Shown here piece by piece: positions 1-64,000 of a DNA stretch of 64,000 nucleotides (position 1 is the stretch's first letter; every line of letters begins with the position of its first letter). Location of the stretch: NCBI GenBank assembly GCA_016938175.1, contig JAFGVE010000024.1, forward strand, positions 1-64,000, written 5' to 3'. The notes below the pieces were generated by a model. The model made no database searches, was not told the origin of the DNA, and saw only the letters and a program-made list of their open reading frames with translations. This DNA comes from Campylobacterales bacterium (GTDB lineage: Bacteria > Campylobacterota > Campylobacteria > Campylobacterales > Sulfurimonadaceae). The position numbers were made by a program, and so were the translations under genes.

Positions 1-2
1 GT

Positions 3-79
3 GGGTTCTTAGCTCAGTTGGTTAGAGCTCTCGGCTCATAACCGAGCGGTCGAGTGTTCGAGTCACTCAGAACCCACCA
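3..79 (+). tRNA. tRNA with CAT anticodon (Met or Ile2)
   Basis: Cloverleaf by eye: acceptor GGGTTCT/AGAACCC, D-stem GCTC/GAGC, anticodon stem CTCGG/CCGAG with loop CTCATAA, T-arm GAGTG-TTCGAGT-CACTC, encoded CCA. Confidence 0.93.
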
Positions 80-84
80 CTTAC
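15..84 (+). repeat. left attachment repeat within the intact tRNA gene
   Basis: cagttggttagagctctcggctcataaccgagcggtcgagtgttcgagtcactcagaacccaccacttac, identical to 7273-7342. Confidence 0.93.
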
Positions 85-170
85 AAATCCCCTAAAGCCC
101 CCATAAACAAGTACTTTTAAAGCTGTTAATTGAGTTACTTATTATAGCTAAATATGTACTAATATCTCCT

Positions 171-202
171 AAAAGTAACCAAAAGTTACCTAAAAAGTTA
201 CC
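171..202. repeat. candidate integrase arm-type sites, left arm
   Basis: Three adjacent copies: AAAAGTAACC, AAAAGTTACC, TAAAAAGTTACC. Confidence 0.5.
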
Positions 203-443
203 ATTTATCTTATAATCTAAAGTAACTCATAGAGCCCCTACAAGCTCTTTTATATGTTAGGTAAGGTATTTGTACCTATAAAGAGATATAAGGGCTTCTC
301 CTAACTCCTAGAGGTGTTTAAAGTCTATGTATGAGCTCTAATTGATAAGTGTTATCAATAAGGAGTGCTATGGGGGTATTTCAATCAATCCCATATAAGA
401 GAGAGCTCTGAGATATTTTTAATATTTTTCAGTTAGGTAGTTG

Positions 444-1145
444 TCAGTTAGGTATAACTGAGGAATTAGAGTTTAACTCATCTGCAATCATCATAAGTTC
501 TTTCATAAAGTTCTTTAATGCAACATTACCTATCACTTCTTTTATCTGTAGCCCTTGACCTGAGCTTGATACATAAGGGAGTAATGCCTTTGCTAGATTA
601 AATCTGAGTTGCCCTCCTGCTTCTATAGCTCCATCAGTATAGAGTTTAAATACATAACCAAGTCTGATAGCAATATGATGAGAGTTGATTGTCTTGCTGT
701 AGTGGTCTTTTATGTATCTGCTAATCTTCTCTTTGCTGGAACATAGAGTTTCTTTTCTTGACCCCTTGAGTATCTCAATAGTAAATGCATAAGGGTTAGT
801 AAATAATTTATTAATTTTAGAGGCTAGTAATTCTACTGTATCTGAAGTAAAACCACTAGAGTATATTTTCCTTGCTGGTTTAGATACATCATTTCTGAAG
901 TTAAATGTAGTAGGGGAGTAAGTTCCATATTTATTTCTATCTTTCATATGCTCATAACATACACCTCCAAGTCTATGCCTATTATTAGTACAGCCATTTA
1001 CAGTACAAAGAAGTTTCATATTATTATGTATTCTTGGTAATGTAGTTTTTTGATTGTGTAGAATATGTGAGGGTTTAGTATCTTGATTATAATGTAATGG
1101 CTTCTTTGTAGGTTGTGGTATGAATTCTGTAAGTTTAAAATACAT
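444..1145 (-). CDS. hypothetical protein with Cys/His putative zinc-binding motif
   Basis: ORF with AGGAG upstream of the start; internal motif CTVNGCTNNRHRLGGVCYEH (C-x4-C-x10-C-x2-H). Confidence 0.65.
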   Translation of the reverse strand: MYFKLTEFIPQPTKKPLHYNQDTKPSHILHNQKTTLPRIHNNMKLLCTVNGCTNNRHRLGGVCYEHMKDRNKYGTYSPTTFNFRNDVSKPARKIYSSGFTSDTVELLASKINKLFTNPYAFTIEILKGSRKETLCSSKEKISRYIKDHYSKTINSHHIAIRLGYVFKLYTDGAIEAGGQLRFNLAKALLPYVSSSGQGLQIKEVIGNVALKNFMKELMMIADELNSNSSVIPN

Positions 1146-1206
1146 AATATTTATCTCCTTTCTTTGTATGATATAATTGATTGAATTGAATTTATAAGGT
1201 GTAAGT

Positions 1207-1524
1207 ATGTTAAAAATTATTATATGGATAATGTTGGTAGCTAGTGTAAGTTTCGCAAATAATGTAGAAGTTAAAGGCTGTCTCTTGAAAGTTGTAAATC
1301 AAGAGGGCTCATTTGCTAACTTAGATATGATTGATTTAAGAAAAGTTTCTAGAATATCTGTTGAGCAAAATAAAGATGATTTTACAATAGAGCTATATGT
1401 TTCAAACTCACTAGAAAGAATTTTTACTTATGAGGGGAGTACAGATAGTAAAAGTAAATACTATAAAAATACTGCAAATCTGAGTAAGATTATTGAAGCT
1501 ACTCAAACTTGTATGATGAAGTAA
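1207..1524 (+). CDS. small putative secreted protein
   Basis: N-terminal signal-peptide-like MLKIIIWIMLVASVSFANN; 105 aa. Confidence 0.6.
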   Translation: MLKIIIWIMLVASVSFANNVEVKGCLLKVVNQEGSFANLDMIDLRKVSRISVEQNKDDFTIELYVSNSLERIFTYEGSTDSKSKYYKNTANLSKIIEATQTCMMK

Positions 1525-1857
1525 ATAAAAATATATAGTAGTAATACAAAAGTGTGGTTGATTTTCCATAATCAGAACTTCATCTTTATATGGGTTTTCA
1601 ACTGCACTTTTTAGATACAGATATAGTAGTACAATAATATTATTAAACCCTATATGTTAGATACAATCAAGAGCCAAAAGGGGGCGAAGAATGAGCCCCT
1701 ATCAAGTCAAACTTTAGAGTGTAATACATATATATTTTATATCTTTTGTATCTAAATTATAGTTAATGTATTAAAGAAGTATTATAAGTGTATTATAATA
1801 GTATTAGAGCAAAATCCCTATCCTCTGTAATGCCATTGTTTAGGTACTTTAAGAGGG

Positions 1858-2007
1858 GTTCATTTTTACTTCGTTAACTCATTTTTACACTTGGTTAACT
1901 CATTTTTACATTTAGTAGTATTGTTGGTTAACTCATTTTTACATTTAGTTAATGACAATATATACTTGGTTAACTCATTTTTACATTTAGTTAATGAGAA
2001 TATATAC
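1858..2007. repeat. iteron-like array (candidate replication origin)
   Basis: Core CATTTTTAC starting at 1861, 1880, 1901, 1934, 1976; four copies share GTTAACTCATTTTTACA; last two are an exact 42-bp tandem (1924-1965, 1966-2007) with one mismatch. Confidence 0.75.
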
Positions 2008-2237
2008 AGCTATACATATATACTATGAAATATTTTGGCCAATCTCTTGTATCCACCTAAACAAGGGGCTTGTAGAGGATTTTAATTTTAGAAAGGAAAC
2101 TTACATTTTAAGAAAAGAAACTTTTGCCCCTCAGTAGTGCCTCAATATTCCGCCCCCCCATTAGAGTTTTCTTGTACTCCCACCTTGAGGGCTGAATAAT
2201 ATTACATAGGAATTTCTGTACCAACCCCATAGGGTGC

Positions 2238-3371
2238 CTAAAAGTCTATTGTAGCCTTCAAGTAAGGGTTTTCTATAATATTATATTTACTTTTATCTAC
2301 ATCACTTGGCAACTCCATAACTTCATTATCTGTAATAATTGCATAGTAACGACCATTAAGACCTAAGTAAGCATCAAGTTTATTTTCAAGTTCTGCCTCA
2401 TCTCTTGTACTCTCCATCAGGGGCAACTCTTCCATACCATCTATTATGTGAGCTTCTTCTTTTGTTACTTCTGGTACAAACTCCTCAGCCTTAGTAGTAG
2501 ATACCTCCTCATCAAACCACTCATCTTTAATATCCACATCAAAGATATCAACAGTATTATCCACCACTTTAGTCTTGCTTCTATTAGTACGAACATAAGC
2601 ATTTGCACTTCTAATACATTTATAATCAGTACCAATAACATCATTTATCTCTTTAAATGCTTTGCTTAATGTAGCACTTCTACTTTTGTTTGATTTTATT
2701 CTCTCCTCAAGATTGAGAAACTGTATTGCATCTTTGATTGATACATTTAGTTTCATTCCCAAATGATTATCTTGAGTTTTACCACCTTGCCCAATTACTT
2801 GTAAGTATCTATAAAGCTCTTTAGTATATATACTTTTAAAGGTTGGTAGATGCTCAATAGAAATGTACCTAGTTCCTCTCCCTTGCATCTGCTCAACAAA
2901 GCTTTTACTAATTCTATATTTAAACTTATCAGTCTGCTCATCAAACCTCAACCCATCACTAAATATTCTAAAATACCAATCTTCTACAGATGGCTTTGAT
3001 ACTTGAATACGAGTAAACTCTAGGCTCACTAATTGTTCTTTTAATTTGCTTCTATTATATCTATTATCAGCTTCTTTGATTAACCCTAAAAGTTTTGATA
3101 GACTTATTTCCACTTCTCCATCAAACCCCTCATAAGTAGTAAACTGTTTCCATTCAGATACTAAATAATCAATAATAATTCCATCAGATACATCAAGAGG
3201 TCTAACACCTGCAATCAAAAGCATTTCTCCTAAGTCATTTATTCTTATTGCCTCATACATAGCTGAACCATTATCATAAGTATTTAATTCATAAGAGCCA
3301 AGATACCAACTATAAACCATACTTGCTTCTCTAACAATAGGTGCTGTTCTGTTTAATTTAATTTCACTCAT
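2238..3371 (-). CDS. plasmid-type replication initiation protein (Rep_3-like)
   Basis: 377 aa; duplicated winged-helix-like layout with FKSIYTKELYRYLQVIGQ segment typical of plasmid initiators; neighbouring iterons. Confidence 0.65.
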   Translation of the reverse strand: MSEIKLNRTAPIVREASMVYSWYLGSYELNTYDNGSAMYEAIRINDLGEMLLIAGVRPLDVSDGIIIDYLVSEWKQFTTYEGFDGEVEISLSKLLGLIKEADNRYNRSKLKEQLVSLEFTRIQVSKPSVEDWYFRIFSDGLRFDEQTDKFKYRISKSFVEQMQGRGTRYISIEHLPTFKSIYTKELYRYLQVIGQGGKTQDNHLGMKLNVSIKDAIQFLNLEERIKSNKSRSATLSKAFKEINDVIGTDYKCIRSANAYVRTNRSKTKVVDNTVDIFDVDIKDEWFDEEVSTTKAEEFVPEVTKEEAHIIDGMEELPLMESTRDEAELENKLDAYLGLNGRYYAIITDNEVMELPSDVDKSKYNIIENPYLKATIDF

Positions 3372-3375
3372 ACCT

Positions 3376-3573
3376 CTATTCTCCCTCTGTTACAAAACTC
3401 ACATACCCAAACTCTGGAGCCTCTATTTTTTGTACTGATTTTTTCTCTGCATCTATAGACTTGTAACCCTCAATAATAAGAAACTCTACAAGCTCTTTTC
3501 TATTACACTTCATATAATCACACATACTATTCAATTTATGTTGGTATTTCTCCTCAATGTTTAACCTTAACAT
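3376..3573 (-). CDS. small hypothetical protein, possible ribbon-helix-helix
   Basis: 65 aa, 4 nt upstream of rep; SD AAGGAG-like (gacaaggagaaagtaaaATG). Confidence 0.55.
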   Translation of the reverse strand: MLRLNIEEKYQHKLNSMCDYMKCNRKELVEFLIIEGYKSIDAEKKSVQKIEAPEFGYVSFVTEGE

Positions 3574-3600
3574 TTTACTTTCTCCTTGTCCTTTTAGATT

Positions 3601-3673
3601 GTAGCTTCAAAGAACACTATAGACCAATCAAGGTGGACAAATACCTATAATCTATAATGCTCTTTGAAACTAC
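3601..3673 (-). ncRNA. candidate structured RNA in leader of rep operon
   Basis: 23-bp stem (3601-3623 with 3651-3673), 27-nt loop; the three non-Watson-Crick positions are all G.U on the minus-strand RNA. Confidence 0.55.
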
Positions 3674-3684
3674 ATTCTCTTTAA

Positions 3685-3698
3685 TCCCCAAGAGGGGA
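3685..3698 (-). other. short GC-rich hairpin preceding the long stem
   Basis: Minus strand TCCCC-TCTT-GGGGA. Confidence 0.4.
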
Positions 3699-3701
3699 CA
3701 C

Positions 3702-3848
3702 CTATTTTTTATCTGCCCTATAAGATTTAATAGCTAAGAATACAGTCATATTATCAGTACCATACCTCTCTGCAATTCTAGTAATAGACCATCTCTTTTT
3801 ATAGAGTAGATGCCACACTATCTTAGTAGCTAAATTATTCTCCAGCAT
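3702..3848 (-). CDS. 48-aa helix-turn-helix-like protein (absent from the ORF track)
   Basis: Translation MLENNLATKIVWHLLYKKRWSITRIAERYGTDNMTVFLAIKSYRADKK*; ATG overlaps the 3' end of the upstream ORF. Confidence 0.55.
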   Translation of the reverse strand: MLENNLATKIVWHLLYKKRWSITRIAERYGTDNMTVFLAIKSYRADKK

Positions 3849-4107
3849 CTCTGTAATGTGGGCTCATACTTTTTTTAGTAGCATCTAATATCAGAGAGTC
3901 AAGTAACTTTTTTACTCCCCCATCTGCTCCATCTTGTATTACTACTTCATCAAGTTTTAATTTAAGAAGTGATGCACTTGCAGAGAGTACACCTGAACTA
4001 ATTTCATACCCTTGACTCTCTGCTTCTGCTAAAGTATTGTTAGCAACTTTAAGAGCATTGAGGTAGAGCAGTTCCTTTTGCTTCTGTATTTCTTCACTCA
4101 TAGACAT
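3835..4107 (-). CDS. hypothetical protein, 90 aa
   Basis: Shares TAATG stop/start overlap with the upstream gene. Confidence 0.6.
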   Translation of the reverse strand: MSMSEEIQKQKELLYLNALKVANNTLAEAESQGYEISSGVLSASASLLKLKLDEVVIQDGADGGVKKLLDSLILDATKKSMSPHYRDAGE

Positions 4108-4304
4108 TACCTTTCTCTCCTTATCTTAGAGAGCCAACCCTTAGCTCCCTTATGTTTCTTTCTCTGAGCTTCCTTATGTGCCATACTAATATTAAATAAC
4201 TCATATTCTTTTTCTTTTTGAGTCATCTTCAAGTAATTAGTTTCATCAGTACTGCTCATAACTTCCCCTCCATTTATCCAAGTACAAGTCACATCTCTGC
4301 TCAT
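4107..4304 (-). CDS. hypothetical protein, 65 aa
   Basis: ATGA overlap with upstream gene, TAATG with downstream gene. Confidence 0.55.
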   Translation of the reverse strand: MSRDVTCTWINGGEVMSSTDETNYLKMTQKEKEYELFNISMAHKEAQRKKHKGAKGWLSKIRRER

Positions 4305-4555
4305 AAGACTTCCTCTGTCACATAAACCAAAGATGAGTTAAAGTTTGCATTTTGGTTAGCACCTGAGTAGATGCATTTAACTCCTGCCAAGTCCTTATCA
4401 TCTTTTGAGCCAATTTTATAGAGATAGCTCCCCACTTTATAATAGGTAGGTTTTATCTTTTGGTTTGCCCCCTCTCTATACTCTATTTTTACAAGGGAAA
4501 CTCCATCAAGTAGCACACTAATATCCATATACTCTGTTCCAAATCTAGTAAGCAT
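4301..4555 (-). CDS. hypothetical protein, 84 aa
   Basis: Compact same-strand cassette, ATGA overlap. Confidence 0.55.
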   Translation of the reverse strand: MLTRFGTEYMDISVLLDGVSLVKIEYREGANQKIKPTYYKVGSYLYKIGSKDDKDLAGVKCIYSGANQNANFNSSLVYVTEEVL

Positions 4556-4557
4556 AA

Positions 4558-5172
4558 TTATTTCTCCACCAAACTATCATCATTTAAGATACCAAAAGAC
4601 TCTGCACTTCCACCTGATTGTAAGTGTTCCATAAAGGCAGCCTCACTCTCTTGTTGAGCTTGTTGGTACATAGCATCTGCATTATATTCTTGAATACTCC
4701 CATCTCTGTTTTGTACATATACCTTACCTGTTTGGGGATTTTCAAAGGTAATAATCTCATCTTCATTAAATGAGTTTCTCTTAGCATCAAACTCCTTTCT
4801 TGTCTGCTCTAGTATCTCTTCATCAGTTATCCCATTGTTATAAGTATGGGCTGTAGATACAACCATCTCAAAGGAAGATGAGAGGTTATTATCAAGAGCA
4901 ACAGCTTCTTTACCTGCATTGAGTAATACCTGTATTTGATTATCATTCAGAGCTTCAATCCCACCTATACTATTTATATCTTTTTGTAATTCCATAGCCT
5001 TAGTTTTTACTTCTTCATTGTAACTTCTAGATGCCTCAGATAACATCACTCCAAGCATACTGTTTAAGTTACCTCTGCTCTGTCTATAGTTGCTCTCATC
5101 TGCTTTGTTAGCTACACCATTTGCAATTCTAAGTGCTTGTACCATCTCCATTTCTTCTTGTGTTAATTTCAT
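4558..5172 (-). CDS. hypothetical protein, 204 aa
   Basis: Long ORF in same-strand cassette, AGGAG upstream of start. Confidence 0.65.
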   Translation of the reverse strand: MKLTQEEMEMVQALRIANGVANKADESNYRQSRGNLNSMLGVMLSEASRSYNEEVKTKAMELQKDINSIGGIEALNDNQIQVLLNAGKEAVALDNNLSSSFEMVVSTAHTYNNGITDEEILEQTRKEFDAKRNSFNEDEIITFENPQTGKVYVQNRDGSIQEYNADAMYQQAQQESEAAFMEHLQSGGSAESFGILNDDSLVEK

Positions 5173-5186
5173 TATTATTTCTCCTA

Positions 5187-5540
5187 TTAGATTGTTGTTA
5201 AGTTGTGTTCTATAACTCTGTCTTTTAAGTCTTTTTCAAAAGCTATATGTAAAAGCCTCTCCATATTCCTGCTGTACCAAGTCTTGTTTGGATTATCACT
5301 ACCATCTAAAGATAGTACATACTCCCCATTACTTGAAGTGTCTATTCTCCATCTTGCTGTGAGCTGATAGTCTTTAGCCAACTCATAGTACTCTTGAAGT
5401 AACTTTGTGGCTTCTCCTAACTCTGAGAGGTCTTTTATGAGCTGTTCTGATTTAGCTATTATTGAAGTAAATTCTCTGGACATAAATGTGCCATTGAGTA
5501 CCCAACAATTACTGCTGTCTTTGGTTGCAATATCAAGCAT
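5187..5540 (-). CDS. hypothetical protein, 117 aa
   Basis: ORF in same-strand cassette. Confidence 0.6.
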   Translation of the reverse strand: MLDIATKDSSNCWVLNGTFMSREFTSIIAKSEQLIKDLSELGEATKLLQEYYELAKDYQLTARWRIDTSSNGEYVLSLDGSDNPNKTWYSRNMERLLHIAFEKDLKDRVIEHNLTTI

Positions 5541-5541
5541 C

Positions 5542-5748
5542 TTAATAGTCTGCCTTTATGTGTGCAACTGAGTTAATAATATCCATCTGTCTTGCTTCAA
5601 ACTCTTTGTCTAGTAAATATGCAAATACTCTAGCCTTTGTGAATTTAGTGTGAGTAGTAGCTTCAAGAAATAGTATTAACATTTCTAATCTTTTCTTTTC
5701 AAAGTATGTCAGCCTTGTTCTAAGCATATAGTCCTTTGTAAGTGCCAT
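5542..5748 (-). CDS. small hypothetical protein, possible ribbon-helix-helix or excisionase-like
   Basis: 68 aa, first gene of the cassette; RTRLTYFEKKRLEMLILFLEA resembles small DNA-binding proteins. Confidence 0.5.
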   Translation of the reverse strand: MALTKDYMLRTRLTYFEKKRLEMLILFLEATTHTKFTKARVFAYLLDKEFEARQMDIINSVAHIKADY

Positions 5749-5949
5749 TGTTTGTGTTCTCCTTTTGTGTGTTAATGTAAAGATATTTATGTATCCTTTC
5801 TCTGTAATTGTCTATTTACAACATAGATTTTAAGAGCCCCATAAATAGGGAGTTTAGAGCCTTATAAGTGAGCATAAAAAGAGCTCCTAAAAAGTAACCT
5901 CCTCCTATAATAAGAGGGTATATTCTTAAAGTTACCCTAAATAAATAAA

Positions 5950-7149
5950 CTAATTTAATAGCTCCACTACCTCTTGTAACTGCTTTATAGAGTAGCCATT
6001 TGCATATCTGGATAGTGTCATTGATGAGTGAGTATGCCCCATAAGCTCAGATACAATAGAACTGCTTGCTCCTCTATGTATAAGTTCAGTAGCAAAAGTG
6101 TGCCTTAGAGAGTAAAGTGACTTAGTAGCTGTATTATCTAAAGTTTTATCAATATACTTTTTAGTGACTTTAGAGAGATATTGACTTGAGTATTTAGCAG
6201 TAAGTACAGGAAGATTATCAAGCCCATCTATAAGTGATGAGTGAACAGGTACAACTCTATAACTGCTGAGAGTTTTTAACTGTAGAGTAGGGCTAGTTAA
6301 ATCAAAACAAAGTACACCATCTATATTAGTAACTTCACATTTAAGTAACTCACTTGGTCTTAAACCACTATATGCAAGAGCTTTGATGAGGTATATATAT
6401 TCACAATCTGAGTATGTATTTAGTAGTAGAGATAACTCCTGAGAGCTTATAGGTGACTTCTGTTCTCTTGCTTTTTTAAGTGGTAGTAATTTGAGTGATG
6501 AAGTTATGTTTGATACAACCAAGCCCCTATTATGAGCATAGACAAAGAGTGCCTTTAGTTGCTTCAAGTATTCATTGACTGTTTTATTACTAATTCTTTC
6601 ATCATCTAATATTGTAGTACAAGATAATAGTTCATCAAGCCCCATCAATCTGTACTTCTGTATGTTTCTCTTAGGTAGTTTAATAAGTGAGCTTTTACAG
6701 TTATCTATATCCTTGTAAGTAATTTTAGATATTTCCCTATTTCCATTGACTATGTGGCTTATAGTATTGAGGATTGTACTATACTCTTGAAGCCTTTGTT
6801 GAGTTACATTTAGAGAAGATAAATATCCTTGTATTACTTCATCAAGTGTAAGAGGCTTAGTTACTTCTACTGCTGTTTTGTTGGTATGTAATATTTTAGT
6901 AGATACATAAGGAGTAACAATATCCATTACAGCTTGCTCTTTTACTTCATCAGTTAATGAGAGTTTCAGAGTATTAAGAGCTTTGTTTATATTGTTAGAG
7001 ATAACATCAGCTTTACTTTGAGCCTCTTGTATGTCTTTACTGAGGGCAACTTTAAGGATTGACTTGTTAATGTACTGCTGTAGGTTAGTAGGTATTTTTC
7101 TAATGTAAGTGTAAGTGCCACCCTTAGTGGTTTTAATGTATTTGTTCAT
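5950..7149 (-). CDS. tyrosine recombinase/integrase
   Basis: Catalytic motifs ALAYSGLRPSELL, YSLRHTFATELIHRG, LMGHTHSSMTLSRYAN. Confidence 0.93.
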   Translation of the reverse strand: MNKYIKTTKGGTYTYIRKIPTNLQQYINKSILKVALSKDIQEAQSKADVISNNINKALNTLKLSLTDEVKEQAVMDIVTPYVSTKILHTNKTAVEVTKPLTLDEVIQGYLSSLNVTQQRLQEYSTILNTISHIVNGNREISKITYKDIDNCKSSLIKLPKRNIQKYRLMGLDELLSCTTILDDERISNKTVNEYLKQLKALFVYAHNRGLVVSNITSSLKLLPLKKAREQKSPISSQELSLLLNTYSDCEYIYLIKALAYSGLRPSELLKCEVTNIDGVLCFDLTSPTLQLKTLSSYRVVPVHSSLIDGLDNLPVLTAKYSSQYLSKVTKKYIDKTLDNTATKSLYSLRHTFATELIHRGASSSIVSELMGHTHSSMTLSRYANGYSIKQLQEVVELLN

Positions 7150-7182
7150 CTGAGAACCTTTAAAAGTATTCTCAATAAACAG

Positions 7183-7207
7183 CTAAAAAGTTACCAAAAA
7201 AGTTACC
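7183..7207. repeat. candidate integrase arm-type sites, right arm
   Basis: Two adjacent copies: CTAAAAAGTTACC, AAAAAAGTTACC, between int and the right repeat. Confidence 0.5.
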
Positions 7208-7272
7208 TTTATGAATAATACATAAGAGATAATAACTAGTAAGTGCCTAGTTTAGGGCTTCATTAAGGGTTA

Positions 7273-7342
7273 CAGTTGGTTAGAGCTCTCGGCTCATAAC
7301 CGAGCGGTCGAGTGTTCGAGTCACTCAGAACCCACCACTTAC
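7273..7342 (+). repeat. right attachment repeat, displaced tRNA 3' fragment
   Basis: 70/70 identity with 15-84; lacks the 5' acceptor half so is not a functional tRNA. Confidence 0.93.
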
Positions 7343-7365
7343 TACATTTCTTATAAAAAATCACT

Positions 7366-9216
7366 CTAGTTATAATTCGATAAAATCAATGTAAAAACTG
7401 CACCGCCTTGTACATTTTCAACAAAGATTTCTCCTCCAAGATTAGGCACTAAAAACTCTTTTGCTAAAAAGAGTCCCAAACCAGTTGAAGATGATGCTGA
7501 GTAGTCTTTTCCAAATATTGTATTAACATTTTTGTTTTCTATGCCACCTGCATTGTCTTGTACTTTTAAGATGATTTTATTTGCTTCTTGCACCACGATA
7601 ATTTGTATAGTTGGGTTTGTAATTTTGCGTAATTTAAATATATTCATTGCATTTTCAAGGAGTATCATCAAAAGATTTGTTAAATGGTTTTTTCGTAAAA
7701 AGAGTTCTAAGTTTTTATGAGAATCTATTTCAATACTTAGATTGATTTTCTCAGACTCTAGTTTTAAAAGATTTACTACTGAGTTTATTTCATCATAAAG
7801 ATTTATTTTTTCAGCTGGATTAGAGCTATCTTTATAGTGTGCCAAATAATTAAATGCTGTCTCTTTGAGGTACTCAGTATTTTGTTTTATTTGTACTAGA
7901 TTTTCATCAATAATTTTATCTAGCTCTTTATCTTGAAACTCTTTTGCGACTTCTATATGGTTGATGGAGTTATAAATATTGTTTACTGGAGATTTCCATT
8001 GATGATAAATATTGATGACAGTTTGTCCCAAGAATGAAAGCTTTGTGTATTCATCTACAAGTTCTTTATTTATTTCATTGTCTTTTTTGATTTTATATGT
8101 TGCATAGACAAGTGCAAATGCAAGGATAATATCCTGTCCTACAGCTCCAATAGTGAGGGGGTAAAAAACAAAAAAACTCGTTTCAACTATACCTTGTAAA
8201 CCCAATCCAAAATAAACACTGCCAACTGTCATAACAAGGTTAGCTACAAGGTAAAATCCAGAACCAACTCTTTTGTCCATAAAAGTTCTAATTGAGAGTA
8301 TCAGTAGTAGTATCATCATACTCATAGATACGAGACTTCCATATTTTGCCATATACAGCATGTCGGCATTGAGTGGATAAAAAATATATGCTATTAGAGT
8401 AAGAACTCTAAGTGCAATAAAGAACTTTAGGAGCATGATAATAATTTTGTATTCCCCTTTTTTTAGCCCAAAAAAACTTATAGGGAAAAGTGATACAAGT
8501 ATCACTCCAAAGGCAGAACTAACATAGAGTGAGACAGTATTAAAATAGAGTGAAAACTCATACTGATAAAAATATCCTGCTACTGAAAATTGATATGTAG
8601 CACTTACAATGGAAAACACGGCATATATAAGGTAGTAGTTTAGCTTTAAAAGAAAGTAGAGCATAAAACTAGCAACTGTTATTACAATTAGCATACCGAG
8701 TACAGTAAAATAAATCATATCTTGGAGTTCAAAATAGTAATTGAAATCATTGATATTAAGCAGATGCCATTGCAAGTCCATAGAGGTAAATGTTTTTTGT
8801 TTGATATAAATATCTATAGATTCTTGCGGTAAAAGTTCTATGTCAAAATAAGAGGCTCTAAAATGGTTATCTCTTAAGTGATGCTCTACTGATACACCTA
8901 GTTTGTAGTTAGTGACTAATTGCTGGTTTTTAAGGATGTAAACATCTATAAAATCCATTCTTGTTCGTTTGTTGTAGAGTCTTTTTGTGATTTTCTTGTT
9001 TGTAGTATTTATAATTTGTAATTTTATCCAAGCGGTATTTTTAATGGTACCTATGCTGTATTTTTTGATAGTTTGAAATTTAGCTTCTTTTTGAAGGATG
9101 TCCTGAAGTATGTAAGTAGAGTTTTCATCTATGAGTACACTCTCTTTAACAGTTAAATCATGGGCCTCTAAAAACGTAAAACAAAACAAAAAAATAAGGA
9201 AAAAAGTTTTCATCAT
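7366..9216 (-). CDS. 7TM-DISM-type sensor histidine kinase
   Basis: Signal peptide, extracellular domain, multiple TM helices, H-box IYHQWKSPVNNIYN, G-box DNAGGIENKN / GLGLFLAKEF. Confidence 0.88.
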   Translation of the reverse strand: MMKTFFLIFLFCFTFLEAHDLTVKESVLIDENSTYILQDILQKEAKFQTIKKYSIGTIKNTAWIKLQIINTTNKKITKRLYNKRTRMDFIDVYILKNQQLVTNYKLGVSVEHHLRDNHFRASYFDIELLPQESIDIYIKQKTFTSMDLQWHLLNINDFNYYFELQDMIYFTVLGMLIVITVASFMLYFLLKLNYYLIYAVFSIVSATYQFSVAGYFYQYEFSLYFNTVSLYVSSAFGVILVSLFPISFFGLKKGEYKIIIMLLKFFIALRVLTLIAYIFYPLNADMLYMAKYGSLVSMSMMILLLILSIRTFMDKRVGSGFYLVANLVMTVGSVYFGLGLQGIVETSFFVFYPLTIGAVGQDIILAFALVYATYKIKKDNEINKELVDEYTKLSFLGQTVINIYHQWKSPVNNIYNSINHIEVAKEFQDKELDKIIDENLVQIKQNTEYLKETAFNYLAHYKDSSNPAEKINLYDEINSVVNLLKLESEKINLSIEIDSHKNLELFLRKNHLTNLLMILLENAMNIFKLRKITNPTIQIIVVQEANKIILKVQDNAGGIENKNVNTIFGKDYSASSSTGLGLFLAKEFLVPNLGGEIFVENVQGGAVFTLILSNYN

Positions 9217-9896
9217 TTACTCAATATATACCCTAAATCTTTAACATTTTTAATGATATCCACTTCTAGCTTCTTTTTGAGTTTATGCATCTGGTTCACT
9301 AAAGATTTGTGAGTACAATTTACACCTATAACGTCCATAAGTTGCTCATAGCTAATGAGCTGTTTTTCATGAGCTAGTAGTAGTTCAAGTATTTTAAATT
9401 CACTTGGAGCTAGAAGTATTTTGTTTTCATTTTTGTATAGGATTTTACCTGTGTAGCTATAAACAAGGTCATCACCGAGCTGTATTTCTAAGAGCCCTTT
9501 TTCATTCATCCAAGTAAGAACTTCATAAAAGACTTCCTTGAGTTCATTTATAGAATATGGCTTTACAAGATAGCTCACTAGTTGTAGTTTTATGGCATTA
9601 AAAAGCTTCTCTTTATCATCATAAGAGCTTAAAATTACTGCTGGAACTTGAGAGCCTGTTTTTCGAATCTCTCGTAAAAACTCAGCTCCGTTTATAATAG
9701 GCATATCATAATCTACTAACAGTAAATTACATCTACCTTTTTTATAAATATCCATCGCATCAACAGCACTATTTGCTGTGTAAACACTTGCAAAATAGTA
9801 CTTGAGTATCTTTTCAAGTTTTATGCAAGCGTCTACATCATCATCAACATACAAAACATTTAAGCTTTTAAATTGTGTCAAGTCTTTCATAAGCAT
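9213..9896 (-). CDS. response regulator, OmpR-like winged helix
   Basis: Receiver motifs VLYVDDDVDA, LLVDYDMP, SSYDD, LVKPYS; C-terminal DNA-binding domain; overlaps the kinase start. Confidence 0.88.
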   Translation of the reverse strand: MLMKDLTQFKSLNVLYVDDDVDACIKLEKILKYYFASVYTANSAVDAMDIYKKGRCNLLLVDYDMPIINGAEFLREIRKTGSQVPAVILSSYDDKEKLFNAIKLQLVSYLVKPYSINELKEVFYEVLTWMNEKGLLEIQLGDDLVYSYTGKILYKNENKILLAPSEFKILELLLAHEKQLISYEQLMDVIGVNCTHKSLVNQMHKLKKKLEVDIIKNVKDLGYILSK

Positions 9897-9961
9897 ATTT
9901 TATTGTATCAAAACCACCATAAAACCACTAAACACGCAAATAAAGTTGTTTTGCTTTCTTA

Positions 9962-10705
9962 TTAATCTTTAATACAACGAACAGATCTACCATAACCGCG
10001 ATTGAAGTAGTAAGTGCCTGCATAGCTATTACCAAAATACAGTGCATCTGACATATAGAAGTAAGTGCTTGAAACAGTCATTGTCCAAACACTGCCATAA
10101 TCCCCTTGAAGGTCTAACAATCCATTAACTGGGTTACGGTAGCCTGATGAAGGGAGTTTCAAGAAGTTTGTAAATGCCTCTGTATTGTCTGCCATTCCTT
10201 CATCTGTCGTCTCTGCTGCAAATTCGGCTACTGTCGGCACTCTAAATCCCACCGGACAGACAGATGTTCCATCTGTTTTACTCCACTGCATACTTCTTAG
10301 GCTTCCATTATGATCTGCCGCTTGTGCCCATTCATAACCATAATATGCAGTACTGTCTGTTATATAGTCAGTTCCTACATCAGCGATATCTGTAGCCTGT
10401 ATTTCAGTTGTATTACTGTCAGACTTTTCATGTCCATCACTCTTACGCCCCCATTGGTAATAGTCACCATAACAAGCAGTATCATCTAAAGCTGTACAAA
10501 CTTGCGATGCTCCTAAGTTTCTGTCCAGCCATACTTTTCCAGTATATGGAGAAGTAACCGTTTCATATACAAGACCGTTCCATGTGTCTCCACTTTGGAA
10601 AGGTTCTGCTACATTTCCGTTACCTGAACTTTCATCACTACTTCCACAACCACTTAATGCAATAACAATACATGTAATAGTCGAAAACTGTAAAACTTTT
10701 TTCAT
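9962..10705 (-). CDS. lipoprotein with Fibrobacter-type (FISUMP) paralogous domain
   Basis: Lipobox ALSGCGSS; WLDRNLGASQ, YYQWGRKSDGHE, CPVGFRVPTVAEF, GRSVRCIKD motifs. Confidence 0.85.
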   Translation of the reverse strand: MKKVLQFSTITCIVIALSGCGSSDESSGNGNVAEPFQSGDTWNGLVYETVTSPYTGKVWLDRNLGASQVCTALDDTACYGDYYQWGRKSDGHEKSDSNTTEIQATDIADVGTDYITDSTAYYGYEWAQAADHNGSLRSMQWSKTDGTSVCPVGFRVPTVAEFAAETTDEGMADNTEAFTNFLKLPSSGYRNPVNGLLDLQGDYGSVWTMTVSSTYFYMSDALYFGNSYAGTYYFNRGYGRSVRCIKD

Positions 10706-10943
10706 TTGAACCTACCTTTTTTGTATTTTAGAAATATTTCAATTCCCTTATTTGCTCATTGAAATTTTTCGATGGAACATTCTACAAAACCAAAATCATT
10801 AAAAAACCACCAAATGAAACATTTGTAAATTTAATTGAAAAAAGATGATATTCTTACTTCTAGGTAGATACGTGGGTTTATTTAAAATTGTAAGGAAGCA
10901 TTTATAAAAATTACTTTTTTATTTAAGCATTTTTACTACCAGT

Positions 10944-11306
10944 ATGTATTATGCTTTGCAAATGGAAAAAGAGAATTTATTAATAGTCATTAGTACTAAC
11001 GTTTTAGACTCCATTATGAAGTTTCCTTTACTGTATGGCGGAGTGAGTTTACCTCGCGGATATTGGAAGAGGGTACACATAATGTTTTGGGGTGCTTCCA
11101 TCGAGATCGCCTCAAAAAATGCAGAGTTAAGAGAAAAAGTACTATTAATGCAAAAAGATGGTGTAGAATTTAGTTCTTGCATAGTTTGTGCAGAGGAGTA
11201 TGATGTTGTTAATGAGTTAGAGAGTATAGGAATTACTTGTAATCATACAGGTGAACTGCTAACTTTAGCACTTAAAGATGCCACTTGGGCACATATGACC
11301 ATCTAA
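10944..11306 (+). CDS. DsrE-family-like protein
   Basis: LLIVISTNVLDSIMKFPLLYG...VHIMFWGASIEIASKNAELREKVLLMQKDGVEFSSCIVCAEEYDV; true start may be 10962. Confidence 0.7.
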   Translation: MYYALQMEKENLLIVISTNVLDSIMKFPLLYGGVSLPRGYWKRVHIMFWGASIEIASKNAELREKVLLMQKDGVEFSSCIVCAEEYDVVNELESIGITCNHTGELLTLALKDATWAHMTI

Positions 11307-11324
11307 ATAGTTTAGGAGAACAAG

Positions 11325-11489
11325 ATGTTATATTGTAAAGATAACGATATTGAAGATGAAGGTTTTTATGAGGACGATGAGTATGACTATACAGATGAGC
11401 CTCTAGGAGATGATGACTACTCGCAAAGTGACTATGATGACGAAGATGACTTTTACGAGTATGATGACGAACGGGACTACTGTGACTAG
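11325..11489 (+). CDS. hyperacidic 54-aa small protein (absent from the ORF track)
   Basis: MLYCKDNDIEDEGFYEDDEYDYTDEPLGDDDYSQSDYDDEDDFYEYDDERDYCD*; SD AGGAG 5' of ATG; 27 of 54 residues D/E. Confidence 0.65.
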   Translation: MLYCKDNDIEDEGFYEDDEYDYTDEPLGDDDYSQSDYDDEDDFYEYDDERDYCD

Positions 11490-12192
11490 GCTTGACGCCT
11501 ACCTTGTCCAAAATGAATTTTGTGAGACTAGAAACAAGGCGCAAACACTCATAAAAGAAGGGTATGTCCTTGTTAATGATAAGCCTATTTTAAAGAGTGC
11601 TTATAAAGTTGAAAAGCAAGATAACATAGTGCTAAAAGAGCATAAAAGCTATGTCTCTCGTGCAGCATTTAAACTTTTGGAGTTTTTAAAAGAACTACAT
11701 TTAGATGTGACTGATATGAAGGCTTTAGATATCGGTTCTTCAACAGGTGGTTTTACACAGGTACTATTAGAGAGAGGTGTAAAAGAGGTCAGTGCTGTTG
11801 ATGTAGGTACTGGACAACTCCACAACTCTCTAAGAGAAGACTCTCGGGTAAAAGTTTTTGAGTCTTGTGACATTCGTGATTTTGCTACAGATCAAACTTT
11901 TGACATTGTTGTGAGTGATGTAGCTTTTATATCACTTTTATATATTCTTGATGCTGTAAATCGTTTAGCAAGTAGAGACATTATACTGCTTTTTAAGCCA
12001 CAGTTTGAAGTCGGAAGAGAAATCAAACGAGACAAAAATGGTGTCGTTGTAGATAAAAAAGCCATAGTAGATGCAATGCTAAGATTTGAAAACGCTTGTG
12101 CTTTACTAGGTTGGAATCTTCTTCAAAAATCTCCTTCAACACTTACAGGTAAAGAGGGGAATTTAGAGTACTGTTACTACTTTGTAAAGTAG
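11482..12192 (+). CDS. tlyA: TlyA family rRNA 2'-O-methyltransferase/hemolysin
   Basis: S4-like N-terminus RLDAYLVQNEFCETRNKAQTLIKEGYVLVN, SAM motif ALDIGSSTGGFTQVLLERG; GTG start proposed at 11482 instead of 11410. Confidence 0.88.
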   Translation: MTRLDAYLVQNEFCETRNKAQTLIKEGYVLVNDKPILKSAYKVEKQDNIVLKEHKSYVSRAAFKLLEFLKELHLDVTDMKALDIGSSTGGFTQVLLERGVKEVSAVDVGTGQLHNSLREDSRVKVFESCDIRDFATDQTFDIVVSDVAFISLLYILDAVNRLASRDIILLFKPQFEVGREIKRDKNGVVVDKKAIVDAMLRFENACALLGWNLLQKSPSTLTGKEGNLEYCYYFVK

Positions 12193-12723
12193 CTACTCAT
12201 TTGAAGAAGCGTTTGTTGTTTTTGACTCTGGTTTAGGAAGTGCATAGAGTAGTTTTTGTAAAAGACGGGAGAACTCTTTTTTCTCTTTTGCTGTGAGGTT
12301 ATCAAAGTAGTTTTCATACTCTTTGGAGACTTTAAATAAAGAACACTTAATAACTTCCTCGCCACTGGCAGTAAGACAAACGAGCATACATCTTTTGTCT
12401 TTTGTATCTGGTTTTCTCTCTATATAACCTCTCTCCTGTAGGCGTTTAAGTACCTTTGTCATACCACCCGATGAGAAAATAGTTAGATCATAGAGCTGCG
12501 TTGGAGTGAGTTGGTTATCGTTTGTATAGAGTGATGCTAATACATCTACTTCTGATTTGAGTAAATCATACTTCTCTTTAAAAAAGTTTTCTGAGTGTGC
12601 AAAGAGTGTTTTATCTATGAGCATAATCGGAAATGTAAACTGAAATATCTCTGGAAGATAGCCCAACTCCATCTTTTTATAGAAGTTTGGAATGAGATGA
12701 TTTGTTGCAATATCTGTTTTCAT
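12193..12723 (-). CDS. MarR family transcriptional regulator
   Basis: LTPTQLYDLTIFSSGGMTKVLKRLQERGYIERKPDTKDKRCMLVCLT. Confidence 0.88.
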   Translation of the reverse strand: MKTDIATNHLIPNFYKKMELGYLPEIFQFTFPIMLIDKTLFAHSENFFKEKYDLLKSEVDVLASLYTNDNQLTPTQLYDLTIFSSGGMTKVLKRLQERGYIERKPDTKDKRCMLVCLTASGEEVIKCSLFKVSKEYENYFDNLTAKEKKEFSRLLQKLLYALPKPESKTTNASSNE

Positions 12724-12741
12724 AAAGAAAATTATAGCACA

Positions 12742-12769
12742 AATTATATCTTTCTAGAAAGACATAATT
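12742..12769. promoter_or_regulatory. candidate MarR operator
   Basis: 28-bp palindrome AATTATaTCTTTCTAGAAAGAcATAATT with one mismatched pair, between divergent marR and tolC. Confidence 0.6.
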
Positions 12770-12817
12770 AAGAGTCTTTATGATACTATCTTTCAAAATT
12801 AATTATAAGGAGAGCAC

Positions 12818-14053
12818 TTGAAGGCTTTAATCCCCTTGCTATGTTTTCCTCTCTTTCTTTACTCTTACAACCTCAAAGAGCTTGTGGAGATTTCTCAAAA
12901 GAATAGAGTGGTTGAAGCAGCCGATTTTGCATTAAAGGCACAAGAGAAGGCGTATGAGAGTACAAAAAGCAGCTATCTACCGAGTGTAAATGTGACTGGG
13001 TCGTATTTAAATACTCTAGAAGAGACACCTGCTGCGGCTAGAAATACTTTAAGAGCGGCGGCGAGTTTACAGTACACACTCTACGATGGTGGTAAACGTG
13101 GAGCACTTTATGACAAACTCCTCTACAATGTGGACGCCGGTAAAATGAATGTTGAAGCGGTTAAAAATACGATAGCCTTGGATGTAACAAGACTCTATTT
13201 TGATTATCTCTCTTCTATGGCACATAAAGATGCAACCGAGCAGCAGATAAAACAACTCCAAGCAGAACTAGAGAGACTTCAGATGTATTATGAAACTGGT
13301 TCTGTAACTCGTGATGAGGTTGATAAGATTGATTCACGTGTAAAGATGGAGCAGACTGTTTTAAATGAGATAGAGCTTGAGATTCAGAGAATATTACATA
13401 CTTTAGAGTACTACACAACAACAGAAATAACAAGTATAGAAGCAGGTTCATCTTTATATATTGAAGAAGAGCAGAGTGTAGAGATGCGTCCAGACATCAA
13501 AGTAATGGAGCTAGAGACTCAGGCACTTATGTATGATGCACAAACAGTAAAGAGCGATAATTTACCTACGCTCTATTTTGATAACACATATACCTATGCT
13601 GATTACTATTTTGCAGATAAGTCAAAAGAGAGTAGTTTTTTAGTAAACAATCAAAATGTGGCATCACTTAATGTGCAGTGGAACCTATTTGATTTTGGTG
13701 CTATAAGTGAAGCATATCAGGCAAAGCAGTATGAGTACTTGAGTAAAAAATCAAGTTTAGAGTTTCAAATGAACAAAGTAGATGTAGATTATAGACTCTC
13801 TAAAAAAGAGTTAGAGCTTACAAAAGTAAAGATTGAAGCGACCAAAGCGACACTTGATGCGGCTTCAGCAACATTTGAACTTATTAAACTTAAGTATCAA
13901 AATGGTGCCATTGACAATGTCGCATACTTACAGTCACTGAGTGAGAAGTATGGTGCACAGCGTGTTTATGAAAAAGCAAAAAATGATTTAGAGATTAAAA
14001 AGGCAGAAGTTCTTTTTAATAGCGGACATACAATAAAGGAGTATTTTAGATGA
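12818..14053 (+). CDS. TolC family outer membrane protein
   Basis: Signal peptide and TolC-type repeats; followed by MFP and RND genes; TTG start. Confidence 0.9.
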   Translation: MKALIPLLCFPLFLYSYNLKELVEISQKNRVVEAADFALKAQEKAYESTKSSYLPSVNVTGSYLNTLEETPAAARNTLRAAASLQYTLYDGGKRGALYDKLLYNVDAGKMNVEAVKNTIALDVTRLYFDYLSSMAHKDATEQQIKQLQAELERLQMYYETGSVTRDEVDKIDSRVKMEQTVLNEIELEIQRILHTLEYYTTTEITSIEAGSSLYIEEEQSVEMRPDIKVMELETQALMYDAQTVKSDNLPTLYFDNTYTYADYYFADKSKESSFLVNNQNVASLNVQWNLFDFGAISEAYQAKQYEYLSKKSSLEFQMNKVDVDYRLSKKELELTKVKIEATKATLDAASATFELIKLKYQNGAIDNVAYLQSLSEKYGAQRVYEKAKNDLEIKKAEVLFNSGHTIKEYFR

Positions 14054-15147
14054 GAAGTTTAGCACTATCTTTAGTAACTGTTGGGTTACTGTTTGTGGGG
14101 TGTTCACAGGAGAGCAACTCTAAGTCTGCTCAAGCAGTACAAATGCAGATGCCACCAATGCCTGTAAAGGCCTTTGAAGTGCATCTTCAAGAGATGACTT
14201 TTTCTAAAACATATTCGGCACTTTTAAAACCTTACAAAGAAGTTGAGGTTGTTGCGAGAGTTGAGGGTGTCTTACAAACAGAGAATTTTGTCGAAGGAAG
14301 TTATGTAAAAAAAGGGAGCGTTTTATATGAAATTCAAAAGAATGAGTATAGGGCAGCTCTAGACTCAGCAAAAGCAACAAAGAAAAAAGCACAAGCTAAT
14401 TTTGACAAGGTAACAAAGGATTATAAAAGAGCCGAGTACCTCTTTAATAACAAAGCTATCTCTCAACAGCAGTATGATGATTTACTTTATCAATACGATG
14501 ATGCAAAAGCAACGCTTGAAGGTGCAAAAGCGACACTTGCTAAGGCACAAATAGAGTATGACTATACAACTATAAAAGCACCTATTAGTGGTCAAATCGG
14601 TATTAGTAGAAGTGACGAAGGCTCTTATATCTCTATGCAAAATGCAGCTCTTACGACTATTACTGCTTTAGAGCCTGTTTATGCAGAGTTTTCTCTACCA
14701 AATAGTGACGTCTTAAAGTATCGTTCACAAATAAAAGTAGGTTCTAAAGTCTCTGTTATACGAGGTGGAGACTCTTATGAGGGTACTATAGATTTTATAG
14801 CACCAAAGCTTGATGCAAAAACTGACACACTCCTTGTACGTGCGACATTTGCAAATAAAAAGCAGGATTTAGTGATAGGCTCTTTTACGGAGATAAAAGT
14901 GGATGGGTTTAGTTTTAAAAATGTAGCTGTAATCCCTCAGTATGCACTTATAAAAACTCCTGCAGCAGTAGTTGTGTATGTTATACAAGAGGGTGGAGCA
15001 CTTGCTATGAAACCAGTTGAAATTGCACTGGTTAAAGATGGAAAAGCAGTTATCACATCAGGACTTGCTGAGGGTGATAAAATTGTTGTAAGCAATATTG
15101 CAAAACTCAGACCAAACTCAAAAGTAAGTATCGTGGACGGTAACTAA
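14050..15147 (+). CDS. RND efflux periplasmic adaptor (MFP)
   Basis: Lipoprotein signal LLFVGCSQ; YTTIKAPISGQIGISRSDEGSYI motif. Confidence 0.92.
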   Translation: MRSLALSLVTVGLLFVGCSQESNSKSAQAVQMQMPPMPVKAFEVHLQEMTFSKTYSALLKPYKEVEVVARVEGVLQTENFVEGSYVKKGSVLYEIQKNEYRAALDSAKATKKKAQANFDKVTKDYKRAEYLFNNKAISQQQYDDLLYQYDDAKATLEGAKATLAKAQIEYDYTTIKAPISGQIGISRSDEGSYISMQNAALTTITALEPVYAEFSLPNSDVLKYRSQIKVGSKVSVIRGGDSYEGTIDFIAPKLDAKTDTLLVRATFANKKQDLVIGSFTEIKVDGFSFKNVAVIPQYALIKTPAAVVVYVIQEGGALAMKPVEIALVKDGKAVITSGLAEGDKIVVSNIAKLRPNSKVSIVDGN

Positions 15148-15148
15148 G

Positions 15149-18100
15149 ATGTTCTCCGCATTTTTTATTAAACGACCGGTATTTGCGGCCGTTATATCTA
15201 TTATCATTTTACTAGCAGGGGCTATATCAATATTTTCTCTGCCAGTATCTGAGTATCCAAGGGTATCACCACCACAAATTATCGTCTCTACCGCCTATCC
15301 AGGTGCGAGTGCTGAGACGATTTCACAAACAGTAGCTGCACCACTAGAGCAAGAGATAAATGGGGCAAAAAATATGCTCTATATGAACTCTGTTGCTTCA
15401 GATAGTGGTACATTGAGTGTGAGTGTTTTCTTTGAGATAGGTACTGACCCTGATTCTGCAAAGATAGACGTAAATAACAGAGTACAAGCAGCTCTTGCAA
15501 AACTCCCAGAGCAAGTACGTCGCCAAGGTGTTACTGTAAATGAGCGCTCTCCAGATATGCTACAGGTTGTTATCTTAAACTCACCAGACAAAACAAGAGA
15601 TATTACCTACCTTTCAAACTACGCACTAATGAATGTTGCAGACTCTTTAAAGAGGGTAAAAGGTGTTGGTGATGTACAGATTTTTGGAGCAAAAGACTAT
15701 GCTATTCGTGTTTGGATAGACCCTTTAAAACTCAAGAAGTATTCACTGACAGTATCTGATCTTATTACTGATATTCGTGAGCAAAATGAGCAGTATGCAG
15801 CAGGGAAAATAGCGGCTGAACCAGTCTCTGGACACGAGATGTTCACTTACACTATTGAGACGCCATCTCGTATGAGTGACCCTTTAGAGTTTGCAAATAT
15901 TATTATTCGCTCAAATGAGGATGGAAGTGCTTTAAAACTCAAAGATGTAGCAACAGTTGAACTTGGTTCTAAAAGCTATGAGATGAAGACTAAGTTAAAT
16001 AATGCACCTGCTATTCCAATGGGTATCTTTTTACAGAGTGGTGCTAATGCTATTGAGACTGCAAAAGAAGTACGTAACACTATGCAAGAGATTAGTGAAA
16101 ACTTTGTAAGTGGCATAGAGTATAAGATTCCTTATGATATTACGGATTTTATTCAGATTTCTATTAATGAGGTTATTAAAACTTTTATAGAAGCGCTTAT
16201 TTTAGTTGTACTTATTATCTTTTTATTTTTACAAAACTGGAGAGCGACACTTATCCCAATTCTTGCCGTTCCAGTATCCATAATTGGTGCTTTTGCGGGA
16301 ATGTATATGCTTGGATTTAGCATTAACCTACTGACACTTTTTGGACTTGTTTTAGCGATTGGAATTGTTGTTGATGATGCTATTATTGTTATTGAAAATG
16401 TTGAACGTCATATTGCCAAGGGACTCAAACCTTATGATGCAGCTCTTTTAGCTATGAAAGAGGTTTCAGGGGCACTTGTAGCTATTGTACTTGTACTCTC
16501 AGCCGTGTTTATTCCTGTCGCATTTTTAGGAGGGTTGAGTGGTGAGATGTACAGACAGTTTGCTGTAACCATTGTTATCTCTTTGGCTATTTCAGGATTT
16601 GTGGCACTTACACTTACACCTGCTCTTTGTGCAACGCTTTTAAAACCAACGCACGATAAGCCAAACTTTGTGTTTGCTGCGTTTAATAACTTTTTTGAGT
16701 GGGCAACGGGTGGTTATACTAGAGCAGTTGCACTCACAATTCGCTACTCATTTTTAAGTATGCTACTGTTTGGTGGGCTTATTTTTGTGACCTATGATCT
16801 TTTTAAAGATTTAAAAACAGGACTTGTACCTGCTGAAGATAAAGGAACTATCTTCGTCTTTAGTTACAACCCTCCTGCTGCATCACTGAGTAGAACAGAT
16901 GCACTGACTCAAGAGATTTACAACATAGTCTCAAGTGACAAAGAGTCTGTAAAAAATGTTGTGCAGTTTGCGGGACTTGACTTTATGACATTCTCTGCAA
17001 GAACAAATGCAGCGGCAACTATTGTAAAACTTACTGATTGGGATCAAAGAACAAGACCTGAACAGCATGCACTTGCAATTACCTCTTCACTCAACCAAAA
17101 GCTCTTTGCAACGAGTGATGGTTTCTCATTTGGAGTTGTTCCTCCACCAATTCGTGGTATGGGGATATCAGGTGGTTTTGAGCTGTATGTACAAGATAGA
17201 AGTGGTGGAGATATTGCTACTTTACAGAAGTATGTTAATGAGATTTTACAAAAGGCTAGAGAGCGTAAAGAGCTCAGTGCTATGCGTACAACACTCAATG
17301 CAAATATACCAAAGTATAAAGTTGCAGTCGATATAGAAAAAGCGAAGTCTAAAGGTGTAGCACTTAATGAGATTTATCAGACACTTAACGCTACGTTTGG
17401 TTCATTTTATGTTAATGACTTCAACCTCTTTGGAAGAACATATACTGTTACTATGCAAGCACAGAGTGACTTTAGAAACAGTCCAAATGATTTAGAGAAA
17501 ATCTTTGTACGTGGAAAAGCAAATGAGATGTTTCCACTAAGCTCTTTTGTAAGTATTGAGCAAAAAGTAGGGGCGGATATCATAGAGAGATTTAATCTCT
17601 TTACTGCTGCAAAAGTTTCAGGTCAAGCAAGTTTTGGTTACAGTTCCGGAGATGCTCTTAAAGCCATAGAGGAGGTTGCCAAAGAGGTCCTTCCTGCGGG
17701 TTATACTATTAGTTGGACAGGAAGTGCTTATCAAGAGAAACAGATTTCAAGTGCGGGAAGCATGGCGTTTATATTTGGAATTATCTTCTTGTATCTTATT
17801 TTAGCAGCACAGTATGAGCGCTGGTTGATGCCAGTTTCAGTTGTTATGGCAGTACCGTTTGCTATCTTTGGTGCAGTTGTTGCAACACACTTCAGAGGTA
17901 CACAAAACGATATATATTTTCAAATCGGTCTACTTGTTCTTGCAGGACTCGCGGCGAAAAATGCCATCTTAATTGTTGAGTTTGCTATGCAAAGACAGGC
18001 ACAAGGACTTAAAATAGTTGATGCAGTTGTAGAGGCTGCTAAGATACGTCTTAGACCTATTATTATGACTTCACTTGCTTTTACTCTTGGGGTTGTGCCT

Positions 18101-18256
18101 TTAGTGCTTAGTAGTGGTGCAGGTGCGGCGAGTCGTCACTCTATTGGAACAGGTGTTATGGGTGGTATGATAGCGGCTACATTCTTAGCTATAGTCTTTA
18201 TCCCGCTCTTTTACATTCTCATTTCAAAACTAAAAGGTGACAAGAAAGATTCTTGA
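15149..18256 (+). CDS. RND multidrug efflux permease (HAE1 type)
   Basis: 1035 aa; FFIKRPVFAAVISI, GLVLAIGIVVDDAIIVIENVER, full-length RND architecture. Confidence 0.95.
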   Translation: MFSAFFIKRPVFAAVISIIILLAGAISIFSLPVSEYPRVSPPQIIVSTAYPGASAETISQTVAAPLEQEINGAKNMLYMNSVASDSGTLSVSVFFEIGTDPDSAKIDVNNRVQAALAKLPEQVRRQGVTVNERSPDMLQVVILNSPDKTRDITYLSNYALMNVADSLKRVKGVGDVQIFGAKDYAIRVWIDPLKLKKYSLTVSDLITDIREQNEQYAAGKIAAEPVSGHEMFTYTIETPSRMSDPLEFANIIIRSNEDGSALKLKDVATVELGSKSYEMKTKLNNAPAIPMGIFLQSGANAIETAKEVRNTMQEISENFVSGIEYKIPYDITDFIQISINEVIKTFIEALILVVLIIFLFLQNWRATLIPILAVPVSIIGAFAGMYMLGFSINLLTLFGLVLAIGIVVDDAIIVIENVERHIAKGLKPYDAALLAMKEVSGALVAIVLVLSAVFIPVAFLGGLSGEMYRQFAVTIVISLAISGFVALTLTPALCATLLKPTHDKPNFVFAAFNNFFEWATGGYTRAVALTIRYSFLSMLLFGGLIFVTYDLFKDLKTGLVPAEDKGTIFVFSYNPPAASLSRTDALTQEIYNIVSSDKESVKNVVQFAGLDFMTFSARTNAAATIVKLTDWDQRTRPEQHALAITSSLNQKLFATSDGFSFGVVPPPIRGMGISGGFELYVQDRSGGDIATLQKYVNEILQKARERKELSAMRTTLNANIPKYKVAVDIEKAKSKGVALNEIYQTLNATFGSFYVNDFNLFGRTYTVTMQAQSDFRNSPNDLEKIFVRGKANEMFPLSSFVSIEQKVGADIIERFNLFTAAKVSGQASFGYSSGDALKAIEEVAKEVLPAGYTISWTGSAYQEKQISSAGSMAFIFGIIFLYLILAAQYERWLMPVSVVMAVPFAIFGAVVATHFRGTQNDIYFQIGLLVLAGLAAKNAILIVEFAMQRQAQGLKIVDAVVEAAKIRLRPIIMTSLAFTLGVVPLVLSSGAGAASRHSIGTGVMGGMIAATFLAIVFIPLFYILISKLKGDKKDS

Positions 18257-18270
18257 TACCTTTTTTAAAG

Positions 18271-18738
18271 CTATTTTTTTGGCATGGTGATAACGAAATA
18301 ATCACCGTCAATTGAATGGCTTATTTTTGACTCATCTACATTTTTTGGTATAGAGTATTCTTGATAAAATGAGCGAGAACTCTCATAGTACCCATCTTTA
18401 TCATCACGCGTTATTTTTATATTCATCTCAAGAGAGAGCATATGCTTCTCAATTTTAAAATTTATATTTTTAGCTTCTGCACCACCTAGTTTTACTCTTT
18501 GAATATAAGCATCCTTTGTCTCTTCAAAAAGTGGTTTTGTAACGTATAGTTGAGGATTTTTCTTTTTCTGTTCTTGTAAAAATTTGTTACGTTCTTTGAG
18601 TTGTTGTATACCTTTTTCATACTCTTGAATAATACGTTCGTTACGTTGCAGTTCACTGTTGAGGTTTGGAACATACTCCGCTGCGTTTATGACTGTTACA
18701 CCTGCTAGAAGTGAGCTGATAATTACTTTTGTTAACAT
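18271..18738 (-). CDS. exported Hsp20/alpha-crystallin-like protein
   Basis: Signal peptide MLTKVIISSLLAGVTVINA, coiled coil, C-terminal DGDYFVITMPKK resembling sHSP core end. Confidence 0.6.
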   Translation of the reverse strand: MLTKVIISSLLAGVTVINAAEYVPNLNSELQRNERIIQEYEKGIQQLKERNKFLQEQKKKNPQLYVTKPLFEETKDAYIQRVKLGGAEAKNINFKIEKHMLSLEMNIKITRDDKDGYYESSRSFYQEYSIPKNVDESKISHSIDGDYFVITMPKK

Positions 18739-18834
18739 AATGTCTCCTTTATATTGGTTTAAAAAAAGTGTATACCTGCAAGGTAAATAAAAGTCTAATA
18801 TTTGGCTAACGAAAATTAAACAGAGTGTGCTACA

Positions 18835-19584
18835 ATGGTTTTTATGATGTTTATTAAGTTTTTTCTTCTCAGTATCGTATGTAGTGTGGCACTTTTTGCA
18901 AATGAAATGAGTGCAGAGAGTATCATCAAAAAAGTAGATGAGAATATGCGTGGCAAAAGCATTTATATGAAAATGAAAATGAGCATTATAGCCTCAGGAC
19001 ATACGCGGACTATGGTTATGCAAAGTTGGTCACAAGGAAACAAGAAAAGTTTTGTCAAAACGCTTTATCCTCCAAAAGATAAAGGGATTACATTTTTGAG
19101 TTTAGATGGTCAGATGTGGCAGTATGTTCCAAAAATAGAGCGTACTATAAAAATTCCACCTTCAATGATGTTACAAAACTGGATGGGAAGCGATATTACA
19201 AACGATGACCTTGTGAAACAAAGTTCCATCGTAGAAGATTATGATGCAAAAATCTTGCAACGTGATGGAACTATAGTTACAATTGAACTGATACCAAAAG
19301 AGGATGCCGCTGTTGTCTGGGGAAAAATTGTCTCGCAAATAGATACAAAAACATTTACAGGTGTTCAAGACCTTTTTTATGATGAAGAAGGAAAAGAGGT
19401 ACGTGTTTTTAAATATGCGGATGTAAAACGTTTTGGAGACTATTTTATACCTACAAAATGGAGTATTCTTCCTATTGATAAAGTTGGAAATTCAACGCAA
19501 ATTACTCTTGAAGAGGTCTCTTACGATATAGAAATATCTTCTGAGTATTTTCAAAAATCTGCATTGAAAAGATTTTCACGATAA
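18835..19584 (+). CDS. LolA-like outer membrane lipoprotein-sorting protein
   Basis: Signal peptide; SIIKKVDENMRGKS...KTLYPPKDKGITFLSLDGQMWQYVPKIERTIKIPPSMMLQNWMGSDITNDDL. Confidence 0.85.
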   Translation: MVFMMFIKFFLLSIVCSVALFANEMSAESIIKKVDENMRGKSIYMKMKMSIIASGHTRTMVMQSWSQGNKKSFVKTLYPPKDKGITFLSLDGQMWQYVPKIERTIKIPPSMMLQNWMGSDITNDDLVKQSSIVEDYDAKILQRDGTIVTIELIPKEDAAVVWGKIVSQIDTKTFTGVQDLFYDEEGKEVRVFKYADVKRFGDYFIPTKWSILPIDKVGNSTQITLEEVSYDIEISSEYFQKSALKRFSR

Positions 19585-20804
19585 TGTTTTCACTGGCTTT
19601 AAAGAACTTACTCTTTTATAAAAGCCGCTCTATAACTACTTTTTTTCTTACTTTCATGTCTGCTTTTTTCTTTATAGTCTATGTTGCAATGATGGACGGT
19701 TCTCATAATTCTATGTTGCAAAATGCTCTAAAGGTCTACACTGGAGCAATAGAGATATACAAAAAAGGGTATAGAGATTTAGGTGGTAATGAGTATTTAC
19801 TTGATACAGTAGAGAGTATTGAGAAGAAGCTTGAAAGTATTAGAGGAATAGAAGAATTTACTTCGCGTTATGAGACATATGCTCTGCTCTCACACAAAGA
19901 GTTCTCTTCGGCAGCTATGGTTGCAGGTATACACCCTGATAAAGAGTCTCATATGAGTCAACTCAAAGAGGCTCTCAAAGAGGGCGTGTATCTTCAGGAT
20001 GAAGCAAAAAACTCTATGTATATAGGGATTGATTTAGCAGAAAAACTACATGTAAGCGTTGGAGATGAGTTGAGTTTCATAGGTTCGACGAGCGATAACT
20101 CTTTTGCCGCTGATCTTTTTATAGTATGTGGTATTTTTCAAACGGGAGCTTATGAGTTTGACTCATCATCTGCTTTTGTCAGTCGTAAATACTTTGATGA
20201 GCTTACATCTGCAAGAAATAAAGCCTCGTATATAACCATTAAGGTAAAGAATCTAGCTGATGTCGATGTCATTGCAGACAATATACACAAAGTGCTTTTA
20301 GATGATACTCTTGAAGTTGTCACGTGGAAGATACTTATGAAGTCTATGGTTGAAGCTATGCAGGTTGATAGTATATTTGGTTATATCTCTATGAGTCTCT
20401 TTTTTGTAGTTATATTTTTTGTCATAATGATTTTCTCATATATAAACGTCAGTTCACGTATCAGAGAGTTTGGTGTTTTAAGGTGCATTGGTCTCTCACG
20501 TTTGGATATTGGAAAAATACTCTTTTATGAAATTTTTATACTCTCTAGTGCTGCTATACTTTTAGCTACACCTTTAGGAGCCTATGTAGCTTACTATTTT
20601 AGTCTGCATCCTATTGTCATTGAGGGAATGAGTGAAACATACAAAGAGTATGGTATCGTCTCAGACCAACTTCCTTTTAATTTTGATATGTTGACTATTA
20701 TGTGGAATGTGGGGCTTATTTATATACTGAATTTTTTAAGTATTCTCTATCCTCTACATTTTATAAACTCTTTTAAACCTATAGAGGCGTCAAAACATGT
20801 ATAA
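19584..20804 (+). CDS. ABC transporter permease (FtsX/LolCE-like)
   Basis: Four-TM layout, REFGVLRCIGLSRLDIGKILFYE motif. Confidence 0.88.
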   Translation: MFSLALKNLLFYKSRSITTFFLTFMSAFFFIVYVAMMDGSHNSMLQNALKVYTGAIEIYKKGYRDLGGNEYLLDTVESIEKKLESIRGIEEFTSRYETYALLSHKEFSSAAMVAGIHPDKESHMSQLKEALKEGVYLQDEAKNSMYIGIDLAEKLHVSVGDELSFIGSTSDNSFAADLFIVCGIFQTGAYEFDSSSAFVSRKYFDELTSARNKASYITIKVKNLADVDVIADNIHKVLLDDTLEVVTWKILMKSMVEAMQVDSIFGYISMSLFFVVIFFVIMIFSYINVSSRIREFGVLRCIGLSRLDIGKILFYEIFILSSAAILLATPLGAYVAYYFSLHPIVIEGMSETYKEYGIVSDQLPFNFDMLTIMWNVGLIYILNFLSILYPLHFINSFKPIEASKHV

Positions 20805-22008
20805 GCTTATACTCTCACTTGCTCTTAAAAACGCTTTTTTAAGACTCTCTCGTACAATTTTGGTTATTAGTATGATTGGGGTGAGTATGAGTATGATGAT
20901 CTCTTTAGAGGGACTCTATGATGGAATGACCCAAAATATGGTGGAGAAGAGTAAACGTAGCGATAGTGGAGAGATAAGTATCTACAACAAAAACTACAGA
21001 ATAACCGAATCTCTCAACGATACAATTAAAAATGCAGACCAGATAGGAGAGGTGCTCTCTAAACGTAGTGATATTCAAGCAGTTTCATTACGTTTAAAAG
21101 CGCAAGGACTTTTAGCAACAGCACGTAAGTCTGCATTTTGTAGTGCTATAGGAATAGATTTACAAGAAGAAGAGCAGTTTGGAAAGTTTAGTGAGTTTTT
21201 ACAAGAGGGAACTCTAAAATTAGACAAACGTTATATTTTACTTGGAAGTGAGCTGGCAAAAACGCTTAAAGTACGAATAGGCTCAAAACTTATATTTTCA
21301 ACACAGGATAAATCCAAAGAGATAAACTCTATAGCCTTTCGTGTTGGAGGGATTGTACAGACAAATAATATATCTCTTGACAAGAGTGCGGTGTATGTAC
21401 AAAAAGAGCAGTTACGAACCTTTTTAGGTTTAGACAAACAAGAGGCTATGCAGATTGCTATTCGTAGTAACTCTTCAGAACTCTTAACACATTTACAAGC
21501 AGAGTATAAAAACCTTGAAGTCAAGAGCTTTTTACAACTCTATCCTATGATGCAGCAGATGCAGGAAATTATGGTCATATTTAACTCAATTACTTTTTTA
21601 ATAGTTATGAGTGTGGTTTTCATTGGGATTATGGGTGTGATGTATGTATCTGTTTTGGATAGAGTACGTGAGTTTGGGATTATGCAGAGTATAGGTATGT
21701 CGTACTCTCTTATACGTACGCAGATATTTATAGAGTCTTTGAGCGTTGCACTCTTGGGCTATGTTTTTGGAGCTGTTTTAGCTCTTTTGATGCTTGGGTA
21801 TCTTCATGTTGATGGACTTGACTTGAGTGAATTTGCAGATGGACTTGAGAGTTTTGGTTATAGTGCGGTGCTCTATGCGACAGTAAAGGCGGAGTATTTT
21901 GTAACTACTTTTTTTGCCATAGTAGGTGCTTCCTTGCTGAGTGTTTTACTTCCTCTGAGAAAAATCAAAAAGATGAGTGTTATAGAAGCGACAAAGGTTG
22001 AAATATGA
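20797..22008 (+). CDS. ABC transporter permease (FtsX/LolCE-like)
   Basis: REFGIMQSIGMSYSLIRTQIFIESL motif; overlaps upstream permease. Confidence 0.88.
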   Translation: MYKLILSLALKNAFLRLSRTILVISMIGVSMSMMISLEGLYDGMTQNMVEKSKRSDSGEISIYNKNYRITESLNDTIKNADQIGEVLSKRSDIQAVSLRLKAQGLLATARKSAFCSAIGIDLQEEEQFGKFSEFLQEGTLKLDKRYILLGSELAKTLKVRIGSKLIFSTQDKSKEINSIAFRVGGIVQTNNISLDKSAVYVQKEQLRTFLGLDKQEAMQIAIRSNSSELLTHLQAEYKNLEVKSFLQLYPMMQQMQEIMVIFNSITFLIVMSVVFIGIMGVMYVSVLDRVREFGIMQSIGMSYSLIRTQIFIESLSVALLGYVFGAVLALLMLGYLHVDGLDLSEFADGLESFGYSAVLYATVKAEYFVTTFFAIVGASLLSVLLPLRKIKKMSVIEATKVEI

Positions 22009-22676
22009 TAAAGATAAAAGATGCTAACAGATATTTTTACAAAGGTGAAGAGAGGGAAGTACACGCTTTACGCGATATAAATTTAGAGCTTAAAGAGGGT
22101 GAGTTCGCTCTACTAAGTGGACCTTCTGGATGCGGAAAAACGACACTTTTAAACGCGGTAGGTGCATTAGACAGGATAGACAGCGGTGAAATTTGGCTGG
22201 ATAATCAAGAGATTGGCAGTTTAAGTGAAGAGAAGAGAGTAAAAATACGTTTAGAGAGTATGGGATTTGTTTTTCAGGCATATAATCTTATCCCTGTTTT
22301 AAGTGTGAGAGAAAACATAGGCTTCATCATGCAATTACGCGGTTTTTCCCAGAGTGAAATAGATAAAAGAGTCAAAGAACTCGCAGAACTTTTAGAGATA
22401 GATAAGCGTTTGGATTCGCTTCCATCAACACTAAGTGGAGGACAACAGCAACGTGTCGCCGTTGCAAGAGCTGTTGCCGCAAAACCCAAAATTATTCTTG
22501 CAGATGAGCCGACTGCAAATTTGGACTCAAAAAATTCACACTCACTTATGGAGATGATGCGCTCTTTAAATGAAAAGGAGGGTGTGAGTATTCTATTTGC
22601 TTCGCATGACCCGTATGTTACACAGAGTGTGCGACGAATTATTCATATGAGTGATGGAGCTATTGTTGCAGGTTAA
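22005..22676 (+). CDS. ABC transporter ATP-binding protein (LolD/MacB-like)
   Basis: Walker A GPSGCGKTT, LSGGQQQRVAVARA, Walker B IILADEPT. Confidence 0.95.
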   Translation: MIKIKDANRYFYKGEEREVHALRDINLELKEGEFALLSGPSGCGKTTLLNAVGALDRIDSGEIWLDNQEIGSLSEEKRVKIRLESMGFVFQAYNLIPVLSVRENIGFIMQLRGFSQSEIDKRVKELAELLEIDKRLDSLPSTLSGGQQQRVAVARAVAAKPKIILADEPTANLDSKNSHSLMEMMRSLNEKEGVSILFASHDPYVTQSVRRIIHMSDGAIVAG

Positions 22677-23781
22677 AGCTTTTTTTTTCATCTTTTTGCT
22701 CTCTAGTCTTTTCATGGAGAGTCTCTTAGAGGCTGACTTTTCTTATAGGGTGGAAAATAGTAACTTTAGCATAGAAGCAAATGAGCCTTACAACTACAAT
22801 AGACTTCGTCTTCGTTTGGATTATACAAATGAGGGGTATTTTGCTACGTTTATAGGTGATGGAGTGAACTACTATGGAGATGATTTTGTAAACTCTGCGT
22901 ATTTTGCGCTTTTAAAAGAACAGAGTGCCGATACTCCCATTTCTACGCAAAGTGATTATAGAGCTTATAATGGCGGTGAGGCGTATGCAAAAGTCTACCG
23001 TGCTTATGGTGGATATGAAGATGAAAGTAACAGAATTGTTTTTGGTTTGCAAAATATTACAATGGGAGTGGGGCGTATCTGGACACCTACTAATCTTTTT
23101 AATCCTAGAAATACTTACGCAATTGAACCTGATGAAATATTTGGTGTTTTGGCTCTCTCTTATACTCGTTATCTCTCAAGTACTTCACAGCTCACAGTTG
23201 TAGCTTCTCAAAAAGCGGATGATAGTTATAAGTATGCTCTGCGTTACAAGGCTTATTTGGATATTGCTGATTTTGCCATTAATCTTGTCGCATCAGATAA
23301 GACAAAAATGCTTGGTTATGAGCTTGAAGGTAATTTGGCACAAAGTGGTGTTGAGCTTAGAAGTGAGGGAGCATATATAAAAAGCAGACTCAAAAAAAGC
23401 CTTTATGAAGAGAAAGATATCGGTTACTTTCAAGGCATACTCGGAGCTGATTATGCTTTTGTAAACGGACTCACTTTGAGTGCTGAGGGACTCTACTCTT
23501 CCAAGAGTTTTTCATATGGGGAGATTCTGCTGAATTATAATTCTGAAATACTCCCAAATCTGGTAACTGAAAATTTTTACGCAGCACTTAGTGGAGTTTA
23601 TAGTTTTAATATTTACCTTGATGGCTCTCTTGTTTATATAGACGGGTTTCACGGCGATGAGTCACGTTTTATATCTCCGTCCCTAACCTACACCATGAAT
23701 GATTATAATTCATTTATGCTCGGAGCTTTACTGCAAAAAGATACCGACAGATACTACTTAAAGTGGACGCTTTCATTTTGA
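22651..23781 (+). CDS. putative outer-membrane beta-barrel protein
   Basis: Signal peptide, alternating strand pattern, C-terminal ...YYLKWTLSF; last gene of the LolA/ABC cluster. Confidence 0.7.
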   Translation: MMELLLQVKAFFFIFLLSSLFMESLLEADFSYRVENSNFSIEANEPYNYNRLRLRLDYTNEGYFATFIGDGVNYYGDDFVNSAYFALLKEQSADTPISTQSDYRAYNGGEAYAKVYRAYGGYEDESNRIVFGLQNITMGVGRIWTPTNLFNPRNTYAIEPDEIFGVLALSYTRYLSSTSQLTVVASQKADDSYKYALRYKAYLDIADFAINLVASDKTKMLGYELEGNLAQSGVELRSEGAYIKSRLKKSLYEEKDIGYFQGILGADYAFVNGLTLSAEGLYSSKSFSYGEILLNYNSEILPNLVTENFYAALSGVYSFNIYLDGSLVYIDGFHGDESRFISPSLTYTMNDYNSFMLGALLQKDTDRYYLKWTLSF

Positions 23782-23806
23782 TTTATTCGATATAATACAA
23801 AAAATT

Positions 23807-24301
23807 ATGTTTCAAAGAGAGAGTATGCAAAGAGAAGATGTATTGTCAAAACTAGGCTCCACAGAAACAGAATATAGCTATGAGTATGCACCGGAACTGC
23901 TAGAAACTTTTGAAAATGCACATCAAGAGAATGATTACTGGGTAACGCTTAATGCAGATGAATTTACCTCTTTATGTCCTATAACTAATCAGCCAGACTT
24001 TGGAACTCTCATTATAAACTACATCCCGAAGATAAAAATGGTAGAGAGCAAATCATTAAAACTTTATCTCTTTAGTTTTATAAATAACGGAGAGTTTCAC
24101 GAAGATGTAGTCAATAAAATAGGGAAAGATTTAGTTGCACTCATGGAACCAAAATATCTTGAAGTTGTAGGACTTTTTTATCCTCGTGGCAATGTCTCCA
24201 TTCACCCTCGTTATTTTTATGCTAATGAAGATGAGAAGTATCAAAAGATAAAAGAGCATAGATTTCTAAATGCAAATATGAATCCGCAAAGAGTAGGCTA
24301 G
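23807..24301 (+). CDS. queF: NADPH-dependent 7-cyano-7-deazaguanine reductase
   Basis: FTSLCPITNQPDFG, ESKSLKLYLFSF, GEFHEDVVNKI, YPRGNVSIHP. Confidence 0.93.
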   Translation: MFQRESMQREDVLSKLGSTETEYSYEYAPELLETFENAHQENDYWVTLNADEFTSLCPITNQPDFGTLIINYIPKIKMVESKSLKLYLFSFINNGEFHEDVVNKIGKDLVALMEPKYLEVVGLFYPRGNVSIHPRYFYANEDEKYQKIKEHRFLNANMNPQRVG

Positions 24302-24302
24302 T

Positions 24303-24656
24303 ATGAAAAAGATAGAGATAGCTAAGGGAACAAGGATAGTGATGCACTCCAATGAGCTTCTTTTTCTAGCACATAGCGGTCAGCCCTATCGTGGTTCGGT
24401 ACATCTCTCTTTTGTATCTGTAGGTGAAAGTTTTGATACAAGAGAGTTTAAACGTTATATTACCTCTTTACGTTCGTGTACTTTTTATGCTGAAGATATA
24501 GCATATGAAATTTATACAAAAATCGCCAGTTCTATAAAAACAGATTCACTCGGTGTGATAGTAAGCCTCTCTGCTCGTGGGGGTATTGCACAGAGACTCT
24601 CTTACGGCGAAGATTTTGTAGTAGAGCACAAAAATAATATATTTCAGATTGGATAA
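24303..24656 (+). CDS. QueF-like T-fold protein lacking the catalytic Cys segment
   Basis: GSVHLSFVSVGESFDTREFKRYITSLRSCTFYAEDIAYEIYTKI...SARGGI aligns by eye to the QueF core. Confidence 0.55.
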   Translation: MKKIEIAKGTRIVMHSNELLFLAHSGQPYRGSVHLSFVSVGESFDTREFKRYITSLRSCTFYAEDIAYEIYTKIASSIKTDSLGVIVSLSARGGIAQRLSYGEDFVVEHKNNIFQIG

Positions 24657-24658
24657 GT

Positions 24659-25480
24659 ATGCAAAATATTAGAGCAATAGCAATCGGTGGTTTTGATGGA
24701 ATGCATCAAGGACATCAGAGACTCTTTAGTGAACTTGGAGAGCAAGGGTGTATAGTAGTCATTGAGACTGGCTATGCAAACCTTACTCCGGCAAAAGAGA
24801 GGGAGCATTTTACAAAGTATCCTATTATGTACATTGAACTTGATTCCATTCGTCATCTTGATGGTGCTGGATTTGTTGCTTATCTTCATGAACAGTTTAC
24901 ATCTTTAGAGAAAATTGTAGTCGGATATGATTTTCATTTTGGAAAAGATAGAAAGTATAGCCATGAAGATTTAAAGACTCTTTTTCAAGGTGAAGTTGTA
25001 GTTGTTGATGAGGTTTCACATAATGGAGACTCTATTCATTCGCATAAAATTCGCACAAAACTCACTATTGGTGATATTAAGGGTGCAAACTCTTTTTTAG
25101 GACACAACTATACAATTCGTGGAAAGCATATACAAGGTCAGGGTATAGGTAAAAAAGAGCTTGTAGCCACAATTAACATTACTACAAGCGGTTTTTTAGT
25201 TCCAAAAGAGGGTGTGTATGCAACACTTACACGCATTGACAATGAAGAGCACTACCATCCTTCTGTCTCTTTTGTAGGACATCGTATCTCAACAGATGGC
25301 AGTTTTGCTATAGAGACACACATTCTTGATGGTGAAGTAAAATGTAAAGAGAGCGCTGCAATTAGTTTTGTTGAGTTTATACGTAAAAATGAGAAGTTTG
25401 AGACACTGCAAGAACTCAAAAAGGCTATACAAGCTGACATCGCTAAAGCGAGTAGAGAGTTAAAGTTTTTACAGCTTTAA
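24659..25480 (+). CDS. ribF: bifunctional riboflavin kinase/FAD synthetase
   Basis: AIGGFDGMHQGHQRLF, GYDFHFGKDRKY, HSHKIRTKLTIGDIKGANSFLGHNYTIRGKHIQGQGIGKK. Confidence 0.92.
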   Translation: MQNIRAIAIGGFDGMHQGHQRLFSELGEQGCIVVIETGYANLTPAKEREHFTKYPIMYIELDSIRHLDGAGFVAYLHEQFTSLEKIVVGYDFHFGKDRKYSHEDLKTLFQGEVVVVDEVSHNGDSIHSHKIRTKLTIGDIKGANSFLGHNYTIRGKHIQGQGIGKKELVATINITTSGFLVPKEGVYATLTRIDNEEHYHPSVSFVGHRISTDGSFAIETHILDGEVKCKESAAISFVEFIRKNEKFETLQELKKAIQADIAKASRELKFLQL

Positions 25481-25502
25481 AAAGCTTTGTTATAATGACT
25501 TT

Positions 25503-26420
25503 ATGAATACAGTACATGAACTCATAGAGCAGATTTTAACGCAAACACAAAAAATAGTTTTGGCAAAAGAGGCTCAGATTAAACTCTGTCTGAGTGCTTT
25601 TTTGTCAGGTTCGCATATACTTATAGAAGATATCCCCGGTGTTGGAAAAACAACTCTTGCCAAGACCTTTGCACATGTGCTCGGTTTACAATACTCACGT
25701 ATACAGTTTACAAGTGACCTACTGCCTTCAGATATTGTGGGTGTAAACTTTTACAATACGAAAGAGGCAAGATTTTCCTTTAAAAAAGGACCTCTTTTTT
25801 CTCAGTTTTTATTGGCTGATGAGATAAACAGAGCCTCTTCTAAAACGCAAAGTGCACTCTTAGAGGCTATGGAAGAGAGACAGGTGAGTGTTGATGGAGA
25901 AACCTATCCCCTCCCAAGACCTTTTTTTGTTATAGCGACTAAAAATCCTCAAGAAGAGATAGGTACCTATGCACTTCCATCTTCTCAGTTGGACCGTTTT
26001 GCACTCACATTCTCTTTAGGTTATCCAAGTAAGGAAGCAGAAAGAGAGATGTTGCTCTCAACGAAACAGCCAGCTATAGACTCGCTTTTTTCACTTACAC
26101 AAGAGCAAAGAGAACTACTTGAAAAAAGTTATGAGAGTGTTTTTGTGAGTGAATCAATTTTAGACTTGCTTGAAGAGATTTTACATTTTACAAGAGAGAG
26201 TGGACTCTTTAAAACAGGTCTCTCTCCAAGAGCAGGTATTACACTGATTAGAGTCGCAAAAGCGTATGCACTTGTAGAATCACGAGACTTTGTAACGCCT
26301 GATGATATTTTGACACTTTTGCCACATCTTATGCGCCATCGCTTGCAAAGCAGCTCGGAGATGAAGAGTTTAGAAGAGATGTTCGATGCAGTCCTTAAAA
26401 ACATTCATATCGATACATAG
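25503..26420 (+). CDS. MoxR family AAA ATPase
   Basis: GSHILIEDIPGVGKTTLAK, FLLADEINRASSKTQSALLEAMEERQVSVDG. Confidence 0.95.
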   Translation: MNTVHELIEQILTQTQKIVLAKEAQIKLCLSAFLSGSHILIEDIPGVGKTTLAKTFAHVLGLQYSRIQFTSDLLPSDIVGVNFYNTKEARFSFKKGPLFSQFLLADEINRASSKTQSALLEAMEERQVSVDGETYPLPRPFFVIATKNPQEEIGTYALPSSQLDRFALTFSLGYPSKEAEREMLLSTKQPAIDSLFSLTQEQRELLEKSYESVFVSESILDLLEEILHFTRESGLFKTGLSPRAGITLIRVAKAYALVESRDFVTPDDILTLLPHLMRHRLQSSSEMKSLEEMFDAVLKNIHIDT

Positions 26421-27258
26421 AAGTGTAAAGGTACGCCCTACAAAGTACTTTGCTCTACTCATAATTATCATCATAAGCCTTTTTGCACAGGCTTATATGC
26501 ATAACTACAATATTGTCTACATTATGATGTTTTTTCTTGCTTCCGTTGCAGGAACATCTACCTATTTTGGAATGCGTAATTTATACCCCATGACTGTCTC
26601 GTTTGTCTCACAAGAGCGTTTTTTTGCACATCAGAGTGCAAGCTTTACTCTTCAAGTGAGTAATAGTGCAGAGTATAGTGTTTATGACATAGATTTTAGC
26701 TATAAAAATATTCATAATTATGTGAGTACCTTGGCTTCAAAAGAGCAAAAACTTTTGCATTTTAAAGTAAGTGTTGCACAAAGAGGTGTGATGCAGTTAG
26801 AAGAGTTACATCTTGAGTCTTTTTTCCCTCTTATACATGAGAGAAAGTTACGAGAGATAAGCATAGACAAAAAGCTGCTTATCTATCCTATGCCTCAGGG
26901 AGAATCTCTGTTTGAACGAAAAGGAGTGCAAGAGAAAGAGAGTGGAGAAGTAAAAGAGTTTGATACACTTGAGGAGTTTACGCAAGGAGAGTCACTCTCA
27001 TCACTTCACTGGCCATCCCTTGCAAAAAGTGAAACGCTCTTAAAAAAAGTCTTTTTGTATGAGGATGAAGAGAAGAAGTTTCATTTTGATTTTGATGCCC
27101 TCAGCGGAGATACGCAGAGCAGACTTTCGCAGTTAACGCTTTGGATACTGGAGTGTGAAGAGCATGGCTATATATTTACGCTAAGACTTCATCAACGTAG
27201 TTATAATTCACAGAAGGAGTCTATAGATGCAATTCTTAAAGCACTTGCTCTCTTTTAG
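26386..27258 (+). CDS. DUF58 domain protein
   Basis: EFDTLEEFTQGESLSSLHWPSLAKSETLLKKVF in MoxR operon. Confidence 0.82.
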   Translation: MQSLKTFISIHRSVKVRPTKYFALLIIIIISLFAQAYMHNYNIVYIMMFFLASVAGTSTYFGMRNLYPMTVSFVSQERFFAHQSASFTLQVSNSAEYSVYDIDFSYKNIHNYVSTLASKEQKLLHFKVSVAQRGVMQLEELHLESFFPLIHERKLREISIDKKLLIYPMPQGESLFERKGVQEKESGEVKEFDTLEEFTQGESLSSLHWPSLAKSETLLKKVFLYEDEEKKFHFDFDALSGDTQSRLSQLTLWILECEEHGYIFTLRLHQRSYNSQKESIDAILKALALF

Positions 27259-29134
27259 AGCTCCCAACACCAGCAGACTTTTAGATATAGCCATTCTACT
27301 CTCTTTGTTACCGTATGTCTTTGCTTTAGATGTAATGATGCAACTTTATATGTTTGTTGCATTTATAGTGATTTGGAGAAATAAATACAAAAAATTCAGC
27401 TCTTTTGTACTTTTTGTTGTAGGCTTTTTGCTTATAGGATTCTCATTTTTTAACAACTATAATTTTGCGGATTTCTCCAGAATGCAGTTTTTTGTCTCCC
27501 TTATCAGTTCACTCCTTATTTGGGCTATTTCACTTCAAAGACTGAGTGGAGAGAGAAACTTTTACTTGAAAATCTCTCCTGTACTCTTAATGTTACTGAG
27601 CTTCTTTTTCTTTGATACCATTACAATGCTGATTTACTCTCTTTTTGTTTTTTTTGTCTTTATCTTACTCTCAATATGGAGTAGAATGGATGACACCTTG
27701 GGTGAAGTCCTACGTTTTAATACAGTTCTTTTTTTACTCTCTTTACCTGCAGTGGTTGTACTTTTTATAGCTTTTCCCCGTATATCTTTTGAAAAAGCTG
27801 ACTTCGGTTTTCGTGGTGATAGTTATAGCGGAAGCGAATATGATGGAGCTATGAGTGTAAATGATAAAGCTTTCATCCCCTCAAATAAAATAGTCATGGA
27901 GCTTTTTTTTGAAGAGCAAATGCCTAGCGAAGAGCAACTCTATTTTCGTGGATCTGTTCTATACCCTAGCAGTACCAACAGATGGGAGATAGCACAAGAT
28001 GAAGTTCCTAAAGAGTTTTTACGAAACGTAAAGTCAAAAATTTCTTATGATGTTTTACTCTACCCACATGCACAAAAATGGCTCTATGCTCTTGATGTTC
28101 CAATTAAAGATGAGCCTAAAAAGAGTGTTTTACAAGCCGATTACACGCTTACAACACAAAAAAAACTCTATGAAAAGAGACGTTTTTCTTTAGAATCTGC
28201 CTTGAGTTATAGACTTTTGAGCCAGGAGTTTCCAGATGCTTTAGAGTACAATGCCTCACTAATGCCAAAGAGTGTTGAAGCGCTTAAAAATCTTAAAAAG
28301 AGCAGGGCAACACCAGAGCAAAAAGCGATGTTACTGATGAAGTTTTTTAAAGAGTTAGAGCTTGCATACTCTACAAACCCTCAAAATTTAAATACAGAGT
28401 ATATCATTGATTCTTTCTTATTTGAGGCTAAAAGTGGTTACTGTACACACTTCGCAAATGCTTTTGCTATGGCAGCAAGAGTAGTTGGAATTCCCTCTCG
28501 AGTAGTAACTGGTTTTAAAGCTGACTTTAGTAATCGGGTAGAAAATTATTTGGTTATAAAACAAAAAGATGCACACGCTTGGGTTGAGCTCTATTTTAAA
28601 GAGAGCGGTTGGGTGCGTTTTGAACCCACAAGTACAGCAGTGAAAAATTTAGACTTGCAAAGTGGCAATAGAACCAAGCAGGAGCAGACTTTTTTTGAGA
28701 GACTTAATCTGCAGTTTATGTATGTAAAGTATTTGATAAATAACTGGATTTTGGGCTTTGACAGATTAAAGCAGATAGCTATTTTAGAAGGATTGCTTAA
28801 CGATACACTCTATTTGCTAAAGTTTGTTGCATCACTTTTGATATTGCTTTTTATCTCATTTGCTTCTGTTTTCTTTTTAAGAAATTTTACAAGAAAAGAT
28901 AAGCTTGGCAGAATTATGACGAGAGTGCAAAAAGAGTTGATAAAACGGGGTTTAGAGAAAAATTCTTATGAGAGCATGGACTCTTTTTTATTACGAAGTG
29001 AGCAAAAAACAGGAGTTTCATTAGTTCCAATTGCACGATTGTATAATCAGTTGAAATATTCACAAAAACAAGCAGGGCTGCAAAAGCTTCAAGAGCTTGT
29101 TTCTGTAGCACTTAAAGAGTTACAGACCCTTTGA
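27227..29134 (+). CDS. transglutaminase-like membrane protein (TgpA type)
   Basis: N-terminal TM helices; GYCTHFANAFAMAARVVGIPSRVVTGF, DAHAWVELYF. Confidence 0.92.
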   Translation: MQFLKHLLSFRAPNTSRLLDIAILLSLLPYVFALDVMMQLYMFVAFIVIWRNKYKKFSSFVLFVVGFLLIGFSFFNNYNFADFSRMQFFVSLISSLLIWAISLQRLSGERNFYLKISPVLLMLLSFFFFDTITMLIYSLFVFFVFILLSIWSRMDDTLGEVLRFNTVLFLLSLPAVVVLFIAFPRISFEKADFGFRGDSYSGSEYDGAMSVNDKAFIPSNKIVMELFFEEQMPSEEQLYFRGSVLYPSSTNRWEIAQDEVPKEFLRNVKSKISYDVLLYPHAQKWLYALDVPIKDEPKKSVLQADYTLTTQKKLYEKRRFSLESALSYRLLSQEFPDALEYNASLMPKSVEALKNLKKSRATPEQKAMLLMKFFKELELAYSTNPQNLNTEYIIDSFLFEAKSGYCTHFANAFAMAARVVGIPSRVVTGFKADFSNRVENYLVIKQKDAHAWVELYFKESGWVRFEPTSTAVKNLDLQSGNRTKQEQTFFERLNLQFMYVKYLINNWILGFDRLKQIAILEGLLNDTLYLLKFVASLLILLFISFASVFFLRNFTRKDKLGRIMTRVQKELIKRGLEKNSYESMDSFLLRSEQKTGVSLVPIARLYNQLKYSQKQAGLQKLQELVSVALKELQTL

Positions 29135-30004
29135 AAAGAGAGAGATTTTTTTAACGTTTTCAACAAGTTTGTTATAGAGATTAAATCTTCCAAGAAGTCT
29201 ACGAAGTATAAGCTTCTCAATAAAAGTAATAAACGGAATGATGAGAAGAAATACAAAAAAGAGTATACCAAGCAGTGCTACAACGTTGAGCGTACCTTCT
29301 GGATTTCCGGCAAAGAAAAGATTTTCCGTATTCATTCCGAAAAAACCAACTACAAGATTCAGTGGCAAGAAGATTCCAGAGAGAATGGTAAGTGCATAAA
29401 CATTTCCGTTCATTTTGTCATTTTTGAGGGAAGTATAGTAGTTATATAGAGTATCTAGCTTATTTGAGTTGAGTGCTGAGAGTCTTTGATAACGTTCTAT
29501 ATGCTCCATAATATTTGCAAATTCGTGTTTTGGAAAGTTATCTGTATCTTCGTAGTACTTAATGTACTTTTTTAAAGACTCATATGCACGTTCTAGTATA
29601 CGCTCCATACGTGTAATGTCTTTTTTAAGGTCAAACCATACGTCTAAAAAAATTGGAGAGAGTTTACGCATATAGAGGTCATCTTCAAGCCTATCTATCT
29701 CATCAACATAGTGCATGATAAGTTTTTCACTTTTATCAAGCTGTATATCAATAGATTCTGAAATAGAGAGATGCCCTTGAGGTAGAGGGATAAACTCTTT
29801 ATCTTTTCTGTTATAGTTGTACACTTCTGTGTCAGAGAAGAGGAGATATGGTGTTGAAACACCGATAAGTTCCTCATTTCCAAGGTCAAAAAAGCGTGTG
29901 ATAAGGAGTGTATACTCCTGTGTTGTAAAGAAATAAGATGAGTGCTTTTCATTGTTTAAATCGTCAATGTGAAGTGAGTTGAGTCTCTGCGTGATGTTTT
30001 GCAT
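29120..30004 (-). CDS. CorA-family divalent cation transporter
   Basis: C-terminal FLPLNLVVGFFGMNTEN. Confidence 0.9.
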   Translation of the reverse strand: MQNITQRLNSLHIDDLNNEKHSSYFFTTQEYTLLITRFFDLGNEELIGVSTPYLLFSDTEVYNYNRKDKEFIPLPQGHLSISESIDIQLDKSEKLIMHYVDEIDRLEDDLYMRKLSPIFLDVWFDLKKDITRMERILERAYESLKKYIKYYEDTDNFPKHEFANIMEHIERYQRLSALNSNKLDTLYNYYTSLKNDKMNGNVYALTILSGIFLPLNLVVGFFGMNTENLFFAGNPEGTLNVVALLGILFFVFLLIIPFITFIEKLILRRLLGRFNLYNKLVENVKKISLFSKGL

Positions 30005-30075
30005 TTTTTTTCCTAAAATTAGGGTTGTATTGAGAGTATGTTACAAAAAAATGGATAATTAAAGAGTAAAAAAAG

Positions 30076-30101
30076 ATCATTTGGCAAATTTGCCAAATGA
30101 T
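30076..30101 (-). terminator. intrinsic terminator-like hairpin
   Basis: 26-bp perfect palindrome ATCATTTGGCAAATTTGCCAAATGAT followed on the minus strand by CTTTTTTT. Confidence 0.65.
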
Positions 30102-30165
30102 TGTTTACAAGCTTCATCTGTAATAGTACATTTTTTTTTGACATTGCAACTCCTTAATTATTTAA

Positions 30166-30188
30166 AATACTTGTTAATAACAAGTATT
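30166..30188. promoter_or_regulatory. candidate MarR operator
   Basis: AATACTTGTT-AAT-AACAAGTATT, perfect 10-bp arms, just upstream of marR. Confidence 0.65.
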
Positions 30189-30213
30189 AGTAACTTTTAG
30201 CTATAATCACTTT

Positions 30214-30648
30214 ATGGAACAACAAGAATTTAATTTTCAAGAATCATACGGATACCATTTTATAAGTACCTCTGTAGTTATAAAAAGACGTATAGAGAGT
30301 CGTATACAGGAGTATGACCTTACTCATTTGCAATTTAGTATTTTGATGAATCTTTACAAAAATAAGACAACAACACAAAAAGAATTACTGAAATATGTGT
30401 ATGGAGATGAGGCAAGTGTAACAAGACTTGTCGATAGGCTTGCGGCAAAAAGCTACATCAAACGTACACAGTCCACAGAAGATAAACGTAAGAAAAATAT
30501 ACTTCTTACCAAAGAGGGCCTAGAGCTGGTTAAAAAACTTCTCTGTTTTGCAAAAGAGGTAAACCAAGAGCTTGTGCAGGGACTTGATAAGTCTGAAGCC
30601 AAAGAGTTTTTACGCCTTCTTCAAAAAGTGACACACGCTTTAGAATAG
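30214..30648 (+). CDS. MarR family transcriptional regulator
   Basis: TTQKELLKYVYGDEASVTRLVDRLAAKSYIKRTQSTEDKRKKNILLT. Confidence 0.9.
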   Translation: MEQQEFNFQESYGYHFISTSVVIKRRIESRIQEYDLTHLQFSILMNLYKNKTTTQKELLKYVYGDEASVTRLVDRLAAKSYIKRTQSTEDKRKKNILLTKEGLELVKKLLCFAKEVNQELVQGLDKSEAKEFLRLLQKVTHALE

Positions 30649-30656
30649 GTATAAAT

Positions 30657-31802
30657 GTGCAGTCAGGTGTTAATAGTAAATATTTAAAAATTACACTTTT
30701 ACTCGTTTCTTCTTTAACAATTATGGCAGGAGCAACTATCGCCGCTTCCTTGCCTGAGATGGCAGAGCTTTTTAAAGATGTAGAGCATATAGAACTACTT
30801 GCAAAATTGGTTTTAACACTTCCATCTTTGTTTATGGCACTACTTTCTCCTTTTGTTGGTATGAATATTAATCGCTTTGGTAGAAAACGTTTATTGGTTA
30901 TTGGGATGTTGCTGTATGGTTTTGGAGGTACAAGCGGTTTTTTCTTAAATGATATACATCTTATTCTTATCTCTCGTGCCTTGCTAGGAATCTCCATAGC
31001 AATTAATATGACTGTTGCAAGTACTTTAATTGGTGACTATTTTAAGGGTGAAGAGCGCCATAAATATACTGGATTACAGACTGCTTTTGTAAATATCGGG
31101 GGTATTGTTTTCATTACGTTTGGAGGTTTTTTGGCAGAGATTTCATGGAGAATGCCTTTTCTTATATATTTAGCACCTTTTTTTATACTGCCTTTAGTTA
31201 TTAAATACATATACGAACCGCAATTTCATCCTGATGAACTTAATGTGAGCTTCTCTTATAAACAGGTTTATCACGTGTTTTTCTATAGTTTTATAGGTGT
31301 TATATTTTTTTATATGGTACCTACACAAATTCCATTTCTTTTGCATGTGGAGTTTGGGATTAAGGGTGCTGAAACTGGGGCTGCTATTGCTATGATGATG
31401 ATATCTTCAACAATCATGTCTCTTCAGTACAAACGTATAAAACAGCACCTTTCTTATCATAAAGTCTACATTATAGTTACACTGGGATTTGGAATCGGTT
31501 TTCTTCTCGTTTATTGTGCATCTACCATGAGTGAAGTTTTTATAGCACTTGGAGTGGTTGGTCTTGGGACTGGAATGATGATGGTAAATACTATGAATTA
31601 TCTCTTACATATTGCACCAATAAAAGCACGCGGAAGTGTTGTGGGCATAAACAGTTCTATTATGTCAATTGCGATGTTCCTCTCCCCCGTAGTTGTAGCA
31701 CCGATTTTACACTACTTCTCACTCAAAGAGACCTTTGGTGTGTGCGGTTTACTACTTTTGGTATGTTCTCTATGGTTTATACTGACAAAAAAAGATGACT
31801 AA
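30657..31802 (+). CDS. MFS transporter
   Basis: 12-TM-like; SPFVGMNINRFGRKRLLVIGM, SRALLGISIAINM. Confidence 0.9.
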   Translation: MQSGVNSKYLKITLLLVSSLTIMAGATIAASLPEMAELFKDVEHIELLAKLVLTLPSLFMALLSPFVGMNINRFGRKRLLVIGMLLYGFGGTSGFFLNDIHLILISRALLGISIAINMTVASTLIGDYFKGEERHKYTGLQTAFVNIGGIVFITFGGFLAEISWRMPFLIYLAPFFILPLVIKYIYEPQFHPDELNVSFSYKQVYHVFFYSFIGVIFFYMVPTQIPFLLHVEFGIKGAETGAAIAMMMISSTIMSLQYKRIKQHLSYHKVYIIVTLGFGIGFLLVYCASTMSEVFIALGVVGLGTGMMMVNTMNYLLHIAPIKARGSVVGINSSIMSIAMFLSPVVVAPILHYFSLKETFGVCGLLLLVCSLWFILTKKDD

Positions 31803-31804
31803 TT

Positions 31805-31822
31805 AAAGAAGCATCTTCTTTT
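31805..31822 (+). terminator. putative terminator after MFS gene
   Basis: AAAGAAG-CAT-CTTCTTTT. Confidence 0.45.
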
Positions 31823-31869
31823 CGTTACAATACATCTACTCTGTTCAAATATCTATAAATGGAATCATT

Positions 31870-32835
31870 ATGAAAAAAACACTCTGGTTACTTTTAGTAC
31901 TTTGTATACTTTTTGGAGTCTATATTTATATTACAAGTATGTCGCAAACATATACAACAACAAAAGAGCTTATAGCCTGGAGTTGGAGCATGGCAAATAC
32001 AGGTTTTTTTACTATAGGAGGAACAAGTATCAGTTTTGTCTCTTTGGTTCTTTCTGTGGTTATTTTTCTTCTTGGAATGTTTATAGGGAAAAACTATAAA
32101 AAGCTTGTAACACAAAAAATTTATACTTCAAGTGATGTAAAACATGGTTCTCATACACTTGTAGCAAATATCGGTTATTACGTCATTGTTGTTATCTCTT
32201 TGGCTATTGCACTTAACTTTTTAGGTATAAACCTCTCTTCTATAGCGTTCATTGCTGGTGCACTCTCAGTTGGAATTGGATTTGGTCTTCAAAATATAGT
32301 TTCAAACTTTATCTCCGGACTTATATTGATGTTTGAGAGAAGTATAAAAATAGGCGATTACATCGAACTCTCTAGTGACTTAAAGGGTAAGGTTATTGAT
32401 ATTCGCATGCGCTATACCATGATAACTACAAATTCAAATATGGATATCCTTGTTCCAAATCAGAGTTTTATTCAAAACAATGTAATTAACTGGACGATGA
32501 ATGATGATATTTGCCGTTTTGATGTTCCTTTTGGTGTTGCTTATGGAACAAATCCATCGAAGGTTATTGAGGTTATTTTAGAGAAAATTAACAGTGCAGA
32601 CCTTGAGATGGTATATACCTCTCCAGAAAAAATCACACGTGTCATTATGACCGGTATGGGCGAGAGCAGTGTCGATTTTGAACTCAATGTATGGATAAAG
32701 GGAGAAGCTACCTTAGTTCCTAAGCGAACTACTTCTGTTTTTTTAACGCTTATTTATGAGGCACTTTATGAGAGTGATATCTCAATTCCTTTTCCACAAA
32801 TGGATATTTATGTAAAAGAGTTGCCTCGTAGTTAA
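31870..32835 (+). CDS. MscS-family mechanosensitive channel
   Basis: GALSVGIGFGLQNIVSNFISGLILMFERSIKIGDYIEL. Confidence 0.93.
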   Translation: MKKTLWLLLVLCILFGVYIYITSMSQTYTTTKELIAWSWSMANTGFFTIGGTSISFVSLVLSVVIFLLGMFIGKNYKKLVTQKIYTSSDVKHGSHTLVANIGYYVIVVISLAIALNFLGINLSSIAFIAGALSVGIGFGLQNIVSNFISGLILMFERSIKIGDYIELSSDLKGKVIDIRMRYTMITTNSNMDILVPNQSFIQNNVINWTMNDDICRFDVPFGVAYGTNPSKVIEVILEKINSADLEMVYTSPEKITRVIMTGMGESSVDFELNVWIKGEATLVPKRTTSVFLTLIYEALYESDISIPFPQMDIYVKELPRS

Positions 32836-32852
32836 GTGCCGCTAGGATATAA

Positions 32853-33896
32853 TTGCGCCACTATAAAAAGGATGCCATGATGCACAGAGTATATTTAGAA
32901 GAGCGCGAGCCAATTCACTTCAAGTTTGAACAAAATCAAGAAGATTTTATAGTTGATGAGATTGGTTTGGAGTGGAAAAAAAATGGAAACTACACAATTT
33001 TACGTGTTCAAAAAGTTGAAATGACTACTTGGGATATGGTAGCCGCTTTTGCCGCCTTTTTAAATATAAATGCCGAAAAAATAGGTTATGCAGGTTTAAA
33101 AGATAAACATGCGACAACGACGCAGTATATCTCTGTAGAAGCACGTTATGAAAAAGAGCTCAAAAAATTTAAACATCCACAAATTAAAATACTTTCCTGG
33201 AATAGACATACATATGCAATTCGTATGGGTGATCTTTTAGGAAACCGCTTCTCTATAAATCTTTTTGAGGTTGATCAGATTCAAGCTGGGCAGATTCAAA
33301 AAAGTGCAAAAAAAGCAGAGCAGATAGGAATTCCAAACTATTTTGGCTACCAACGTTTTGGAAGAAATCTTGACTCAATAGAGCAGGCACAACAGATGAT
33401 TGATGGTGAAATAACCATAGAAGATGCGAAGCTCAAAAAATTTCTAATTTCTGTCTATCAAAGTGAACGTTTTAATGATTGGCTTTCTGAGCGTGTCACT
33501 CTAAGTAAAGAGCTAAACAATGGCAAGTTTTTACTTTTAGAGGGAGACTTATATATGGATACAAATGGAAAGCTTTTTACTCCAAAGCAGCCACAACAAG
33601 CAGATTTTGAAGCGCAAAAAGTTGTTCCTACTGGTCTTCTTTGTGGTCGTGGTGTTTACCGTTCACGTGATAAAGCTTTGGAGATTGAGTCCAAATATGA
33701 TGACGGATTTTTATATGAGAAAGGTTTACGTCGTGAAGCTATTGTTTTTCCAAAAGATGTGGAGATAAAGTACCACAATAATTTTGACAAAATGAATATT
33801 GCATTTACACTCCCCAAAGGAGCCTATGCAACTGTGTTTTTAGAAAACATAGCTGCAAAAGAGTTTAAGCCTAAAAAGCTCAAAAACATAAAGTAA
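32853..33896 (+). CDS. truD: tRNA pseudouridine(13) synthase
   Basis: KIGYAGLKDKHATTTQYISV, GIPNYFGYQRFGRN. Confidence 0.93.
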   Translation: MRHYKKDAMMHRVYLEEREPIHFKFEQNQEDFIVDEIGLEWKKNGNYTILRVQKVEMTTWDMVAAFAAFLNINAEKIGYAGLKDKHATTTQYISVEARYEKELKKFKHPQIKILSWNRHTYAIRMGDLLGNRFSINLFEVDQIQAGQIQKSAKKAEQIGIPNYFGYQRFGRNLDSIEQAQQMIDGEITIEDAKLKKFLISVYQSERFNDWLSERVTLSKELNNGKFLLLEGDLYMDTNGKLFTPKQPQQADFEAQKVVPTGLLCGRGVYRSRDKALEIESKYDDGFLYEKGLRREAIVFPKDVEIKYHNNFDKMNIAFTLPKGAYATVFLENIAAKEFKPKKLKNIK

Positions 33897-33910
33897 AAAC
33901 TTTTTACTTT
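33890..33910. terminator. bidirectional terminator-like palindrome
   Basis: AAAGTAAAAA-C-TTTTTACTTT spanning the stop codons of two convergent genes. Confidence 0.45.
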
Positions 33911-34992
33911 CTATGTGTTAGGAAACTTCCATAAACTTCTTGGAAGCCTGTTTCACTTGCGTGTTCAACTGCAGTCATATTTTTAACAGCTGCTTCATAC
34001 TCTCCAGTTTCCCACTGTTTTACAGCCTCTTGTGTTTTAGAGTGTACTGTAACGTGGTGTGTAGTTAAACTTGAAATTACTTTAGCATCGTCTTTGATTT
34101 TCACTTTATTGGTATCAAACCACTTTCCAAAATTACAAGAGTGTTCATCTCCTAATGTAGGTGCTTCACCATAAAGAAACTTTTTATATCCTTGTAGTTT
34201 AAAGAGCATATGGTCAAGTTTTCCTGTACCAATCTCTATCTCATTTGTGATGTTTTCTGTAACATTGTTAATCTGTTGAGAATTAGAGATAACATGGTTT
34301 AATTCTTCAAAAAATGAGCTGAGTGTCTCTGTCATACTATCTGTATTTTCTCTAAACATTACTGTAATGTCTTGGATTTCAGAAGTGTTTTGTTTGAGCT
34401 GGCCTATACTGATTTCTACCTCTTGTGTTGCTTTTTGTGTACGTTCTGCAAGTTTACGTACTTCATCAGCAACAACGGCAAAACCACGTCCGTGTTCACC
34501 TGCACGTGCTGCTTCGATTGCTGCATTGAGTGCTAAAAGATTTGTCTGATCAGAGATATCTTTAATGAGACTAATAACATCTCCAATAGATGTAACGCTC
34601 TCATGAAGTGCGTTTGCTCCTTGATCTAAGTTCATAGCTTCTTGAGCTATGTTCTCTATAGAAGCATTAATACTGTGAGACTCATTTTGTACAACATCAA
34701 TTCTCTCAGAAGTTGTTTTGTTGAGTTCTCCTGCAGTTGTAAGTTGTTCAAGAGCTGCATTCATAATGTTGTCTGTAAAGGCAACACCGCTACTATAGGA
34801 GTTGATAAGTAATTCGGTCATACTCTCTTTTGCTTTGGACTCTTTTGTTGAGCTTTCATATTGCAGAACTTTGGCCTGTGAGTGTGCAAGCTCCTCTTTT
34901 AAGTTTTCTATCTCTTTATTAAGTGATATTACTTCTGATTGTAAACGTGCTATTTTTTCTTTTTCTTGTGTACAACTGCCAAATAGACTCAT
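33904..34992 (-). CDS. cytosolic methyl-accepting chemotaxis protein with C-terminal CZB domain
   Basis: [37 protein letters not shown]; no [16 protein letters not shown] motif. Confidence 0.9.
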
Positions 34993-35088
34993 TGTAAATT
35001 CCTTATTAAAATATATGACTCATATTTTATAACAATTCATATAAGGAAAAGCAAAATTGTGATGAAAAAGTGATGCAATGAGAAGTTT

Positions 35089-35979
35089 TTACCACTCCTC
35101 TTCTTCATTTATTTCCGAATCATCGTATGGATCCATATGAATAAGTATATGCGTTTTTTTATTTTCAAAAAGTGCACGTATTTTTGCCTCTGCCTTATCT
35201 GCAATTAAATGTGCTTCATAAAGTGAGATGCTTACGTTAAAGACTGCATGTACAGAGACAAATACATGAGAGCCAGATTCTCTGGTTTGAAGATAGTGAA
35301 AGGCTTTAATAGCTTTTTCGTCTTTTAAGATTGCTTCTATCTTTTCAATTTTTTCAGTTGGTAAGGCTGCATCGAGAAGCATTAAAATTCCCTCTTTTAC
35401 TATAGGTACAGCAGAGTAAATCATATAAATTGCAATGGCAATTCCTAGTATTGGGTCAATGAGAGGCATATCTGTATAGTGAATTGCAACAAGTGCAAAT
35501 AAAATCGCACCATTTGAGAAAAGGTCACTTTTATAATGCAGAGCATCAGCACGTATGACCATGTTCTCCGTTTTTTTTGCAACATAGTTTAGAAAGAGTA
35601 CAAGTCCACTGGTAATAATAAGAGAAGCAATCATCACTCCTATACTCTCGTTCATAAAGCCCATTTCTCTTGGATGAATAATTTTTGAGAGTGCCTCATA
35701 AAAAATAAAAAGTGCTGAAAAGGAAATTACAACACCCTCTATAACTGCTGCAAGAGGTTCTATCTTACTACGTCCATAATGAAATTTTTCATCAGGATTT
35801 TTTTCGGCTGTATGAAGGGCAAAGTAATTAAAAAGTGAGACAGTTAGGTCTAAAAGAGAATCAATAGCTGATGCTAAAACCGCAATACTTCCGCTTAAAA
35901 CTCCAACAGTCATTTTCATGATAACTAAAACTGAAGCTACTGTGGTTGAAATAATTGTTGCTTTTTTCTCGAGTCTCAC
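35089..35979 (-). CDS. cation diffusion facilitator transporter
   Basis: GSIAVLASAIDSLLDLTVS, HYGRSKIEPLAAVIEG. Confidence 0.93.
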   Translation of the reverse strand: MRLEKKATIISTTVASVLVIMKMTVGVLSGSIAVLASAIDSLLDLTVSLFNYFALHTAEKNPDEKFHYGRSKIEPLAAVIEGVVISFSALFIFYEALSKIIHPREMGFMNESIGVMIASLIITSGLVLFLNYVAKKTENMVIRADALHYKSDLFSNGAILFALVAIHYTDMPLIDPILGIAIAIYMIYSAVPIVKEGILMLLDAALPTEKIEKIEAILKDEKAIKAFHYLQTRESGSHVFVSVHAVFNVSISLYEAHLIADKAEAKIRALFENKKTHILIHMDPYDDSEINEEEEW

Positions 35980-36032
35980 ATCTTCGCCTTTAGGTAATTT
36001 TGCTACAATTATAATAAAGTAAATATATTATA

Positions 36033-36938
36033 GTGATTAAAATGGATTTAGAGAGTTTACGACAAGAACGCCAAAAGTGGATGAGTTGGAAAAATATCGC
36101 ACCACTTCGTGAGATGCTTGAAACTTTAGATGAGAGTCAAGAGTACACAGTAGCACTCTCAGATACAGTGAGTATAGCTGGTTCTTTTGATATTGGAACA
36201 GTGACACAGAATGCAAAAATGCTTATGCCATGGCGTAAAGGTCCTTTTGCCTTAGGTGAGCTTTTTATAGATACAGAGTGGCAGAGTAACATTAAGTACA
36301 ATCTTTTACGTCCCCACTTCAATCTGCAAGGAAAAAAGGTTGCAGATATAGGTTGTAATAACGGTTACTATATGTTCAGAATGCTTGAAGATAAGCCTAA
36401 ATTACTTGTTGGCTTTGATCCTTCTCCTCTGTATAAAACACAGTTTGATTTTATAAATCACTATGTTAAAAGTGATATTCGCTATGAACTTTTGGGTGTA
36501 GAGCATGTTGAGTTTTATGAAGAGAAGTTTGACTTGATTTTTTGTCTTGGTGTCTTGTATCACAGAAGTGATCCTGTATCGATGTTAAAACAGCTTTATA
36601 AAGGACTTGATAAGCAGGGTGAAGTTATGCTTGACACCTTTTATATAGAGGGTGATACAGAGATGGCACTCTGTCCTGAATCAAGCTATTCTAAAATACC
36701 AAATATCTACTTTGTGCCTACAATTCCTGCACTCAAAAACTGGTGTATGCGTGCTGGATTTAGTAGTTTTGAGGTTTTAGAAACCAGTGTTACAGATGCA
36801 AATGAGCAAAGAAAAACAGATTGGATTGAAGGGCAGTCTTTAGAAGATTTCTTAGATCCAAATGACTCTACTAAAACGGTTGAGGGCTATCCGGCTCCTG
36901 CAAGGGTATACGTTAAATTAATAAAGGAGAAGAAATAA
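36033..36938 (+). CDS. cmoB: tRNA U34 carboxymethyltransferase
   Basis: [43 protein letters not shown]. Confidence 0.93.
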
Positions 36939-37432
36939 TGGCAGAAGAAATAGTACAAGATGATGATTTAGAGTTAGCAGATTATAGAGAAGAAGAGGAA
37001 CAGGTTCTCATAAATACGCATACGAGAATCAACCAAGAGTTAACTGGAGAAGTAGTAAAACTTGAACATGGTTATGTTGAGTTACGCTTAGAGACACTCC
37101 CTGAAATGGTTGCTGATGATATAGGACTCATTCATGGTGGTTTTGTATTTAGCGCTGCTGATTATGCTGCAATGCTGGCTGTTAATGAACCAAACGTGGT
37201 ATTAGTGGCAAGTGATTGTCAATTTCTCTCTCCTGTGAAATTTCATGACACTGTAAATATTGTGGCAAAGGTTCGTCATAAAGAGGGAAGAAAACGTAAT
37301 GTTCATGTTGTTGCACATGTACTTGACATTAAAGTATTTGAAGGTGAGTTTAAAACGGTTGTAACCGACAAGCATGTTCTAAAACTAAAACTTGTCGATG
37401 ACGAAAAAAATGAAGAGAGTAGCGCTCTATAA
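36938..37432 (+). CDS. PaaI-like hotdog thioesterase
   Basis: IGLIHGGFVFSAADYAAMLAVNEPNVVL. Confidence 0.85.
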   Translation: MAEEIVQDDDLELADYREEEEQVLINTHTRINQELTGEVVKLEHGYVELRLETLPEMVADDIGLIHGGFVFSAADYAAMLAVNEPNVVLVASDCQFLSPVKFHDTVNIVAKVRHKEGRKRNVHVVAHVLDIKVFEGEFKTVVTDKHVLKLKLVDDEKNEESSAL

Positions 37433-37435
37433 GGC

Positions 37436-38029
37436 CTACTTTGTAGCTGTCAGTAAAAAGACTCCAAAGTCTCTATGTGGTTTGTTTATGGTATTGATAT
37501 TTTCAAAACAGACATTTTTAAAACCACACTTTTGAGCAACTTCAACAAGATTCTCTTGAGCAAATCCAAAATGATAAACTCCTGTGTTGTCGGAGTGAAA
37601 TGTTCCATCTTCAAGTTCTAAATCTGCAATGGCAATAAAACCGTCCTCTTTGATGTTTTTATAAATTGTGCTAAAAAAGAGTTCAAGGTTTTCAATATGA
37701 TGCAGAGTCATTGAACTTATAAGTGCATCAAAAGTCTGTGTAAGTGGCGTTTTAATTATGTCTTGAAAAATAGGCTCAATTGAGAGGCTTTCAGAATTTT
37801 TTTCTTCCACTTGCTCAAGCATTTTTTTTGAAGTATCAACTCCATACACTTTTTTAACCTCAGGTGCGATGGCAAAGCCCAGTAATCCTGTTCCTACACC
37901 AAAATCTATAATTTCCATCTCTTTATGAAAGTTATGACGTTTTGCGATTGCATCGGCAATTACCTGTGCACCGTTTACACGTGTATTTCCTTTATCCCAA
38001 TCTTTTGCTTTTGTATCGAAGTGGCTCAT
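37436..38029 (-). CDS. class I SAM-dependent methyltransferase
   Basis: IIDFGVGTGLLGFAIAPEVKKVYGVDTSKKML. Confidence 0.9.
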   Translation of the reverse strand: MSHFDTKAKDWDKGNTRVNGAQVIADAIAKRHNFHKEMEIIDFGVGTGLLGFAIAPEVKKVYGVDTSKKMLEQVEEKNSESLSIEPIFQDIIKTPLTQTFDALISSMTLHHIENLELFFSTIYKNIKEDGFIAIADLELEDGTFHSDNTGVYHFGFAQENLVEVAQKCGFKNVCFENINTINKPHRDFGVFLLTATK

Positions 38030-38625
38030 AGTGTTTTCATCCAGTAGTCAGTATATTGTTGTTCTTGCTTGATTGTAGTAGTACCGCCGTGACCAGGGTA
38101 AAGTGTTTTGTCAAAGTCTAGTTCTTTAAACTTTTGTAGAGATTTTCTCATATCTTCTGGTGAAGAGTAGGGAAAGTCAGTTCTGCCTATACTTCTCTCA
38201 AATATAAAATCACCGCTAAATATAGCATCACCAATCTCTATCATAGAACATCCCGGACAGTGTCCTGGAAAATGATGAAAAGTAACTTTGGTTCCCTCGA
38301 AATCTATTGTTTCATCCGGATTAACTTCTATATCTGGGGTAGATGGAGGAAGGTCTGGCATCCAGTTACTAGAACTCAGTAACATGACATCACCTTTAGG
38401 TGTATAAAGTGGGATACCGAGTCTGTTTTGTAGCTCGTCATTTGACCAAACGTGGTCGAAATGACCATGAGTATTTAAGATGGCGACAGGATTTGTTACA
38501 TTTGCCATAACCCAAGAAGTTGCGTCTACTCCCGGGTCTATTATAAAGTCTTTCCCATCAATAGTTGCAATATAGCAGTTTGTCTGGTATGGACCCATGG
38601 GTTGTACTTTTATTGTCATATTCAT
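38026..38625 (-). CDS. MBL-fold hydrolase (glyoxalase II-like)
   Basis: LNTHGHFDHVWSND, HHFPGHCPGCSM, ATG/stop overlap with next gene. Confidence 0.92.
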   Translation of the reverse strand: MNMTIKVQPMGPYQTNCYIATIDGKDFIIDPGVDATSWVMANVTNPVAILNTHGHFDHVWSNDELQNRLGIPLYTPKGDVMLLSSSNWMPDLPPSTPDIEVNPDETIDFEGTKVTFHHFPGHCPGCSMIEIGDAIFSGDFIFERSIGRTDFPYSSPEDMRKSLQKFKELDFDKTLYPGHGGTTTIKQEQQYTDYWMKTL

Positions 38626-38659
38626 CTCTTTTTTAGACGGATTATAGCATGATACACTT

Positions 38660-39478
38660 ATGAATTTTTATAAAGAGTTAGAGCTAATTATTGAAGCTAA
38701 AAATCCACAAGAGAAGATAAAAAAGTTTGATGAGTTTTTTATCAAATTTCAAAATAAAGAACTCAGTTTTGAAGTTTTAGAAGCACCAAAAAAATTTCTT
38801 GAGCCTTCATATATAGATTTATGTGAGATTATTTCTCCTCAAGATGTTCCAAAACGTAAAAATTTAACTGAGAAAAGTGGGCAGATAAATCTTATTCACG
38901 CTATAGCACATATAGAGTATTCAGCAATAGATTTGGCACTGGATGCTGCGTATAGATTTCATGATTTACCGCAAAAATATTACGAGGACTGGCTTGATGT
39001 TGCTGCAGATGAGATACGTCATTTTGTGATGCTTGAGACTTTGTTACAAGAGCTAGACAGTTTTTATGGTGATGTAGAAGTGCATAATGCTCTCTTTGAA
39101 GCTCTGCAAAGAACACAAACACTTGTTGAACGTATGGCAGTAGTACCTAGATATTTAGAGGCAAATGGGCTTGATGCGACACCAATGATACTTGAAAAAT
39201 TACGTAAATTACCTCAAAAGGGAATAATAGCAAAGATAGTAGAGGCATTGAAAATTATTTTAGATGAAGAGGTTGATCATGTCAAAAAGGGGGATAACTG
39301 GTTTCGTTATGCCTGTACAGATGAAAATAAAAATCCTCAAGAGGAGTATTTTCGAGTGATTGAAAAGTTTTATCCTCAAGGCTTTTTACGTCCTAGAAAT
39401 ATCAACATTGATGCAAGAAAAGAGGCAGGTTTTAGCTGTAGTGAGTTGGAGTTTATTGCAAAAAGAGAGCTCTGTTAG
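38660..39478 (+). CDS. DUF455 ferritin-like protein
   Basis: HAIAHIEYSAIDLALDAAYRF, DEIRHFVMLE. Confidence 0.88.
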   Translation: MNFYKELELIIEAKNPQEKIKKFDEFFIKFQNKELSFEVLEAPKKFLEPSYIDLCEIISPQDVPKRKNLTEKSGQINLIHAIAHIEYSAIDLALDAAYRFHDLPQKYYEDWLDVAADEIRHFVMLETLLQELDSFYGDVEVHNALFEALQRTQTLVERMAVVPRYLEANGLDATPMILEKLRKLPQKGIIAKIVEALKIILDEEVDHVKKGDNWFRYACTDENKNPQEEYFRVIEKFYPQGFLRPRNINIDARKEAGFSCSELEFIAKRELC

Positions 39479-39555
39479 CTTAAGTCTCTATTTTTTGCAA
39501 AAATTAGATATAATCAAAATTGTTAATAAATTTTAAAGGTTATCGCTAAAAGAAG

Positions 39556-40362
39556 ATGAGTAAATATTCGCAAATTACAGAGTTTTTAGGATATTTTTTA
39601 GATAACGAAGTACGCAAAACAGGTATACAAAAAGTTGTGGTTGGACTAAGCGGAGGACTTGATTCTGCTGTTGTGGCAGTCTTGGCACAAAAAATTTTTA
39701 AAGATGATCTGCTTTGCGTAAAAATGCCTTCACAATACTCTTCACAAAATTCACTTGATGATGCAGATGAGTTGTGTCGTGATTTTAACTTAAGAAGTGA
39801 AGTTGCTTCTATAGCACCTATGCTAGAGGCATATGAAGCCATGAATCCCGAACTTGATAATCTACGCAAAGGAAACTTCTCTTCACGTATGCGTATGTCA
39901 ACACTCTTTGACATTTCAGCTAGGGAAGGTGCTTTGGTTTTAGGGACAAGTAACAAGAGTGAGCTAATGCTTGGATATGGTACTCTTTATGGAGATTTGG
40001 CGTCTGCTGTAAATCCTATAGGCGATTTATATAAGAGTGAAGTGTATGAGCTTGCAGAGTATCTTGGTGTCACACGTTCAATAATTAAAAAAGCACCTTC
40101 TGCTGACTTGTGGGATGGACAGAGTGATGAGGCAGACTTAGGTTACACTTATGCACAATTGGATGAGGCAATGAAACTTTATGTCGATGAAAGACTTCCA
40201 AGAGAAGAGATTATTAAACGTGGCATAGATGCTAAGATGCTAGATATGATTATTAGCAGGATTTTTCGTAACCATTTTAAGCGTAAAATGCCTGTAATCG
40301 CAAAATTGACATCGAGAACGCTTAATCATGATTTTAATTACCCAAGAGATATAACCTTATAG
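39556..40362 (+). CDS. nadE: NAD+ synthetase
   Basis: VVGLSGGLDSAVVAVLAQ, GTSNKSELMLGYGTLYGDLASAVNPIGDLYK. Confidence 0.95.
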   Translation: MSKYSQITEFLGYFLDNEVRKTGIQKVVVGLSGGLDSAVVAVLAQKIFKDDLLCVKMPSQYSSQNSLDDADELCRDFNLRSEVASIAPMLEAYEAMNPELDNLRKGNFSSRMRMSTLFDISAREGALVLGTSNKSELMLGYGTLYGDLASAVNPIGDLYKSEVYELAEYLGVTRSIIKKAPSADLWDGQSDEADLGYTYAQLDEAMKLYVDERLPREEIIKRGIDAKMLDMIISRIFRNHFKRKMPVIAKLTSRTLNHDFNYPRDITL

Positions 40363-40370
40363 GAGAGAAT

Positions 40371-41504
40371 ATGAAAGATTTAAAAATACCATTTTACAAG
40401 TTTGAAAGTTCACGTGAGGCACACTCAAATGTAAGTGATGCATTAGATGGTGAAGATATAAGCCAAGTTGAACTCTTAGAAGAGGAGTTCTCAGAGTATG
40501 TTGGTGCAGAGTATGCACTAGCAACTTCACATGGAACTTCTGCGCTGCACTTAGCAATGTTAGCACTTGACTTAAAACGTGGTGATAAAGTTATTTGTTC
40601 TGTAAACGCACACCCAAGTGTTCCTGAAGTGGTTCGTCATTTTGACGCAGAACCAGTTTTTATCGACATCGAAGAAAAGCATTACAATATTAATCTTGAC
40701 AAGCTTGAAAAGTATCTTGATGAGAATAAATCCAAAAAACTCAAAGCAGTTGTTGTGACATATATTGGTGGGGTCACAGTTGATTTAGAGAGACTATATA
40801 AGATGGCTCGTGAGTATGATGTGAAAATTGTTGAAGATGCAAGCGATGCTTTAGGTGCAACATACAACGGTGAAAAAATTGGTTCCACTGGAGCAGATAT
40901 AGTTTGTTTTAACTTCTCTTCACATTTAAAGAAAAATATCTGTAACGGTGGAATGCTTGTTAGTGATGACAGTGAAATAATGACACGTGCACGTTTACTT
41001 GCAAACCATGCAATTAGTCGTGATTCATCAGCAGTCCTAGAGTATATTTATGATGTTGTTGATATTGGAAATGATTACTCTTTAAGTGAACTCAATGCAG
41101 CATATATTCGTGCTCAAATTTTGGAACAAGACAGTGTGATAGAGCGTCAGCAAGAGATAGCTAGAGCTTATAATGAAGGCTTGAGTGGTGTTGATCACGT
41201 GACACTTCCAACACAAAGTTCTGAAGAGAATCCATACTCTTTATACATCATAAAGATTGATAAAAACCGTGACTCTTTTGCATTAGAGCTTCAAGAGATG
41301 GGTATTGGAACTGGACTGCACTATATTCCTCTGCATCTTTTAAGTTATTATAAAACAAAATACTCTTTAAGAGTCAATGATTATCCAGTTGCACTTCGTT
41401 CATTTCAACAGGTCTTGTCTCTTCCTATATATGCAAGTATGAGTGATAAAGAGGTACAAGAAGTTATCAGTGCAATCAAAAAAATAGCGAAAACAAGAGT
41501 TTAA
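40371..41504 (+). CDS. DegT/DnrJ/EryC1/StrS aminotransferase
   Basis: EYALATSHGTSALHLAML, VEDASDALGATYNGEKIGSTGADIVCFNFSSHLKKNICNGGML. Confidence 0.92.
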   Translation: MKDLKIPFYKFESSREAHSNVSDALDGEDISQVELLEEEFSEYVGAEYALATSHGTSALHLAMLALDLKRGDKVICSVNAHPSVPEVVRHFDAEPVFIDIEEKHYNINLDKLEKYLDENKSKKLKAVVVTYIGGVTVDLERLYKMAREYDVKIVEDASDALGATYNGEKIGSTGADIVCFNFSSHLKKNICNGGMLVSDDSEIMTRARLLANHAISRDSSAVLEYIYDVVDIGNDYSLSELNAAYIRAQILEQDSVIERQQEIARAYNEGLSGVDHVTLPTQSSEENPYSLYIIKIDKNRDSFALELQEMGIGTGLHYIPLHLLSYYKTKYSLRVNDYPVALRSFQQVLSLPIYASMSDKEVQEVISAIKKIAKTRV

Positions 41505-41510
41505 TCAGCA

Positions 41511-42422
41511 TTGAAAAATAGCTTTGTTTTTTGGGTTGAAGAGTATTTCTACAACCCAACTCCTTTTCAAAAAATTTTCTCTTATATCTTCTTACCATTA
41601 TCGTGGCTCTATTGTTTAGTAATGTATACACGTTTTTTAGTGCAACAGCCACATTATTTTGGTATTCCTGTAGTGAGCGTAGGTAATTTAACTGTTGGTG
41701 GAAGTGGAAAAACACCATTAGTGAGTTCATTGGCTGCCTCGTATAAAAATGCTGCGATTGTTCTACGTGGATACGGTAGAGAGACAAAGGGACTCTATAT
41801 TGTTAAAGATAGAGAAGAAATTTTGTGTGATGTAACTCAGAGTGGAGATGAAGCGATGATTTATGCACAAAAACTTCCAAATGCCATTGTGATTGTCAGT
41901 GAAGATAGAAAGTCTGCAATACTCAAAGCAAAAGAGCTGGGGGCAGATGTTGTTTTTTTAGATGATGCGTATTCAAAGCACTCGATAGAAAAACTAGATT
42001 TACTCATAGAAGTACAATCGCAAAATAATTTTTGTCTTCCTTCAGGACCTTTTAGGGAACGACTGTATGTCCAGAAAAATGCGATTGTTTTAGAGGAAGA
42101 AAAAGATTTTAAAAGGGTGGTCACACTTAAAGATAGATGTGATAAAATGTCGCTCATAACTGCAATAGCAAGGCCGCAAAGGCTAGATGCTTATTTGCCT
42201 GAAGTTGTGAGTAAAAACTATTTCGCAGACCACCACTCATTTACAAAAGATGAGTGTATTGAGGTACTGCGTAGAGATGGTTCAGATTCACTTTTAGTCA
42301 CGTATAAAGATTTTGTTAAAGTGCAGTCATTCGGACTTCCTCTTTCACTTTTAGATTTGGATGTAGAAGTGAGTAAAGAAGTTATTGATATAGTAGGAAA
42401 ATATATTGAAAACAAAAATTGA
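41511..42422 (+). CDS. lpxK: tetraacyldisaccharide 4'-kinase
   Basis: PVVSVGNLTVGGSGKTPLV, LRGYGRETKG, GDEAMIYA; TTG start. Confidence 0.9.
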   Translation: MKNSFVFWVEEYFYNPTPFQKIFSYIFLPLSWLYCLVMYTRFLVQQPHYFGIPVVSVGNLTVGGSGKTPLVSSLAASYKNAAIVLRGYGRETKGLYIVKDREEILCDVTQSGDEAMIYAQKLPNAIVIVSEDRKSAILKAKELGADVVFLDDAYSKHSIEKLDLLIEVQSQNNFCLPSGPFRERLYVQKNAIVLEEEKDFKRVVTLKDRCDKMSLITAIARPQRLDAYLPEVVSKNYFADHHSFTKDECIEVLRRDGSDSLLVTYKDFVKVQSFGLPLSLLDLDVEVSKEVIDIVGKYIENKN

Positions 42423-43260
42423 AACAGTTAAAACACTCCTAGAGGCTCTTCCGTTTATTAAAGAGTTTCGTAAAGAGATTGTCGTTATAAAATATGGTGG
42501 TTCGGCACAGACTTCAGAGGAGTTAAAAGAGAAGTTTGCAGAAGATATTTTACTGATGTATCTTGTAGGGATTAAACCTGTAATCGTTCATGGTGGCGGT
42601 AAAAAAATTACAGATATGCTTGATGCACTTAGTATCGATACAAAGTTTATCGAAGGCCAACGTGTTACGACAAAAGAGGTTATGCGTATAGTGGAGATGA
42701 TTTTAAGTGGAGAGATAAATAAAGAGATTGTCTCTTTACTTAACTCTCATGGAGCAAAAGCTATTGGCATTAGTGGAAAAGATGCACACTTTATCTCTGC
42801 AAAAGCAAAAGATTTTTCACGTTGGGGACTCACTGGAAATATTACTCACGTTGAGGCTTCAGTAATTGAAAACCTTATAAGAGAAAATTTCATTCCGGTT
42901 ATAGCTCCTATTGCTGCAGGAGAAGAGATGGGACATCCTGGTTTTAACATAAATGCTGATTTGTGTGCTTCTTATGTTGCTAAAGCTATAGGTGCAAATA
43001 AAATTATTTTTTTAACAGACACTCCGGGTGTACTAAATAATGATAAAGAGCTTTTCTCTACATTAACTAAAGAACAAGTTGAATCACTTAAAGCTGATGG
43101 AACTATCAATGGCGGAATGGTTCCAAAAGTGGATGCATGTTTAGAAGCTATAGATGGTGGGGTTGCAAAGGCACACATTATTGATGGAAGATTAGAACAC
43201 TCTATGCTTCTTGAGCTCTTCACTTCTGAAGGTATTGGGACACAAATCGTTAAGAATTAA
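42406..43260 (+). CDS. argB: acetylglutamate kinase
   Basis: VIKYGGSAQ, KPVIVHGGGKKI, FLTDTPGVLNN, NGGMVPKVDACLEAI. Confidence 0.95.
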   Translation: MKTKIETVKTLLEALPFIKEFRKEIVVIKYGGSAQTSEELKEKFAEDILLMYLVGIKPVIVHGGGKKITDMLDALSIDTKFIEGQRVTTKEVMRIVEMILSGEINKEIVSLLNSHGAKAIGISGKDAHFISAKAKDFSRWGLTGNITHVEASVIENLIRENFIPVIAPIAAGEEMGHPGFNINADLCASYVAKAIGANKIIFLTDTPGVLNNDKELFSTLTKEQVESLKADGTINGGMVPKVDACLEAIDGGVAKAHIIDGRLEHSMLLELFTSEGIGTQIVKN

Positions 43261-43306
43261 CTGTTATAATTTTTAACTTTATAAATATGAAGAGAGCAAA
43301 AATATT

Positions 43307-43720
43307 GTGAAGAGATTATTATCTGCTTTGATTATCTCTTTATATTTAGTAAGCGCGCTAAATGCGGGTGAGTTTCGTGAGTTATATAAAATATCTTTGC
43401 AAAAGGATGAGCAAAAGAAATTTCTTGTAAAATACGGCAATTATGAACGTCTTTTACAATTTCGATGGACACTCTATACAAATGAGGGGCTTGTTGTTTT
43501 TCGTTCGTATGATAGAGCAGTTGCACAAAACATACTCTATCTTGGTGCCACAAATGCAATGTTTCGTGTGATGCTAAAGTCCCAAGGTGCGAATACTTTT
43601 AACACACCTTATGTTCTTGTAAAGTTTACAAAATTTGATTACGAAACAAATAGAGCAGAGTTTGAGGTAATGCTCTTTGATGCAAAAATGCTTGTCCAGT
43701 TGCAAGAGTTGAAAAAATAA
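43307..43720 (+). CDS. hypothetical exported protein
   Basis: GTG start, signal peptide MKRLLSALIISLYLVSALNAGE. Confidence 0.65.
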   Translation: MKRLLSALIISLYLVSALNAGEFRELYKISLQKDEQKKFLVKYGNYERLLQFRWTLYTNEGLVVFRSYDRAVAQNILYLGATNAMFRVMLKSQGANTFNTPYVLVKFTKFDYETNRAEFEVMLFDAKMLVQLQELKK

Positions 43721-43734
43721 AGAAAGTGAGATAG

Positions 43735-44622
43735 ATGCAAAGAGTTGAGGCAGAAATAGCAAGATTAATTAAAGAGATAGACTATGATGAGGTAACTCGT
43801 CTTTTTGATATGCTTAGTGGTGGGAAGCGTCTTCGTGCAAAATTAGTTTTAAAAATTGCCCAAGAACATCCAAAAGCTCCACTTTTAGCTGCCATAGTTG
43901 AATTGATTCATGCTGCAAGCTTATTACATGACGATGTCATAGATGAGGCTATGACTCGTCGTGGATCTCCTTCTGTTAATGCAACAGATGGTAGTAAAAT
44001 AGCGGTAATGCTTGGAGATATACTTTATTCAAAAGCGTTTACCGAATTAGTGAGTTTTGATGCAGAAGTTGCACGTATAATTGCAGCTTCTGTAACTGCA
44101 CTCTCTAAAGGTGAAATGATGGATGTAAAGATGTCTGAAGCATTTAATGCAGATGAGTCACTTTATCTTGATATGCTTTATTTAAAGACTGCGACTCTGA
44201 TTGAAGCTGCCGCAAAAGCGAGTGCTTTACTTGTCAATAAAGATGCGCAAAAGCACGCATTGTATGGAAAAAACCTTGGGCTCTCTTTTCAAATTATAGA
44301 TGATATTTTAGATATAACAGCCACAGAAGAGGTTTTAGGAAAACCTGCACTCAATGATTATGTTGAGGGAAAATGTACACTTCCATATATTTATCTTTAT
44401 GAGTCTTTAGAAGAAAAAGATAAAGAAAAACTTCTCGCAATGCATGCAAAAATACTAAGCGAAGAAGATGCTCTCTGGCTCAAAGAGAAAATGCAAGAGT
44501 ATAAAACTATTGAGCGTTCTTTTACCCTTGCTAAATCTCTTTCAGATGAAGCAAAAACTGCCATGAGTGAAGAGAGTGCATTGGTAGATATCCTTGATGC
44601 AATGATTAAAAGAAGTTACTAA
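43735..44622 (+). CDS. polyprenyl diphosphate synthase
   Basis: GGKRLRAKLVL, LLHDDVIDEAMTRRGSPS, FQIIDDILD. Confidence 0.93.
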   Translation: MQRVEAEIARLIKEIDYDEVTRLFDMLSGGKRLRAKLVLKIAQEHPKAPLLAAIVELIHAASLLHDDVIDEAMTRRGSPSVNATDGSKIAVMLGDILYSKAFTELVSFDAEVARIIAASVTALSKGEMMDVKMSEAFNADESLYLDMLYLKTATLIEAAAKASALLVNKDAQKHALYGKNLGLSFQIIDDILDITATEEVLGKPALNDYVEGKCTLPYIYLYESLEEKDKEKLLAMHAKILSEEDALWLKEKMQEYKTIERSFTLAKSLSDEAKTAMSEESALVDILDAMIKRSY

Positions 44623-45869
44623 TGCACTATTTAAACATAAGTTTTACTCACAAAAACTCAACGATGGAAATACGAGAAAAGCTTTCTTATCCTGATGAAG
44701 ATAGCCAAAAGGGATGTCTAGAACGTTTACTGTCTTGTGAATCAATCTCTGAAGCGATTTTGATTTCGACTTGTAATAGAATAGAAGTTCTTTGTAATTG
44801 TAAAGATGTTCCCATCGCTACAAATCATATTTTTGAGATGCTCTCACGACGTTCAGGAATCAGTATAGATGAACTTGAAGGACGTGCAGATATTTTTGAT
44901 GACAGCTCAGCTATCCACCATCTTTTTAGTGTTGCATCTTCATTAGATTCAATGGTACTTGGTGAAACACAGATTGTTGGTCAGTTAAAAGATGCATTTC
45001 GCTTTGCATATGACAACCATTTTTGTGGGAAAAAACTTGCACGTGCTATGAAATCTGCTTTTAAAACAGCGGCAAAAGTAAGAAATGCAACAGATATTTC
45101 GGCTAAACCAGTCTCTATGGCAAGTGTTGCTGTCAATAAGTTGAAGTCTTTAGTGAATGATTTAAGTGGTAAAAAAGCCTTGATTATCGGTGTTGGTGAA
45201 ATGTCGGAAATCACTGCAAAACATCTTGTTAGTACCGGTGTAAATGTTACTATTATGAATAGAACGCTCCATAAAGCAGAGGCTTTGGCAAAAGAGTGCT
45301 CAGCAGAGGTATTGCCATTTTCAGACTTAAAAAGTGCGATAAATGAGTATGAAATTTTATTTAGTGCAACATCTGCATATGAGCCAATTATTACTAGTGA
45401 TTTTATTGAGTCAAAAGAGTTTGATAGATACTGGTTTGATTTGGCTCTACCACGTGATATTAGTTACGACAAAGGTGAGCGTATTCATCTCTATGTTATT
45501 GATGATTTAAAACTTATAGTTGATGAAAATATCTCTGCAAGGGAAAATGCAGCGAGAGCAGCTCACTCAATTATAGGAAGAGGTGTTGTTGAGTTTTTTG
45601 AGTGGCTCAATACGCAAGATATAGAGCTTGTTATAAAAGAGATATACGCAAAAGCTAACAAAGCAGCCTCTGATGAAGCAGGAAGAGCTATAAAAAATGG
45701 ATATATTCCAAAAGAGTATGCAGAGGAGTCACAGAAGATGTGCGAACAGGCACTGAAACGTTTTTTACATGAATTTACGGTAAATATGCGTACATCATCG
45801 GAAGATACACAAGCCGAAATGTTGCGGGGAGCAATGAATTCAATTATGAAAATAAGGGATGAGGAATAG
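44622..45869 (+). CDS. hemA: glutamyl-tRNA reductase
   Basis: [37 protein letters not shown]. Confidence 0.95.
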
Positions 45870-47574
45870 AATGAGAAGAAGTAGGGCGTTTATACCAACA
45901 AGTAAAGAAGCACCATCAGATGCACAGTTAGCGAGTCATATATTTTTATCTCGTGGAGGGTTTATCTCACAAACTGCGGCAGGACTTTACAACTATATGC
46001 CACTGGCAAAGCGTGTTATTAAAAAAATTGAGAATGTAATTAACCAAGAGATGAGTAAAGCAGGAGCAGAAGAGACTGAACTAAGCTTTGTAACACCTGC
46101 ATCTTTGTGGCAAGAGTCTGGACGTATAGAGAAGTTTGGAAAAGAGTTACTCCGTTTTCACGATAGAAAAGAGAATCTTTTCGTTTTAGGACCAACGCAT
46201 GAGGAGATGATGGTTGATATGGTGCGAAATCGTGTAACATCTTATAAACAACTCCCTTTGAATCTCTATCAGATTAAAACAAAATTCCGTGATGAAGCAA
46301 GACCGCGTTTTGGTCTTATGCGTGGACGTGAATTTATTATGAAAGATGGTTACTCTTTTCATGCAACTGTAGAGGATTTAGATAGAGAGTTTGATGCTAT
46401 GGAAGCAGCATACAAAAAAATACTCACTCGCCTTGGTTTAGAGTATAGAATTGTAGAAGCTGACAGTGGTGCAATCGGTGGTACTGGTAGTAAAGAACTT
46501 ATGGTACTTGCTGATAGCGGAGAAGATACTATAGCTGTCTGCTCAAGTTGTGAGTATGGCGCAAATATAGAAGCTGCTGCTAGAGGCTTAAGAAAAGATA
46601 TTCCAGAGGCTCCAGAAGCTGCATTTAACAAGTTTCAAACTCTGGGAGTAAAAAGTATTGATGATTTAAGTCAATTCTTTAAAGTCGATCCTTATTACAC
46701 TATTAAAACTGTGGCAAAACGTGTTGTATATGAAGATACAACTGAAATAGTGCTCTTTTTTCTAAGAGGATGTGATAATTTACAAGAGGTCAAGGCTGTA
46801 AATGCTACAGATGCACTTGATATAGTAGATGTAACGGAGGAAGAACTTTTAGAAGCGGGTATAGTTCCAGGTTTTATTGGCCCTCTTGATCAGAGTAAAG
46901 CAAAACATGTCATTGATAATGATTTAAAAGATGCAAAACATATGATTTGTGGTGCAAATGAACTTGATTACCATTTTGTGGGTGTAGACTTAAGTGTACT
47001 AAGTGAAGTAGCATATTTTGCAGATATTTCCGAAGTGAATGCTGGTGATGCTTGTCCACATTGTGAGGGTGAGCTCTCTTTTACAAAAGGTATAGAGGTT
47101 GGACATATTTTCAAATTGGGTACTAAATATTCTGAGGCACTTAAGGCTGAGTTTTTAGATGAGAATGGAAAAGCACAGCCATTTATAATGGGAACATACG
47201 GTATGGGTGTTTCACGTTTAGTTGCTGCAGTGATTGAACAACATCATGATGAAAATGGATGTATCTGGACAAAAGAGACTGCTCCATATATGGTAAACGT
47301 AATGATTTCTAACATAAAAGATGAAGCACAAAATGAACTTGGAGAGAGCCTGTATGAATCACTACAAAATGCAGGTGTTGAAGTAATACTTGATGATAGG
47401 AAAGATAGATTTGGCTTTAAAATGAAAGATGCTGAACTTATAGGTTTTCCATATACAATAATCATTGGAAAAGAGCTTGAAAATGGGCAAGTACAAATTT
47501 ATGTTCGTGCAAGTGGAGAAAAAATAACAGTTGATAAAGATATAGTTTTTGATAAGGTAATGGAGCTTATTTAA
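45859..47574 (+). CDS. proS: prolyl-tRNA synthetase
   Basis: [54 protein letters not shown]. Confidence 0.96.
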
Positions 47575-47575
47575 G

Positions 47576-48007
47576 ATGCTCTATTTTATTGTTTATCTCT
47601 TTTTTGAAGTAATTATATCTGTTAATATAGCATCTGCAATAGGTGGATTTGTTACATTTCTTGAGATAATGCTCACGGCTTTTATAGGAATCTCTATTTT
47701 AGTAAATTTCCGTAAAAGTTTAGTTGAGAATATGACTGCAGTTTCATATAATTGCATTGACCTCGAACAGTTTCAAAGGCTAAACCTTTTTACTCTCTTT
47801 GGAGCTATCTTACTCATTTTACCTGGTTTTTTAACAGATATACTTGGACTCTTAATGCAATTTAGCGTATTTACGAGTATGTTGGTTAATCGTTATAATG
47901 TAAAATCAGGAAATTGTAAGACCCCAAATTTTAAACAAAACAGTATGGAAAAGGATTCAGATGTCATTGATGTTGAAATTATTAGCGACAACTCTATTAG
48001 TAAGTAG
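47576..48007 (+). CDS. FxsA-like membrane protein
   Basis: VYLFFEVIISVNIASAIGGF, LLILPGFLTDILGLLM. Confidence 0.82.
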   Translation: MLYFIVYLFFEVIISVNIASAIGGFVTFLEIMLTAFIGISILVNFRKSLVENMTAVSYNCIDLEQFQRLNLFTLFGAILLILPGFLTDILGLLMQFSVFTSMLVNRYNVKSGNCKTPNFKQNSMEKDSDVIDVEIISDNSISK

Positions 48008-48794
48008 TTTTGCGTATGCACAAGATACAAGTAAAAAAATAGCAGACTTTTTAAGTGATGAGTTTAGTGAAAATCCACGATTAAACTCGGTAGACGTAGA
48101 GGTCTCTGATGTTGTACCTTTAAAAGATTTAAAGTCATGGAATGCTTACGTTATAGATGTAAAAGCAACACTCAAAGATAAGCCAAAAGAGACTATTTCC
48201 CAAAGAATGATTTGGTTTTCAAATGGAGAGATAATCACAAAAGAGCTTACAAAAATGAGTTCTGGTGAGAGTCTTACTGACTTAGTAAAACCAGATATGA
48301 AACCTGCGTTTTATGCTAAAAGTAATTTGATTTATGGAAATGAAAATGCAAAGCATAAAGTGGCAATTTTTTCAGATCCACTTTGTCCATTTTGTAGAGG
48401 TTATGTACCTGGTGCTATAAAAGAGATGAAAGAACAACCTGATAAATTTGCTGTTTACTATTATCACTTTCCATTGCCACGTTTACATCCTGCTGCAGTT
48501 CTTTTAGTACAAGCTGCAGCCGCGGCTGAGCATAAAGGTTTTAAAGATGTTGTTTTAAAACTTTATAGTGTTGAGATTAATCCAAAAGAGACAAATGTAG
48601 ACAAAATTTTAACAGCATTCAATAAAGCAGTTGGTTCAAATATTACTGTTGCAGATATTAAAAACCCAGAAGTACAAAAGATGATACAGTTCGACCAAAA
48701 TGTTGCTGCAACAGTTATGGTGGCTGGAACGCCTACAGTTTACTTTGATGATAAAATTGACCAAACAAAGAAAAAATACAAAAGCGTGAAATAA
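47961..48794 (+). CDS. DsbC-like thiol:disulfide interchange protein
   Basis: Signal peptide; FSDPLCPFCRGYVPGAI CxxC; VMVAGTPTVYFDDK cis-Pro. Confidence 0.88.
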   Translation: MSLMLKLLATTLLVSSFAYAQDTSKKIADFLSDEFSENPRLNSVDVEVSDVVPLKDLKSWNAYVIDVKATLKDKPKETISQRMIWFSNGEIITKELTKMSSGESLTDLVKPDMKPAFYAKSNLIYGNENAKHKVAIFSDPLCPFCRGYVPGAIKEMKEQPDKFAVYYYHFPLPRLHPAAVLLVQAAAAAEHKGFKDVVLKLYSVEINPKETNVDKILTAFNKAVGSNITVADIKNPEVQKMIQFDQNVAATVMVAGTPTVYFDDKIDQTKKKYKSVK

Positions 48795-49753
48795 TGACAA
48801 AACTGACAATTGCCACTCGTGTATCTGACCTTGCTTTGTGGCAAGCTTATCATATCAAAGAGAGAATTGAAACACAATATCCAGAGATTGAAGTAGTGCT
48901 TAATAAAATAGTAAGTAATGGAGATAAGGTTTTAGATAAACCACTTGCACTTATTGGGGGAAAAGGACACTTTACAAAAGAGCTTGAAGATGCAATGCTT
49001 AAAGGTGAAGCAGACATGGCTGTCCATAGCTTAAAAGATGTTCCAACATATATTCCACAAGGACTACGTTTAAGTGCAGTAACACAAAGACAAGTACAAA
49101 ACGATGTTTTTTTATCACATCAATTTAGTTCTTTAGATGAGTTGCCAAAAGGTGCAGTTGTTGGAACTACAAGTCTTAGACGCCGTATGCAACTACTGCA
49201 AAAGAGACCTGATTTACAAGTTAAAGATTTACGTGGTAATGTAAATACTAGACTAAGAAAGCTGCAAGAGGGACAATATGATGCAATTATTCTTGCGTGG
49301 ATTGGTCTTCATAGACTAGATTTACTCAAAGACATTCCATATACGCAACAACTCTCTTTAGATATGATGATTCCACCAATGGGACAGGCTGCTTTAGGTA
49401 TTGAAATAGTCGAAGGTAATGAGAAACTTTCAGAAATTTCTGCATTTTTAAATGATGATACAACTTATTTGTGTACACACATTGAGCGTGATTTTATCGC
49501 TTCTATAGGTGCTGGTTGTTCTGCACCAGTTGCATGTAATGCTGTAGTACAAGATAAGACTCTTACATTCCGTGTAATGCTTGGCTTTCCAAATGGAACA
49601 AATATAATGCAAGATAGTGTTTCTACAGATATTAAAAACTCAGCAGATTTAGGAAAAGTTACGGCACAAAAGTTAATAAAACAAGGGGCTTTAGAGTTAT
49701 TAAAAAAAGCAGAAGAGAGTGCTTTTAAAGAGGAGATGCCACAAAGGCTCTAA
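48794..49753 (+). CDS. hemC: porphobilinogen deaminase
   Basis: MAVHSLKDVPTYIPQGL, TTSLRRRMQLLQKRPDL, GNVNTRLRKL. Confidence 0.95.
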   Translation: MTKLTIATRVSDLALWQAYHIKERIETQYPEIEVVLNKIVSNGDKVLDKPLALIGGKGHFTKELEDAMLKGEADMAVHSLKDVPTYIPQGLRLSAVTQRQVQNDVFLSHQFSSLDELPKGAVVGTTSLRRRMQLLQKRPDLQVKDLRGNVNTRLRKLQEGQYDAIILAWIGLHRLDLLKDIPYTQQLSLDMMIPPMGQAALGIEIVEGNEKLSEISAFLNDDTTYLCTHIERDFIASIGAGCSAPVACNAVVQDKTLTFRVMLGFPNGTNIMQDSVSTDIKNSADLGKVTAQKLIKQGALELLKKAEESAFKEEMPQRL

Positions 49754-49759
49754 GAGAAA

Positions 49760-51574
49760 ATGCAAAAAACAATTAAACTTTTAAGAGAAAACGGTGAACT
49801 TCGTATTGTAGATGAAGCCTTAGATATATATCTTGAAATTCCTCATTTGGCTTATGCAGAGGTGAAAAAAAAAGATGGTGGTCAGGCTATTCTTTTTACA
49901 AATGTTGTAGATAAAAAAAGTGGTAAAAAATTTGAAGAGCCAGTATTAATGAATGTATTTGGTTCTTATAAACGCTGTGAATTGTTATTTGGCAGAACTG
50001 TTGAGTCTGTAGCAGATGAGATAACAAAACTTTTACATATGCGTCCACCAGAAGGCTTTTTTAATAAAGTCAGTATGGCTAAAGAGCTTTTTTCTCTTAA
50101 AAACATTTTTCCAAAAAAACTTAAAGGTAAGGGTGCTTGTCAAGAGCTGGAGTTTTTAGGTGAAGATGTAGACTTAGGAATGTTGCCTGTGCTGACAACA
50201 TGGGAGCAAGATGCGGGTCCTTTTATTACAATGGGACAGGTTTATACACAGTCTTTAGATGGTGAGATGGTTAATCTTGGAATGTATAGACTGCAGGTAC
50301 ATGATAAAAATCATTTAGGAATGCATTGGCAGATTCATAAAGATAGTTCTCACTTTTTTGATCAGTATCAAAAAGCAGGGAAAAAGATGCCAGTCTCCAT
50401 AGCCATTGGAGGGAATCCTCTTTATACATGGTGTGCAACTGCTCCACTGCCATATGGTGTAAACGAACTACTGATGTATGGACTTATTACAAAAAAACCA
50501 GCTCAACTTGTAAAGTCTTTAACAACACCACTATATATACCTGAAGATGTTGATTATGTAATTGAAGGCTGGGTTGATACGTCTGAAGTCAAAATTGAAG
50601 GACCATTTGGTGACCATACTGGCTACTATACTCTTGCTGAGCCATATCCAGTGTTAGAAGTTTCAGCGATTACTATGAAAAAAAAGCGAACATTCTTAGC
50701 AACTGTAGTTGGGAAACCGCCATTGGAAGATAAATATATGGGATGGGCGACTGGAAAAATATTTTTTCCACTTTTAAAGACAACTGTTCCAGATCTTATT
50801 GATTATCATATGCCTGAGAATGCGGGTTTCCATAATTTAATTCTTGCGAAGATGCAACCTCTTTACAAAGGACATGCAAAACAGTTTATGCATGCATTTT
50901 GGGGTGCCGGTCAAATGAGTTTTGTTAAGCATGCTATTTTTGTTGATGAGAAGGCGCCATCATTAGAAAATTATGACTCTTTTACGACATATGTACTTAA
51001 TAGATTTACGCCAAAATCTCTTTTTATTACTGAAGGTATACTTGATGCTTTAGACCATTCATCTCCTGAAACTCTTGTTGGTGGAAAACTTGGAGTAGAT
51101 GCAACTGCTGCAAATAGAATAGAACCACCACAATTACTCGGAGATGAAGAACTTTTGTTTAAAGTTCAAGAACTATTGCCAGAAGTAAGTACTTTACATC
51201 AGTTTATGAGAAGAACAGCAAACCCTATTACTGTGATAGCTTTAGAGAAGAAAAGAGCAGTTAAAGAGTATTTTGATGCTCTCTTACCACTAAGCAATAA
51301 TCTCCGAATTGTTGTTTTTGTGGATACAAAAGCAAATGATGTTTATAATCCATACATGCTTATATGGAGAGTTACAAACAATATAGATGCACTTAGGGAT
51401 ATTTTTGTGTCAGGTTTGGTTGTAGGAGTTGATGGTACAAACAAAAATCAGCTTGATGGCTTTACTAGAGAATGGCCAGATGATGTTGATTGTACCTCCT
51501 CTGTTATTGAAACTTTAAGAGCTAAGTCACTATGGGATTTACCTGAAAATCTTTTAACAAAGTATCAATTGTAA
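49760..51574 (+). CDS. UbiD family decarboxylase
   Basis: GPFGDHTGYYTLAEPYPVLEVSAIT, MHWQIHKDSS. Confidence 0.92.
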   Translation: MQKTIKLLRENGELRIVDEALDIYLEIPHLAYAEVKKKDGGQAILFTNVVDKKSGKKFEEPVLMNVFGSYKRCELLFGRTVESVADEITKLLHMRPPEGFFNKVSMAKELFSLKNIFPKKLKGKGACQELEFLGEDVDLGMLPVLTTWEQDAGPFITMGQVYTQSLDGEMVNLGMYRLQVHDKNHLGMHWQIHKDSSHFFDQYQKAGKKMPVSIAIGGNPLYTWCATAPLPYGVNELLMYGLITKKPAQLVKSLTTPLYIPEDVDYVIEGWVDTSEVKIEGPFGDHTGYYTLAEPYPVLEVSAITMKKKRTFLATVVGKPPLEDKYMGWATGKIFFPLLKTTVPDLIDYHMPENAGFHNLILAKMQPLYKGHAKQFMHAFWGAGQMSFVKHAIFVDEKAPSLENYDSFTTYVLNRFTPKSLFITEGILDALDHSSPETLVGGKLGVDATAANRIEPPQLLGDEELLFKVQELLPEVSTLHQFMRRTANPITVIALEKKRAVKEYFDALLPLSNNLRIVVFVDTKANDVYNPYMLIWRVTNNIDALRDIFVSGLVVGVDGTNKNQLDGFTREWPDDVDCTSSVIETLRAKSLWDLPENLLTKYQL

Positions 51575-51673
51575 TAAAAGCAAAATTTGTTAAATAGATA
51601 TGTGACAATATAAGGTTAATATAATATTTACTAATGTACTATAGAAGACTTTAATTTATTATAAGGGTTGTGA

Positions 51674-52009
51674 ATGACCAGAGTTCTCGTAATTTTTCTC
51701 TCGTTAACTTTTTTAACTCTCACTACATCTAGTGCTGCTATCTATAAAGGGCAGAAAGTATTTGTAAAAGAGTGTCTAAAGTGTCATGATAGTGGACAAG
51801 CATTTGTTGCTGAGTATAAGATGAAGCAGTGGAAAAAGTGGATGAACAAAAAAGGGAAACTACTTGCAAAAATTCATTTAGACAGTAAGAAGGCAAAAAA
51901 GTCGCATAAGTACTTTCAAAGTAGTAAATTTACTAAAAAAACAAAACATTTAAAGCAGTTTCTTGTTGAATATGCTAAGGATAGTGGAAACGTTCCTGCT
52001 TGTAACTAA
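51674..52009 (+). CDS. exported c-type-cytochrome-like protein
   Basis: Signal peptide plus CLKCH heme-binding motif. Confidence 0.7.
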   Translation: MTRVLVIFLSLTFLTLTTSSAAIYKGQKVFVKECLKCHDSGQAFVAEYKMKQWKKWMNKKGKLLAKIHLDSKKAKKSHKYFQSSKFTKKTKHLKQFLVEYAKDSGNVPACN

Positions 52010-52021
52010 CTCTTAGATGTG

Positions 52022-52043
52022 TAAAGAGTACTTACGCTCTTTA
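52022..52043. terminator. hairpin downstream of the cytochrome-like gene
   Basis: TAAAGAG-TACTTACG-CTCTTTA. Confidence 0.4.
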
Positions 52044-52147
52044 TACTCTATTTCTTCTTCAATTTTTACTTTCAATTTTTTTAATACTTTATTATCTTCT
52101 TATATTCTGCTAAAATACAAAACTTTTTAAAATCGGAGATATACCTT

Positions 52148-53530
52148 ATGGATAAAATGTGGTCAGGTCGTTTTAGTGCGAGTGCTTCAAGTTTGTTAGA
52201 TCAGTTTAATGCTTCAATTATGTTTGACAGAAAGCTGTACAAAGAGGATATTGAAGGTTCAATTGCTCATGCTACTATGCTCACAAAACAGGGTATTCTA
52301 ACTCAGGATGAATTAGAGAAAATTAAAGATGGACTCTCTCAAGTTCTTAAAGAGATTGAGTCTGGTGAGTTTGAATGGAAAATATCTGATGAAGACTTAC
52401 ATATGGGAATTGAAAAACGTCTGACTGCTATTATTGGTGATGCAGGGAAGAAGTTACATACTGCACGTAGTAGAAATGATCAGGTTGCAGTTGATTTTAG
52501 ACGTTATGTTTTACGTAAAAATAATGAAATTATTGAAGGTATTAAGGCACTCATGGCAGAAGTTTTGGTAGTTGCAAATCAGCATACTGAGACACTTATT
52601 CCGGGTATGACACATCTACAACATGCGCAGCCGATAAATTTTGCTTTTCATCTAGGTGCCTATCTTTCAATGTTTAAACGTGATATTGAGCGTTTTGAAA
52701 GTTCGTTAGAAAGAAATAATATCTCTCCACTTGGGTGTGCAGCTCTTGCAGGAACACCACATAATGTTGATAGAAAGATGACAGCAGAACTATTGGGATT
52801 TCATAGTGTGAGTGTAAATTGTCTTGACACTGTAAGTGACAGAGATTTTGCCTTGGAGATTCTTTTTAATATCTCAACAATGATGATGCATATTTCACGT
52901 TTGAGTGAAGAGCTGATTATGTGGTCATCATATGAGTTTGGTTTTGTTGAGTTGAGTGATGAGTATTCTACTGGAAGTTCAATTATGCCACAGAAAAAAA
53001 ATCCTGATGTTCCAGAACTTTTACGTGGAAAAACAGGACGTGTTTACGGTTCACTGATGGGATTGTTGACTGTAATGAAAGGACTTCCACTCGCTTATAA
53101 TAAAGATACGCAAGAGGATAAAGAGGGCGTCTTTGATGCAGTAGAAACTGCTGAGATATCTTTAGAAATACTCAAAGAAGCTATAAAAACCATGGAAGTA
53201 AAAGCATACAACATGGAAAAAGCATGTGCAATTGGTCATTTAAGTGCAACAGACTTAGCAGATTATTTAGTGGAGAAATGTGGTATACCTTTTAGAGAAG
53301 CACATTTTATTACAGGCCGGGCAGTAGCAAAGGGTGAAGAACTCCACATTGACCTCTCTGCTATGGAGTACAAATATCTTAAAGAGATTGATGAGAGAAT
53401 AGGTGAAGATGTAATAGAGTACTTAGGGCTTCGTCATTCTATGAATGCAAGAACTTCAGAAGGTGGCACAGCGTCTACAAGAACGAAAGAACAACTTGAG
53501 TATTTTGCAAACTATTTAGGAGAAAAATAA
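52148..53530 (+). CDS. argH: argininosuccinate lyase
   Basis: [54 protein letters not shown]. Confidence 0.97.
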
Positions 53531-53531
53531 A

Positions 53532-53999
53532 ATGAAAATAACAGTATCACATCAAGATGCAATGAAGTTTGAGGCAAAGACTGAAAAGTCTAGTTTTGTG
53601 ATTGATTGTCCAACAATTTCACCAATAGAGTATTTTTTATCAGGTGTAATTACATGTAGTGCAACAGATATTGTAATGATTCCTAAAAATCAAGGAAAAA
53701 CTGTTACTGATTTAGTTGTAGATGGTGAAGTAGTTCGTGCAGAAGATCATCCAAGAAAGTTTTTAAAGTTGCATTTGACGTATAACTTTAACTCGGATGC
53801 AGATGATGACACACAAGCAGCACGTTGGGTCATGGCCTCTGTTGAGACATATTGTTCGACGATTAATACAATTCGTGATACAACAGAAATATCATATAGT
53901 ATTACACACAATGGAAAGCTTATTCGTGAAAATGAAAGAATGATAAGTGGTGGTGGAAGTAAGATTGATATGGGAGATATTGACGCTTGCTGTAGCTAG
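53532..53999 (+). CDS. OsmC family protein
   Basis: PIEYFLSGVITCSATDIVMI; VETYCSTINTIRDTTEI. Confidence 0.85.
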   Translation: MKITVSHQDAMKFEAKTEKSSFVIDCPTISPIEYFLSGVITCSATDIVMIPKNQGKTVTDLVVDGEVVRAEDHPRKFLKLHLTYNFNSDADDDTQAARWVMASVETYCSTINTIRDTTEISYSITHNGKLIRENERMISGGGSKIDMGDIDACCS

Positions 54000-54014
54000 G
54001 AGTTTATCCTAGCT

Positions 54015-54371
54015 TTAAAACATACCTTTTGGGTCAGAATCACTAAAATGTCCCCATTTTAGTTTTGCGCCACCTAAGATGTGAAAATGAAGGTGTTTCA
54101 CCTCTTGACCACCATTTTCGCCAATATTTGTAATTACTCTATATCCGCTTTTTTCAATGTTTATATCTTTTACAATTTGTTGTATAAATGAAGTCATTCC
54201 TGCCATAACTTCAGGTGTTACATCGTTAAAACTTTCAAAGTGTTGTTTAGGAATTGCTAAAATGTGTACGGGAGCTTTTGGATTTATATCGTGAAAAGCT
54301 AGAAAATTTTCATTTTCAGCAACGATATTTGATGGGATTTCTTTTTCAACTATTTTACAAAATAGGCACAT
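54015..54371 (-). CDS. HIT family hydrolase
   Basis: CLFCKIVEKEIPSNIVAEN, EVKHLHFHILGG. Confidence 0.93.
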   Translation of the reverse strand: MCLFCKIVEKEIPSNIVAENENFLAFHDINPKAPVHILAIPKQHFESFNDVTPEVMAGMTSFIQQIVKDINIEKSGYRVITNIGENGGQEVKHLHFHILGGAKLKWGHFSDSDPKGMF

Positions 54372-54451
54372 TTTTCTTCCTTGTTTTTGGGTTATTGTAT
54401 CATATAAACGAAGAAATGAAGCTGTTTATTAGATAGTTTTAACTATAATCA

Positions 54452-55477
54452 TTGGAAATTTTTAAAAACTATGGAGACTCTCTTTTGAACGAGTGGTACG
54501 AGAAAATAAAAGAAGCACAGAGTGTTGAAGTATTAGAAGAAATACGCATATCTGTATTTGGAAAAAAAGGTGTTTTAGCAGCTGAGTTTGCAAAGATGAA
54601 AACAGCTTCCAATGAAGATAAAGCACAGATTGCAAAAGATTTAAATAAGCACAAGCAAGCCCTTACAAATGAGTTTACGGCAAAAAAAATTGCCCTGCAA
54701 ACACAAGAATTAAAAGATGCTATGCTAGCAGAGGCTATAGATGTCTCTTTATTTAGTACAGAATCACAGGCAGGAGCATTACACCCTGTAATGGAGACGA
54801 TGGACAGAATCGTTGAATACTTTTCATCAATGAATTTTGCTGTAAAAACTGGAACAATGGTTGAAGATGATTTTAATAACTTTGAAGCTTTAAACCTTCC
54901 AAAATATCACCCTGCACGTGATATGCAAGATACATTTTATTTTAAAGACGAACTTCTTTTACGAACACACACTTCACCTGTACAAATTCGTACAATGATG
55001 TCCACAAAACCACCTATACGTATGATTGCTCCAGGTGCAGTTTTTCGTAGAGATTATGACTTGACGCATACACCTATGTTTCACCAGGTTGAAGGGCTTT
55101 TAGTAGATGAAGAAGGGAAAGTCTCTTTTGCAAATTTAAAGTACATTTTAGAAGACTTTTTAAAGTTTATGTTTGGTGATGTAAATGTTCGTTTTCGACC
55201 ATCTTTTTTCCCTTTTACAGAGCCTTCTGCAGAGGTAGATATTTCATGTGTTTTCTGTAAAGGTGATGGATGTAGAGTATGTTCACAAACTGGCTGGTTA
55301 GAGGTTTTAGGATGTGGAATAGTAGACCAAAATGTTTTTGAGGCAGTAGAGTATAAAAACGTTAGTGGATACGCATTTGGATTAGGTGTAGAACGTTTTG
55401 CAATGTTAATTCATCAAATTGGAGACCTTCGTTCACTTTTTGAAGGTGATATAAAACTATTGGAGCAGTTTCAGTGA
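54452..55477 (+). CDS. pheS: phenylalanyl-tRNA synthetase alpha subunit
   Basis: [46 protein letters not shown] start. Confidence 0.96.
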
Positions 55478-57804
55478 TAGTAACAAAATCTTGGTTAAAT
55501 GAGTGGATTGATCTGAGTGGTATTTCTACTGATGAAATTGCAAAAACATTCAATTCAATAGGTTTAGAAGTAGATAGAGTTCATGAGTATAGAACTCCTA
55601 AAAAAATAGTTTTTGGAAGAGTCTTAGAGTGTGAAAAACATCCTGATGCTGATAAACTAAATGTTTGTCAAGTTGACATAGGAACAAGTGTACGTCAAAT
55701 CGTTTGTGGTGCTTCAAATGTTCGTGCAGGGCTTCATGTTGTTGTAGCAACTGTTGGTGCTGAGATGCCTAGCGGTTTGATTATTAAACCTGTGAAGTTA
55801 CGTGGTGTTGAGTCAGAGGGCATGATCTGTTCTGCAACAGAAATAGGCTTGCCGGATATTGGTGAGGGAATTATAGAAGTTGATGAGAGTATCGGCGATT
55901 ATAAGATAGGTCAAGATATTACTGAAAATGCTATTTTAAATGATGACCTTATTGAAATTGAGCTTACAGCAAATAGAGGTGACTGTCTAAGTGTTCGTGG
56001 TGTTGCTAGAGATTTAAGTGCGGCTTTTGACAGACCTGTAAAAGAGTACACAGTAACGGACAATGATGACAAACGTGGAATTGGACGTATAGTTTCACTC
56101 TCTTATGAAAAAAACTTGGATGTAAACTTACGTTATAAAGCGATTGATTTAAAAGAGTTAGTTCCACCACTTGTAGTGAAATTGAGACTTGCTCAAATTG
56201 AAGATTTACGTGAAACTTGTGTTGAGTCTATGATGCTTTATGTAACTCAAAGTACAGGAGTTATTCTTCGTGCCTATAAGCATGACTTCTTCAAAGATGA
56301 AGATGAAAAAATGGCGAAAGTAACTCTGAGTGAAGATGAGAGAGGATATGCGGTTATTAAGGGTAAAGAACGTGCTTCAACAGTTGGAATTATTCAAGAA
56401 AAATCTTCAATGGTTATTGGTGATGAAGGACTTATCCTCATTGAGGCAAGTTATATTCCACCAGAAATAATTTCTAAAAAAATGGCTGAGACAAAAATTG
56501 AATCAGGTCCAATGTTTTATAAAACATCACGTGGAAGTGAGCCAGCTTTAGAAGGCGGACTTTCGTATTGTGTAGACTTGATTGAAAAGTACTCCAATTC
56601 ATCTACATTTAGTGGAATGATAGAACTTTCAGATGCACATAAAGATAGAACCGTTGTGGTTACAAAACAGGAAATTGATGAGCTTATTGGTGCGAATATT
56701 GATAAGTTGGTAATTACAAAAATTTTAAAAAATTTGGGTTTTGATACATCAAAGTCTTCAACTGATAAATTCGCTATTTCAGTGCCACAATTTCGCCATG
56801 ATATAGTTAATAAGCAAGATATTATTGAAGAGATTGTCCGTATGGTTGGTATTGACAATATCCCTGCAAAACCTTTTATTTTAAGTGAAGCGAATAGACT
56901 TGAAGATAACTATTTTGAGTATAAAAAACGTAGTGTTTTTAGACATCGTGCTGCATCAAGTGGTTTTTTTGAATCTGTACATTTTGTTTTTGATGAGAAA
57001 AAAGTATTAAATAGTTATGGTTTTGAGACAACAAAAGAGGATTTAGAACTCATAAATCCAATAGTGCAAACACTTGATACGCTTCGTCCGACACTTTTAA
57101 CAGGACTTCTAAAAGCAGCTTCAATGAATGTAAAAAACGGTTATGACTCTGTAAGACTGTTTGAACTTGGATCTGTTTTTTCTCCTTTAAGAGAGGAGTC
57201 GTTGAAAATGGCTATGCTATTTAGTGGAGCAAGAGAGGCTGAATCACTTTCAAATACAGGAAAGCCTCAAAGAGTCGATTTTGCACTTTTTGTACAAAAA
57301 GTTTCTAACATTATCGGTGATATAACGCTGAGACAGTATGAAACAAAACACACTTTATCGCATATTTACCAATCTGCAGAGGTAATTATAGATGGCCAGG
57401 TGGCTGGAGAACTCTTTAGAGTGCATCCAAATGTTGAAAAAGAGTATGATTTAGATGTAACATATGTATGTGAACTAGATTTTGATAAGATTCCTTATGG
57501 TTTAAAAACTGTACAAAAAAGTTCTAAGTATCAGGCATCATTTAGAGATTTAAGTATCATTGTACCACAGACACTCTCTTATGAAACGATTAAGGGTGTG
57601 ATTGAAAAGAGTGCCATAAATGAACTTGTACGTTTTTACCCTGTTGATAAGTATAAAGATGAGACTCTTGGAACAGATATGAGTCTAAGCTTGCGTTTTG
57701 TCTTACAATCACATGAAAAAACTCTCGAAGAAGAAGATATTAATGTCGCTATAGAGACTATCCTTACGAATCTTAAAGATGAACTTGGAGTAGGATTACG
57801 ATGA
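55474..57804 (+). CDS. pheT: phenylalanyl-tRNA synthetase beta subunit
   Basis: [44 protein letters not shown] start overlapping pheS. Confidence 0.96.
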
Positions 57805-59087
57805 GTAAAGTAGTTGTTTCTCCTGCGGAAAAGTTTTCGCTTAAAATATCTGAAATTGCACCTGATAAGTCGATATCTCATCGTAGTGTTATGTTTGCAA
57901 TGCTGGCTGAAGGCACAAGTGTTATAGAGAACTTTTTACGTGCTGAAGATACAATGAATTCATTACAAATAGTTAAAAATCTTGGTGCAAAAGTTCTGGA
58001 CACTGGCGATAAAATTGAAATATCTTCAGATGGAATTCAAGAAAGTTTTGAAGTTTTAGATTGTGGAAACTCTGGAACTGGTATGCGTCTATTTTGTGGG
58101 TTATTGAGTTCTGCTAATGGTCACTTTGTTTTAACGGGTGATAAATATCTGCGTTCAAGACCAATGAAGAGGGTAACGGCTCCATTAAAAGATATAGGCG
58201 CACAACTAGATGGCAGAAACAACGGAGATTTAGCACCTTTAAGTATCCGTGGTGCATCACTTGAGGCTTTTGACTATACAAGTAAAATAGCATCTGCTCA
58301 AGTAAAGTCATGTATGATACTTGCAGCACTTAGGGCTAATGGCGTCTGTACATATACAGAACCTGAACTCTCTAGAGATCACACAGAGAGAATGCTAAAA
58401 GGTATGGGTGCAGCAATCGAGGTAAATGGTTTAACAACTACAATTCATCCAATGAAAAAGCTACTTTCACCTTTAAGTATTCGAGTTCCTGCTGATCCTT
58501 CAAGTGCTTTTTTCTTTGCAGTAGCTGCTGCTATTACAGAAGGCTCAGATATTACATTAGAAGGTGTAACTCTTAATCCTACACGTATTGAAGCTTTTAA
58601 AGCTTTAGAGCGAATGGGAGCAAATATTTCATACGAAATGAAAGAGAATAAGTATGAGCCAATAGGAGATATCCGCGTTCAGTATGCACCACTTAATGGT
58701 ATTGTAGTTGAAGAAAATATCTCATGGCTTATCGATGAACTACCTGCTCTCTCTATTGCTATGGCAACTGCTAAGGGTGAGAGTATAGTTAAAAATGCTG
58801 AGGAATTACGTGTAAAAGAGTCTGATAGAATTTCGACTGTAGTTGAAGGTTTACGTTCTTGTGGCATTACTGTAGATGAGTATGAAGATGGTTATAAAAT
58901 TACCGGTGGTAAGCTTTCATCTGCTCAAGTTGATAGTGATGGTGATCACAGAATAGCTATGAGTTTTATTGTTGCAGGTTTACAGTGTGGTATGGAAGTA
59001 ACAGATTTAGAGTGTATAAACACTTCATTTCCAAACTTTTTTGAATTACTACAGAAAATTACAAATATAGAGATTTCAGGAGAGTAA
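57801..59087 (+). CDS. aroA: 3-phosphoshikimate 1-carboxyvinyltransferase
   Basis: [39 protein letters not shown]. Confidence 0.96.
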
Positions 59088-59088
59088 A

Positions 59089-59919
59089 ATGGTTATAGAA
59101 CTTGCTGAAAATTATGGGTTTTGTTTTGGTGTAAAGCGTGCCATTAAAATTGCAGAAGAGAATAAAGACTCTGCAACATATGGTCCACTTATACATAATT
59201 CTAAAGAGATTGCAAGACTAGATAAAGACTTTAATGTAGGTCTTATTGAAGATTTTAAAAGTTTTAAAGCAGGGGATACTGCCATAGTTCGTACACATGG
59301 AATTGTAAAAGATGAACTTGAGCAGCTCCATAAATCTGGAATAAATGTAATTGATGCAACCTGTCCTTTTGTGACTAAACCTCAAGAGATTGCTCAGGAG
59401 ATGAGTGAAGAGGGCTATGATGTTGTTATATTTGGAGATGCTGCGCACCCTGAAATCAAAGGTGTTCAATCATACGCAACTCATGGAGCCATTGTTGTAA
59501 CAGATGTTGAAGATGTTAAAAAACTAAAATTTAAAGAGAAAATAGCACTTATTTCTCAAACAACAAGAAAAGTAGAGGATTATTTGGCAATTGCTAATTA
59601 TTTAGTTCCACGTTATAAAGAGGTACGTGTTTTTAATACTATCTGTAATGCTACATTTGATAATCAGTTAGCTGTTAGAGATATATCTGAAATCTCTGAT
59701 GTTATGATCATTATTGGAGGAAAAAATTCTTCTAATACAAAACAACTTTTTAATATTGCAAAAGAGAAGTGTTCTGATAGTTACCATATTGAAGATGAAA
59801 ATGAAATTGACTATAGTTGGTTTGAAGGCAAAGAGAGATGTGGTGTGAGTGCAGGTGCATCTACTCCGGATTGGATAATAAAAAATGTCATTAATGCAAT
59901 TGAGAAAAGGGTAAATTAA
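59089..59919 (+). CDS. ispH: 4-hydroxy-3-methylbut-2-enyl diphosphate reductase
   Basis: ENYGFCFGVKRAIKIAEE, TYGPLIHN, GVSAGASTPDWIIKNVI. Confidence 0.95.
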   Translation: MVIELAENYGFCFGVKRAIKIAEENKDSATYGPLIHNSKEIARLDKDFNVGLIEDFKSFKAGDTAIVRTHGIVKDELEQLHKSGINVIDATCPFVTKPQEIAQEMSEEGYDVVIFGDAAHPEIKGVQSYATHGAIVVTDVEDVKKLKFKEKIALISQTTRKVEDYLAIANYLVPRYKEVRVFNTICNATFDNQLAVRDISEISDVMIIIGGKNSSNTKQLFNIAKEKCSDSYHIEDENEIDYSWFEGKERCGVSAGASTPDWIIKNVINAIEKRVN

Positions 59920-59969
59920 TCATTTTTTAGCTACAATTCTGGAATTTTTACGTAATAAGAGGATAGGTA

Positions 59970-61631
59970 ATGGCGTTCGATAACGAATCATTTGAAGAAG
60001 AGGAAAGTTTTGCAGAGATGTTCGCTGCAAGCGAAAAGCAGCAAGAAACGAGTCACCGTATTGTAGAAGGTGAAATTGTAGAGATACAAGAGGATGAAAA
60101 TAGAGCATTAGTTGGTATTGGTGATAAACTAGAAGGTATATTAAGTCTTGATGAGCTTCGTAATGATGCAGGTGAGATGAAGTTTACAACTGGTGATAAA
60201 ATCAAAGTTATGACTATGGGCTATTATAACGAGCGTCCTAAAATCTCATACAAAAAAGTTTTAGAGCAAGAAAAAACTATTGAGTTTATTGAAGCACACA
60301 AAGAAAACTTCGAAGATGTAATTGTTGAAGGAACTATTACTAAGAAAAACCGTGGTGGCTATGTTGTAGAAGCTGATGACGTTACATTCTTTATGCCACG
60401 TTCACTAGCAGCATTTAAAGACAGTGATGATGTTTTAGGTCGTAAAATAAAAGCACAAGTTGTTAAAATTGACCCAGAAGAAAACTCAATCATTGTTTCT
60501 CGTCGTAAACTATTTAACGAAGAGAGAAAAAAGAAAAAAGAGATTATTGACCAGTTAATGGCTGATGATGTTGTAGTTGAAGGTACAATTAAAAAAATCA
60601 CTAGCTATGGTATGTTTGTAGATGTTGGTGGTGTTGATGGTCTTGTACACTATAACGAAATTAGTTACAAAGGACCTGTTAATCCTTCAAAACTTTATAA
60701 AGAGGGAGATGTAGTTAACGTTAAAGCTATTTCTTATGATAAAGATAAACGTCATCTTTCACTCTCTATTAAAGCTGTTCTTCCAGATCCATGGGCAGAA
60801 GTAGAGTCAGCACTTGACGAAGGTGATGTAATTGGTGTTACTGTTTCAAACATTGAAGCATATGGTGTTTTTGTTGATTTAGGAAATGACATTGAAGGTT
60901 TCTTACATATTTCGGAAATCACTTGGGATAAAAATGTTAAAAATCCTGGAGATTACTTAACAGTTGGCCAAGAGATTGAAGTTGAAGTAATTGAAATTAA
61001 TTCAAAAACACACAAACTTCGTGTGTCACTAAAAAGACTTTTAGCAAAACCTTTTGATGAGTTTGTAAAAAACTATAAAGAGGGAGATGTAGTAAAAGGA
61101 ACTATTACGTCTTTAACTGACTTCGGCGCATTTGTACGTATTGATGGTGTTGAAGGACTTCTTCATAACCAAGATATCTCATGGGATAAAAATACAAAAG
61201 CAAAAGATTTACTAAAATCTGGTGAAGAAGTAGAAGTTAAAATTGCAAAAATTAATGCAGAAGATCAAAAAATTTCTCTTAGCCGTAAATCACTTTTAGA
61301 ATCACCAATCGACAAATTTGCTCAAGAACATAAAGTAAATACTGTTGTAAGTGGAACAATCCGTGATATTAAAGACTTTGGTGTATTTGTTTCACTTAGA
61401 GATGGTGTTGATGCACTTATCCGTGATGAAGATTTATCACCATTAGTAAAAGAGGAGTTAGAAGTAGGTCAATCAATTGAAGCAGCTGTTGCAAATATTG
61501 ATACTAAACGTGATCGTATTCGTCTCTCTGTAAAAAAACTAGACTACATTAAAAACCAAGCGATGCTTGAAGAGATTAATGACAATGAGTCACACTCTTT
61601 AGGTGACCTCATAAAAGACCAACTACAATAA
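59970..61631 (+). CDS. rpsA: 30S ribosomal protein S1
   Basis: Tandem S1 domains (SYGMFVDVGGVDGLVHYNEIS, DFGAFVRIDGVEGLLHNQDISW). Confidence 0.95.
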   Translation: MAFDNESFEEEESFAEMFAASEKQQETSHRIVEGEIVEIQEDENRALVGIGDKLEGILSLDELRNDAGEMKFTTGDKIKVMTMGYYNERPKISYKKVLEQEKTIEFIEAHKENFEDVIVEGTITKKNRGGYVVEADDVTFFMPRSLAAFKDSDDVLGRKIKAQVVKIDPEENSIIVSRRKLFNEERKKKKEIIDQLMADDVVVEGTIKKITSYGMFVDVGGVDGLVHYNEISYKGPVNPSKLYKEGDVVNVKAISYDKDKRHLSLSIKAVLPDPWAEVESALDEGDVIGVTVSNIEAYGVFVDLGNDIEGFLHISEITWDKNVKNPGDYLTVGQEIEVEVIEINSKTHKLRVSLKRLLAKPFDEFVKNYKEGDVVKGTITSLTDFGAFVRIDGVEGLLHNQDISWDKNTKAKDLLKSGEEVEVKIAKINAEDQKISLSRKSLLESPIDKFAQEHKVNTVVSGTIRDIKDFGVFVSLRDGVDALIRDEDLSPLVKEELEVGQSIEAAVANIDTKRDRIRLSVKKLDYIKNQAMLEEINDNESHSLGDLIKDQLQ

Positions 61632-61640
61632 GCATAACAG

Positions 61641-62120
61641 ATGCAAAGAGTTCTTAAATGGTTTGCTCCTCTGCTTATGGGGGGAGTAGCCATTTTTTTA
61701 CTCTTTTTTTTAATTTCTATAAATTCTGAACACGTATATATTGAGAGTGAACCTCTCGTATTAGAACAAAATATTACACATATTGAATCGCAAGAGAGTT
61801 GGTTAAATCATTTCTCTAAATCAGAACGCTTAGGATACTTTTATCCAGTTAATGAAGTCTATGTAAAAGTGGATTTAAACGAAAAAATAACCAAAGTTAT
61901 TACTTACAAACTCTCTGCAAAAGTTTTGGACCCTTATCAACTTTTTTGTTTGAAAGAGGAGTTGAAGAGACATGAGTTGAAGTACTATCTCATGAAAAAT
62001 AAAACAGTTATAAATTTACTTATTTATTCACAAGATGTAAATAAATTAAACTCTTTAGTCGCTATACTAAGGAATTATAAAATATCGGCGAGTGTTGAGC
62101 CATACAAAGAGGATTATTAA
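61641..62120 (+). CDS. hypothetical membrane-anchored protein
   Basis: N-terminal TM helix; between rpsA and serA. Confidence 0.6.
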   Translation: MQRVLKWFAPLLMGGVAIFLLFFLISINSEHVYIESEPLVLEQNITHIESQESWLNHFSKSERLGYFYPVNEVYVKVDLNEKITKVITYKLSAKVLDPYQLFCLKEELKRHELKYYLMKNKTVINLLIYSQDVNKLNSLVAILRNYKISASVEPYKEDY

Positions 62121-62121
62121 T

Positions 62122-63711
62122 ATGAAAAAATATACAATTGTTGTTTGTGACCATATTCATGAAGCTGGTCTTAAAATGCTTGAAAATGATGAAAACATTA
62201 ACTTTATTATGGCTGCTGATGAGCCAAAGGATAAACTTGTTACAGAGATTATTCCACAAGCTGATGTGGCAATTACAAGAAGCTCTACAGACGTAGATGA
62301 ATTTTTTATCAGTCACGCTAAAAATATGAAAGCAATTGTTCGTGCAGGTGTTGGTGTAGATAATGTTGATATCCCGGGTTGTTCAAAAGAGGGAATAATA
62401 GTTATGAATGTACCAACTGCAAATACTATTGCGGCAGTTGAATTAACAATGGCACACATGCTCTCTTGTATGAGAATGTTTCCTTACTCTCACAACCACT
62501 TAAAACAAGAGAGAATCTGGAAACGTGAGAAATGGTACGGGTATGAGTTAAAAGGAAAAAAACTCGGTGTAATTGGTTTTGGTAACATTGGTTCACGTGT
62601 TGCTAAACGTGCGGCATCTTTTGAGATGGATATTATTGCTTATGACCCATATATTCACCCATCAAAAGTTACTGACTTGGATATGACATATACTAAAAAC
62701 TTTGAGGATATTTTAGCGTGTGACATTATTACAATTCACACACCAAAAAATAAAGAGACTGTAGGTATTATTGGTGAAGCTGAAATTGCTAAGATGAAAG
62801 ATGGTGTTGTGCTCATTAACTGTGCCAGAGGTGATCTTTATAATGAAGAAGCACTTTATAATGGCCTTAAGTCTGGTAAAGTTCGTTTTGCTGGTATTGA
62901 TGTTTTTGGTAAAGAGCCAGCTACAAACCACCCACTACTTGACTTAGACAATATCGTTGTGTCTCCACACCTTGGTGCAAATACGTATGAGTCTCAGTAT
63001 AACATTGGTACTCAGGCTGCTGAAAATGCTATCCAAGCGGCAAAAGGAATCGCTTTCGCTCACGCTATGAACCTTCCAATTGATGAGACAAAAATACCAT
63101 CATTTGTAAAGCCATTCTTAGAGATGGGACAAAAAATTGGATTTTTAGCATCACAGTTAAATAAATCACAAATTATCTCAATTAAAGTAAGTGGACAGGG
63201 TGAAATAGCTGAGTATGTAGATTCACTTTCGACATTCGTTGCAGTTGGTGCTATGAGTCAAAATAGTGGTGATACTATTAACTATGTAAATGCAGAGTTT
63301 GTTGCAAAAGAAAAAGGTATAGAGATTACATCTGAAGCTCTTGCTGATTCATCAACATTTAAAAACCTTATTACCGTAAAATTGACTACTGCTGAGGGTA
63401 TTTCAACTATCTCTGCTACTATCTTTGATGATGGTGTAAAACGTATAGTTGCATTTGATGGTTTTGATATTGAAGTAGCACTCAAAGGTAATATGATTTT
63501 CTTCAAAAATAGTGATGTTCCAGGTGTAATTGGAAGTATTGGTTCTACACTTGCAAAACATAATGTAAATATTGCAGACTTCTCATTGGCTAGAAATGAT
63601 AAAGGTCAAGCCTTAGCAGTTATCTTAGTTGATGATCATGTAGATGATGAAACATTGAAAGAACTAGGTGCACTAGAAGCTTGTCTAAGTGTGGATTACG
63701 CTCGTCTTTAA
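62122..63711 (+). CDS. serA: D-3-phosphoglycerate dehydrogenase
   Basis: VRAGVGVDNVDIPGCSKEGIIVMN, GKKLGVIGFGNIGSRVAKRA, C-terminal ACT-like domain; start proposed at 62122, right after the upstream stop. Confidence 0.95.
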   Translation: MKKYTIVVCDHIHEAGLKMLENDENINFIMAADEPKDKLVTEIIPQADVAITRSSTDVDEFFISHAKNMKAIVRAGVGVDNVDIPGCSKEGIIVMNVPTANTIAAVELTMAHMLSCMRMFPYSHNHLKQERIWKREKWYGYELKGKKLGVIGFGNIGSRVAKRAASFEMDIIAYDPYIHPSKVTDLDMTYTKNFEDILACDIITIHTPKNKETVGIIGEAEIAKMKDGVVLINCARGDLYNEEALYNGLKSGKVRFAGIDVFGKEPATNHPLLDLDNIVVSPHLGANTYESQYNIGTQAAENAIQAAKGIAFAHAMNLPIDETKIPSFVKPFLEMGQKIGFLASQLNKSQIISIKVSGQGEIAEYVDSLSTFVAVGAMSQNSGDTINYVNAEFVAKEKGIEITSEALADSSTFKNLITVKLTTAEGISTISATIFDDGVKRIVAFDGFDIEVALKGNMIFFKNSDVPGVIGSIGSTLAKHNVNIADFSLARNDKGQALAVILVDDHVDDETLKELGALEACLSVDYARL

Positions 63712-63727
63712 ATAATAACTACATTTT

Positions 63728-63751
63728 AATTACTCTCTACGGAGAGTAATT
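63728..63751. terminator. hairpin downstream of serA
   Basis: AATTACTCTC-TACG-GAGAGTAATT, perfect 10-bp stem. Confidence 0.6.
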
Positions 63752-63796
63752 TACAATATGCTACAATATAATAAAATCTGATAGAAGGTTTTATTT

Positions 63797-64000
63797 ATGC
63801 AACGTAATATATCCTCGTATCCTTTACTTAAATCCTTATCTCATGAATTAGAAAAGGCTAAAAAACAGATTATTTTCAAATGGCTTCAAGAACCAAAAAT
63901 CAAAATAATATTTGAGCATCATAAAATTTCTCTGGCAAAATTTTCACAAAACTATGCGCCTGGAATCATTACACATTTTATTAAGGTTATTAGAGAAGAA
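63797..64000 (+). CDS. partial hypothetical protein running off the window
   Basis: Open frame MQRNISSYPLLKSLSHELEKAKKQIIFKWLQEPKIKIIFEHHKISLAKF... to the window end. Confidence 0.5.
   Translation, partial: MQRNISSYPLLKSLSHELEKAKKQIIFKWLQEPKIKIIFEHHKISLAKFSQNYAPGIITHFIKVIREE

Follow-up and report, generated by a model that had tools for sequence, protein, structure and literature searches.

What kind of element is the 7,258-bp unit that sits behind an intact tRNA(CAT) gene in this window (the whole stretch of 64,000 nucleotides that was analysed), and can it exist outside the chromosome? Because the unit carries both an integrase and a plasmid-type initiator with iterons, it can probably persist either integrated or as a small free circle. 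The explanation we favour, and consider probable, is an integrative plasmid that would at times be integrated and at times replicate as a circle in theta mode, and that would rely on a helper or on DNA uptake for transfer. The element is unusual in its small size, its lack of a detectable mobilisation gene and its orphan cargo.

Borders and target site

The element is bounded by a 70-bp direct repeat on the plus strand, at positions 15-84 and 7273-7342, whose copies are identical (70/70) and spaced 7,258 bp apart. This repeat heads a short list of repeated k-mers of at least 20 bp in the 64-kb window. The left copy, the attL core, overlaps an intact tRNA-Met-type gene with anticodon CAT (3-79, plus strand; ARAGORN). 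The right copy, at attR, is a 3′ tRNA fragment without the 5′ end. With the Rfam tRNA profile the left copy scores 69.4 bits, and the right remnant (7267-7334) reaches 29.5 bits, barely above threshold. A tRNA restored at one end and a 3′ fragment at the other is the arrangement of a tRNA-targeting element, and the tRNA at attL is made up of a chromosomal 5′ part and a 3′ part restored by the element. A chance match was rejected as the origin of the repeats, as was a pair of ordinary tRNA genes, the right copy having no 5′ acceptor strand. The perfect repeat in a tRNA(CAT) gene, proposed in an earlier sequence-only reading of this locus, is confirmed.

Position 1 of the window is base 1 of its contig (C9 of the assembly, G000), and the left border crosses this contig end. 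The left flank is found on a second contig, C21, whose last 85 bases equal positions 1-85 of the window. Only the integrated form is present in the assembly, which contains neither attP nor attB, that is, no circle and no empty site.

Of 100 genomes of the genus, 98 have the tRNA target, and the element is absent from all sampled relatives. G011 and G132 have single-contig chromosomes, and in both the tRNA is undivided, single-copy and identical at 84/84 positions, with the same gene upstream; the tRNA and tlyA share their order and orientation in G011, G132, G032 and G136. G011, G132 and other relatives thus show the unoccupied target that the sequence-only reading had expected, as far as the tRNA and the left flank are concerned. 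Beside the tRNA these relatives lack a conserved native right flank, so the empty site is established for the tRNA and left side only.

Integrase and putative arm sites

A full-length tyrosine integrase of 399 aa (5950-7149, minus strand) adjoins the right repeat, as had been claimed. It matches PF00589 (1.2e-10) and phrog_1 (1.1e-40), and it has the catalytic residues R264, K292, R349, H372 and Y382, none of which varies across the family alignment, so that an intact tyrosine integrase stands beside an att site.

Both ends of the element also carry arm-like repeats on the plus strand, an addition to the features that had been listed before. At the left end (172-202) AAAGTAACC at 172 is followed by AAAAGTTACC at 181 and 193, and at the right end (7186-7207) AAAAGTTACC recurs at 7186 and 7198, the pairs having the same 12-bp spacing. 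The AAAAGTTACC pairs lie 97-118 bp inside the left core and ~66-87 bp inside the right core, and AAAGTTACC occurs five times in 64 kb, always within the element, against an expectation of 0.7. Paired repeats at both ends fit what is expected of integrase arm sites, and we regard them as putative arm sites. A 68-aa ORF next to the integrase gene (5542-5748, minus strand) is, by eye, a candidate small DNA-binding regulator or excision factor. In our proposal the element's own integrase would recombine the 70-bp attP core with the 3′ part of the tRNA(CAT) gene, and integration would restore the tRNA.

A candidate replication module

The second half of the proposal depends on a 377-aa protein (2238-3371, minus strand), which we annotate as a divergent Rep_3-type replication initiator. 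Its match to PF01051 falls below the cut-off of 22.4 bits in hmmscan (E=5.9e-4, 20.7 bits) and above it in a six-frame search (23.5 bits), and a Rep3_C domain was not detected. Against a Rep_3 profile built from the genus, the protein scored higher than 200 shuffles of itself. A single-sequence AlphaFold prediction gave no usable model (pLDDT 31) and hence no confirmation of the fold. A sequence search of the PDB found no relative, nor did pattern scans of IMG/VR and GTDB contigs or tblastn against phages and plasmids. Four matches in genomes of the phylum were all weaker than E=0.001, so none is a confident relative. The homology to replication initiators that had been suggested is therefore upheld narrowly, because the Rep_3 match is borderline.

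A non-coding region of 713 bp and 30% GC lies 3′ of rep (1525-2237), and we propose it as oriV. It contains four exact copies of the 17-mer GTTAACTCATTTTTACA on the plus strand (1873-1989), starting at 1873, 1894, 1927 and 1969, with spacings of 21, 33 and 42. Not one of 2000 shuffles of the region contained a repeated 17-mer, in agreement with the iteron-like repeats noted before. Their length and position near rep are those of a Rep_3 iteron replicon, in which iterons measure ~17-22 bp. Two DnaA-box patterns were tried, and neither matched near the iterons. A promoter scan gave a result no better than shuffles.

A 65-aa ORF lies 4 bp upstream of rep (3376-3573, minus strand). Its single-sequence model (pLDDT 72) starts with a strand-helix-helix arrangement, and it is possibly a ribbon-helix-helix regulator or a rep leader. 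The fold search was not significant, so ribbon-helix-helix is a guess only.

We infer the function of Rep, excision, replication and any regulation by the small ORFs from this gene content. The initiator would probably bind the iterons 3′ of its gene and thereby drive theta replication of the excised circle. Such replication would prevent loss of the circle and supply copies for spread, and entry into new cells would need outside help, from the machinery of a helper plasmid or phage, or DNA uptake.

Cargo and absent modules

The remaining genes are small. On the left lie a 233-aa ORF (444-1145, minus strand) with weak similarity to HNH-endonuclease-like zinc fingers and without a relative among 396 other genomes of the phylum, and a 105-aa protein (1207-1524, plus strand) whose N-terminus resembles a signal peptide by eye. 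The others are on the minus strand: a 48-aa helix-turn-helix (HTH) protein (3705-3851; HTH_23, E=1.3e-4, below cut-off) and ORFs of 90 (3835-4107), 65 (4107-4304), 84 (4301-4555), 204 (4558-5172) and 117 aa (5187-5540), which match no family. The 204-aa ORF has no relative in the 396 other phylum genomes or in IMG/VR. In a comparison at DNA level, even the best places in plasmids matched just 1-2% of the query, chiefly its tRNA part. Judged by sequence, neither the element nor its cargo had a counterpart in the databases searched, which gave no confident relative of Rep and no relative of either cargo protein tested.

Family searches found no relaxase, VirB4, recognisable capsid or partition gene among the ORFs of the element, which for relaxase, capsid and partition genes agrees with what had been said of it earlier, and PADLOC found no defence genes. 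No ORF matches the relaxase of an integrative mobilizable element (IME) or the type IV secretion genes of an integrative conjugative element (ICE). A prophage was rejected, there being no structural gene.

Related elements in the genus

The integrase of the window element belongs to a clade with five sister elements (L094, L095, L096, L101 and L030), whose integrases are ~31-44% identical to it. The sisters are 4.0-9.7 kb in size and have direct repeats of 61-124 bp, and 4/5 are at identified tRNA genes. They differ from the window element in their tRNAs and in their non-integrase genes. No Rep_3 was seen in the sisters; by eye, their non-integrase genes include helicase-like, SSB, serine resolvase-like and polymerase-like ones.

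The genus also has an independent element of 7,030 bp (L183), in the closed chromosome of G012. Like the window element it is of similar size and combines a tRNA 3′ end, a tyrosine integrase, Rep_3 and iterons. It differs in using tRNA-Ser, with a 27-bp repeat, in its distant integrase, in a solid Rep_3 (Rep3_N and Rep3_C), in its 21-bp iterons 5′ of rep, and in carrying a RepB-type primase and a 730-aa ORF without a family. Two independent 7-kb elements with integrase, Rep_3 and iterons, and one clade with varied genes at several tRNAs, point to module swapping, which suggests that the small integrative plasmids of the genus are built in this way.

A bolder version, which we think has little chance of being right, is an undescribed Campylobacterota clade whose single integrase lineage has taken up unrelated replication modules time and again. 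The window member would then be a satellite that depends on a helper and acts on that helper through its orphan small genes. The captured modules would be Rep_3 and iterons here, and helicase-, SSB- and polymerase-like genes in the sisters.

The window thus records a compact element of the Sulfurimonas group that would either integrate or replicate, and a limited literature search returned none described there. The defined att site, the putative arm repeats and the proposed oriV could also serve as a basis for building integrative or shuttle vectors for this group of environmental bacteria.

Alternative explanations

An integrative plasmid is not the only reading of these data. The element could be a decayed or cis-mobilised IME like SGI1 or BcenGI2, with its relaxase lost or an oriT served by a relaxase in trans. 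Integrase, Rep_3 and iterons do stand in SGI1 order, and large ORFs at other Rep_3-integrase loci of the genus may be relaxases, although Pfam did not confirm this. Yet no relaxase remnant was detected in the element, and its own genome has no match to the PF03432 relaxase (one relaxase family of several) or to VirB4 (PF03135), so we consider this origin unlikely.

In a phage satellite, a helper phage would trigger excision and Rep-driven replication and package the circle, and the small ORFs would hinder or exploit the helper. The size and orphan small ORFs resemble satellites of the PICMI type, with their minimal plan of integrase, replication and unknown genes (PMC10803314), and there is a very weak terminase-HTH-like match in the 48-aa HTH ORF. 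However, the element gave no match to AlpA, to a DUF3987 primase or to any capsid, terminase or packaging family, Rep is in no phage, plasmid or IMG/VR record, and the two tested cargo proteins are in no IMG/VR record. We rate a satellite as quite improbable.

Equally doubtful is a fixed genomic island in which integrase and rep persist, excision has ceased and passage is vertical only. It would account for the integrated form alone being assembled, and the integrase of one sister (L030) is broken. Against this, the perfect 70/70 repeat, the intact integrase, rep, the arm repeats and the absence from sampled relatives suggest recent activity. A misjoin of a separate plasmid to the chromosome contig through the shared 70-bp tRNA sequence, to which the contig break at the tRNA and the C9/C21 overlap of just 85 bp might point, is rejected as very improbable because of tlyA synteny: C9 continues without a break from the tRNA across the element and into chromosome that includes tlyA, a gene found downstream of the tRNA in four relatives, and the base that follows the repeat at the end of C21 is the element's (A), not that of the right flank (T).

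Comparison with known systems

How does the integrative plasmid that we propose compare with described elements? PICMI satellites share its very small size and its plan of integrase, replication and few unknown genes (PMC10803314), but they carry AlpA and a DUF3987/DUF5906 primase and their target adjoins fis; neither AlpA nor such a primase was found in the window element, whose target is a tRNA. The 11.2-kb pHS87b of Pseudomonas aeruginosa, for which circular and integrated forms were both measured, is likewise an integrative plasmid of small size that occupies the 3′ end of a tRNA gene (PMC4739549). It differs in its P4-type integrase, phage-related genes and lack of a known replication gene.

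BcenGI2 of Burkholderia is tabulated with a tyrosine integrase, a tRNA gene 3′ end and Rep_3 (PMC5704250). It is listed as a putative IME with a mobilisation module and a toxin-antitoxin system (PMC5704250), neither of which was found in the window element. Salmonella genomic island 1 (SGI1) has a proven Rep_3/iteron replicon and replicates as a circle after excision (PMC7826253). It too is integrative; a small ORF immediately precedes its rep, and an oriV with four iteron-like repeats follows (PMC7826253), the same rep-then-oriV order as here. This likeness is one of layout. Much larger than the window element, SGI1 has trmE as its integration site, depends on IncC activators and relies on IncC plasmids for mobilisation. 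An undescribed family, as the sequence-only reading had it, is therefore overstated as a kind, given BcenGI2 with its integrase, tRNA 3′ end and Rep_3 and SGI1 with its Rep_3/iteron replicon (PMC5704250, PMC7826253); what stands of that claim is the novelty of Rep and of the two cargo proteins tested. Since integrase, Rep_3 and tRNA have already been described together (SGI1, BcenGI2; also pHS87b), the element is a further case of a known combination.

Insertion in a tRNA gene

As the sequence-only reading had proposed, the element is bounded by a perfect 70-bp direct repeat (15-84 and 7273-7342) in a tRNA(CAT) gene, on which repeat comparison and tRNA annotation agree. Among the few k-mers of at least 20 bp that recur in the 64-kb window, this repeat ranks first. 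An intact tRNA gene (3-79) holds the left copy, and the right copy is a displaced 3' fragment without the first bases of the tRNA, the usual signature of a target-restoring tyrosine-recombinase island.

We infer that the left junction runs across a contig end, since the first base of the window is also the first of its contig (C9), the left flank is on another contig (C21), and neither the circle junction (attP) nor the empty site (attB) is in any contig of the assembly. The terminal 85 bases of C21, which include the tRNA, equal the first 85 of the window; ahead of the tRNA lie an RND-type gene and then a truncated-haemoglobin-type one, both identified by eye. The base after the repeat on C21 is an A, as in the element, versus a T in the right flank; this single base agrees with the integrated form. 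It is precisely at the occupied tRNA that the assembly is interrupted, the two contigs sharing 85 bp (window position 1; G000:C21:149142-149226). Reads from a mixture of integrated and excised copies could have caused this, or the assembly may have broken there for an unrelated reason.

Of 100 genomes sampled from the genus, taken to be the GTDB Sulfurimonas group, 98 have the target tRNA. An empty site in relatives, which the sequence-only reading had suggested looking for, is borne out for the tRNA and its left side: G011 and G132, both single-contig chromosomes, each have one undivided copy, identical at 84 of 84 positions and with the same gene upstream. The gene tlyA follows this tRNA in an unchanged orientation in G011, G132, G032 and G136, at a distance of about 30 kb, versus 4.2 kb here with the element subtracted. 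In roughly ten other genomes a 3' fragment of the tRNA lies some 1.5-20 kb downstream, which makes the tRNA(CAT) gene a hotspot of integration. The fragments are at loci L081-L092, several of them with other integrases.

Many genomes of the genus have, 3' of tRNA-Met, a conserved motif about 30 nt long (AAACyCCCTAAA..ACGAACTTTCAAAG), and related sequence 3' of tRNA-Asn and tRNA-Ser. Sites just 3' of tRNA genes include window 80-130 and loci L041, L045, L049, L055, L059, L060, L065, L083 and L183, among others. The left end of the element bears a version of this motif. One possibility is that the motif acts as a trailer or termination signal of the tRNA and is supplied anew by elements as they integrate.

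Integrase, proposed replication module and cargo

The predicted integrase gene beside the right repeat was confirmed. The gene (5950-7149) lies on the minus strand and begins 124 bp from attR. Its 399-aa product has matches to PF00589 and phrog_1, and R264, K292, R349, H372 and Y382 are invariant columns in an alignment with six relatives. In addition to the features first listed, pairs of AAAAGTTACC with 12-bp spacing lie just within both element ends (181/193 and 7186/7198). The core, AAAGTTACC, has five copies in 64 kb, all within the element, where 0.7 are expected. Once the element is circular, the pairs would lie on either side of the 70-bp core, as arm-type integrase sites do. The sister elements L094 and L101, with integrases of the same clade, likewise have short words common to both ends.

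Of the suggested replication module, the iterons stand: four exact 17-bp repeats (1873, 1894, 1927 and 1969) in a 713-bp non-coding region 3' of rep. The Rep_3 homology is borderline, with the 377-aa ORF (2238-3371, minus strand) straddling the 22.4-bit cut-off of the Rep_3 N-terminal domain (20.7 bits by hmmscan, 23.5 in a six-frame scan). Against a profile of 22 Rep_3 proteins of the genus it scores a weak 13.3 bits, versus 6.4 for the best of 200 of its own shuffles, and the alignment covers the conserved SkYs..lYelLk stretch. These matches suggest that the ORF is likely a divergent Rep_3 initiator.

The element carries about ten further small ORFs, none with a confident family. Neither the 204-aa nor the 233-aa protein has a relative among 396 other genomes of the phylum or, by pattern search, in IMG/VR. 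The reported absence of relaxase and capsid genes holds for the element's ORFs, and T4SS and defence genes were not found there either. The genome has no match to PF03432, one relaxase family of several, or to PF03135.

Related elements

The integrase clade is found in Sulfurimonas, Sulfuricurvum, Malaciobacter and related MAGs. Five of its elements have clean direct repeats: L094 (4,503 bp, tRNA-Ser), L095 (9,651 bp, tRNA-Ser), L096 (4,984 bp, tRNA remnant), L101 (7,906 bp, tRNA-Val) and L030 (3,960 bp, tRNA-Met/Asn, integrase broken). Their other genes vary (DEAD-type helicase-like, SSB, serine resolvase-like and, by eye, polymerase-like), and no Rep_3 was seen in these five. A 4.5-kb element at L027 encodes a 537-aa protein (11130-12743), by eye similar to a family-A-like polymerase with motifs DLTAAAP and HDGF, that has no significant match in Pfam, NCBIfam or PHROG. 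At L102 (6100-14400) an integrase-clade locus lies between two copies of a transposase gene, nearly identical and 6,751 bp apart.

Elsewhere in the genus, several chromosomes have Rep_3 genes close to other integrases. The clearest case, L183:8551-15669, is a 7,030-bp element in a closed chromosome, with a tRNA-Ser, a 27-bp repeat, Rep3_N and Rep3_C, a RepB-type primase, 21-bp iterons and an integrase. That the same parts came together independently is the strongest sign that the combination works and recurs.

Comparison with known systems

The element most likely works as an integrative plasmid. The integrase would drive its insertion and excision, Rep and the iterons would maintain the excised circle, and transfer would be by borrowed means. 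Compared with two candidate classes, the element shows neither the relaxase of an IME nor the AlpA/primase of a PICMI.

In SGI1 a small leader ORF lies directly upstream of a Rep_3 initiator gene, and an oriV with four iteron-like repeats directly downstream (PMC7826253). The window element shares this order, with a 65-aa ORF, 4 bp, rep and then the iterons. An integrase and Rep_3 are already known together from SGI1 and BcenGI2 (PMC5704250, PMC7826253), and pHS87b is a small plasmid found both as a circle and integrated in a tRNA gene (PMC4739549). The earlier idea of an undescribed family of integrative plasmids or satellites therefore goes too far: the element has a new sequence and is small among its like, and the kind itself is known.

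Follow-up and report, generated by a model that had tools for sequence, protein, structure and literature searches.

A long inverted repeat ahead of a Rep_3-like replication operon in a tRNA-Met-integrated element: a candidate cis control hairpin

The beginning of the window, as we term the whole 64-kb stretch of DNA analyzed here, is occupied by an integrated plasmid-like element of 7.26 kb (positions 15-7342) lodged in a tRNA-Met gene. Each end of the element bears one copy of a 70-nt att repeat, and the two copies, recovered by repeat search, lie 7258 bp apart on the plus strand: the first (15-84) sits inside what tRNA annotation identifies as an intact tRNA-Met, and the second (7273-7342), identical to it at 70 of 70 positions, represents the 3' part of tRNA-Met. 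The combination of these direct repeats, one of them within an intact tRNA, with a tyrosine integrase on the minus strand (5950-7149; PF00589, E 1.2e-10) identifies a tRNA-integrated mobile element. For most of its proteins no family assignment is convincing; one minus-strand ORF of 233 aa (444-1145) weakly matches phage endonuclease families (phrog_4645, E 0.0026). The repeat search also uncovered a set of iteron-like direct repeats, GGTTAACTCATTTTTACA, at 1863-2012, which form a candidate origin.

A series of small minus-strand genes runs from 5748 to 3702 with overlaps or gaps of at most 14 bases, and its last member encodes a 48-aa HTH protein (3702-3848, minus strand; PF13384, E 1.2e-4), whose predicted fold is a three-helix HTH (pLDDT 86.5) resembling the DNA-binding domains of DeoR and of sigma region 4, at E-values that are not significant. 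It is followed by a gap of 128 nt, the only long one in the minus-strand gene series spanning 5748-2238, and then by a gene for a 65-aa protein (3376-3573) and a rep gene (2238-3371), both on the minus strand. The 377-aa product of the latter is a Rep_3-like replication initiator with a marginal match to PF01051 (E 5.9e-4 and 20.7 bits by hmmscan, with a cut-off of 22.4; 23.5 bits, above the cut-off, in the genome search). Only 4 nt separate the stop of the 65-aa gene from the start of rep, and by this spacing the two constitute a candidate two-gene operon. The 65-aa protein gave no family match in profile searches and no significant structural match; its single-sequence AlphaFold2 model, of low confidence (pLDDT 72), starts with a strand-helix-helix arrangement, as ribbon-helix-helix (RHH) repressors do, making it a putative RHH-like protein and a candidate Cop repressor.

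The 128-nt gap holds a long inverted repeat, placed between the 48-aa HTH-like gene and the 65-aa/rep operon just as a preliminary description of this DNA had it, with 27 nt between it and the 65-aa gene's ATG downstream. Its left arm (3601-3623), delineated from the sequence, the fold and a repeat scan, is the 3' arm of a minus-strand hairpin, and its right arm (3651-3673), which read outward is identical to the left at 20 of 23 positions, is the 5' arm; the positions and letters of both agree with the earlier description. Pairing is Watson-Crick at 20 of the 23 arm positions, the remaining three being G.U wobbles in RNA of the minus strand and A.C mismatches in that of the plus strand, and it grows by one further outer pair (T3600-A3674) to give 24-bp arms. 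The intervening 27-nt loop (3624-3650) contains a nested 4-bp helix, AGGU/ACCU, which is present in the minimum-energy structure of the minus strand. As minus-strand RNA, 3601-3673 folds at -35.9 kcal/mol, against -11.9 +/- 3.1 for shuffled sequences (z -7.7), and as plus-strand RNA at -21.7 kcal/mol (z -5.7); the entire intergenic region folds at -51.4 kcal/mol on the minus strand (z -8.1). The z-scores of the gene strand are accordingly -7.7 and -8.1, versus -5.7 and -4.8 on the opposite strand. The 23-position stem, the division of its imperfect pairs between A.C and G.U by strand, and the nested helix in the loop, all claimed earlier, are thus borne out.

The repeat is also exceptional in its strength. 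We measured its rarity with an ungapped inverted-repeat scan, using as the null first-order Markov sequence with the dinucleotide content of the window. It scores 18, with every other repeat in the window below 13; 2.56 Mb of the null sequence produced a single match at 17 and none at 18, and the best score in 326 kb from the other contigs of the same genome is 15. It is therefore the sole repeat of such strength in about 390 kb of the host genome, and a sliding fold across the 7.4-kb element ranks it as the strongest structure, above the tRNA. The long inverted repeat at 3601-3673 is real, rare and well past chance.

The preliminary description had further taken the distribution of the wobbles to mean that the structure is strand-specific. 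This is arithmetically true, as the G.U pairs occur only on the minus strand, but it is weak as an argument: when one transition strikes a perfect palindrome, either strand is equally likely to receive the wobble while the other receives an A.C, and, given three transitions, the chance that all are wobbles on the gene strand is 1/8. The fact that every imperfection is a transition lends an RNA reading some weight, but the strand asymmetry alone is insufficient to establish an RNA.

Several specific identities were tried and set aside. An intrinsic terminator of the upstream minus-strand genes is contradicted by the minus strand past the stem, which reads AATCTAAAAGG and has no U-tract, and by a minus-strand terminator scan that came back empty. 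Direct occlusion of the ribosome-binding site (RBS) does not fit predicted folds in which the RBS is unpaired. A search of Rfam assigned no RNA family, the only hit being MIR7994, at E 0.18 and 25.6 bits versus the 100 needed for the gathering score.

We tentatively favor, at somewhat less than an even chance, the reading in which the repeat is a cis control element of the 65-aa/rep operon that works as an RNA hairpin, in a leader or between genes. Transcripts reading through from the preceding minus-strand genes, or mRNA begun at a promoter just upstream, would enter the repeat and fold into a hairpin of 23-26 bp, 27 nt ahead of the first start codon. Such a hairpin would be long enough for cutting by RNase III or for protection of a 5' end, and either would make the rep mRNA independent of the genes upstream and set its level. 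The earlier proposal of a leader, attenuator or copy-control element for rep survives in part: the position fits a cis element, whereas RBS occlusion and intrinsic termination of the upstream genes are disfavored because the RBS is free in the fold and no U-tract follows the stem. Of the possible modes, RNase III processing or 5'-end protection would best fit a stem of 23-26 bp. The observations that point to an RNA hairpin are the gene-strand fold z-scores, the occurrence of all wobbles on the gene strand, the rarity of the repeat, its placement and the unpaired RBS.

The arms could equally constitute a dyad acting at the level of DNA, with outward-facing -10 elements. Read outward, they are one 23-nt sequence, TCTATAATGCTCTTTGAAACTAC on the plus strand and TCTATAGTGTTCTTTGAAGCTAC on the minus strand, and their inner ends bear -10-like hexamers: an exact TATAAT on the plus strand (3653-3658) and TATAGT, a 5/6 match directed toward the rep operon, on the minus strand (3616-3621), both assigned by consensus match only. 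A second exact TATAAT lies at 3646-3651, making two occurrences where chance would put about 0.25 on each strand of a stretch this long; 5/6 matches, by contrast, are common (about two per strand). Beside the repeat, at 3685-3698, is the hairpin TCCCC-AAGA-GGGGA followed by CACCTATTTTTT, the only terminator-like site that a terminator scan found in 700 bp (shuffled sequences give 0.2 +/- 0.5). The preliminary description had this hairpin precede the long stem; the hairpin does exist, but by the side on which its T-run lies it is terminator-like on the plus strand only. Because the T-run is confined to the plus strand and no plus-strand gene ends there, the hint it gives is of a plus-strand RNA, not of a further component in a minus-strand leader.

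From these features a serious rival, if a somewhat unlikely one, can be assembled, because the arms share an outward TATAAT/TATAGT sequence and the site at 3685-3698 is terminator-like on the plus strand alone. The two outward copies of the 23-bp sequence TCTATARTGYTCTTTGAARCTAC would be back-to-back promoters or operators, with the minus copy driving 65-aa/rep and the plus copy driving an antisense RNA of about 45 nt that ends at 3685-3698; the RHH-like or the HTH protein, the two small putative DNA-binding proteins encoded alongside, could bind both copies. Against it, there are no -35-like hexamers at the proper spacing from the -10 candidates and the promoter scan of the region was blank, the identity over 23 bp exceeds that of most operators, and the putative terminator is short, at 5 bp, with a T-run that is spaced. 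Were the outward -10 reading true, transcription of rep would begin within the left arm, leaving the hairpin out of its mRNA.

It is unlikely, though less so than the readings that follow, that the repeat is a functionless palindrome, whether inserted as a 73-bp MITE-like sequence or produced as a hairpin by template switching in replication. Direct repeats of 3 bp (ATT...ATT) border it, and removal of the 73 bp and one ATT would leave a gap of 52 nt; a flank match of 3 bp is weak. No homologue bearing the hairpin is known: a homologous element was not found in 136 genomes of the genus, 398 of the phylum, plasmids or phages. A MITE recognizable by copy number was rejected, as searches with the arm sequences, allowing up to 2 mismatches in 23, returned from the 136 genus genomes only the repeat's own single copy and nothing in the 135 congeners; the DNA of the region has no match in plasmids, and in phages only 30-nt matches at E 0.5, which we take as chance. 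The fact that all three imperfections preserve pairing on one strand also speaks against a neutral palindrome.

Long hairpins are typical of oriT, single-strand initiation and packaging sites, and the element encodes no recognized relaxase among its own proteins, but we regard a single-stranded DNA signal of this kind (an oriT mimic, an initiation site or a packaging signal) as very improbable, given that the host genome has no PF03432 relaxase (the only relaxase family searched), the candidate iterons sit elsewhere (1863-2012), and no structural phage gene families were recognized among the scanned proteins. The packaging signal suggested earlier found no support, and neither did the excision signal, the att sites being the 70-nt tRNA repeats 7.26 kb apart.

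Relatives of the element are scarce. A single distant match to Rep (23% identity) turned up in the genus, and none besides it in 398 phylum genomes, plasmids or phages; a 204-aa protein of the element has no match in 151 family genomes or in phages. At the other Rep_3 loci of the genus, the strong repeats come after rep or occupy unrelated positions, with no obvious counterpart in a leader position. We also compared elements whose integrases are 27-44% identical to that of the window. One of these, from a congener (L048; integrase 33% identical), has a repeat with 27-bp arms at 3654-3754, between an RHH-like ORF, assigned by eye and with no family match, and the beginning of the gene that follows, just past which the contig ends. 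This repeat does not favor the RNA reading, because its sequence is unrelated to that of the window repeat and, on the gene strand, A.C accounts for two of its three imperfect pairs. The remaining integrase-related elements examined displayed no obvious hairpin counterpart and no recurrent pattern.

The same comparison yielded some observations on these elements themselves. Beside one integrase-related element, a GC-rich inverted repeat with 20-bp arms lies past the 3' end of a 406-aa ORF (L097, 15020-15117). At another locus, two tRNA-Ser(tga) genes (L045, 1180-1270 and 5683-5771) surround a stretch of about 4.4 kb that opens with a 40%-identical integrase and is likely another small tRNA-integrated element. 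At a third (L047, 9061-13197), a duplicated tRNA-Met/tRNA-Asn pair, its copies about 3.96 kb apart, encloses a broken integrase, 44% related to that of the window, and from its sequence this appears to be a decayed element at the same tRNA type.

If the repeat has a function, it would illustrate the way in which a small integrated plasmid-like element keeps its replication genes under control while chromosomal, and it offers a compact case for weighing RNA against DNA control of rep. There is a slim chance that the two kinds of control are combined, with one palindrome serving both as a divergent promoter pair and as the leader hairpin of a cop-rep operon, such that a repressor and an antisense RNA would jointly control the iteron-bearing Rep_3-type initiator of an integrative element. 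We know of no such hybrid copy-control system.

Among known systems, the nearest parallel to such joint control is in pMV158, where a small repressor, CopG, and a small one-hairpin antisense RNA, RNAII, jointly act on rep (PMC4485353). The window resembles its cop-rep arrangement in having a small repressor-like gene immediately upstream of the initiator, and its candidate antisense RNA resembles RNAII in combining a 5' tail with a single short hairpin and an end rich in U (PMC4485353). What is observed of a pMV158-type system is the 4-nt gap to rep, the strand-helix-helix prediction at pLDDT 72 and, on the plus strand, a TATAAT and a terminator-like hairpin only. The two differ in their initiators, Rep_3-like in the window and of the rolling-circle type in pMV158, and in the place of the antisense RNA, for which the candidate in the window is upstream of the repressor-like gene and not in the interval separating repressor and rep. 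To our knowledge, pMV158 has no leader stem comparable to the one of 23 bp seen here, and we offer the resemblance as a lead only. The weak PF01051 match and the iteron-like direct repeats recall the iteron-regulated Rep_3 plasmids (PF01051), but the arms of the inverted repeat are unlike the iteron (best local score 4), and it is therefore no ordinary rep operator derived from the iteron. RNase III processing hairpins, for their part, occur between the genes of polycistronic mRNAs, as at the early R sites of phage T7, and the window repeat, as known from its sequence, is like them in its long near-perfect stem, its intergenic position and the same-strand genes around it. The hairpin is probably another instance of these known kinds, in an ordinary kind of mobile element.
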